From: Helicobacteraceae bacterium
GTDB taxonomy: Bacteria > Campylobacterota > Campylobacteria > Campylobacterales > Sulfurimonadaceae
Assembly: GCA_021163845.1 (NCBI GenBank)
Contig: JAGGTH010000110.1
Coordinates: 1 to 34,664 of the forward strand
Direction: 5' to 3'
Length of the DNA: 34,664 bases
Shown: one piece after another, positions 1 through 34,664 of the stretch
Position numbering within the stretch: position 1 is the first letter of the stretch
How the letters are laid out: each line of letters opens with the position of its first letter
Position numbers and translations under genes: made by a program
Notes under the pieces: generated by a model
Databases searched by the model: none
The model's input: only the letters and a program-made list of their open reading frames with translations
Told to the model about the DNA's origin: nothing

Positions 1-49
1 TTTTATAAGATTGGCTTAAGAATAGTTCCCTAATAATGCTCCCAGTACT

Positions 50-75
50 CAGATAAGAAAAATTTATCTGGGAAC
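50..75 (+). promoter_or_regulatory. 5' leader hairpin before the porin gene
   Basis: A 7-bp stem (positions 50-56 paired with 64-70) sits about 35 bases upstream of the porin start. A second pairing, GTTCCC at 25-30 with GGGAAC at 70-75, could compete with or enclose it. A folded leader would fit an abundant outer-membrane protein mRNA, for example by protecting the 5' end, but this role is inferred. I could not place a convincing promoter in the first 100 bases; it may lie left of the window. Confidence 0.35.
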
Positions 76-106
76 ATATTTTTTTGAAGAATCGTAAGGA
101 GTACGA

Positions 107-1504
107 ATGAAATTAGGTAAATTAAGTTTAATAGCTGCGTTAGCATTATCATCAACTTTATATGCTGAGAGTGATATGAAAGTGAGTGGTCATGCAAAAC
201 TTTGGTATCAAACAATGGATCATGGTGGTATTAATGATAAAGGTCTTTTTAGTTATGACAGTGCAGCTGGTAATGAGTGGGGAGATCTAGGTGTACAACT
301 TAAAGCAACAGGTAGCTTTAATGACCATATTACTTATGGAGTAGCACTTAATGGTGTAACTTCTTTGGGTCTAGAAAATCACCTTGTTGGCGCTGAGACA
401 ACACGTAATAACTGGACTACAAATACTGGTGGTGTTAATGGAACTTCTTCTCAACCATTTTGGTTCCACGAAGTTTTTATCAATTATAAAGCAGCGGAAA
501 ACACAAATGTAAAACTTGGTCGTCAAGAACTTGATACACCACTTGCGTTTACTGAAAAGTGGAATGCAACATCTAACTCTTTTGAAGCTCTTGTAGCTGT
601 GAATTCAGATCTTCCTGATACTACATTGGTAGCTGCTTGGATATCAAAAGGAAATGGTGCAACATCTTCAATAGCTTCAGCACCACAAGTTTTTGGTGCT
701 GAAACACAGTTTAATGGCTATATGAGATACAACGAACTTGGTAACAAAGGTGGAGCACTTGCAGTTGCTGCTATTAATAATAGTATTCAATCTTTACCAT
801 TGCAAGCGTGGATCTATCATATTCCTCAAGTAGCAAACGCTATATGGGTTCAGGCGGATGCTTCTGCTAAAGATATGGGACCACTTAACAGTGCTTCTTT
901 ACAAGTGATTGGTGCAAGTATTGGTACGCAGGGTGCGGCAGAAGATGCTTTAAAAGCAGATGCATTTGGTACAGGTAATATAAAAACTGGCGATACAACA
1001 GCCTTAGCTGCAAAAGTTGCTATGAGTGCAGGAATGTTCAATGCTTATGCAGCATTTTCTACGATCTCTGAGGGTAATCTACCTGTAGCAAATACAGCGA
1101 CAAACTATAAAAAGACAAAGCTTCCAACAGCATCAATCTTTAGTGATGGTATGGTAGCAGCACAACCTGATACAACATCATTCAAAGTTGGAGCTGGTGC
1201 GAAATTTGATGGAGTTGGTACATTAGCTGTATCTTATGCTTCTTATGATGTTGGTAAAAATGCAGGATACCAAAATCCAAATGTAAATTCAGGTGGTCCA
1301 GCTTCTATGGGATTTATTGCACAAAATATTGTTCAAGATGATATTGACCTTAGAGAGATCGATGTTGTTTTCAAAACAAAAATCAAAGATATTGATGTAG
1401 CAGCAATGTATATTGATGTTGATAAAACATATGTACCAGGTGGTGCTAACTATGGGACATATGACAACAAAATCGTTCGTATCGTAGCTACACTTAATTT
1501 CTAA
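107..1504 (+). CDS. Outer-membrane porin, Campylobacterota major-porin type
   Basis: This 465-residue protein has a clear Sec signal peptide (MKLGKLSLIAALALSSTLYA, cleavage after YA) and then alternating polar/hydrophobic segments typical of a beta-barrel. It ends in ...IVATLNF, with the C-terminal phenylalanine and alternating hydrophobic residues of the BAM recognition signal. Length and look match the OprD/MOMP-like porins that serve as the general solute channel in Campylobacterota outer membranes; the substrate cannot be read from sequence. The ATG at 107 has a good ribosome site (TAAGGAG, about 6 bases upstream). The gene is monocistronic: it faces away from tmk and is followed by strong hairpins at 1523-1545 and 1572-1609. 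The family call is confident, the exact subfamily is not. Confidence 0.85.
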   Translation: MKLGKLSLIAALALSSTLYAESDMKVSGHAKLWYQTMDHGGINDKGLFSYDSAAGNEWGDLGVQLKATGSFNDHITYGVALNGVTSLGLENHLVGAETTRNNWTTNTGGVNGTSSQPFWFHEVFINYKAAENTNVKLGRQELDTPLAFTEKWNATSNSFEALVAVNSDLPDTTLVAAWISKGNGATSSIASAPQVFGAETQFNGYMRYNELGNKGGALAVAAINNSIQSLPLQAWIYHIPQVANAIWVQADASAKDMGPLNSASLQVIGASIGTQGAAEDALKADAFGTGNIKTGDTTALAAKVAMSAGMFNAYAAFSTISEGNLPVANTATNYKKTKLPTASIFSDGMVAAQPDTTSFKVGAGAKFDGVGTLAVSYASYDVGKNAGYQNPNVNSGGPASMGFIAQNIVQDDIDLREIDVVFKTKIKDIDVAAMYIDVDKTYVPGGANYGTYDNKIVRIVATLNF

Positions 1505-1522
1505 AATTTCTTATCACTCCTT

Positions 1523-1545
1523 TTCTGCCTCCATTGGGGGCAGAA
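1523..1545 (+). terminator. Hairpin downstream of the porin gene
   Basis: A 10-bp stem (1523-1532 with 1536-1545, one G-U pair) has a 3-base loop and begins 19 bases after the porin stop. It is followed by a T-rich but broken stretch, so it may act as a first, weaker terminator or as a 3' mRNA stabiliser ahead of the stronger hairpin at 1572. Confidence 0.5.
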
Positions 1546-1571
1546 TTATCCTTATTCTTATCCTTAACGAT

Positions 1572-1609
1572 AGAGATCCAAGACTCCTTAACCTTGGATC
1601 TCTTTTTTT
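1572..1609 (+). terminator. Rho-independent terminator of the porin gene
   Basis: A perfect 11-bp inverted repeat (AGAGATCCAAG at 1572-1582 with CTTGGATCTCT at 1593-1603) has a 10-base loop. It runs straight into a T tract at 1603-1609. This is a textbook intrinsic terminator for plus-strand transcription. The minus side has no T run, so it does not serve the tmk operon. Confidence 0.85.
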
Positions 1610-1655
1610 CTCACTTTAAATTTTTCTCTGATTTTTTATTTTTATGTGTCATTGT

Positions 1656-1726
1656 ACGGACTGAAGTCCGTGTTACGGGAGTTTGTAACACAGGCTTTAG
1701 CCTGTAGGAATTGCACTCTGTGTTAC
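1656..1726. repeat. Tandem palindromic (REP-like) repeat abutting the tmk stop
   Basis: Two small perfect hairpins lie next to each other: ACGGACT-GA-AGTCCGT at 1656-1671 and ACAGGCT-TT-AGCCTGT at 1690-1705. They are tied together by nested copies of GTGTTAC/GTAACAC (1670-1676 with 1685-1691) and GTAACAC plus AG with CTGTGTTAC (1685-1693 with 1718-1726). The last arm overlaps the tmk stop codon at 1723-1725. The layout (paired short hairpins with conserved flanks, between genes) is that of REP elements mobilised by RAYT/TnpA-REP transposases. Membership of a dispersed family is inferred, since only one copy lies in this window. Confidence 0.6.
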
Positions 1727-2295
1727 GCTATATTCTGTAAGATCTCTTGTGTGATTGTTTCTATAGATTGTGTAGCATCGATCTCAACGAGTTCTAGACC
1801 CAGCAAGTTTGCAGCTTCTATGATCGCATCTTGGATCTTTAGGAGGTATTCACTTCCACGAAGCTCTATGCCATCGAGCTCTTTTTGCGAGAGTCTATAT
1901 TCAAGCTCCTCTTTACTCAGACGAAGTAAAAATACTTTTTGTGGATAGATCTTGTCTGTAGCAAAATCATTGAGCGCGACTAGGTCTGTTTTGGATATTT
2001 CTCCTTGGGTCAGCGCATAGGCGACGCCACTCACCGCACTTCTATCTGAGATGATCATCCGATCAAGATTTGGCTCTATCACCTCTTTGATATGTTCAGC
2101 GCGATCCGCAAGAAAGAGAAGAAACTCCGCTTTTTTACTTTGGGCTCTTGCACTCAGTACCATCTCACGGATATCGCGACCTATGGATGTAGCACCTGGC
2201 TCTTTGGTGATGATGGCATCGCAAAAGTGCTCTTGAAGTCTTGCGATCTGCGTACTCTTTCCCGCTGTATCGATCCCCTCTATTGCAATGTACAT
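1723..2295 (-). CDS. tmk: Thymidylate kinase
   Basis: The 190-residue enzyme phosphorylates dTMP to dTDP with ATP in the cytosol, an essential step to dTTP. The P-loop GIDTAGKST is at about residues 7-15. The DRS segment (SDRSAVSG, about 83-90) is the family's DR(Y/H/S) motif contacting dTMP, and the SARAQSKKAEFLLFLADRAEH region carries the usual substrate-side helix. Length is normal for bacterial Tmk (about 190-210). It is the last gene of the long minus-strand run and overlaps the coaD stop by 16 bases, indicating translational coupling. The stop codon falls inside one arm of the palindromic repeat at 1656-1726. Confidence 0.93.
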   Translation of the reverse strand: MYIAIEGIDTAGKSTQIARLQEHFCDAIITKEPGATSIGRDIREMVLSARAQSKKAEFLLFLADRAEHIKEVIEPNLDRMIISDRSAVSGVAYALTQGEISKTDLVALNDFATDKIYPQKVFLLRLSKEELEYRLSQKELDGIELRGSEYLLKIQDAIIEAANLLGLELVEIDATQSIETITQEILQNIA

Positions 2296-2786
2296 GAGTT
2301 CATACTCCTGATGATCTTTTGTACCTCTGTAGGGAGGAGGTGTTCTGTTTTGGCATTAAATTTGAGGAGATTGCGTACAATAGAAGAGCTGATAAATGCG
2401 TGCTGGAGTTTTGGCATAAGATAGACAGTTTCAATAGTCGCATCGAGTGAGTTATTGAGATATCCTAGTTGGAGTTCGTACTCAAAATCACTCACAGCGC
2501 GTAGACCACGAATGAGAATCCCTGCATCGTGCTCATGCGCTAGTTCTACGGTGAGGTTATCAAAGCCTACGACTCGTGCACCTTTGAGTGGGGCGATGGC
2601 AGCTTCTACCATCTCGATACGTTCATCGAGTGTAAACATCGGCTTTTTATCTTGTGAGAGTGCTACAGCGACGATCACTTCATCAAAAAGGTTGAGCGCT
2701 CGCTCTATGATGTCAAAGTGTCCGTTGGTGATCGGATCGAAGGTTCCTGGGTAGAGAGCTATTTTTCTATTCACGTTTATTCCCAT
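2280..2786 (-). CDS. coaD: Phosphopantetheine adenylyltransferase
   Basis: CoaD joins ATP and 4'-phosphopantetheine to dephospho-CoA, the penultimate step of coenzyme A synthesis. The family signature YPGTFDPITNGH (about residues 12-23), with the T/HxGH nucleotidyltransferase motif, is intact, as are RGLRAVSDFEYE and the C-terminal ISSSIVRNLLK element that binds the triphosphate. At 168 residues the length is normal (about 160). The ATG at 2786 overlaps the ubiX stop by 10 bases. A GTG at 2774 (giving VNRKIALYPG) has a better-placed GGGA ribosome site and would match the usual N-terminus, so the true start may be four codons downstream. Confidence 0.93.
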   Translation of the reverse strand: MGINVNRKIALYPGTFDPITNGHFDIIERALNLFDEVIVAVALSQDKKPMFTLDERIEMVEAAIAPLKGARVVGFDNLTVELAHEHDAGILIRGLRAVSDFEYELQLGYLNNSLDATIETVYLMPKLQHAFISSSIVRNLLKFNAKTEHLLPTEVQKIIRSMNSCTLQ

Positions 2787-3298
2787 CTTTTGTAGAGATT
2801 ATTTTCTATTCCAAGCAGATCAAACCATTTGCCTATGAGAAAATCTTCCATATCCTCTAAGCTTTGTTGCTCAGAATAATACGCCATCACAGGAGGGGCG
2901 ATCACCACTCCTAGTGAGGCGAGTTTGTGCATATTTTCAAGTGCTATGGCAGAAAAGGGCATCTCTCTTGGAGCTAAAATAAGCTTTTTTTGCTCTTTGA
3001 GCATCACACTTGCACAGCGTGTGATAAGATTGTCAGAGATACCACAAGCAATCTTTGCAAGCGTATTCATACTGCACGGCACGATGATCATCGCATCGAC
3101 TCCAAAGGAGCCTGAGGCGATACTCGCGGAGATCGTATCATTGAAGTGCTGTGTGACTTGCATCTCTTTATCGAGTACGATCTCTGAGTTGTGAGACATC
3201 ACAAGGTGTTTTTCTACTGTATCAGGGAGGAGGCGAAGTGTCTTGAGTCCTAGATTGACCCCACTTGCTCCGCTGATAGCGACGACGATTTTTTTCAT
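2777..3298 (-). CDS. ubiX: Flavin prenyltransferase UbiX
   Basis: UbiX transfers a dimethylallyl group onto FMN to make the prenylated-FMN cofactor for UbiD-type decarboxylases in quinone synthesis. The 173-residue flavoprotein shows the N-terminal ISGASGVNLGL FMN-binding loop (about residues 9-19), the SMNTLAKIACGISDNL stretch and the conserved RE-P segment near the end (LAPREMPFSAI), followed by a MAYY-containing tail. Length is typical for UbiX/Pad1. Its ATG overlaps the flgA stop (ATGA), so it is translated within the same message. In this phylum ubiX commonly sits with flgA, coaD and tmk; that is recalled, not tested here. Confidence 0.9.
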   Translation of the reverse strand: MKKIVVAISGASGVNLGLKTLRLLPDTVEKHLVMSHNSEIVLDKEMQVTQHFNDTISASIASGSFGVDAMIIVPCSMNTLAKIACGISDNLITRCASVMLKEQKKLILAPREMPFSAIALENMHKLASLGVVIAPPVMAYYSEQQSLEDMEDFLIGKWFDLLGIENNLYKRWE

Positions 3299-4173
3299 CT
3301 CTCTTGTATCTCCACTCTGTTTTTATCCACAACTCTTGCACGAAATATCTTGCCCTTGCTGTTTTGTATCGAAATTATATCGTTTCGTTTGCCATTTTGT
3401 AAGGCTTCGGCGGCAAAAATGATGCTCATCGCTCCATTTTGAAGGGTGACATTGAGTTTTGTACCGCGTACGATGAGATCAAGACCCTCTACATCCCTCG
3501 TAGTGATCACCTCATTTTCTGGGATTACTTGTTTGGCTTGGAGGCTATGTTGACGTAGAGATTCTATAGGTAAAGCTCGGTATCTATCAAGGGGTCGTTT
3601 TTGTATTTTGGTATTAAAAGCACTCAGTTCCTCGTTGCGATCGATCCTTTTTTTAGAGAGAAGTGTATCGATGGTAGCGATAAGTGTAAAATCAAAGAAG
3701 ATCTTTTTGCGATCGAGTGTCTCTACATGAAGCACACCATTGTTGGTGAGATAGCTACGAGGGTGAAGTTCCACCTTGTATTCACTTGGCAAACCCTCTA
3801 CAAAACCACGAGGGTGGATACGAATCTCTTGGATCTCTATAGATTTGTAGTGTTTTTTATAAAACTCCTCTATTGCCTTTTTGATAGGATCTGTGTCGAT
3901 AGGACTTTTTTTGACAAAGTTGATATAGCGAGAGTTAGTTTCAAAATCTTTGAGACCATGTTTTTTCAGATCTTCTAAAAGGTCTTCGGCTTTGATGCGT
4001 AAAGAGTAGCGTGATGGCTCTATAGTGTAGAGGTGGATATCTTTTTTGGGATCGCCTTGGATGTGGGAGAGATAGATGCTATCACTCTCTACATAGATCA
4101 GCTCAGGGATAAGTGTTTTTGCTTCAAGCAAACCCAGAGTGAGCCAAAGCAAAAAGAGTATCTTGTTAAGCAT
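3295..4173 (-). CDS. flgA: Flagellar P-ring assembly chaperone FlgA
   Basis: FlgA is a periplasmic chaperone for assembly of the flagellar P ring around the rod. The protein has a short signal peptide (MLNKILFLLWLTLGLLEA), a poorly conserved middle, and a C-terminal SAF/ChapFlgA domain, seen as PENEVITTRDVEGLDLIVRG, a VTLQNGAMSI segment, AAEALQNGKRNDIISIQNSKG and the final RARVVDKNRVEI. I prefer the ATG at 4173 because it follows GAGAG with good spacing and gives a compact signal peptide of 292 residues in total. The upstream ATG at 4197 lacks a ribosome site and would add a basic octapeptide. It overlaps mrpG by a few bases, placing a flagellar gene directly behind an antiporter operon. Confidence 0.87.
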   Translation of the reverse strand: MLNKILFLLWLTLGLLEAKTLIPELIYVESDSIYLSHIQGDPKKDIHLYTIEPSRYSLRIKAEDLLEDLKKHGLKDFETNSRYINFVKKSPIDTDPIKKAIEEFYKKHYKSIEIQEIRIHPRGFVEGLPSEYKVELHPRSYLTNNGVLHVETLDRKKIFFDFTLIATIDTLLSKKRIDRNEELSAFNTKIQKRPLDRYRALPIESLRQHSLQAKQVIPENEVITTRDVEGLDLIVRGTKLNVTLQNGAMSIIFAAEALQNGKRNDIISIQNSKGKIFRARVVDKNRVEIQER

Positions 4174-4477
4174 CCAATCTCTCTTTTTTCTCTTCATTTT
4201 TTTTGATATGTAGTGCAGATTTTGCCATGATATGTGCGCTTATAGGTGCGGTGATAAACAAAAAGAGGGTGATGAGGATCTCATGGAGACTCAAACCCTC
4301 ATGTTGTGAGCTAAAGTAAAGCGAAGAGGCGATAAGGAGTGCGCCTACACCAAGTGTGGTCGCCTTGGTCGGACCATGCAAGCGTGTAAAAAAATCAGGG
4401 AGTTTTACAAGCCCTATAGAACCCACAAGGGTAAAAAAAGCACCAATAAATACAAGAGTCGCTATCAAAATTTCCAT
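4166..4477 (-). CDS. mrpG: Mrp antiporter subunit G
   Basis: This small membrane subunit of 103 residues belongs to the Mrp (Mnh/Pha/Sha) Na+/H+ antiporter. It has three predicted transmembrane segments: about residues 4-24, 38-56 and 64-88. The family hallmark is the loop GLVKLPDFFTRLHGPTKATTLG (about 23-44), close to the usual RLPDxxxRLHxxTKxxTLG pattern. The C-terminus is short, basic and soluble. MrpG is needed for assembly and activity of the whole complex. It is the last of the Mrp genes and overlaps flgA; mrpF ends 9 bases upstream. Confidence 0.9.
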   Translation of the reverse strand: MEILIATLVFIGAFFTLVGSIGLVKLPDFFTRLHGPTKATTLGVGALLIASSLYFSSQHEGLSLHEILITLFLFITAPISAHIMAKSALHIKKNEEKKERLDA

Positions 4478-4486
4478 CTTCTCTCC

Positions 4487-4756
4487 TTATTCAATAATAT
4501 CACCACGAAGCAGATATTTACTCAGGGCGAGGGTGCTCACAAACCCCATCACAGCAATAAGCAATGCTGACTCAAAGTACAGGGAGTTTTCAAGATACAA
4601 GCTTAACATAATAAACAGGGCAATCGCATTGATATAGAGTGTATCAAGAGCTAAGATCCTATCTGAGACACTCGGACCAAGGATAAGTCGGTAGAGATTG
4701 AGCAAAAGAGCGATGGTGACCATAGTAAATGCAAGAGGTAAAATAAACGCTAACAT
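4487..4756 (-). CDS. mrpF: Mrp antiporter subunit F
   Basis: The 89-residue protein has three membrane segments and matches MrpF. The GPSVSDRILALDTL motif (about residues 28-41) is diagnostic, with the D-R pair in the loop between helices 1 and 2. MrpF packs next to MrpG and MrpE in the membrane complex and is required for antiport. The start ATG overlaps the end of mrpE by 7 bases. Length is normal for the family (about 80-95). Confidence 0.9.
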   Translation of the reverse strand: MLAFILPLAFTMVTIALLLNLYRLILGPSVSDRILALDTLYINAIALFIMLSLYLENSLYFESALLIAVMGFVSTLALSKYLLRGDIIE

Positions 4757-5241
4757 TGGACAAACACCTCCATGAGTGGTTTTTCATATCTTTGATGGAT
4801 ATGTGCTATCACCTTCTCTTTATCTTGGGCACTGAGTGCATGGATGAGTAGCGTACTTTGATCAACACTCAGATCACAGCTTACCGTTCCCGGGGTCAAA
4901 GAGATGGTACTTGCTAGGACACTGATGCCAAGTTGGTTTTGGATACTCAGTGGATAGGTGATAAAGCTTGGATGTAGGTTTTTATTCTCCCCCAAAACTT
5001 GCAGAGCTACGGTGATGTTTGCCACAACGATGTCATAGAGTAAAATGGCAATAAATCGAAGAAACACAAAAGGCTTTTTGATACAGATATGCTCAGGCCA
5101 AAAGCTTGCACTCATGTAGGGAATAATAAGCCCCAAAAAAGCACCCAAAAGAAGGTGTCCAAAAGAGAGAGTATTGTTGAGTAAAAGCCACGCAACAAGG
5201 AGCGCTAAGCTGAGGAGAGGGTGTGGAAAAAACTTTTTCAT
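4750..5241 (-). CDS. mrpE: Mrp antiporter subunit E
   Basis: MrpE is an accessory membrane subunit of the antiporter, affecting assembly and full activity rather than forming an ion channel by analogy to Nuo. The 163-residue protein starts with two hydrophobic helices (about residues 9-45), has another around 60-80, and then a cytosolic alpha/beta domain. That domain contains the family pattern ISVLASTISLTPGTVSCDL (about 109-127), where S-x-TLTPGT is conserved. The gene start overlaps the mrpD stop (ATGA). Confidence 0.9.
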   Translation of the reverse strand: MKKFFPHPLLSLALLVAWLLLNNTLSFGHLLLGAFLGLIIPYMSASFWPEHICIKKPFVFLRFIAILLYDIVVANITVALQVLGENKNLHPSFITYPLSIQNQLGISVLASTISLTPGTVSCDLSVDQSTLLIHALSAQDKEKVIAHIHQRYEKPLMEVFVQC

Positions 5242-6695
5242 TCTGTCATCTCCTTGAGGTGAATTATCTCTACTGCCGTCTGTGATAAAAACTCCATAAT
5301 AGGATGTGCAAACACAACAAGCAATACACTTAAAAATAGTAAAAAGAATATACTCAGCAGCGAGCGTCTATGAAGTACTGTGGCAACCCCTTCATGCTCA
5401 AACTTTTGCTCATAAAAGAGACTTGAACCTGTGCGTGCGAGAGTGATGAGAATGAGCAGAGTACTTGTGAGCACAAGGGTAAAGATCATCGCTTGTTGGG
5501 AGTTTTGTATCGCGGCATCGAGCAGCATCACTTTGGCAAAAAAACCTGCAAAAGGGGGGAGCCCAGCAATAGCGAGCGCATAAGCAAAAAAGAGCCCTCC
5601 AACCAATCGAATATGGGGGAGAATGTTTTTGCGTGCTAAGAGATCGGCAAAGAGGAAAAAACCTCCTGCGATGAGTGTAGAGTGGATGGTATAATAGATC
5701 ACTGCACTTATCGCTTCTTGGGTATTTATCCCTAGAAGTATCAACAACATAGAGATTGAGACAAGTACGAGATAGCCTATTTTGTTCTTAAGTGAGTGTG
5801 CTGCCATCACTCCAAGAGTGGAGATGATAAGACTCAGCAGACCAAGGTTAAGCACCCATGGGATGTAGTAATAACTTAGCTCTCCCGCATCTGCGCCAAA
5901 GAGTGTGCCATGCACGCGCAAGATCGCATAGATCCCCACTTTGGTGAGGATAGCAAAGAGTGCTACGACGGGCGCAGAGATACTGCTGTAGGTATGTACA
6001 AGCCAAAAAGAGAGAGGAAACATAGCTGCCTTGAGTCCAAAGACCACAAGAAGAAGAAGCCCTGCTGCGGCTACAAGGCCTACATCTGAATTTGGTAAGC
6101 TAGAGATTTTAAGGGCAAGATCTTCGATATTGAGCGTGCCTAAAACTCCATAGAGTGTTCCTATTCCCAGTAAAAAGAGAACAGAACCTACCAGATTAAG
6201 GATCACATAGTGCAGACCCGCCTTGACACGCTCCTCCTTGTTACCATGAAGAATAAGGCTGTATGAAGCGATAAGAAGGATCTCAAAAAAGACAAAAAGA
6301 TTAAAAAGATCTCCCGTAAGAAAAGCACCGTTTATTCCAAAAAGCTGGAGCCAAAAGAGGGGATGAAAGTGTAGAGACTTTGTATCCATTCTCTCAAAGA
6401 GTGCGTAAGAAAAAGCTCCAAGAGCTAAGAGGGAGGTAAGCAAGACCATCAAGGCAGAGAGTTTGTCTAAAACCAGCGTGATACCATAAGGAGGCTCCCA
6501 TCCACCGAGGGCATAGACCGTAGCACTTGTATGAAAAGTGGAGTTGAATGCTACGAGATTGACAAAGAGCAAAAGAAGTAAAAATCCTACAGAAAACCAT
6601 CTTTGGGTATTGATACCAAGGCGTTTGAACATCAGGGTAAATATGCCCGCAAGAAGAGGCACAAGTAGAGGATAGAGTGGAAGATGGGAGATCAT
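5238..6695 (-). CDS. mrpD: Mrp antiporter subunit D (NuoN/NuoM-like)
   Basis: MrpD is one of the two large antiporter-like subunits, homologous to the proton-pumping subunits of complex I. The 485-residue protein has about 14 hydrophobic helices. The key charged residues of the family are present: Glu in FVFFEILL (about residue 138) and Lys in GLKAAMFPLSFWL (about residue 222), followed by the VHTYSSISAPVVA loop. Both are required for antiport in studied Mrp systems. It overlaps mrpC and mrpE by 4 bases each, so stoichiometric coupled translation is likely. It is distinguished from nuoN or nuoM by the mrp context. Confidence 0.93.
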   Translation of the reverse strand: MISHLPLYPLLVPLLAGIFTLMFKRLGINTQRWFSVGFLLLLLFVNLVAFNSTFHTSATVYALGGWEPPYGITLVLDKLSALMVLLTSLLALGAFSYALFERMDTKSLHFHPLFWLQLFGINGAFLTGDLFNLFVFFEILLIASYSLILHGNKEERVKAGLHYVILNLVGSVLFLLGIGTLYGVLGTLNIEDLALKISSLPNSDVGLVAAAGLLLLVVFGLKAAMFPLSFWLVHTYSSISAPVVALFAILTKVGIYAILRVHGTLFGADAGELSYYYIPWVLNLGLLSLIISTLGVMAAHSLKNKIGYLVLVSISMLLILLGINTQEAISAVIYYTIHSTLIAGGFFLFADLLARKNILPHIRLVGGLFFAYALAIAGLPPFAGFFAKVMLLDAAIQNSQQAMIFTLVLTSTLLILITLARTGSSLFYEQKFEHEGVATVLHRRSLLSIFFLLFLSVLLVVFAHPIMEFLSQTAVEIIHLKEMTE

Positions 6696-7039
6696 AGTTT
6701 TGGCTCCTCTTTGATCTGTTCTTTGCCATCGACATGATCGTTGCCTAGCTGTGCTTTTGCTTTGAGTGAAAGGATAATTACAAAGGCACTCATGCTAAAA
6801 CTGATAACAATCGCTGTAAGTACGAGAGCTTGCGGGAGCGGATCGGTATAATGTGTGATCTGCTCATTGTAAATTGGGGGCTGATTGATAGAAAGACGAC
6901 CCATTGCGAACAAAAAGAGATTTGCCGCATAAGAGAGGAGGGTAAGTCCCAATACAACAGGATATGTACGTGCACGAAGTGCCAAGAAGATACCAGTACC
7001 TGTAAGTGTGGCGATGATGAGAGCCAAAAGGAGTTCCAT
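6692..7039 (-). CDS. mrpC: Mrp antiporter subunit C (NuoK-like)
   Basis: The 115-residue protein with three transmembrane segments is homologous to NuoK of complex I. GTGIFLALRARTYPVVLGLTL near the N-terminus, then the NLFLFAMG helix, and the DPLPQALVLTAIVISFSMSAF stretch (about residues 67-87) are the MrpC signature, with the conserved DPLPQALVLTAIVI core intact. Its soluble tail is hydrophilic (KEQIKEEPKL). The gene lies 2 bases after mrpAB and overlaps mrpD by ATGA. Confidence 0.93.
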   Translation of the reverse strand: MELLLALIIATLTGTGIFLALRARTYPVVLGLTLLSYAANLFLFAMGRLSINQPPIYNEQITHYTDPLPQALVLTAIVISFSMSAFVIILSLKAKAQLGNDHVDGKEQIKEEPKL

Positions 7040-7041
7040 AG

Positions 7042-9855
7042 TTATTTTCCTTTTCTGTTTGTTTTACTTGCATGGGTGCTGATCTGTCCTAGCTGGATCA
7101 AAATAAGCACGGTAAAACCAACCACGACCATAAACACACCAATATCAAAAACAAGTGCACTCGCAAGCTCGAACTCGCCGATAAGAGGTAAGGAGACGTG
7201 GGTAAAGGCAGAACTTAAAAACTCATGACCTAAAAAGAGTGGAACTAAACCTGTCAATGTAGCGATTAGTAAGCCTAGTGAGATAAAAATATGTTTTTTA
7301 AAGCTGAGTCTCTTTTGTGTCCATGCGATACCGTTGGCAAGATATTGCACGATAAGTGCCACAGCGGCAATAAGCCCTGCGATAAAGCCACCTCCTGGAA
7401 GATTGTGTCCACGCAAGAAGATATAAACACTCACCAAAAGCATGAGTGGAAAAAGGAGGCGTGTAAGTGTAGCTATCATTGGCGGATGACTTTGAAGTGA
7501 ATAGAAAAAACCTCTCTCGTCAACATTGGCAGCATTAAGACGAAGCCCTTGAAGCATACTAAATATACCAAGACCTGCAATCGCTAAAACACTGATCTCA
7601 CCAAGAGTATCAAAGGCTCTAAAATCAACAAGGATGACGTTTACGATATTACTTCCACCCGCACCACTCAGAGCGTTTTGGATGTAATAATCACTGATAG
7701 GATCATAGTCACGTGAGAGTACTGCGAGTGTAAGTATAAAGACTCCAACAGCCCCAAGGGAGGCTATCAAAACGTCACGACCAATGTGCAAGGAGGAGGA
7801 CTCTCTTTGCGCCCTTTGAGGAAGGTAATAGAGTGCCAAGAGGATAAGAACGACGGTTACAACCTCCACGCTGAGTTGTGTGAGTGCGAGATCAGGAGCG
7901 GAAAATTTCACAAAGATCAAAGAGATGATAAGTCCTATCACACCAAGGACTACGAGTGCAACGAGTCTTTTGTGGTGGAGAACTACAGTTGCAAGAGCGC
8001 TGATGATCAAAATTGCACTTACTGCGATACTGATCCAGTCCAGTGGTAAAAACATACGTGCGCCCAAAAGAGGTGTATCTCCATAGCTTAGTCCTGCAAA
8101 AAGGCTGAAAAAAGCGAACAAAAAAAGCCACGCAAGCATTGTTTGCAGCGAAGAGGTTTGAAGTGTGGATGTGGTAAAACGTGCAAAAGAAAAAAGACTC
8201 TCAAGAGCTTTATTAAAAGGGATTCTTGCATCTATACTTGAGAGGTTTTTGTGGTAAGAAGCAAAAACTCTTTGACGTTTGATATAGAGGAGTATCCCCC
8301 CAGCAAAGGCGATAAAGCTCATCAAAAGGGGTAGGGTAAATCCATGCCACAGAGCTAGGGAATAGTGAGGGGCTTCACTTTGCAAGGATGCGACGACGGC
8401 ATTTGAGAGTAGAGGTGCTACGCTTAGCATCGGGAAGGTTCCGACAATAAAACAGATAAGTACGAGAAGATCAACTGGGAGTTTCATAAAATGTGGTGGT
8501 TCGTGAGGTGTTTTTGGGAGCTCTTTGGATGTTTCACCAAAAAAGACTGCATGGATAAAACGGATCGAATATGCCACAGAAAAAATAGCTGCTAGAGTGA
8601 CTAAAAAGGGGAGCATAAGATTTAAGAGCGTGACATTTTCTAAGGTACGCTCAAAAAACATCTCTTTGCTTAAAAATCCATTGAGCAAAGGCACACCAGC
8701 CATTGCAGATGCGGCTATCATCGCTAAGGTTGCGGTATGTGGCATAAAAGCAAAAAGCCCACCAAGTTTTTTCATATCGCGCGTGCCACTCTCATGGTCA
8801 ATGATCCCTGCAACCATAAAGAGTGATGCTTTGAAGGTCGCATGGTTGATGATGTGAAAAAGAGCAGCCACGGTAGCAAGGGGTGTAGAAAAACCAAATA
8901 AAAGGGTAATGAGCCCAAGATGGCTAATAGTGGAGTACGCCAAAAGGCCTTTGAGATCATCTTTGAAAAATGCCACAAAAGAGCCTAAAAGCAAGGTTAA
9001 AAGTCCTGCTCCCGATACGAGTGCGATCCATTCATTTGTGCCACTCAGTACTGGATAAAAACGCGCTAAGATAAAAAGCCCTGCCTTGACCATTGTCGCA
9101 GAGTGTAGATAGGCTGAAACAGGAGTCGGAGCAGACATTGCATGAGGGAGCCAAAAATGAAAGGGAAACTGTGCAGACTTGGTGAAAACACCTAAGAGTA
9201 CAAGCAAAATAATAGGAGTGTAGAGACTATTCTCTTGAATGAGTCTGCCACTCGCTAAAACATCTGTGAGGTTATAACTCCCCACGACATGACCTAAAAG
9301 AATCATAGCCCCAAGCATAGCAAGTCCACCCATACCTGTGAGGGTAAGTGCGAGCTTGGCGCCCTCGCGCGCTTCTTCTTTGTTTTGCCAATAGCTGATA
9401 AGTAAAAAAGAGCTCAGCGATGTAAGTTCCCAAAACACCATAAGTAAGAGGATGTTTTCAGATAACACAACACCTAGCATCGATCCCATAAATAAAAGTA
9501 GTTTGGAATAAAAACGTCCCATACAGTCCTCTGCACTAATATAATAGCGTGCGTAGACGATCACTAAAATACCGATAATAAGGATGAGAGAGGCGAATAA
9601 AAAAGAGAGTCCATCAAGACGTAGAGCAAAATCAAGACCAAGATGGGGAAACCAAGACCATGTTTGTATAAATATTTTGGAGTCAAAAAGGACATGGTCT
9701 GAGTAGCCAAAAAGGATCAATGTAGCGAAAAGAGTGACTACTCCTGCTCCCCATGCACTTGCTGCGCGACTCAGTTTTGAAAGCAAAGCAACAAGGAGAG
9801 AGCCAAGAAAAGGAAGAAGTAAAAGAAATACCAGATCAAGACCTTCAAACCCCAT
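7042..9855 (-). CDS. mrpA: Fused MrpA-MrpB antiporter subunit
   Basis: This 937-residue protein is the largest antiporter subunit. Residues about 1-500 are NuoL-like, with the catalytic Glu in MVFWELTS (about 143) and Lys in VFTKSAQFPFHFWLPHAM (about 226). Residues about 580-760 are the MrpA C-terminal helices (KFSAPDLALTQLSVE, VDFRAFDTLGE). The last about 150 residues are a complete MrpB domain (LFPLMLLVSVYIFLRGHNLPGGGF), normally a separate gene in Bacillus. Such A/B fusions define the group 2 (Pha-like) Mrp systems. AAGGGA lies 6 bases before the ATG. The gap to sbcC is only 45 bases, with no clear terminator, so it probably reads on from sbcDC. Confidence 0.94.
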   Translation of the reverse strand: MGFEGLDLVFLLLLPFLGSLLVALLSKLSRAASAWGAGVVTLFATLILFGYSDHVLFDSKIFIQTWSWFPHLGLDFALRLDGLSFLFASLILIIGILVIVYARYYISAEDCMGRFYSKLLLFMGSMLGVVLSENILLLMVFWELTSLSSFLLISYWQNKEEAREGAKLALTLTGMGGLAMLGAMILLGHVVGSYNLTDVLASGRLIQENSLYTPIILLVLLGVFTKSAQFPFHFWLPHAMSAPTPVSAYLHSATMVKAGLFILARFYPVLSGTNEWIALVSGAGLLTLLLGSFVAFFKDDLKGLLAYSTISHLGLITLLFGFSTPLATVAALFHIINHATFKASLFMVAGIIDHESGTRDMKKLGGLFAFMPHTATLAMIAASAMAGVPLLNGFLSKEMFFERTLENVTLLNLMLPFLVTLAAIFSVAYSIRFIHAVFFGETSKELPKTPHEPPHFMKLPVDLLVLICFIVGTFPMLSVAPLLSNAVVASLQSEAPHYSLALWHGFTLPLLMSFIAFAGGILLYIKRQRVFASYHKNLSSIDARIPFNKALESLFSFARFTTSTLQTSSLQTMLAWLFLFAFFSLFAGLSYGDTPLLGARMFLPLDWISIAVSAILIISALATVVLHHKRLVALVVLGVIGLIISLIFVKFSAPDLALTQLSVEVVTVVLILLALYYLPQRAQRESSSLHIGRDVLIASLGAVGVFILTLAVLSRDYDPISDYYIQNALSGAGGSNIVNVILVDFRAFDTLGEISVLAIAGLGIFSMLQGLRLNAANVDERGFFYSLQSHPPMIATLTRLLFPLMLLVSVYIFLRGHNLPGGGFIAGLIAAVALIVQYLANGIAWTQKRLSFKKHIFISLGLLIATLTGLVPLFLGHEFLSSAFTHVSLPLIGEFELASALVFDIGVFMVVVGFTVLILIQLGQISTHASKTNRKGK

Positions 9856-9900
9856 TAGAATCCCTTTAAAAATTTTAAAATGATACTAGCAAAAAGAGTA

Positions 9901-12270
9901 TTAAAGCTCAATGAGTTTTTCAAACATCTCTTTGATCTCCATCTCATGTGAGATCAGAAATATCTGTCTATATTGCTCTTTGAGCGTGTGAAATGCTTCG
10001 AGTATCTCTAGTCTTCGTGCTTCATCTTGACTTCCAAATACCTCATCAAAGGCGAGGAATTCTATCGTTTTGGCACCGCTGAGTTCGGTGAGAGTTTTGG
10101 AGATAGCGATGCGTAAGACGAGGTTGGCAAGATCGATCTCTCCTCCGCTAAAGCGCTCTATTTGATATCTTTGTCCATCTTCATAGATGAAAAAATCAAA
10201 CTCATTATCCACTTCGATATGTTGGTATTTCCCTTTGGTGATACGTGCGAACATTTGTGAGGCGATATCTGAGATACGGGGTGTGATTTGGGCATTTAGT
10301 TTGCTTTTAAATGCGATGAGGCTCTGTTTGATCTTCTCATAGTCTTTGAGATCACTCTCTTTTGTGGAGAGCTTTTTCTTTTGTGCGTCGTTGTATGTCA
10401 GCGCACTTTGTAGGGTTTGAGTCTCTCCACCAAGGGTTGCGCTGAGTACTTTCATCTCATTTATTTGAGAAGATCTTTTCTCTTTCTCTTCATCGAGCTT
10501 GTTGCAGAGTTGTTTGTGTGTTTCATGCTCTTGTGGATCATAGAGTACCTCTTTACTCTTTTGTTCATTCGCTTGGGATGTAGCGAGAAGTTGCGCCATC
10601 TCTTGTTCTATCTCTTGAGATTCTTTTGTTACATCCCAAGCTCTTTTGAGCTCTACTTCTAGATCAGAAATATGTTTGGCGTGGACTTGCAGTTCTTTGT
10701 AACGGTTGTAAAGAGTTTGATGGGCTGTCTCATCATAGTGCAACTCCTCTAAAACTTTAAGCTCCTCATTGTTTGCTTTGCCTTTTTGCTCAATTTTTGC
10801 AAAATACTCTTTGGTCTCTTGGAGATCTTTTTGTTTACTTTGGATGAGTCTGAGTTGTGTCAGAGTTTCTAGATATTCTTTATTGTCTTGTTCTACCTCA
10901 AGTTCGAGTTTTTCTCTGTTTTGTAGTACTTGCGTAAGCTGTTTTTCTAGCTCGAGGAGTTTTGTCTCATGGACTTGATGTAGACTCAAAGAGAGTGAAG
11001 AGAGAACATTGTCATACTCTTCTAAAAGTGGACGGGTACATGTAGGGCAAGCAGACTCTTTTCCAAGCTCAGTGATTTTTTTAATCTTTTGTGTGAGAAG
11101 CTCTTTTTGTTTTTCTTCACTCGCACGCTCGCTTTTGAGTTCCTGTTCTGTTTTACGTAGCTTTTCAAGGCTTTGTTTTTGTAGCTCTAGTTTTTGAAGG
11201 TTTTGCTTGGACTGCTCTTGGAGCCTTACGTAGTTCGCACACTCTGCTTTGAGTTTCGCGATATCAGCTCGTAGCTTTTTATATTGCTCGCGAAGCTCCT
11301 GTTGCTCTTTGAGCAGAGACTCTTTTTTGAGCTTTTTAAGTTTGAGTTCATTTTGCTCTTCAAGAGTTTTTTGCAGGGTTTCAAACTCTGCTTTGAGTGG
11401 GAGGAGTTTGGTGAGTTCTGCTTGTTTAAGTGTGAGTGATCTTTGCTCCTCTTGAAGTTTCTTGTGTCGCAACTCTTTGGATGTAAGGGATTGTTTGAGA
11501 AGCTCTTGTTCGTTTTGGAGTTTTTGTTTTTGCTCTTTTGTCTGGCTGAGTTTTTCTAAACGTTCTTTTGCCTGTGCGATCTGTGTTTGTAAAACCTCTA
11601 AAGCGCTGCTTTGTTCTAAGAGTTGCTTTTGTAAAAGCTCTTGCTCTTTTTGCTTCTCTTGGATCAGTTTTGTTTTTGCTTCAAGCTCATCTTTGCCTAA
11701 AAGCACCTCTGCAAAGGATGTGATCTCACGCTTGAGTGAGCGGCTTTTTTCAACGAGACTATTCTCGATAGAGTCAATTTTTTCTAAACCTAAAAGACGT
11801 CGTATCATCTTTTTACGATCTTCATTTTTGAGCGTACTGAGACTTGTAAGCTCTTTTTGTGAAGCAAAGAGGGTGTGCATAAAGGCATCTTTACTCATCT
11901 GTGTAAGCTTGATGATCGCTGTGGTGCACTCTTTGGCTCCGGATGTGATGAGCGCATCATTCTTATAGAGTTTGGCATTTGCTGTGAGTGCTTTGCCTCG
12001 AAACTCACGTATGATCTTATAAAGCGCACCCTTGGATTCAAACTCAAGCTCTACAAGGACAACATCCTTAGAACTTGCAGATGAATTGCGAATAAGCTCT
12101 TTAAATCCTTTATTTTTAAGCTCCCCATAAAGAGCAAAAAGGATCGCTTCAAAGAGGGTGGATTTGCCGCTTCCATTTTTCCCAATGATACCGATAAGCC
12201 CTTCACCGAACTCTTGATCGAAAAGCTTGTACTTTTTGAAGTTTTCAAGGTGTAATCTAGAGAGAATCAT
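9901..12270 (-). CDS. sbcC: SbcC/Rad50-type nuclease ATPase subunit
   Basis: SbcC forms the SMC-like ATPase partner of SbcD, cutting hairpins and protein-blocked DNA ends. From the ATG at 12270 (789 residues) the features are: Walker A GKNGSGKST at about 30-38, a long K/E/L/Q-rich coiled coil, the zinc-hook CPTC at about 407, a second coil, the ABC signature FSGGE at about 709, and Walker B FLAFDE at about 742. An open frame continues 53 codons upstream, but that peptide is a basic, low-sense read of the sbcD end, and homologues begin MILxxLxLxNF. The start overlaps sbcD by 14 bases. The length is shorter than E. coli SbcC (about 1050) and closer to Rad50-like forms. Confidence 0.92.
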   Translation of the reverse strand: MILSRLHLENFKKYKLFDQEFGEGLIGIIGKNGSGKSTLFEAILFALYGELKNKGFKELIRNSSASSKDVVLVELEFESKGALYKIIREFRGKALTANAKLYKNDALITSGAKECTTAIIKLTQMSKDAFMHTLFASQKELTSLSTLKNEDRKKMIRRLLGLEKIDSIENSLVEKSRSLKREITSFAEVLLGKDELEAKTKLIQEKQKEQELLQKQLLEQSSALEVLQTQIAQAKERLEKLSQTKEQKQKLQNEQELLKQSLTSKELRHKKLQEEQRSLTLKQAELTKLLPLKAEFETLQKTLEEQNELKLKKLKKESLLKEQQELREQYKKLRADIAKLKAECANYVRLQEQSKQNLQKLELQKQSLEKLRKTEQELKSERASEEKQKELLTQKIKKITELGKESACPTCTRPLLEEYDNVLSSLSLSLHQVHETKLLELEKQLTQVLQNREKLELEVEQDNKEYLETLTQLRLIQSKQKDLQETKEYFAKIEQKGKANNEELKVLEELHYDETAHQTLYNRYKELQVHAKHISDLEVELKRAWDVTKESQEIEQEMAQLLATSQANEQKSKEVLYDPQEHETHKQLCNKLDEEKEKRSSQINEMKVLSATLGGETQTLQSALTYNDAQKKKLSTKESDLKDYEKIKQSLIAFKSKLNAQITPRISDIASQMFARITKGKYQHIEVDNEFDFFIYEDGQRYQIERFSGGEIDLANLVLRIAISKTLTELSGAKTIEFLAFDEVFGSQDEARRLEILEAFHTLKEQYRQIFLISHEMEIKEMFEKLIEL

Positions 12271-13375
12271 TCTCTTGCTCCTCATACTCATAAAAGAGCG
12301 CATCGACCTTATTTTTGAGTCGTTCAAACTCTTTGGCATCACTCTCTGCCTTGAGGTGTTCGAGAAAATACTCCTGCAAAGAGAGTGCCTCGATCGCTTC
12401 AAGGGACTCAGAACTCTCTTGTGAGACAAATCTGCGCGAGATGCTTACATCCAAAGCCTCACTAAAGAGATCTTTGATCTGCTTGTTGGAGATATCGATC
12501 GATTGGAGTGGGGTGAGATTGAGAAGCTTCACCTCTACGATCGAATCTTTGGTATCACTTGTATCAATGTGCTCAAGAGACTCTTCAAAAGAGCGACAAT
12601 CGATCTCTTTGGTGCACACTTTGCGAATAGAGATCTCTTTGTACTCTACATCCAAAGACTCTCCTAGTGTAGCTACTATAAAACCTTTGGAGTTTCGTTT
12701 ATCATTTAAGCTTGTGCGCTCGGTCGAACCGCTGTAATAGACATTGGGATGTTTGCCAACCGAACCAAAACCGTGCCAATGACCAAGAGCGACATAATCC
12801 ATCTTCTCAAAAAGATACTCTTTCTGTTTTGGAAAGACCCACTCGCCAAACTCCTCCATCAAGTAATTGCCACCCACACTACAGTGCATCATCATGATGT
12901 TTTTTTTCTCTGTATCAATGTGGCTTTCTATCTTGTCTATCTCATCGAGGGCCTTAGTGTCATCATTCATATGTGGCAAGGTGTGAAAGATCACATCGCT
13001 AAACTCTATCTTCTTGTAGCATTGCTCATAGGAGAGATAGATGTTTTGATAATCCTCAAAGATCTTGAGAATAGGGGAGCTTAGTTGTGTTCGTGGCGTA
13101 GAGTGGTTTCCTGCGATCATGATGCAGGGAATTGCAAGATCGTTGATGATCTTAAACTGTTTGAGCGCAAAAGTGATAGCGCGATTAGAAGGACTAGAGC
13201 GGTGAAAAAGGTCTCCAGTATGGATAATATAATCAGGACGAAGCGTTTGAATAGAAGTGACAACTTGCTCAAAAGCATCATAAAAATCTGCTTCTCTTTG
13301 GTTGATGTTGTCATTACTGAGCACCTCAAGGTCGCTAAATCCGAGGTGGGTATCACTAAAATGGAGTATTTTCAA
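12257..13375 (-). CDS. sbcD: SbcD/Mre11-type nuclease subunit
   Basis: SbcD is the metallophosphoesterase that with SbcC processes DNA ends and palindromic hairpins. The 372-residue protein shows all calcineurin-like motifs: HFSDTHLG (metal site I), HTGDLFHRSSPS (II), AGNHSTPR (III), MMHCSVGG and GHWHG (IV-V). The C-terminal part is charged, as is usual for the SbcC-binding region. The start is a TTG at 13375 preceded by AGGA at a good distance; no ATG gives a complete motif I. It is the first gene of the long minus-strand unit, with a good promoter at 13411-13440. Confidence 0.92.
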   Translation of the reverse strand: MKILHFSDTHLGFSDLEVLSNDNINQREADFYDAFEQVVTSIQTLRPDYIIHTGDLFHRSSPSNRAITFALKQFKIINDLAIPCIMIAGNHSTPRTQLSSPILKIFEDYQNIYLSYEQCYKKIEFSDVIFHTLPHMNDDTKALDEIDKIESHIDTEKKNIMMMHCSVGGNYLMEEFGEWVFPKQKEYLFEKMDYVALGHWHGFGSVGKHPNVYYSGSTERTSLNDKRNSKGFIVATLGESLDVEYKEISIRKVCTKEIDCRSFEESLEHIDTSDTKDSIVEVKLLNLTPLQSIDISNKQIKDLFSEALDVSISRRFVSQESSESLEAIEALSLQEYFLEHLKAESDAKEFERLKNKVDALFYEYEEQENDSL

Positions 13376-13410
13376 AAAGGGTTCCTAGTTGTTACGAGCT
13401 ATTTTAATTC

Positions 13411-13440
13411 ATTTTAACACAAACATAGAGAGAGTATCAA
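13411..13440 (-). promoter_or_regulatory. Promoter of the sbcD-to-tmk operon
   Basis: On the minus strand a TTGATA -35 box (plus positions 13435-13440) is separated by 18 bases from TAAAAT (13411-13416). The latter is preceded by TG in extended -10 form (TGTTAAAAT). It lies about 36 bases upstream of the sbcD start. No comparable promoter was found between the following genes, so it may drive up to 12 genes. Confidence 0.6.
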
Positions 13441-13448
13441 GACTCTTG

Positions 13449-13457
13449 TGCTATGAT
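13449..13457 (+). promoter_or_regulatory. Extended -10 promoter of the DUF465 gene
   Basis: TGCTATGAT at 13449-13457 fits an extended -10 box, 27 bases before the start codon at 13484. No clear -35 box is seen, which is usual for sigma-70 promoters in this phylum. It is divergent from the sbcD promoter, and the two -10 boxes are only about 35 bases apart. Confidence 0.5.
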
Positions 13458-13483
13458 TTCAAAAAAATTACAGGAGAATATTT

Positions 13484-13720
13484 ATGTTACATGAATATCG
13501 CGACATTATTACACACATGAAAGAAAATGAGGCAGCAAATGCACATTTTTTAAAAATTTTTCACCGTCATAACGAACTTGATGAGAAGATCACAGAAGCA
13601 GAAAAAGGTGCAATACCTATGACAGATAAAGAGATAGAGGTTCTTAAAAAAGAGAAACTTTTACTCAAAGATGAAGCGTATGGGATTCTTGTAGAGTATA
13701 AGAAGAAACATAGTCTTTAA
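13484..13720 (+). CDS. DUF465 (YdcH-like) small coiled-coil protein
   Basis: This 78-residue, highly charged helical protein has the DUF465/YdcH pattern. An N-terminal helix ends in FLKIFHRHNELDEKI, a short loop (EKGAIPMTDKEI) follows, and a second helix contains VLKKEKLLLKDE and ends in YKKK. The family is widespread in Proteobacteria and forms helical hairpins; its function is unknown. CAGGAG lies 8 bases before the ATG and an extended -10 is at 13449. It stands alone, divergent from sbcD and convergent with glmU. Confidence 0.85.
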   Translation: MLHEYRDIITHMKENEAANAHFLKIFHRHNELDEKITEAEKGAIPMTDKEIEVLKKEKLLLKDEAYGILVEYKKKHSL

Positions 13721-13730
13721 CAAAGACCAG

Positions 13731-13753
13731 ATTCCGGATCAAGTCCGGAATGA
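13731..13753. repeat. Palindromic repeat between DUF465 and glmU
   Basis: ATTCCGGA (13731-13738) and TCCGGAAT (13744-13751) form a perfect 8-bp stem with loop TCAAG, and the element continues into GAC. The core is very like the short GGATCAAGTCCGGAATGAC-type palindrome that recurs in many unrelated bacterial genomes. It lies between two convergent genes and could serve as a bidirectional terminator or stabiliser, though neither side has a strong T tract. Confidence 0.55.
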
Positions 13754-13760
13754 CTCCTCT

Positions 13761-15068
13761 TTAACTTTTCTTCCCAAAAAATTTATAATAAAAATCTTTT
13801 ATAGAGCGTAGCTTTGTTCTACTAATAGCGAGTGATCCAGATTCAATTGTCCCGCTAGTCACAGTTGTCCCCGCTGCTATCATTACATCATCTTCAATTG
13901 TCACAGGTGCTACAAGCTGTGAATCACTTCCAACAAAGACATTTTTTCCAATAACTGTTTGATATTTTTTGATCCCATCGTAGTTACATGTGATCACACC
14001 CGCACCTATGTTAGTTCCCTTATCCACAGTAGCATCCCCGATATAGCTGAGGTGTCCTGCTTTGACACCTTTGAGGGTCGCTTTTTTGACCTCTACAAAG
14101 TTTCCGATATGTGTATCTTCTATATGTGAAGCAGGGCGCAAGTGTGCGAGTGGTCCTACATCCGAATCTTTAACAATACTCTCTTCGATCACACTGGAAG
14201 ATTTGATGATAGAGTTTGAGATAAGACTCTCACCCGTGATACGGCAGTTATTCTCTACGACACACTCCCCTTCAAAACGCACACCCTCTTCGATATAGAT
14301 CGTCTCTGGGAGTTGCATGATGACACCTTCTGCCATCCAGTGTGAGCGAATACGCTCTTGCATGATCATCTCACTTTGGGCGAGATCTATTTTAGAGTTG
14401 ACACCTTTGAAATGCTCTTCATCCACTAAAAGTGGAACGATGCTACATCCATCTTTACGTGCGAGTGAGATGACATCTGTGAGATAGTATTCCCCTTGTG
14501 CGTTCTCATTGCTGAGAAGTGGAATATATTTGTTGAGAATATCACGAGAAAAAGCGTAAATACCAGCATTGACAGTTGTGACCCTGAGCTCTGCATCATT
14601 CGCATCTTTTTGTTCGACGATCTTTTGAACCTGTCCATCTTCTATAATGACACGTCCATAACCACTCGGGTCTTCTAGATCAAAGATCGACATAATGATC
14701 TCTGCTTGTGTTTGGATAAATCCTTGCAGCGCTTGGGATGTAATAAGAGGCATATCCCCATTGAGCACAAGTACTTTTTCATTTTTAGCATTGATATTTT
14801 TCATAGCACCACCCGTACCTGGGTAGTTAATTGCATCTTGTTCTACAAAATGAATATCATCAAAATAGTGTGAAATCTGCTCTTTAAGCGCTTCTTTTTG
14901 ATGTGCTATCACCACAGTGATATCATTAGAGATCTCGCGAGAAGCTTTGATGATATGATAAAGCATCGGCTTGCCACTTATAGTGTGTAAAACCTTTGCT
15001 TTTGGCGACTTCATTCGAGAGCCTTTGCCTGCAGCTAAAATGACGATGCTTAGTTTGTTTTTATCCAT
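13761..15068 (-). CDS. glmU: Bifunctional GlmU, UDP-N-acetylglucosamine pyrophosphorylase
   Basis: GlmU acetylates glucosamine-1-phosphate and then couples it to UTP, giving UDP-GlcNAc for peptidoglycan and LPS. The N-terminal uridyltransferase domain has LAAGKGSRMKSPKAKVLH (about residues 11-28), NGDMPL and the YYLTDVI segment. From about residue 245 the left-handed beta-helix acetyltransferase domain shows hexapeptide-like repeats and the VEVKKATLKGVKAGHLSYIGDA and NIGAGVITCNYDG motifs. At 435 residues it is slightly shorter than E. coli GlmU (456), as is usual for the phylum. It is monocistronic, convergent with DUF465 and divergent from motA. Confidence 0.94.
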   Translation of the reverse strand: MDKNKLSIVILAAGKGSRMKSPKAKVLHTISGKPMLYHIIKASREISNDITVVIAHQKEALKEQISHYFDDIHFVEQDAINYPGTGGAMKNINAKNEKVLVLNGDMPLITSQALQGFIQTQAEIIMSIFDLEDPSGYGRVIIEDGQVQKIVEQKDANDAELRVTTVNAGIYAFSRDILNKYIPLLSNENAQGEYYLTDVISLARKDGCSIVPLLVDEEHFKGVNSKIDLAQSEMIMQERIRSHWMAEGVIMQLPETIYIEEGVRFEGECVVENNCRITGESLISNSIIKSSSVIEESIVKDSDVGPLAHLRPASHIEDTHIGNFVEVKKATLKGVKAGHLSYIGDATVDKGTNIGAGVITCNYDGIKKYQTVIGKNVFVGSDSQLVAPVTIEDDVMIAAGTTVTSGTIESGSLAISRTKLRSIKDFYYKFFGKKS

Positions 15069-15097
15069 ATTTTCATCTTTTCGTTATATTTTTTGAA

Positions 15098-15106
15098 ATT
15101 CTAACA
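15098..15106 (-). promoter_or_regulatory. Extended -10 promoter of glmU
   Basis: On the minus strand TGTTAGAAT (plus positions 15098-15106) matches an extended -10 box, about 30 bases before the glmU start. The -35 region is not recognisable. This fits the phylum's habit of weak -35 boxes. Confidence 0.5.
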
Positions 15107-15154
15107 TAAACAAAAGTAAGTTTTACGAGAATAATCTTTGCTATAAACTTTTTG

Positions 15155-15163
15155 TGGTATTAT
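15155..15163 (+). promoter_or_regulatory. Candidate promoter of the motA operon
   Basis: TGGTATTAT at 15155-15163 resembles an extended -10 box, about 31 bases before the motA ATG. No GG-N10-GC (sigma-54) or sigma-28 pattern was recognised, so the motor operon may be read by the housekeeping sigma factor. Confidence 0.4.
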
Positions 15164-15193
15164 ATCCCCATTATTATTTCATAAGGTATTTGA

Positions 15194-15958
15194 ATGGATT
15201 TAGGTACGGTCATTGGTATAGTTTTGGTTGTAGCACTTCTTTTAGGCGCTATGTCCTTGGGTGTTGGTGTTGGTGCATATATTGATATCCCCTCTGTCTT
15301 GATCGTTGTTGGTGGTAGTATTGGCTCGTTGATGATAGCGTTTAAACCTGGGCAGATGAAAAAGTTCGTCAAAGTCTTTTTGATTGCTGTTAAACCTCCG
15401 CAAGAAAACCAGGTAGAGCTTATTAAAAAACTTGTTGCCTTTGCTACAAAAGCAAGAAAAGATGGTATTTTGGCACTTGAAGGTGAAGTCAATGATGAGC
15501 AAAACGAGTTTTTGCGTAAAGGGCTTTCCATGGCGATCGATGGAAATGAGCCCGATACGATTCGTGAACTTTTAGAGATCGAGCTAGAGCAAACAAGTAC
15601 GAGACATAAAAATTATGCTTCTATATTTAGTACATGGGCAGGGATCGCTGGAGCTATGGGGATGATCGGTACTCTTATCGGTCTTGTTGCGATGCTTTTA
15701 AATATGGCAGATCCCTCAGCGATCGGTCCATCGATGGCGGTTGCACTTCTTACAACGATGTATGGAGCGATGATCGGAAATATATTTGGAACTCCTGTTG
15801 CCAATATCCTCACCATCCGTAATGATGATGAAACTCTTATCAAAGAGATGATCCTCTCAGGGATCATGTCTATCCAATCAGGGGATGCTCCACGTGTTCT
15901 TGAATCAAAACTTCTGAGCTATCTTGCTCCAAATGAACGTGTGAGCCAGTTCGAATAA
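15194..15958 (+). CDS. motA: Flagellar stator subunit MotA, PomA-like
   Basis: MotA with MotB forms the ion-driven stator of the flagellar motor. The 254-residue protein has four membrane segments (about 3-22, 29-48, 147-170, 180-200). It contains VLIVVGGSIGSLMIAFK and the highly conserved AGAMGMIGTLIGLVAMLLNMADPSAIGPSMAVALLTTMYG region. The large cytosolic loop (about 60-145) contains the region that contacts FliG. Length, N-terminus (MDLGTVIG) and loop pattern are closer to the sodium-type PomA of Vibrio (recalled at about 253 residues) than to the 295-residue E. coli MotA. AAGG lies just upstream. The stop overlaps the motB start in TAATG. Confidence 0.92.
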   Translation: MDLGTVIGIVLVVALLLGAMSLGVGVGAYIDIPSVLIVVGGSIGSLMIAFKPGQMKKFVKVFLIAVKPPQENQVELIKKLVAFATKARKDGILALEGEVNDEQNEFLRKGLSMAIDGNEPDTIRELLEIELEQTSTRHKNYASIFSTWAGIAGAMGMIGTLIGLVAMLLNMADPSAIGPSMAVALLTTMYGAMIGNIFGTPVANILTIRNDDETLIKEMILSGIMSIQSGDAPRVLESKLLSYLAPNERVSQFE

Positions 15959-16734
15959 TGGCTAAGAAAAAATGTCCAGACTGTGAAACGTGTCTTCCTG
16001 CGTGGCTTGCTGCGTTTGGGGATCTCATGTCTTTACTTTTATGTTTTTTCGTTCTTTTACTCTCGATGTCGAGCATGGATGCAAAAAAAGTCTCTGAAGC
16101 GATTGGTTCTCTCTCTGGTGCGATGAGTGTCTTAGAGGGTGGAACGAAAACGGAAATTTCAAAGCGAAGAATTCAAGAATCAACACCAATTGAAGCACAA
16201 GATGAAAATACAGAGGTGATGAATCAGGTCCAACAAGCGATTATTGATGCAAATGAGATGATTGAACAAGGCCACGGTCCTTCTATTTCAGTAGAAGAGG
16301 CACAAGAGGGGTTTGTAATAGAACTTCCTGCTTCTTTGCTTTTTAAACCTGGCAGTGCGAGCATCGAAAATGATGATGCACTTTTATTTCTCAAAAGAAT
16401 TGCTTTGATTATCGAAGAGCTTCCAAATAATATGGAAGTGAGTGTTCAAGGACATACAGATAATGTCCCTCCTGGAGCAAATAGCCCTTTCAAAGACAAC
16501 TGGGAACTCTCTTCTGCACGTGCTATCTCAGTACTTCAAGAACTTCTTTTGGATGGAGTGAAGCCAAACCGTATCAATGCAGCTGGATTTTCTGAGTACA
16601 GACCACTTGCGACCAATGTCAATGAATCGGGACGTGAAAAAAATAGACGTGTAGAACTCCACTTTTATGGAACGAAAACAGATCAAGAAGCGAAAGTGAA
16701 ACAAACGATTTTGGATAAGGCATCAGCGCAATAA
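15958..16734 (+). CDS. motB: Flagellar stator subunit MotB, PomB-like
   Basis: MotB anchors the stator to peptidoglycan and carries the ion-binding aspartate. A single membrane helix (about residues 18-38) has the pattern LAAFGDLMSLLLCFFVLLLS, with Asp22 as the presumed ion site. The flanking LMSLLLCFFVLLLS-x-S-x-MD sequence closely resembles PomB rather than proton-type MotB. A plug/linker follows, and then an OmpA-like peptidoglycan-binding domain from about residue 110 (VQGHTDNVPPG, NWELSSARAISVLQ, NRINAAGFSEYRPLATN, REKNRRVELHF). The CPDCETC motif before the helix is odd and could bind a metal or be oxidised. It overlaps motA and fliP by TAATG. Confidence 0.92.
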   Translation: MAKKKCPDCETCLPAWLAAFGDLMSLLLCFFVLLLSMSSMDAKKVSEAIGSLSGAMSVLEGGTKTEISKRRIQESTPIEAQDENTEVMNQVQQAIIDANEMIEQGHGPSISVEEAQEGFVIELPASLLFKPGSASIENDDALLFLKRIALIIEELPNNMEVSVQGHTDNVPPGANSPFKDNWELSSARAISVLQELLLDGVKPNRINAAGFSEYRPLATNVNESGREKNRRVELHFYGTKTDQEAKVKQTILDKASAQ

Positions 16735-17468
16735 TGCTTAGAATTGTATTTCTTTTTTTCAGTCTTGCTTCTGTTTTGATGGCGGAGACTCCTGTCATCC
16801 CTACTATGAACTTTGAGCTTTCAGCACCCAGTTCACCCCAACAACTTGTAAGCTCACTCAATGTTTTAGTTGTTCTTACCCTTTTAGTGTTAGCGCCGAG
16901 TATGGTGCTTGTGATGACGACATTTACCCGTTTTGTAATTGTCTTTGGTTTTTTACGCCAAGCACTTGGAACACAGCAGGTTCCTCCGACACAGCTTCTT
17001 GTGATGCTCGCTATGATCCTTACTTTTTTTGTGATGGAGCCTGTGGGTACAAAAGCGTATGAGAGCGGAATAAAGCCTTATATAGCCGAAGAGATCGGCT
17101 ATGAAGAGGCATTTGAGCGCACGGCACTTCCTTTTAAAAACTTTATGATCCGTAATACAAGAGAAAAAGATCTTGCACTCTTTTTTAGGATCAGAAAGAT
17201 GGAAAACCCACAAACAGTTGCGGATGTTCCACTCTCGGTCATTATCCCAGCTTTTGTGATTAGTGAACTCAAGACCGCTTTTGAGATAGGGTTTTTACTC
17301 TTTTTGCCGTTTTTGGTCATTGATATGGTCGTAGCATCTATCTTGATGTCTATGGGTATGATGATGCTTCCACCTGTTATGATCTCATTACCCTTTAAGA
17401 TACTTATCTTTATTTTGATAGATGGGTGGAATCTGCTTATTGGAAACTTGATAGCTTCCATCAAATAA
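16734..17468 (+). CDS. fliP: Flagellar export gate protein FliP
   Basis: FliP forms, with FliQ and FliR, the channel of the flagellar type III export gate. The 244-residue protein has a cleavable signal peptide (to about LMAETP, residue 20) and four membrane helices. The conserved blocks are RFVIVFGFLRQALGTQQVPP and FFVMEPV, the central hydrophilic part with FKNFMIRNTREKDLALFF, and the C-terminal FEIGFLLFLPFLVIDMVV...LPFKILIFILIDGWNLL. Length is normal (about 245). Its start overlaps the motB stop (TAATG), an arrangement that ties the stator and the export gate together. Confidence 0.94.
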   Translation: MLRIVFLFFSLASVLMAETPVIPTMNFELSAPSSPQQLVSSLNVLVVLTLLVLAPSMVLVMTTFTRFVIVFGFLRQALGTQQVPPTQLLVMLAMILTFFVMEPVGTKAYESGIKPYIAEEIGYEEAFERTALPFKNFMIRNTREKDLALFFRIRKMENPQTVADVPLSVIIPAFVISELKTAFEIGFLLFLPFLVIDMVVASILMSMGMMMLPPVMISLPFKILIFILIDGWNLLIGNLIASIK

Positions 17469-17487
17469 ACTTTTTAGAGGATGACAA

Positions 17488-18597
17488 TTGGAATGTAAAC
17501 ATTTTGGTGAATGTGGTGCGTGTGTAAATTATGAAAGTGGATATGAAGGGCAACTCGCTCAAAAAGTGGCGCTTCATACAGAGATGTTTCAAGATTTTTG
17601 TAGTGGTGAGCTCTCAGTTTTTCCATCTGATGAGAGTCATTATCGCGCACGAAGTGAGTTTAAGATCTGGCACAAAGAGGATGAGATCCATTATGCGATG
17701 AATCATAAGGACTCTGGAGTCGTTCTCATCGAAGAGTGTCCTCAGGTCAATACACATATCTTTGCTCTTATGCCTAAGCTTTTAGAAGCGATCACACAAC
17801 ACAAGCTTGAATTTAAGCTTTTTGGGGCTGACTTTTTAAGCTCGAGTGAGGGTGAGATCGTGGTCTCACTTTTGTATCATAGAAAGCTTGATAACGCATG
17901 GCAAGAAGAGGCGCAAAAAATAGCCCAAAAGCTAGGCATCTCTCTTATAGGAAGAAGTCGTAAACAAAAAATGGTCGTTGGAGAGGATTTTGTTACTGAG
18001 AAATTGTTGATAAATGCCAAAGAGTATCATTTCCGGTACATAGAAAATAGCTTTACACAGCCAAATCCTCGTGTCAATGAAAAGATGATAGAGTGGGCGA
18101 TGAAAAATAGTGCTACATCCCAAGGTGATCTCTTAGAACTTTATTGTGGTGCAGGAAATTTTACTATCCCTTTTGCAACACTCTTTGATAAGGTACTAGC
18201 AACTGAGATCTCTAAATCTTCTATCAATGCTGCAAAGAAAAATATGCAACTCAATGATATTCATAATATAGAATTTGTGCGTATGAGTGTAGAAGATTTT
18301 GTTGGAGCACTCGATGGAGTGAGAGAGTTTCGTCGTATGAAAGAGATAGATATAGCAGACTACTCTATAGATACGATTTTTGTTGATCCTCCTCGAAGTG
18401 GGATGGATGAAGACTCGTGCCACTTTAGTGCAAGGCATAAAAATATCCTTTATATCTCGTGCAGCCCTTTGAGCCTTAAGCGAGACCTTGAGATACTGAC
18501 ACAGACGCACGATGTGATCGATATGGCACTCTTTGATCAGTTCCCTTATACACATCATGTGGAGATGGGTGTCAAACTCCAAAGAAAAGGAAAATAA
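17488..18597 (+). CDS. trmA: tRNA (uracil-5-)-methyltransferase TrmA
   Basis: TrmA makes m5U54 in the T loop of tRNA using S-adenosylmethionine. The 369-residue protein starts with CKHFGECGACVNY, shows the SAM site ELYCGAGNFTIPF (about residues 212-224) and FVDPPRSGMDE (about 297-307), and has the nucleophile Cys in ISCSPLSLKRD (about 325). A glutamate near the end (HHVEMGV) is the general base. The start is a TTG at 17488 with AGAGG 7 bases upstream; the nearby ATG at 17481 runs into a stop. It lies 19 bases after fliP, and its TAATG stop overlaps the next gene. Confidence 0.92.
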   Translation: MECKHFGECGACVNYESGYEGQLAQKVALHTEMFQDFCSGELSVFPSDESHYRARSEFKIWHKEDEIHYAMNHKDSGVVLIEECPQVNTHIFALMPKLLEAITQHKLEFKLFGADFLSSSEGEIVVSLLYHRKLDNAWQEEAQKIAQKLGISLIGRSRKQKMVVGEDFVTEKLLINAKEYHFRYIENSFTQPNPRVNEKMIEWAMKNSATSQGDLLELYCGAGNFTIPFATLFDKVLATEISKSSINAAKKNMQLNDIHNIEFVRMSVEDFVGALDGVREFRRMKEIDIADYSIDTIFVDPPRSGMDEDSCHFSARHKNILYISCSPLSLKRDLEILTQTHDVIDMALFDQFPYTHHVEMGVKLQRKGK

Positions 18598-19313
18598 TGA
18601 AGCGCTATATCTTCTCTTTTGCACTCGCATCACTTCTTCTTTACGCCGATGAGATCCAAAGAATAGAGTCTATTGTCAAGGATATTACACTTTTACGCAC
18701 CCAATATGAGGAGTGCCAAGAGAAGTTAAGTTCAGGTGGTGATACTCTCTTTCCCCTTAAACAAACGCTCAAGGATGAACAACAAAAAAATATCCTTCTT
18801 CTCTCCGAATTAGATGCTTGTAAGAACTCACATCAAGAAAATGAAAAGCTAAGATTTAGAATATTAGAATTGGAAAAATCAAATATAGATTTAGAAAATA
18901 TTTTAAAATCCAAATATGAGAAGCTTTTAGCACAAAAAGATAATAGAATAAAATATTTGGAAAATCAAATAAAAAATAAACAAAAACCTATTAAAGAAGA
19001 GTTTAATCAATTTCCTAAGCTCGTGATGAAAAAGGAAACGCTACAAAAGAGAGAGATTCCTAGTAAAATAGATAAGAGTAGTGTTAAAGAACAAGTGACA
19101 GAGCCTAGTGTCTATCGTCTTAAATATGAGAGTGATATTTTTGAGAGTGTCGATGGAGTTGTAGTGGATAGATGGGAAGAGGAGCGCTCTTTTACATCCA
19201 ATAGAAAATATAAAAACTGGGTCAAGATCACTGGATATTTTGTGGATCAAAAGTGGAGAAAAGCAGAAAGGGATTTGTGGATAGTAGAGGAAAATATTTT
19301 AAAAAGGGACTAA
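18597..19313 (+). CDS. Periplasmic coiled-coil protein of unknown function
   Basis: I do not recognise a named family. The 238-residue protein has a short signal peptide (MKRYIFSFALASLLLYADE, cleavage near YA), then a charged helical region with coiled-coil heptads (about 22-135, rich in K/E/L/N). A variable spacer with many lysines follows. The C-terminal globular segment of about 65 residues (165-238) is rich in W and Y: DRWEEERSF, YKNWVKITGYFVDQKWRKAERDLWIV. That end looks like a small SH3-like or other all-beta domain. It is the last gene of the motA-motB-fliP-trmA run and overlaps trmA by TAATG, so a flagellar or cell-envelope role is possible but only by location. The 3' half of the gene is visibly AT-richer than its neighbours. 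Confidence 0.72.
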   Translation: MKRYIFSFALASLLLYADEIQRIESIVKDITLLRTQYEECQEKLSSGGDTLFPLKQTLKDEQQKNILLLSELDACKNSHQENEKLRFRILELEKSNIDLENILKSKYEKLLAQKDNRIKYLENQIKNKQKPIKEEFNQFPKLVMKKETLQKREIPSKIDKSSVKEQVTEPSVYRLKYESDIFESVDGVVVDRWEEERSFTSNRKYKNWVKITGYFVDQKWRKAERDLWIVEENILKRD

Positions 19314-19333
19314 AGGAGAAAACTCTTTTAGTC
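19308..19333. terminator. Bidirectional terminator between convergent genes
   Basis: An 11-bp stem (19308-19318 with 19323-19333, one G-U pair) with loop AAAA lies between the two convergent genes; the TAA stop of the coiled-coil gene is inside it. In the minus direction the stem is followed by a T-rich run (plus 19291-19307), so it serves best as the terminator of the rhodanese gene. Confidence 0.65.
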
Positions 19334-19347
19334 GCTCTTGGATCAGA

Positions 19348-19857
19348 TTATTGACCATCCCAAGGAAGATTTTCACCCTTCCAGCCATAGATAAATCCAT
19401 CTTGGAGATTATATGCGGTGATCCCTTGCTGTGCTAAGATGTCAGCTGCTGCAGTGGAACGTGGACCGCTTCTACATACCAAGATCACTTTGTTTACATT
19501 ACTAAGTTTCATCGCTTCCATTACTTGCTTTGAGAAGTTTTTGTTGATGACCTCTTTTGCATTGTAGAGTTTCATCGTCGATGTGTGGTTTTTCACTTTT
19601 TCGTTTTTCACTTCGTACTCAGCACTTTTTACACGTGTCTCAATTGATTTTGGCTCATACGTCCAATCATAAGCAGGAATATTAATAAAGCCTTGACCAT
19701 GTCCTGTGTAGATAAATTCCAAAGTTGTACGAACATCCACAATGATCGCTTCACCATTTTTTTGCATCTCATACGCTTCTTGCGGTGTGAGGTCAGCTTC
19801 GTAAGCATGCGCTTGAAACGCTAAGAGAAGTGACATAATTGCTATTTTAATTTTCAT
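19348..19857 (-). CDS. Exported rhodanese-like protein
   Basis: The 169-residue protein has a signal peptide (MKIKIAIMSLLLAFQAHA) followed by a single rhodanese domain. LTPQEAYEMQKNGEAIIVDVRTTLEFI is the N-terminal part. The active-site loop VCRSGPRSTAAADIL carries Cys128 in a six-residue CRSGPR cradle, and the domain ends in YNLQDGFIYGWKGENLPW. Rhodaneses move sulfane sulfur between thiosulfate or polysulfide and thiols; a periplasmic one fits a sulfur-metabolising Campylobacterota, but the substrate is unknown. A longer than usual insert (about residues 66-110) separates the two halves. It is convergent with the motA operon and divergent from the COG3400 gene. Confidence 0.85.
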   Translation of the reverse strand: MKIKIAIMSLLLAFQAHAYEADLTPQEAYEMQKNGEAIIVDVRTTLEFIYTGHGQGFINIPAYDWTYEPKSIETRVKSAEYEVKNEKVKNHTSTMKLYNAKEVINKNFSKQVMEAMKLSNVNKVILVCRSGPRSTAAADILAQQGITAYNLQDGFIYGWKGENLPWDGQ

Positions 19858-19887
19858 TTATTACCTTTTTGAGAAAAATTAGCTGTA

Positions 19888-19893
19888 ATTATA
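19888..19893 (-). promoter_or_regulatory. -10 box of the rhodanese gene
   Basis: TATAAT on the minus strand (plus 19888-19893) lies about 31 bases before the rhodanese start. The -35 region is unclear. It is back to back with the promoter at 19923. Confidence 0.45.
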
Positions 19894-19922
19894 GTTGCTA
19901 TAAGTTAACGGTACTTTAAAGA

Positions 19923-19931
19923 TGCTATAAT
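19923..19931 (+). promoter_or_regulatory. Extended -10 promoter of the 19958 gene
   Basis: TGCTATAAT at 19923-19931 is a perfect extended -10 box. It overlaps the TTG at 19931, which would otherwise be a possible start codon. Transcription from it would begin about 19938, leaving the ATG at 19958 as the first usable start. It likely drives the long plus-strand block to mogA. Confidence 0.6.
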
Positions 19932-19957
19932 TGCGGAAATTTTTACAGAAGATAATA

Positions 19958-21364
19958 ATGAAAAAGATACTGATAATTAGTGATGGAGATGCTGGACGGC
20001 ATTTTATACAAAGGGTTGTAGAGACCTATACAACGGAAAATATCTACTATGTTGTAGAGCTTCGCGCCCAAAAGTATGAAAATGTAAACCCTGCAAGATT
20101 CAAGTTTTATGAATTTGATCCTACAAGTCTATACAAGCTTGCAAATCTTTTAAAAATGGAGTTTGTTCAGGTTTTTATCTCTTTAGAAAATGTTCAAGAA
20201 CTTGAAAATACCATCAAAAACATTCGCAGTATCAAAAAACAACTACGCATCATTGTCCTTGATAAATGGAACCTTGTCAATAAAGACCCCAATGTCGTCC
20301 TTATCAATACAAATGAGATCTTAGCATCACGATTTTTAGACTACCTTCCTAATGTTCCTGTAATTGCACAAAATGTAGGGATAGGCGAGGGTGAGATCAT
20401 GGAGGTTCTTGTCCCTTTTGGAAGCTCTTTTGTTTATAAGCACATCGGGGTGATCGAGCAAAAGAACTGGCGTATCGTGGCTATCTATAGAAATCGTAAG
20501 CTCATCATGCCCTCGCGCCGAAGAATGATCCAGCCAAATGACCTGCTTTTATTGGTTGGAAAGCCGGCTGTGCTTAAATCTGTATATCGTGCTATTAAAC
20601 GGGAACTCGGACAGTTTCCTGAACCTTTTGGATCCAACTTGTATCTTTATATAGATATGAACATAGTCAATATTAAAACGATTCAAGAGCTCGTGCGTCG
20701 TGCAGTCTTTGCTCATAAAAAATTTAAACACAACCTTGTCATAAAAGTGATGAATCCAAGTGATATTGAAGTACTTCAGTATATCAAAAGCTTTCGAGGT
20801 GCAAGTGTTGAAGTACATATCGAGTATGCACAAAAGGATATCTCTCTCACCTTTCATGAGGATATTAAAAATTATCATATAGGGCTAGTGATCGTTTCTA
20901 AGGAGCTTTTCGCTGATAATGCAACGCGCACAATGCTTTATGACGCACATGTCCCTGTCTTGAAGATCTCTGATCGCTCTTTTTCAGCTGTCAAAGATGC
21001 CGCACTTGTGCTTTCTGATAATAGAGACTTAGAAAAGGTTTCTACGACCATCTTTGATATCTCTGAGCAGATGAGTTTTAATATCGAACTCTACAACTAC
21101 ATGAATGAACATCAAGATGAAAAAGAGCAGGTGATCGAGCATTATAATAACCTTTCGACGATCTTTTCTAAGTCGATCAAGGTGATGTATGAGAATCAAA
21201 ACCCGATCATGAGACTTCGAAAAAAAGAAAACTTTATTCAGATATTGCCATTTACTAAAAAACTCACAGGGCGTCGCATCTACTCACTTTTTTCCACTGA
21301 TAGTGAAAAGCTTTACTACAAGCTTGATGATTACCATCAAATATTTATCCCAGTGCAGCTCTAA
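19958..21364 (+). CDS. COG3400-type protein with TrkA-like nucleotide-binding and C-terminal domains
   Basis: The 468-residue soluble protein begins with a Rossmann-like strand and loop (KKILIISDGDAGRHFIQRVVE), the place where TrkA-N/RCK domains hold their GxGxxG motif, here degenerate (DGDAGR). Residues about 145-225 look like a TrkA-C/RCK-C domain (GIGEGEIMEVLVPFGS..., RRMIQPNDLLLLVGKP). The C-terminal half is not recognised. The architecture suggests a regulator of ion transport that senses a nucleotide, but no membrane segment or channel is present in the gene. It precedes aroB, as I recall for HP0282-HP0283 in Helicobacter, so it belongs to the phylum's core. Start chosen at the ATG because a promoter covers the upstream TTG. 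Confidence 0.7.
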   Translation: MKKILIISDGDAGRHFIQRVVETYTTENIYYVVELRAQKYENVNPARFKFYEFDPTSLYKLANLLKMEFVQVFISLENVQELENTIKNIRSIKKQLRIIVLDKWNLVNKDPNVVLINTNEILASRFLDYLPNVPVIAQNVGIGEGEIMEVLVPFGSSFVYKHIGVIEQKNWRIVAIYRNRKLIMPSRRRMIQPNDLLLLVGKPAVLKSVYRAIKRELGQFPEPFGSNLYLYIDMNIVNIKTIQELVRRAVFAHKKFKHNLVIKVMNPSDIEVLQYIKSFRGASVEVHIEYAQKDISLTFHEDIKNYHIGLVIVSKELFADNATRTMLYDAHVPVLKISDRSFSAVKDAALVLSDNRDLEKVSTTIFDISEQMSFNIELYNYMNEHQDEKEQVIEHYNNLSTIFSKSIKVMYENQNPIMRLRKKENFIQILPFTKKLTGRRIYSLFSTDSEKLYYKLDDYHQIFIPVQL

Positions 21365-21402
21365 GTCTTAAGTAGTTTAGCACTTTTTTAGTATAAGTTG
21401 AG

Positions 21403-21408
21403 TATTAT
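21403..21408 (+). promoter_or_regulatory. Possible -10 box before aroB
   Basis: TATTAT at 21403-21408 lies 26 bases before the aroB ATG and is followed by ATATATC. No matching -35 box is seen. It may add transcription to readthrough from the gene upstream. It also makes the TTG at 21398 an unlikely start. Confidence 0.3.
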
Positions 21409-21433
21409 ATATCTAAAACAATTTGGATATATA

Positions 21434-22483
21434 ATGCAAGTAAACATAGCCCTCAAACAAGTTATAGACAACTCTTATGATATTACAATCGATACGATGC
21501 AAAAGCTTCACTTTGATACCAAAGTAGCGATCGTTACAAACCCAAAAGTCGCAGGTTTACATCTGGCTTATCTTCTCTCAAAAATAAGTGCAAAAGAGCT
21601 CTATATCATCACCGTACCTGATGGAGAAGAGTATAAAAACCAAGCCTCAGTCGATCTCATCATGGAATCACTTTTCAATCACCGCTTTAATAGAAAATCT
21701 ATGCTTATAGCATTTGGTGGTGGTGTGATAGGAGATATGTGTGGATATGTCTCAAGTATCTACCAAAGAGGGATCGATTTTATTCAGATTCCTACGACAC
21801 TTTTGAGTCAGGTCGATGCGAGTGTAGGTGGCAAAACTGGGATGAATAATAGCTACGGGAAAAACCTCATAGGTGCTTTTCATCAACCACGCGCCGTTTA
21901 TATCGATCCACACTTTTTATCGACTCTTCCTGCTCGTGAATTTGGAGCGGGTGTTGCTGAGATCGTGAAGATGGCTGTAACATTTAACAAAGATTTTTTT
22001 GAGTTGTTGGAAAATGCAGATCTTCACGACAAGTCGATCCTCCAAGAAGCGATCAAGCAAGCCGTACAAACGAAAGCAGGCGTTGTAGCACAAGATGAAA
22101 AAGAGCGTGGGCTTCGTGCGGCTTTGAACTATGGGCATACTTTTGGACATGTGATCGAAAATGAGACAGGCTACAAAACCTATCTTCACGGCGAAGCGGT
22201 AGCTATTGGGATGGTGATGGCAAATACTTTGGCAGTAGCTATGGATCTGATGAGTGAAGAGGAGGCTGAACGTATCAAATCTGTGCTAGAAAAATATAAT
22301 TTGCCAACACATTATGAAATTAAAGATATTGAGAGTTTTTATGATGCATTTTTTCTGGATAAAAAGAGCTTAGATGCCTCTATTACTTTTATTCTTCCTG
22401 TAGGTTTAGGGGATGTGACAATGCTTGATAATGTTCCAAAAGAGTTAGTGTTGAGTGTGCTCAAAGGGTTTGGTAGCGTCTAA
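21434..22483 (+). CDS. aroB: 3-dehydroquinate synthase
   Basis: AroB converts DAHP to 3-dehydroquinate, the second step of the shikimate pathway, with NAD and a divalent metal. From the ATG at 21434 the protein has 349 residues. It shows the NAD-binding AFGGGVIGDMCGYVSSIYQRGI block, PTTLLSQVDASVGGKTGMN, the KNLIGAFHQP substrate loop, and the metal ligands in EIVKMAV, LNYGHTFGHVIE and HGEAVAIGM. All catalytic segments are intact. An open frame runs 12 codons further upstream, but that stretch lies in the promoter region. It overlaps the mscS-type gene by TAATG. Confidence 0.94.
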   Translation: MQVNIALKQVIDNSYDITIDTMQKLHFDTKVAIVTNPKVAGLHLAYLLSKISAKELYIITVPDGEEYKNQASVDLIMESLFNHRFNRKSMLIAFGGGVIGDMCGYVSSIYQRGIDFIQIPTTLLSQVDASVGGKTGMNNSYGKNLIGAFHQPRAVYIDPHFLSTLPAREFGAGVAEIVKMAVTFNKDFFELLENADLHDKSILQEAIKQAVQTKAGVVAQDEKERGLRAALNYGHTFGHVIENETGYKTYLHGEAVAIGMVMANTLAVAMDLMSEEEAERIKSVLEKYNLPTHYEIKDIESFYDAFFLDKKSLDASITFILPVGLGDVTMLDNVPKELVLSVLKGFGSV

Positions 22484-24108
22484 TGCAAAAAATATTTCTA
22501 CTGCTTTTACTCCTTACATCCCTTCTTTTTGCGAATGATGCCAATAAAAGTATAGACTCTCTCTCTACAGAAGAGATACAAACACTCAAAGAACAAGAAC
22601 GTCTTGATACCATCAACAATTATCTAGCGGACCTTAAAAAGCTTGAAGCTGAGATATCCAAAGAACAAGTTTGGATGAAAAGTTACTCTTCGTATATCAA
22701 GTCGCTTGAGATCAGAGAGAGTTTAAGAGCGATCACAAATAGAATAGAGTATCTCTCCAAACACGGGAAATCGATCAGCGATCTTGATGAAATGAACTCC
22801 CTTATCTCTAAAAAAAAGATCCTCGCATCACAGATCGATGAGCTTCGTGAAAAGGACAGTGCCCCTTTTTCAAAACTTTTGACTCCTCCTCAGATCGAGA
22901 AGATCCCTGCTATTGCTAATCCTTTTGATATCTTCACAGGTATCTCTTTGATCAAAACACTCAACTCAGATTTTAATGATTATATGCGATCCAAGGAGGA
23001 GTTGACAAAGCTTATTTCTATTTTAAAAAAAGAGCATGATATCTATAAAAAAATAGCCTTACTAGATACTGAGGGCAATTATAAAGAAGAGATAGAAGCA
23101 AAAACAAAACAGTTAGAGCGTTTTACGACGGCTTTAGAGACGATCGATATTACATCCGAAGTGTATAAAAATAGACTCGAAGTGATCGAGATAGGGATCA
23201 ATAAAGAGATCGAAAAACAGCTTTTTCGGCTGATGAATATCGGAATAGTTATCCTTATCGTCTTTACGATCTTCTTTTTGCTTAAGCTTATTGTCAAAAA
23301 GTATATCACTGATAATGATCGCTTTTATATGGCAAATAAGATCATCACCTTTGGCAATTTTTCGCTTATTGTGCTGATCGTCTTTTTTAATTATATTGAA
23401 AATGTGAGTTATCTTGTCACCATCTTAGGGTTTGCCTCAGCCGGTATCGCTATTGCAATGAAAGACTGGTTCATGAGTATCTTAGGCTGGCTTGTGATCG
23501 TTTTTGGTGGAAGTATCCACGTAGGTGACAGAGTGCGAGTGGATATGGATGGGATCCAATATGTTGGAGATGTAATGGATATCTCATTGCTTCGTATCAC
23601 TATTATAGAAGATATCACACTCACCACGTATATGCATAATAGACGGGCGGGACGTATTATCTTTATCCCAAACAATTATGTATTTACACGTATGATAGCC
23701 AACTATTCACACTCATCACTCAAGACAGTTTGGGATGGGATCGATGTGGCGATCACCTTTGAGTCTAACCACAAAAAAGCGATGCACCTATGTAAAGAGA
23801 TAGCAAAGAAATACTCCAAAGGTTACACTGATATCACAAGAAAGCAACTCAACAAGATACGTAATCACTATAGTCTCAAAAATACAAATGTTGAACCACG
23901 TGTCTTTTCACTTATCGAGCCAAACGGGATCAATATCAGTACGTGGTATTTGACCAATGCCTATGCGACACTTACGCTTCGTAGTATCATCTCTACAGAG
24001 ATCATTGATGCATTTAACAAAGAGGATGATATCACTATCGCATACCCAACACAAAAGCTTCACTTGCAAGAGCATAAAGAGCAAGAGCAAAAAGAGGTAC
24101 TCTCATGA
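22483..24108 (+). CDS. MscS-family mechanosensitive channel
   Basis: The 541-residue protein has a signal peptide (MQKIFLLLLLLTSLLFAND) and a long periplasmic coiled-coil region (about 25-245). Membrane helices lie at about 250-270, 285-305 and 308-330, followed by a pore helix (GFASAGIAIAMKDWFMSILGW) and the beta domain with GGSIHVGDRVRVD and IIFIPNNYVFTRMIANYS. These are the MscS hallmarks. The large N-terminal helical domain makes it an MscK/YnaI-like long form, opening under membrane tension to release solutes. A second role as an ion-gated channel cannot be excluded. It overlaps aroB and mtaB by four bases each. It corresponds in position to HP0284 as I recall. Confidence 0.88.
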   Translation: MQKIFLLLLLLTSLLFANDANKSIDSLSTEEIQTLKEQERLDTINNYLADLKKLEAEISKEQVWMKSYSSYIKSLEIRESLRAITNRIEYLSKHGKSISDLDEMNSLISKKKILASQIDELREKDSAPFSKLLTPPQIEKIPAIANPFDIFTGISLIKTLNSDFNDYMRSKEELTKLISILKKEHDIYKKIALLDTEGNYKEEIEAKTKQLERFTTALETIDITSEVYKNRLEVIEIGINKEIEKQLFRLMNIGIVILIVFTIFFLLKLIVKKYITDNDRFYMANKIITFGNFSLIVLIVFFNYIENVSYLVTILGFASAGIAIAMKDWFMSILGWLVIVFGGSIHVGDRVRVDMDGIQYVGDVMDISLLRITIIEDITLTTYMHNRRAGRIIFIPNNYVFTRMIANYSHSSLKTVWDGIDVAITFESNHKKAMHLCKEIAKKYSKGYTDITRKQLNKIRNHYSLKNTNVEPRVFSLIEPNGINISTWYLTNAYATLTLRSIISTEIIDAFNKEDDITIAYPTQKLHLQEHKEQEQKEVLS

Positions 24109-25346
24109 AGAAAAAAGTCTATTTTAAGACCTTCGGATGTAGAACGAATCTCTATGATTCCCAAGTGATGATGAGCTCTTTACAAGAGTATGAGATCACG
24201 GAGAATGAAGAAGAAGCAGACGCAATTGTGATCAATTCTTGTACAGTCACCAATGGCGCTGATACCCATGTACGCTCTTATATCAACCACATAAAAAGCG
24301 ATGCTAAGATCTTTTTGACAGGATGTGGAGCGCATACAAAAGGGGAGTCTCTTTTGGCTGAGAAAAAAGTGCATGGGGTCTTTGGGCAAAGTGAGAAACA
24401 AAAGATCGACTTTATGCTTACTCAAGAGCAACCTTTTTATGATCCAGGAGATCTCAACCATATCGATGAGATGATCGTGGATGATTTTGTAGGCAAAAGC
24501 CGTGCGTTTATCAAGATACAAGAGGGATGTAATTTTCGCTGTTCTTATTGCATCATCCCTTTTGTGCGCGGGGATGCACGGAGTATGGATGAGGAAAAGA
24601 TCTTAGAGCAGATATCCAAACTCGCACTCAATGGTTTTGGTGAGTTTATCTTAACTGGAACCAATGTTGGAAGCTATGGACATGGCAGGGGTACATCCAT
24701 AGCGCGACTGATGAAGCGTATGAGTCAGATACGAGGTGTGCGACGTATCCGTCTAGGAAGTGTCGAGCCGATCCAGATCACAGATGAGTTTAAAGAGATC
24801 TTGGATGAGTCGTGGCTAGAGAGACATCTGCATATCGCTTTGCAACACACATCCCCTACGATGCTCAAGCTGATGAATCGTCGTAACGTATACAAACAAG
24901 ACAGAGAACTTTTTGAGTTTTTGGCCCAGAAGGGTTTTGCAATAGGAACTGATTTTATCACAGGGCACCCAGGAGAGAGTGAAGAGATATGGAAAGAAGC
25001 GATCCAAAACGCACAAGCACTTCCACTGACACATATCCACCCATTTAGTTACTCTAAGCGTGATGGCACTCCCTCAGCGACTATGAAACCTGAAGTAAAT
25101 GGTCGTATAGCAAAAGAGAGACTCCATGAGATAGAATCTCTTGTCAAAGCGAAAAATATTGCATTTCGAAAAGCCTCTCAAGCTCCATTAGAGGTACTTG
25201 TAGAGTCGCAAAAAGAGGGACTTTACCACGGCTTAGATCAACATTTTAACAAAATTGTGTTAGAGTCGAATGAAGATCTGCTTGGAAACTGGCTGAGTAT
25301 CGATAACTATGAAGTAAGAGAGGAGTACAACTATGCTAAAGTCTAA
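24105..25346 (+). CDS. mtaB: tRNA t6A37 methylthiotransferase MtaB
   Basis: MtaB is a radical-SAM enzyme that adds a methylthio group to t6A at tRNA position 37, giving ms2t6A. The N-terminal MTTase domain has cysteines in FGCRTNLYDSQ, INSCTVTN and LTGCGAH, which bind one iron-sulfur cluster. The radical-SAM motif is CNFRCSYCIIPFVRG (about residues 142-156). GTNVGSYG and GSVEPIQI are the SAM-binding parts, and the C-terminal about 60 residues form a TRAM-like domain. At 413 residues it matches MtaB/YqeV length and cysteine layout better than MiaB or RimO. It overlaps the channel gene and the AAA gene. Confidence 0.9.
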   Translation: MKKKVYFKTFGCRTNLYDSQVMMSSLQEYEITENEEEADAIVINSCTVTNGADTHVRSYINHIKSDAKIFLTGCGAHTKGESLLAEKKVHGVFGQSEKQKIDFMLTQEQPFYDPGDLNHIDEMIVDDFVGKSRAFIKIQEGCNFRCSYCIIPFVRGDARSMDEEKILEQISKLALNGFGEFILTGTNVGSYGHGRGTSIARLMKRMSQIRGVRRIRLGSVEPIQITDEFKEILDESWLERHLHIALQHTSPTMLKLMNRRNVYKQDRELFEFLAQKGFAIGTDFITGHPGESEEIWKEAIQNAQALPLTHIHPFSYSKRDGTPSATMKPEVNGRIAKERLHEIESLVKAKNIAFRKASQAPLEVLVESQKEGLYHGLDQHFNKIVLESNEDLLGNWLSIDNYEVREEYNYAKV

Positions 25347-26979
25347 AACCAATAGAAGAGTGCTTTATATTTCAGCGTTTGTCATCATCGCCTTAGTTCT
25401 TTTTGCGATATTTAGAGATAATGCGCAGAGTATCACCCTCAATCAGGCACAACATCTTTTAGAAAAACAAGGTGTGAAAGAGGTGATCGCTTCTAAAGAT
25501 TTCATTTACCTTAAAACAGAGAACGGACTCTATAAGATCGCATCTTCTCAGGTGACTCCAAAGATGTTTGTCAACCATAAGGTAGAGGTAGATAGTGGTT
25601 CAAGCACACTTTTATACATTCTTTTTTTGATGCTCTTTTTAGGGATTGCCTCTTTTGCATTTCGATGGTGGCAAAAAAATAACTCTGATGGGGAAGTGTT
25701 TAGATCTCAGGCTAAAAACACAGCGAGTGAACTTGAGATCAATGCGCCCGTTCAGGCAATTAAGAGTGATGTGACCTTTGAAGATATCGGCGGGATCTCT
25801 GAGGTGAAAATCGAGCTCGAAGAGATCATAGATTTTATGAAAAACCCTAAACGTTATAAGAGTTTTGGAGCGCGTATGCCACGTGGTGTCTTGCTTGTAG
25901 GGCCTCCGGGTGTTGGAAAAACGATGATAGCAAAGGCTGTGGCAAATGCAGCAGGTGTGCCGTTTTATTACCAAAGTGGGGCTTCATTTGTGCAGATCTA
26001 TGTAGGGATGGGCGCAAAGCGAGTTCATGAGCTCTTTATGGCAGCAAAAAACAATGCTCCCTCGATTATCTTTATCGACGAGATCGATGCGGTAGGGAAA
26101 AAGCGTGATGGCAATCGAAGTGATGAGCGTGAAGCAACACTCAATCAGCTTCTCACCGAGATGGATGGATTTGAGGGAAGTAGCGGTGTGATCGTTGTAG
26201 CGGCAACCAATAAGATAGATGTACTTGACTCAGCACTCTTGCGTGCTGGACGCTTTGATAGACGTGTCTTTGTAGAGCTTCCGACCAAAAAAGAGCGTGC
26301 TTCGATCCTTGGCAAATATTTGCAAAAAATTCCTCATGAAGTGGATGTACAGGCTGTTGCAAATATGACCGTAGGCTTTAACGGTGCGGCACTTGCAGCA
26401 CTTGTCAATGAAGCGGCACTCTTGTCACTGAGACAGCACAATTTTCAAGTGACTCTAGAGCATTTCCATCAAGTCAAAGACAAGGTGATGTTTGGGAAGA
26501 AAAAGCTTCAAATGCTCAATGATGAACAAAAGAAATATCGTATTACCTACCAAGCGGCAAAAGTGGTGTGTGCGACCTATTTTGATCTCCCTTTTGAAAA
26601 GCTTCTTCTCTCCAATGAAAAACTTACACCTGCTACGACAGAGCCACTTCTCAAACACGAGATAGAGTCTCGTATCAAGATGCTCTTAGCGGGAATTGCA
26701 GCGTGTTCTATTAAGTTTAATGAGCATTCAAGCAGTGCAAAAGAGGATCTCGATGAAGCCAAAGAACTGACGAAGAGTATGTGCTATGAATACGGAATGG
26801 GGGAATCTCTTATCGCTTCAAAAAACGAAGAAGAGATATTGATGGAGAAGCTCTACATCCAAACCAAAAAGCTTTTAGAGTCGATGCGTTCAGTGGTTGA
26901 TAAAGTAGAGCTTGTATTATCAGAGCGTGAGAGTATTTCAAAAGAAGAGGTCAAGAAGCATATCAATGAAATTTTTTAG
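25333..26979 (+). CDS. FtsH-like AAA+ membrane ATPase lacking the protease zinc motif
   Basis: The 548-residue protein has the FtsH layout. Two membrane helices (about 11-28 and 89-112) flank a small periplasmic segment. An AAA+ module follows, with Walker A VGPPGVGKT (about 194-202), the pore loop QIYVGMG, Walker B IIFIDEIDA, sensor AATN and the arginine-finger region RAGRFDRRV. The C-terminal region aligns with the M41 peptidase, but where HExxH is expected it reads TYQAAKVVCA, so the zinc-binding histidines and catalytic Glu are absent. The third-ligand position (AKEDLDEAKEL) keeps an Asp. It therefore probably unfolds or remodels membrane proteins without cutting them, or joins another FtsH in mixed hexamers. 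It overlaps mtaB and bioV by 14 bases each. Confidence 0.88.
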   Translation: MLKSKTNRRVLYISAFVIIALVLFAIFRDNAQSITLNQAQHLLEKQGVKEVIASKDFIYLKTENGLYKIASSQVTPKMFVNHKVEVDSGSSTLLYILFLMLFLGIASFAFRWWQKNNSDGEVFRSQAKNTASELEINAPVQAIKSDVTFEDIGGISEVKIELEEIIDFMKNPKRYKSFGARMPRGVLLVGPPGVGKTMIAKAVANAAGVPFYYQSGASFVQIYVGMGAKRVHELFMAAKNNAPSIIFIDEIDAVGKKRDGNRSDEREATLNQLLTEMDGFEGSSGVIVVAATNKIDVLDSALLRAGRFDRRVFVELPTKKERASILGKYLQKIPHEVDVQAVANMTVGFNGAALAALVNEAALLSLRQHNFQVTLEHFHQVKDKVMFGKKKLQMLNDEQKKYRITYQAAKVVCATYFDLPFEKLLLSNEKLTPATTEPLLKHEIESRIKMLLAGIAACSIKFNEHSSSAKEDLDEAKELTKSMCYEYGMGESLIASKNEEEILMEKLYIQTKKLLESMRSVVDKVELVLSERESISKEEVKKHINEIF

Positions 26980-27502
26980 TGGATTTTCTCTCAAAAATGA
27001 TCAAAGGTTTTTCGAGCCTCTTTTGAAAAAAACAGACTACACGGTGGCAGGGTTTAGCTATGGAGCTATCAAGGCGCTTGAACATACAGAGTCTTTGCTG
27101 GGAAGCTCCAAGAGAGTCGATACATTACAACTCTTTTCTCCCGCTTTTTTTCAGACAAAATCTCTACAGTTTCAAAAGTTGCAACTCAGGGCATATCAAA
27201 AAGATGAGGCTTTGTATCTCAAAAATTTTATCAAAGCGTGTTTTGCACCGTATGAGCAAGAGAAGATATCTCATACATCCCATACATCAGAAGAACTTCA
27301 AGAGCTTTTGAGTTACAAATGGAATCTAGATACACTCTCTGAGATATCTAGTAAAGGTGTACATATAGAGGTGTACTTGGGGAGTGAAGATAGGATCATC
27401 GATGCGCAAGGGGCACGAGAGTTTTTTAAAGAGGTCGCAACGGTGACATTATTCAATGGTGCAAATCATTTTTTACAAAGAAAAGGAGAAGAGAATGAGT
27501 GA
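26966..27502 (+). CDS. bioV: Pimeloyl-ACP methyl ester esterase BioV
   Basis: BioV removes the methyl group from pimeloyl-ACP methyl ester, releasing the precursor of biotin. The family is specific to Campylobacterota. From the ATG at 26966 the protein has 178 residues, starting MKFFSGFSLKND as homologues do. The nucleophile elbow is AGFSYGAIKALEH (Gly-Phe-Ser-Tyr-Gly), the acid lies in LGSEDRIID and the catalytic His in GANHFLQ. A longer open frame upstream (to 26912) is only the last part of the AAA gene in another frame. The 14-base overlap with that gene and 8-base overlap with mogA argue for coupled translation. Confidence 0.88.
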   Translation: MKFFSGFSLKNDQRFFEPLLKKTDYTVAGFSYGAIKALEHTESLLGSSKRVDTLQLFSPAFFQTKSLQFQKLQLRAYQKDEALYLKNFIKACFAPYEQEKISHTSHTSEELQELLSYKWNLDTLSEISSKGVHIEVYLGSEDRIIDAQGAREFFKEVATVTLFNGANHFLQRKGEENE

Positions 27503-28028
27503 AATTAAAATAGGTGTCATCACAGCAAGTGATAGAGCAAGTAAAGGGATATATGAGGATATCTCAGGAGTGGCGATACAAGATACGATGAAAGAGTATC
27601 TCACAAGTGAGTTTGAGATCGTGTATCGTTGTATCCCTGATGAGCAAGATATTTTAGAAGCAACGATGATAGAGCTTTGTGATGAGGCTGGATGTTGTTT
27701 GGTAGTGACTACAGGTGGAACGGGTCCAGCACTTCGCGATGTAACTCCAGAAGCGACAGAAAATGTATGCCAAAAGATGATGCCAGGCTTTGGGGAACTG
27801 ATGCGTCAAGTAAGCCTGCAATACGTCCCTACAGCCATCCTCTCACGACAGACTGCGGGAATACGCGGAAAATCACTCATCATCAATCTCCCAGGCAAAC
27901 CAAAATCGATCCGTGAGTGTCTCGATGCAGTGTTTCCTGCTGTACCTTACTGTATAGACTTAATAGAGGGACCTTTTATCGAAACAAATGAGGATGTGAT
28001 CAAAGCGTTTCGCCCAAAAGCAAAATAG
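27495..28028 (+). CDS. mog: Molybdopterin adenylyltransferase (MogA/MoaB family)
   Basis: The 177-residue protein adenylylates molybdopterin before molybdate insertion. It starts MSEIKIGVITASDRASKGIYED. The MPT-binding glycine-rich TTGGTGPALRDVTPEA (about 75-90) is the core signature, followed by RQTAGIRGKSLIINLPGKPKSIREC (about 124-148). GGAGAAGAG lies directly before the ATG at 27495. It fits MogA rather than eukaryotic gephyrin-type fusions. The cofactor serves enzymes such as nitrate, formate or polysulfide reductases. It is the last gene of the plus-strand block and is convergent with the gene at 28036. Confidence 0.9.
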   Translation: MSEIKIGVITASDRASKGIYEDISGVAIQDTMKEYLTSEFEIVYRCIPDEQDILEATMIELCDEAGCCLVVTTGGTGPALRDVTPEATENVCQKMMPGFGELMRQVSLQYVPTAILSRQTAGIRGKSLIINLPGKPKSIRECLDAVFPAVPYCIDLIEGPFIETNEDVIKAFRPKAK

Positions 28029-28035
28029 ATCCCTT

Positions 28036-28638
28036 TTAGAGTGGATGGCTTGCTTTGGCTCGTTGTTCTGTTTTTTTGTGACGCGGTTTTTTTGGTTTAT
28101 CTTTTGGTGGTGTTTGTTTTAACTTTGTATGAACAAACCCCTCAAGTTCCTCTTCTTGCATCTCACACTTCATCATATGTTCAACGCTTGCAAGTGCTGC
28201 TTCATCTTGCGGATCAACCAAAGCGATCGCCTCGCCTCTCTCATCGACTACAATCAAACGTTTAAAATAATCTGCTATCTCAAGTGGCAAGTCATAGCTC
28301 ACTACAACCTCAACACCCTCAAGTGTAAGTTTTTCAAAGATCTTGTCTGTAGTAATAAAAATACCGTTCTTTTGTGTATTAAACGTCGCTGCGACTTCTT
28401 CTATCTGCAAAGCTCTATGATTTCCATGAGCAGACAAAGCATCTATCTGTTTACTCGCGAGATACTTCACAAGCGCATCAGCTTTGCGTTTACTCTTCAA
28501 AAATAGCAAGATTTTTTTCTCTGAGAGAGACCCAAGAAGCTCTTCAAACATTCTATTCTTATCATGGTCTTGCACAAAAAAAGCTCTTTGTTTTGTACGG
28601 TTTCCTACGCTTATTTGGTCATAGTATTTTTTACTCAT
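28036..28638 (-). CDS. Stand-alone RecA2-like domain of DEAD-box helicase type, degenerate
   Basis: The 200-residue protein (ATG at 28638 with AGGAG 7 bases upstream) corresponds to the second RecA domain only of DEAD-box RNA helicases. Motif IV is seen in KILLFLKSKRKADALVKYL, GNHRALQIEEVAATFN precedes motif V, and motif V is reduced to FITTDKIFEKLTLEGVEVVVSYDLP, keeping TTD and YDLP but losing the R-G-LD part. Motif VI reads YFKRLIVVDERGEAIALV, shorter than and lacking the arginines of HRIGRTGR. A basic tail (KPKKPRHKK) could bind RNA. There is no N-terminal RecA1 domain: upstream is 56 bases, then a transporter gene. ATPase activity is unlikely; an RNA-binding or regulatory role is inferred. 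Confidence 0.72.
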   Translation of the reverse strand: MSKKYYDQISVGNRTKQRAFFVQDHDKNRMFEELLGSLSEKKILLFLKSKRKADALVKYLASKQIDALSAHGNHRALQIEEVAATFNTQKNGIFITTDKIFEKLTLEGVEVVVSYDLPLEIADYFKRLIVVDERGEAIALVDPQDEAALASVEHMMKCEMQEEELEGFVHTKLKQTPPKDKPKKPRHKKTEQRAKASHPL

Positions 28639-28663
28639 TGCAACACTCCTAAACTTTGTGCAA

Positions 28664-28669
28664 AGTATA
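28664..28669 (-). promoter_or_regulatory. Possible -10 box before the RecA2-like gene
   Basis: TATACT on the minus strand (plus 28664-28669) lies about 26 bases before the start codon, with no clear -35 box. It would allow independent expression from the transporter upstream. Confidence 0.3.
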
Positions 28670-28694
28670 GCCAAAGTATCAAAAATCTCGACTT

Positions 28695-30533
28695 TTAAAG
28701 TGGCCACACAATAAGTAGCATAGGGATACTGACAGAAACAATGAGAAATTCTAGCGGTAGCCCAAGCTTCCAGTAGTCACCAAAGCGGAAACCTCCGGGA
28801 CCAAGTATCAGCGTATTGTTCTGGTGACCGACAGGGGTGAGAAATGCACATGAGGCACCGATCGCCACTGCCATCAAGAAAGAGTCGGCATTGACACCCA
28901 ATGCGCTTGCTGTACCAATGGAGATTGGGCACATTACTGCTGCGGTAGCGGCGTTATTCATCATGTCGGAGAGAAACATGGTAATAACAAGAATGAGTGT
29001 CAGACTGATTATGGCATTGCCGTATGCAAGCTTTTCGATGATGAGATGTGCGATCATATTGGCGGTGCCTGTAGACTCCATTGCACCTGCCACGGGAATA
29101 AGAGCCGCAAGCAATACAATGACTGGCCAGTCAATCGACCCATAGACTGCACGCAGAGATATCGTCCCTAGTGCCATGGACGCAAGTACACCAATGGCAA
29201 ATGATATAGATGCTGGCAATAGACCCAGAGCCGCAACACCAACAGCCAGTGCCATGATGATACCTGCTTTGTATGCTCTGCGTCTGTCTGGAATGCGTAG
29301 ATTGCGTTGTTCTAATGGTACACAGCTGTAGTCAGAAGCAAATTCTGAGACTGCTTCAGGCGAACCTTGCATCAGCAGTAGATCGCCAGCTTCGAGGCGG
29401 GCTGTGCGCAGACGTTTGATAGAGAGTTGGCCACGACGGGAGAGAGCTAGCAGATTGAGACTGTAACGTGTTCGTAATTGGATGTTACTCGCTGAACGTC
29501 CTATCAGCGGGGAGTCTGGAAGAATAGCAAGTTCTTTCAATACGATTTCGTCTGAGGTCGTGGCATCTTCTTTGTCTTGTTCCGTTTCTTCTTCATCTTC
29601 CTCTTTCTTGCTTTTTTCTTCTTCATCTTCCTCCTCTTTGGGATGTACCGCCTCTTCAAGCTTAAGCCCTAATGTGGAGAGGGCATTGGCAAGACTTTCG
29701 GCCTCTGCTACAAGTATGAGAATATCTCCGGCGAGTAACTTGCGCCACTGGTTGGGTACACTCAATCTGACATCGTTGCGAACCATGCCGATCACTTGCG
29801 TATCGCTCTCCTCAAGTGCCGCTTCGATCTCATGCAGATTCATCCCTACTGCTTTGCTCTCTTGGGGAATCCGTGCTTCGGTGATATAGGCTCCTGATTC
29901 GAACCCTTCGACTCCGGATTGCTTGCGTATGGGAATGAGGCATTTACCTAGTAAGAGTATAAAGGTTATACCAGCAAGGGCGACGACCAGTCCAACCTGA
30001 GTGAAGTCGAACATAGAAAATCCCTCGGAGCCGGTCTCGGCACGAAAACCAGCAACGATCATATTTGGCGGTGTACCGATCAAGGTTGTCATACCACCAA
30101 GAATAGTGCCAAAAGCCAGTGGCATCAGTGTCTGACCTGGAGTGAGGCTCAAACGCTTTGCCATTTGTAGGGCTACGGGCATCAAAAGCGCCATCGCCCC
30201 AATGTTGTTCATAAAGCCTGAGAGTAGGGCTCCGAGTCCGATCAGTGAGGTCATACTTAGTGTTACTCCCGCTTGTGAGGGCAACACAGTGCGAGTGAGT
30301 GCATCGACTACACCCGACATCTGTAGAGCGTGGCTGAGAACCAATACACAAACCACGGTAATAACAGCTGGATGACTAAATCCCATAAATGCTTCAGATG
30401 CTGGCACTAGCCCAGCGAGTACACACGCTAAGAGTGCTGCGGCACCCACCATATCGTGGCGCCATCGACCCCACAAGAACATCGCCATCGTGATAGCCAA
30501 AATCGCCAGTATTAGTAATTGCTCAGTCGTCAT
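28695..30533 (-). CDS. SLC13/DASS-type permease with two TrkA-C domains
   Basis: The 612-residue protein has N- and C-terminal membrane halves (about 1-195 and 430-612), with signatures SGFMNNIGAMALLMPV and TLIGTPPNMIV, then DMMNNAATAAVMCPI and PVGHQNNTLILGPGGF in the second half. Between them are two RCK-C/TrkA-C domains joined by a K/E/D-rich linker (about 296-330) encoded by an in-frame 30-bp duplication. The family carries sodium-coupled anions such as sulfate or dicarboxylates; the substrate here is unknown. A 60-base sample (from 29761) has 32 G+C, clearly above neighbouring genes, hinting at recent acquisition. The ribosome site is weak. Confidence 0.87.
   Translation of the reverse strand: MTTEQLLILAILAITMAMFLWGRWRHDMVGAAALLACVLAGLVPASEAFMGFSHPAVITVVCVLVLSHALQMSGVVDALTRTVLPSQAGVTLSMTSLIGLGALLSGFMNNIGAMALLMPVALQMAKRLSLTPGQTLMPLAFGTILGGMTTLIGTPPNMIVAGFRAETGSEGFSMFDFTQVGLVVALAGITFILLLGKCLIPIRKQSGVEGFESGAYITEARIPQESKAVGMNLHEIEAALEESDTQVIGMVRNDVRLSVPNQWRKLLAGDILILVAEAESLANALSTLGLKLEEAVHPKEEEDEEEKSKKEEDEEETEQDKEDATTSDEIVLKELAILPDSPLIGRSASNIQLRTRYSLNLLALSRRGQLSIKRLRTARLEAGDLLLMQGSPEAVSEFASDYSCVPLEQRNLRIPDRRRAYKAGIIMALAVGVAALGLLPASISFAIGVLASMALGTISLRAVYGSIDWPVIVLLAALIPVAGAMESTGTANMIAHLIIEKLAYGNAIISLTLILVITMFLSDMMNNAATAAVMCPISIGTASALGVNADSFLMAVAIGASCAFLTPVGHQNNTLILGPGGFRFGDYWKLGLPLEFLIVSVSIPMLLIVWPL
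29585..29633. repeat. Two 19-base direct repeats with a 30-base period inside the SLC13 gene
   Basis: TTTCTTCTTCATCTTCCTC occurs at 29585-29603 and again at 29615-29633. The 30-base period keeps the frame and encodes two copies of EEDEEE in the linker of the transporter. It is a simple tandem duplication, prone to in-frame gain or loss by replication slippage. Confidence 0.75.
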
Positions 30534-30613
30534 ATATTAGTCCATGCCCAAATTCTCCGCTTGCTATGCAAGCAGACAAGTATTTATGTAGCAAATAATG
30601 TAGCATATATAGA

Positions 30614-30644
30614 CTGAATAAAAACGATGAAGATGTAAATCTTC
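30614..30644 (-). terminator. Probable terminator of the copA-copB pair
   Basis: A 6-bp stem (plus 30629-30634 with 30639-30644, loop GTAA), followed on the minus strand by ATCG and then TTTTTATTC (plus 30614-30624), lies about 27 bases after the copB stop. A second small hairpin at 30559-30573 (GCTTGC-TAT-GCAAGC) sits further downstream. The 137-base gap 30534-30670 holds these and no gene. Confidence 0.55.
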
Positions 30645-30670
30645 GGTTGGAGCGTAATTATTTATATTTA

Positions 30671-31354
30671 CTAGAACCATACCCTCAGCCCTGCTGTTAC
30701 GTATCCCTCATCAAGAGGATGAAACTCATCTGTATTTCCAAAGTTTTTACTCCACTCTATACCAATGTAGGGTGCAAACTCTCTTACAAATTCATATCTT
30801 AGCCTTGCACCAATACTTATGTTGGACAAACCTTTTCCTCTTTCTATATTGGCTGCATCTTTTGTGTAAAGCTCTGTGGACAAACTTGGTGATAAAATGA
30901 GTTTTTGAGTCAAAAGAGCTTCATACTCAGTCTCAAATCTAAAACCTATATTTCCGTCATCTGCGAGTAAAATCACAGCTCTTGTCTCAAAGAAATATGG
31001 AGCTAGACCTTGCATGGCAATCACAGCCCATGTCTTGTCTGATTCAGGCGTTTTGTCATAATCTATACCAAACTGAATATCCCAAAAAGGGGTAATAGCA
31101 CGACTGTAAACTAACTGGTTTTCACTCTCGGCATTGCCATTTTTTGGTTTTTCACCTTCACTATATAGATAGATCTTATCTATATCATATCCGACATAGG
31201 TATTTAGATCCCAACTTGTAACTTTTTCATCATTAAAGCGGTACTCAAGTTTTTCTGCCATAAAAGTAGCTCTTAGAGGATCGTCATTCATATCTCCAAA
31301 CAGAGGGAGTGACAAAACACTACTTAGCAGGCATGCTGTTAATAGATTTTTCAT
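30671..31354 (-). CDS. copB: Copper resistance outer-membrane protein CopB
   Basis: The 227-residue protein has a signal peptide (MKNLLTACLLSSVLSLPLFGD) and the beta-barrel pattern of CopB/PcoB. The markers are LEYRFNDEKVTSWDLNTYVGYDIDKIYLYSEG near the N-terminus, ITPFWDIQFGIDYD, LAPYFFETRAVILLADDGNIGFRFETEYEALLTQKL and the C-terminal RYEFVREFAPYIGIEWSKNFGNT, ending in VWF as outer-membrane proteins do. It is shorter than Pseudomonas CopB because the Met/His-rich N-terminal insertion is missing. It follows copA by 13 bases, so both are co-transcribed for copper tolerance. Confidence 0.87.
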   Translation of the reverse strand: MKNLLTACLLSSVLSLPLFGDMNDDPLRATFMAEKLEYRFNDEKVTSWDLNTYVGYDIDKIYLYSEGEKPKNGNAESENQLVYSRAITPFWDIQFGIDYDKTPESDKTWAVIAMQGLAPYFFETRAVILLADDGNIGFRFETEYEALLTQKLILSPSLSTELYTKDAANIERGKGLSNISIGARLRYEFVREFAPYIGIEWSKNFGNTDEFHPLDEGYVTAGLRVWF

Positions 31355-31367
31355 AATACACCTCCGT

Positions 31368-33119
31368 TTAAGTCACTACGACTTTTCTAAACATTCCTGC
31401 CATATGATAGAGCAAATGGCAGTGAAAAGCCCAAGCACCTTTGGCATCTACAGTAACACGAAAGCTTGTTTTTGAACCGGGTTGGGCTATGATGGTATGT
31501 TTTCTTGCTAGATGGTTCTCATCACCGGTCTCCAAATCACTCCACATCCCATGTAGATGCATAGGATGATTCATCATTGTGTCGTTTATGTAGGTTATTC
31601 TGAGTCTCTCTCCATAATGAAATTCCAAAGGCTTAGAATCGGCATAGTTGATACCGTTGATTGACCACATGTAACGTTCCATATTTCCTGTTAGATGAAG
31701 TATTATCTCTCTATCTGGGTATTTGTCATCTTTAGTCGAGCGAAGTGATCTTAAGTCTGCATAAGTAAGCACTTTTCTGTCGCTATCTCTTAGTCCTGCT
31801 CCTGGGTCATTGAGTCTGTATTGAGGATTTTTGGCTTTCATAGTTGTATGAGCACCCCATTTGACTTCCATCGGAGTAATAGGAATCTCTTTTTTTAGTA
31901 CAGGAACTTTCATAGGCATTGTCATGCCTCCGCCACATTTCATGGCGCTCTCTTTTGTCATGCCAGAGATCTCATCTTCCATTTCACTCATATTCATCCC
32001 CATATCGCTGTGGCTGAGAATAGGAAGTGCATCCATCTCAGGAACTGGAGCTTCAAGATTTTCATCATAGGTCAGTGAACCCACAGCGTAACCAGATCTG
32101 TCAAAACTCTGAGCAAATATACTATATGCTTTGTCCTCTTTTGGCTCTACAATAACGTCATAGGTTTCGGCGACGCCTATTCTAAACTCATCAATATCAA
32201 CGGGCTGGATATTGTTCCCATCAGCTGCAACGACTGTCATTTTGAGCCCAGGTATACGCACATCAAAAAAGGTCATTGCAGAACCGTTTATAAAACGAAG
32301 TCTGATCTTTTCACCATTTTTAAAAAGTGCTTTGAAGTGTGAAGCAGGAGTGTAGCCGTTCATCAGATATGTGTAAGTGTATCCTGTCACGTCTGAGAGA
32401 TCACGATCGCTCATAGCCATTTCATTCCACATTTTACGTTCATTAAAAGCGTTGAAAAAGCCTTTTTCTTTTACTTCTGAAACAAAATCACCGACGGTTC
32501 TTTGTTTGAAGTTGTAGTATTCACCCATGATTTTCAGTTTTCTATATATGCTGGCTGGTTTTTCATCAGACCAGTCAGAGAGAAGCACCACATAATCTCG
32601 GTCAAATTGGTAAGGATCAGGCTCAATAGGGTCGATAACCATTGCTCCGTACACTCCTGTTTGTTCTTGAAAACCTGAGTGAGAGTGGTACCAATATGTT
32701 CCGCTTTGCTGGATTTTAAACTTATATGTAAAAGTCTCTCCAGGTTTGATACCCTCAAAACTTATATTAGGTACTCCGTCCATCTGCGTAGGTAAAATAA
32801 TACCGTGCCAATGAATTGAAGAGTCTTCTTTTAGATGGTTTGTAACATGGATGGTTACGTCCTGACCCTCTTTAAGCCTGAGAATAGGACCGGATATCTG
32901 AGCATTTACCGTAGTCGCCATAGCGGGTGTTCCCGTAATGTTTACGGGAGTGTAGGCAATATCGAGAAAAATTTCATCACCGCTTAAAACACGGGATTTA
33001 TCAAAATCGCGAACCTCATCTTTTGCATGAAGATCAACAATACCTGACACTGCTACAGAAGCCAAAGCTACACCCTTGATAAATTGACGTCTGCTGAGTT
33101 TTGAAATATGTGTAATCAT
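31368..33119 (-). CDS. copA: CopA-type multicopper oxidase
   Basis: The periplasmic Cu(I) oxidase of 583 residues is exported folded by the Tat system (SRRQFIKGVALASVAVSG, twin arginines at about residues 10-11). The four copper-binding blocks are present: SIHWHGII, WYHSHSG, HPMHLHGMW and HCHLLYHMAGM, which supply the T2/T3 trinuclear cluster and the T1 Cys-His-Met site. A methionine-rich stretch at about 375-405 (DMGMNMSEMEDE, KCGGGMTMPMKV) is the usual CopA/CueO-type Cu(I) entry region. It is followed by copB. No CopRS two-component genes lie in the window. Confidence 0.92.
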   Translation of the reverse strand: MITHISKLSRRQFIKGVALASVAVSGIVDLHAKDEVRDFDKSRVLSGDEIFLDIAYTPVNITGTPAMATTVNAQISGPILRLKEGQDVTIHVTNHLKEDSSIHWHGIILPTQMDGVPNISFEGIKPGETFTYKFKIQQSGTYWYHSHSGFQEQTGVYGAMVIDPIEPDPYQFDRDYVVLLSDWSDEKPASIYRKLKIMGEYYNFKQRTVGDFVSEVKEKGFFNAFNERKMWNEMAMSDRDLSDVTGYTYTYLMNGYTPASHFKALFKNGEKIRLRFINGSAMTFFDVRIPGLKMTVVAADGNNIQPVDIDEFRIGVAETYDVIVEPKEDKAYSIFAQSFDRSGYAVGSLTYDENLEAPVPEMDALPILSHSDMGMNMSEMEDEISGMTKESAMKCGGGMTMPMKVPVLKKEIPITPMEVKWGAHTTMKAKNPQYRLNDPGAGLRDSDRKVLTYADLRSLRSTKDDKYPDREIILHLTGNMERYMWSINGINYADSKPLEFHYGERLRITYINDTMMNHPMHLHGMWSDLETGDENHLARKHTIIAQPGSKTSFRVTVDAKGAWAFHCHLLYHMAGMFRKVVVT

Positions 33120-33166
33120 TGCGTGCTCCTTAGAATGAGTATCTTTCTTTGGTTGCCGGCTTCTTT

Positions 33167-33175
33167 ATTCTATCA
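33167..33175 (-). promoter_or_regulatory. Extended -10 promoter of copA
   Basis: On the minus strand TGATAGAAT (plus 33167-33175) is an extended -10 box about 50 bases before the copA start. I see no strong dyad typical of CueR or CopR binding, so how copper is sensed is not visible. Confidence 0.4.
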
Positions 33176-33213
33176 TAAAACTCATCATCTCCATAGGGTT
33201 TTCTCTAATATTA

Positions 33214-33864
33214 TTAATTCGAGATGCTAGCACTCGCATTACTGTTTTTTCCTCCTTTTATAAGAAGCCAAATAGCCAATGACATCTCTCCAAAAATACT
33301 CGTAATAGCTACAAGTAACAAGAAAATAGATGCATATTCCTTATAATTTGGAAGTATGAAGTGCGCTACGGTATCTACCATATACATGATGCCAGCAATA
33401 ATGAGAAAAAATGCAATAATTTTTGGTTTCACAATTATCTTTCCTAATAGAACAATATGGATACCAAAGAAGAAAAGTCCTAATAGCCAAATCGTATTAA
33501 AAGTATCAACTTGTTTTAAAATTTCTTCACTAGTATTTAAAGTGAATACTTCAGGAAGTGCAAAAATTGCAACTCCCATGATGGTAGCATGCATCATTCT
33601 AAATAGTGTGCTCAAAACAGAAAGATGATTTTCTTTGAAAATCTCGTAAAGAGCCCACGCTACAATAACATCAAAAACTACTGTTATCATAAAGGCTAGG
33701 ATACCTGCTCTCACCAAAATATGGCTTTGTTGAATAGTTGTTAAAGGGTCATTTATCAAAGCCTCAAGAACAAAGAAATTGGCGAATATAGCTGAAAAGA
33801 AAATGATCCAGTAACTACCACCTGCAACCAAAGCTAATGTTCTAGTATTGATTGTATAAGACAT
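33214..33864 (-). CDS. DUF4386-family membrane protein
   Basis: The 216-residue protein has six or seven hydrophobic helices (from LALVAGGSYWIIFFSAIFANFFV on to the C-terminal IFLLLVAITSIFGEMSLAIWLLI). It carries the DUF4386 pattern: an N-terminal GGSYWIIFFSAI, the central R-x-MHATIMGVAIFALP segment and LLGLFFFGIHIVLLG. The function of the family is unknown. It starts with ATG, is separated from the FAH gene by 29 bases, and is likely co-transcribed with it. The region is AT-rich compared with the core block. Confidence 0.72.
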   Translation of the reverse strand: MSYTINTRTLALVAGGSYWIIFFSAIFANFFVLEALINDPLTTIQQSHILVRAGILAFMITVVFDVIVAWALYEIFKENHLSVLSTLFRMMHATIMGVAIFALPEVFTLNTSEEILKQVDTFNTIWLLGLFFFGIHIVLLGKIIVKPKIIAFFLIIAGIMYMVDTVAHFILPNYKEYASIFLLLVAITSIFGEMSLAIWLLIKGGKNSNASASISN

Positions 33865-33893
33865 TTTACAACCTCCCTATCTATTATATATTT

Positions 33894-34502
33894 TTACACA
33901 ACTTCCCATTTTGATTCAAGTAAAAGTTTGTCATTAGAATATATTTTACCTATAAATAGATCTCCAACTCTATAGTTTCCTACACCTTTTGGAGTACCAC
34001 TCATAATAATGTCACCATCTTCAAGGGTCATAAAACTTTGTATCTCTTCTATTATTTCAATAGGTTTATAGATCATTAAATCATAATTGGCGAATTGAGT
34101 TAGTACGCCATTTATGTACAACTCTAATTTAAGCTCAGTTATATCACCATCGAATGAGATAAATTTACCAAAAACAGCTGAACCATCAAAAGATTTTGCT
34201 CTTTCCCATGGTAAACCCTTAGACTTCATTTTATTTTGAATGTTTGCTTTTGTCAAATCAAGTCCAAAGCCAATTCCTGAAATTTGATTATTCTCAATTA
34301 AGAAACAAATTTCTCCTTCAAATCTTGTATCTTCGCTAAAGTAGTGTAGTTTATCGGAAATAGCTGAATTTGGTTTATTAAATACAACCATTGAATCAGG
34401 TGTTTCATTGTTTAATTCTTCAATGTGTTCAACATAGTTTCTACCGATGCAGATAATTTTAAATGGAGTTATAATTTCGTTGTTATATTTGATATGTTTC
34501 AA
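33894..34502 (-). CDS. Fumarylacetoacetate hydrolase (FAH) family protein
   Basis: The 202-residue protein begins, after a TTG start at 34502 (AAGG 7 bases upstream), with KIICIGRNYVEHIEEL, the usual N-terminal FAH motif. It carries the metal-binding acidic positions in TRFEGEICFLI (E-x-E), AKSFDGSAVFGKF and the IMSGTPKGVGNYRVGD block. Family members cleave or hydrate acyl-pyruvate or 2-oxo-acid substrates using Mg2+ or Mn2+; the exact reaction here is unknown. It is short but complete for the bacterial YcgM-like group. It is very AT-rich, unlike the neighbouring core genes, so it may be acquired. Confidence 0.8.
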   Translation of the reverse strand: MKHIKYNNEIITPFKIICIGRNYVEHIEELNNETPDSMVVFNKPNSAISDKLHYFSEDTRFEGEICFLIENNQISGIGFGLDLTKANIQNKMKSKGLPWERAKSFDGSAVFGKFISFDGDITELKLELYINGVLTQFANYDLMIYKPIEIIEEIQSFMTLEDGDIIMSGTPKGVGNYRVGDLFIGKIYSNDKLLLESKWEVV

Positions 34503-34664
34503 TTTTAGACCTTATTTTTATGTTTTTTTTATTTGTTATACCTTGTATGTTAATACGGCAAAACTGTAAAGCTTTGCTTAACCCAATTTTTCCACCAAAA
34601 GCCCAATAAAAATGGAATAGTCCTATAATAATTAATGTAAAAACTGTAATGATTGATACAAAGT
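34483..34664 (-). pseudogene. Truncated DUF3995-like membrane gene, cut by the window edge
   Basis: A minus-strand frame runs in from beyond the right end and stops at 34483-34485. It encodes 59 residues, of which the first 33 match the DUF3995 start: one hydrophobic helix followed by FHFYWAFGGKIGLSKAL. Full family members are about 140 residues with four helices, but here the match ends after residue 33 and continues as a non-family tail. The other two frames also stop within a few codons, so this is a 3' truncation and not a single frameshift. The end overlaps the FAH start. Confidence 0.5.
34535..34561 (-). promoter_or_regulatory. Possible promoter of the FAH-DUF4386 pair
   Basis: On the minus strand TTGCCG (plus 34556-34561) and TATAAC (34535-34540) are separated by 15 bases, slightly short of the optimum. 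They lie about 33-59 bases before the FAH start, within the DUF3995 remnant. The call is weak. Confidence 0.3.

Follow-up and report, generated by a model that had tools for sequence, protein, structure and literature searches.

A gene on the reverse strand at positions 28036–28638 of the window, the whole 34,664-nucleotide stretch of DNA analysed here, encodes a stand-alone RecA2 domain with a basic tail, a 'pseudo-helicase lobe' probably derived from a DEAD-box RNA helicase and hereafter called the short form. The short form is a conserved family under purifying selection, not a dying gene, and its distribution is nested within that of one full-length DEAD-box helicase (the C46-type helicase), a link that survives phylogenetic correction. 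We give a probability of about one half to the reading that the short form is a catalytically dead, non-enzymatic accessory of the C46-type helicase, probably acting on ribosomal ribonucleoproteins (RNPs).

Gene and predicted fold

The frame is open over 200 amino acids plus a stop, and a Shine–Dalgarno AGGAG (28646–28650, reverse strand) lies 7 nt upstream of its ATG, in agreement with the strong ribosome site and full-length frame described in the first-pass annotation. A mechanically called open reading frame starts instead at a GTG 23 codons upstream of the ATG; the ribosome site belongs to the ATG. The gene begins 56 bases past the stop of a same-strand CitMHS/TrkA_C transporter gene and is flanked on the other side by a convergent MoCF-domain gene, and promoter and terminator scans around it returned chance-level matches only.

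The protein begins at RecA2 and consists of this single domain. Helicase_C (residues 27–127, E = 8e-11) is the sole Pfam match above cut-off, with a weak match to Utp25_C (E = 0.0023) below that model's own cut-off, and the NCBIfam DEAD-box helicase models (RhlE2, RhlE1, DbpA and CshA) match through their C-terminal half only and far under their cut-offs, none of the helicase equivalog cut-offs being reached (best 68.7 bits versus 925 for RhlE2). RecA1, Walker A and the DEAD box are absent from the window protein, and neither DEAD nor GxGK[TS] occurs in any of the 52 distinct family members; the gene does, as had been noted, encode the C-terminal helicase lobe alone. An AlphaFold2 model built from a 41-sequence alignment (mean pLDDT 88.4, pTM 0.80; residues 1–170 mostly >90, tail low) gives a RecA2 fold, the result that the first-pass annotation had proposed to look for, and searches with this model by Foldseek and VIA-align returned DEAD-box RecA2 domains, the best being that of YxiN (Z = 23.6, rmsd 1.5, 152 aligned residues), with those of DbpA and SrmB next (Z about 22–23). 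The lobe is thus predicted to be intact as a fold. Compared with the RecA2 domains of YxiN/DbpA, SrmB, CshA and RhlE, the window protein has the same fold over residues 5–169 (Z 22–24) but is without RecA1, is altered in motifs IVa, V and VI, and carries its own N-terminal signature and KKPRHKK tail.

Motifs lost and retained

Motifs were compared between the 52 distinct short members and 21 full-length helicase relatives (coordinates below are on the reverse strand). The N-terminal signature KKYYDxxSVGxRTxQ (residues 3–17, 28588–28632) is near-invariant among the 52 and, apart from Q17, absent from the 21 full-length proteins. In the motif IV region, KSKRKAD (residues 48–54, 28477–28497), K50 and A53 are invariant, the motif IV lysine being retained in 52/52 members. 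The motif IVa region, HGNHRALQI (residues 71–79, 28402–28428), keeps HGN, has mostly lost its glutamine and has lost its arginine entirely (0/52 short members versus 21/21 full-length relatives). Motif V is degenerate (TTDKIFEKLTL, residues 96–106, 28321–28353), reading 'TDKIFEKLTLE' in the window protein versus 'TDxAARGLD' in relatives, with the threonine kept and the arginine and glycine lost in all 52 members, and it is followed by an intact YDLP (residues 115–118, 28285–28296). Motif VI (YFKRLIVVDERG, residues 124–135, 28234–28269) reads 'KRLIVVDERG' versus 'HRIGRTGRAG' in relatives: its histidine is lost in 52/52, and neither arginine-finger position holds an arginine in any short member, whereas both do in 21/21 full-length relatives; the last of these positions is glutamate in 47/52 short members. 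The basic tail motif KDKPKKPRHKK (residues 179–189, 28072–28104) is conserved in a region of low model confidence, with KKxRH in 49/52 members and KKPRH in 46/52. Net charge in the window protein is +9 over tail residues 171–200 versus −6 over residues 1–170, and in 42/52 members, those measured, the tail window is net +7 to +12, alongside an acidic core. Further elements of the family signature are GNH(R), ITTxxI, DLP, YFxxLxxVDExG and the KKPRHK tail, and these features, shared by 52 distinct members, are far from chance.

The kept segments (motif IV region, TTD and YDLP), the eroded motifs V and VI and the basic tail had all been recognized in the window protein beforehand, and the motif erosion now extends to the whole family. 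The accompanying statement that the arginines needed for ATP hydrolysis are missing holds for the second and third motif VI arginines and also for that of motif IVa, but not for the first motif VI arginine, which is retained in 39/52 members, the window protein among them. In DEAD-box structures, the motif IVa arginine and the motif V and VI residues lost here serve ATP hydrolysis and lobe–lobe contact, the IVa arginine also contacting RNA, and the RNA face includes the positions of motif IV, HGN and the motif V threonine. ATP hydrolysis by the short form is very unlikely because the hydrolysis and lobe-contact residues are lost family-wide; RNA-dependent ATPase and unwinding activities are expected to be absent, and ATP-independent RNA binding is plausible.

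A conserved family in Campylobacterota

A first search in 60 relatives added 13 short members from 12 genomes, all well separated from the full-length helicases. Within Sulfurimonas, the genus of the window, 47/135 genomes carry the short form (bits ≥253), not counting three more that were matched by full-length helicases only (bits ≤131), and a set of 397 genomes sampled evenly from Campylobacterota includes 13 carriers (bits ≥234; next best 122). The profile search across the phylum that had been proposed as a check therefore finds the form conserved. Named records with the short form are mostly from Sulfurimonas, with a few from Sulfurospirillaceae, Sulfurovaceae, Arcobacter and other Campylobacterota assemblies, and an alignment-based contig scan found 40 loci where a single-sequence scan found none. 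After exclusion of ten duplicates and of one locus split in two frames (L070), 52 distinct members of 179–248 amino acids remain; all have intact frames and form a single clade (SH-aLRT 100), with dN/dS of 0.08–0.25 in 44 pairs above 70% identity. The Sulfurospirillaceae members nest among those of Sulfurimonas in this tree, pointing to transfer.

The first-pass annotation had held that a lack of homologues together with a helicase relic nearby would mark a decaying gene; homologues occur in 47/135 genus genomes, and none of the 11 PF00270 (RecA1) matches in the window's own genome lies on the window contig (C16). Low dN/dS and intact frames likewise differ from what is expected of a pseudogene.

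Some short-form loci are irregular. The excluded locus (L070, 5950–6612) is a related short form split between two frames, through either disruption of the gene or faulty assembly, and one genome (G025) has two diverged copies about 2.3 kb apart (L026, 7193–7846 and 10110–10748), while another (G445) has two copies on one contig. A phage or defence origin is unsupported: a viral-contig scan found no relative, plasmid matches were two full-length-type helicases at 28–30% identity, PHROGs gave no match and PADLOC gave weak helicase matches only.

Genomic neighbours

Close same-strand neighbours were surveyed at 45 distinct short-form loci. A Uup-like ABC-F ATPase lies 2–6 bp downstream at 7/45 loci, all closely related and in one clade; an RlmI-like 23S rRNA methyltransferase lies 5–11 bp upstream at two loci and within two open reading frames at four; and a YcaO factor for S12 overlaps the short form by one base at two loci. 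Other same-strand neighbours include EF-P (two loci), ThiI, HrpB and an RNase_T exonuclease (one locus each). Translation genes are a minority among the immediate neighbours, many other neighbours are unrelated (a transporter, an esterase, response regulators and sensor proteins), and no conserved operon was found over the short-form loci, the neighbours varying by clade with no single one family-wide. The C46-type helicase, in the window's own genome, lies 122 bp after rpsU. Taken together, the neighbours of the short form and of this helicase lean towards a possible ribosomal role. Binomial figures for neighbour enrichment were set aside, because the background rates in them were guesses and the list was compiled by hand.

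At three loci (L253, L255 and L260 in genomes G003, G010 and G029), the C46-type helicase overlaps an opposite-strand YcaO-like protein by 4 bases, and this protein resembles, by eye, the S12 YcaO that adjoins the short form elsewhere. ADP-ribosylglycohydrolases (PF03747) stand directly beside the short form or the C46-type helicase at several loci (L026, 8977–10050; L049; L051; L068, 4679–5926; L248, 8982–10205). One subtype of these enzymes, chosen post hoc from bit scores, has the short form in 23/27 of its carriers (Fisher's exact test, P = 2e-9), an association that fails phylogenetic correction (P = 0.2–0.3) and was rejected.

Co-occurrence with the C46-type helicase

The window's own genome encodes four full-length DEAD-box RNA helicases. 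The top-scoring of these for the window protein (28% identity) is a 412-amino-acid protein on contig C46, closest to CshA, RhlE and DbpA models, whose orthologues we call C46-type (E ≤ 1e-110 in the genus, E ≤ 1e-105 in the phylum). In the phylum sample of 397 genomes, a C46-type helicase is present in 13/13 short-form carriers versus 63/384 non-carriers (Fisher's exact test, P = 1.9e-10, uncorrected), and in the 135 genus genomes it is present in 40/47 carriers versus 33/88 non-carriers (P = 8e-8). Of the seven genus carriers missed, one (G443) has a contig-edge C46-type fragment of 74% identity, on which it was later scored helicase-positive, and the six in which none was found (G017, G461, G470, G488, G502 and G504) are all 68–88% complete. 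Among the 76 near-complete genus genomes placed on the gyrB tree, the helicase occurs in 29/29 carriers versus 20/47 non-carriers, and near-complete genomes of 2.0–2.4 Mb give 16/16 versus 18/40 (P = 5.7e-5). The short form is missing from 20/49 near-complete genomes that have the helicase; thus, the helicase does not need the short form.

The species tree was of gyrB alone and covered 114 genomes, leaving out 16 genus genomes with no gyrB match and five with gyrB fragments; on it, the short form and the C46-type helicase each undergo 23 or more changes. Among 20 independent pairs of these 114 genomes that differ in the short form, the helicase changed the same way as the short form in 8.9 and the opposite way in 0.2 (median P = 0.0039), and in 15 pairs from the 76 near-complete genomes the values were 6.2 and 0.0 (median P = 0.031). 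The paired test found no link for two control traits, the window's multicopper oxidase gene (1.8 versus 2.3) and genome size (2.1 versus 2.2). The DbpA-like helicase of the window's own genome was uninformative as a control because it is near-universal (120/135 genus genomes). Among 60 near-complete genomes without the ADP-ribosylglycohydrolase subtype described above, C46-type helicases are present in 16/16 carriers versus 18/44 non-carriers, with a non-significant paired median P of 0.125. A mirror-tree comparison of the short form and the C46-type helicase given gyrB (20 genomes, omitting G018, in which the helicase was not found in frame) yielded a partial r of 0.23 (Mantel P = 0.0066), a residual co-divergence that is weak but present.

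The two genes are physically linked, at 1.3–6.7 kb, in three genomes: G175, where the C46-type helicase, a DUF4010 protein, the short form and the S1-domain protein Tex occupy one strand within 5.3 kb; G407 (2.8 kb); and G390 (6.7 kb). Linkage was thus seen in 3/13 phylum-sample genomes and 1/40 genus genomes, and in the other carriers with compared coordinates the genes are not close. A binomial figure for linkage was set aside for its use of a rounded genome size.

Interpretation and alternatives

Near-exclusive occurrence in C46-type genomes suggests the short form as a helper or regulator of that helicase, and the most economical account is an accessory made from a dead lobe and kept solely in genomes that have its full-length partner; it may act by binding that partner, the RNA they share or both. 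The retained nucleic-acid face of RecA2 (motif IV lysine, HGN and motif V threonine), together with the KKPRHKK tail, would hold RNA or a ribosomal RNP without ATP, and the short form would thereby recruit, position or restrain the C46-type helicase at this substrate. That the substrate is ribosomal is suggested by the operon-like neighbours ABC-F, RlmI-like, YcaO for S12, EF-P, ThiI and Tex; both RNA binding and helicase contact are what we infer for the short form. The earlier suggestion of a helicase lobe turned RNA-binding adaptor or helicase regulator fits the strict co-occurrence with one full-length helicase as well as the family-wide loss of the arginine fingers and the conserved basic tail, with RNA binding and regulation themselves at the level of prediction. 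More tentatively, and at somewhat less than even odds, the two proteins may form a two-component DEAD-box system in which a full-length helicase is paired with a dedicated dead RecA2 paralogue, charge-reversed at the arginine-finger site, that works in trans, either on the helicase itself or on the ribosomal substrate of that helicase.

An alternative interpretation is that the short form binds RNA or RNPs (rRNA or ribosomes) on its own, with no direct helicase partner, and shares merely a pathway with the C46-type helicase. The strongly charged tail over an acidic core in the 42/52 members measured, the retention of RNA-face residues alongside loss of ATP and interdomain residues, and the varied translation neighbours are all consistent with this. 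We consider it rather unlikely, and by itself it leaves unexplained the absence of any near-complete carrier without the helicase (0/29) and the three linked loci.

Passive co-occurrence, in which the short form arose beside the helicase or transfers with it and has an unrelated function, would make the association historical. The C46 copy is the closest full-length helicase in the window's own genome (28% identity), the genes are linked in three genera, and the nesting of Sulfurospirillaceae members among Sulfurimonas points to transfer; part of the correlation may reflect an origin of the short form from the C46-type helicase or joint transfer of the two. Descent from this helicase is not established by the RecA2 tree, which does not settle the sister full-length clade of the family. 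However, the two genes are far apart in most carriers, and the paired contrasts run in the same direction with almost no counter-examples; we consider a purely historical association unlikely.

Improbable, in our view, is a competitive or trans-acting regulator in which the dead lobe docks on the C46-type helicase, at RecA1 or a partner surface, to block or adjust the ATPase activity of that helicase. The conserved arginine-to-glutamate reversal at the arginine-finger position (47/52), the nested co-occurrence and the weak residual co-divergence would suit such a role, but the motifs normally facing RecA1 and ATP (the IVa arginine, V and VI) are those lost, and ordinary lobe–lobe docking is therefore unlikely. 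Decay of a full-length helicase, which the lost catalytic motifs and the related locus split between two frames might suggest, is already refuted for the family: its 52 distinct members are all intact and fall in a single clade with dN/dS of 0.08–0.25, they share an N-terminal signature and a tail peculiar to the family, and the window contig has no RecA1 relic.

Relation to known systems

In the literature searched, the clearest pseudohelicase is Utp25, a DEAD-box-like protein that belongs to the SSU processome in yeast and acts in ribosome assembly without requiring its helicase motifs (PMC9539457). Like a pseudohelicase of this kind, the short form combines a helicase fold with loss of catalytic motifs and a gene under selection; Utp25, however, has both RecA-like domains and is eukaryotic, whereas the short form is a single lobe from Campylobacterota. 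RraA reportedly binds SrmB at its RecA2 lobe. It has no enzymatic activity and a proposed role in regulating DEAD-box helicases of bacteria (PMC3814787). Like the short form it would be a small, non-enzymatic candidate regulator, but it is trimeric and not a helicase paralogue. A possible functional setting is offered by RhpA of Helicobacter pylori, a DEAD-box helicase from Campylobacterota that is linked to ribosomes and to the maturation of rRNA in passages of PMC5874925 that make no mention of RecA2-only proteins; unlike the short form, RhpA is described there as a full-length, active helicase.

Searches of the open-licence literature on Sulfurimonas DEAD-box proteins, RecA2-only bacterial proteins and bacterial pseudoenzyme helicases found no description of the short-form family. 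If the two-component reading is true, the short form would represent a pseudohelicase in bacteria and also a cofactor that derives from a lobe of the kind of enzyme it serves. DEAD-box helicases have many regulatory partners, and one that is itself a dead version of their own second lobe would be unusual in bacteria; strict co-occurrence names the C46-type as the helicase for testing. We caution that such proteins should neither be annotated as helicases nor dismissed as fragments.

Other features of the window

An FtsH-like AAA+ protein is encoded on the forward strand at 25333–26979; an HExxH zinc motif is not visible in its sequence, and it looks like a protease-dead FtsH paralogue, presumably of the sort known from Helicobacter (HP0286). 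On the reverse strand at 30671–33119, CopB (PF05275) adjoins a multicopper oxidase-like gene as a copper-resistance pair that, judged by the oxidase, is present in 25/135 genus genomes.
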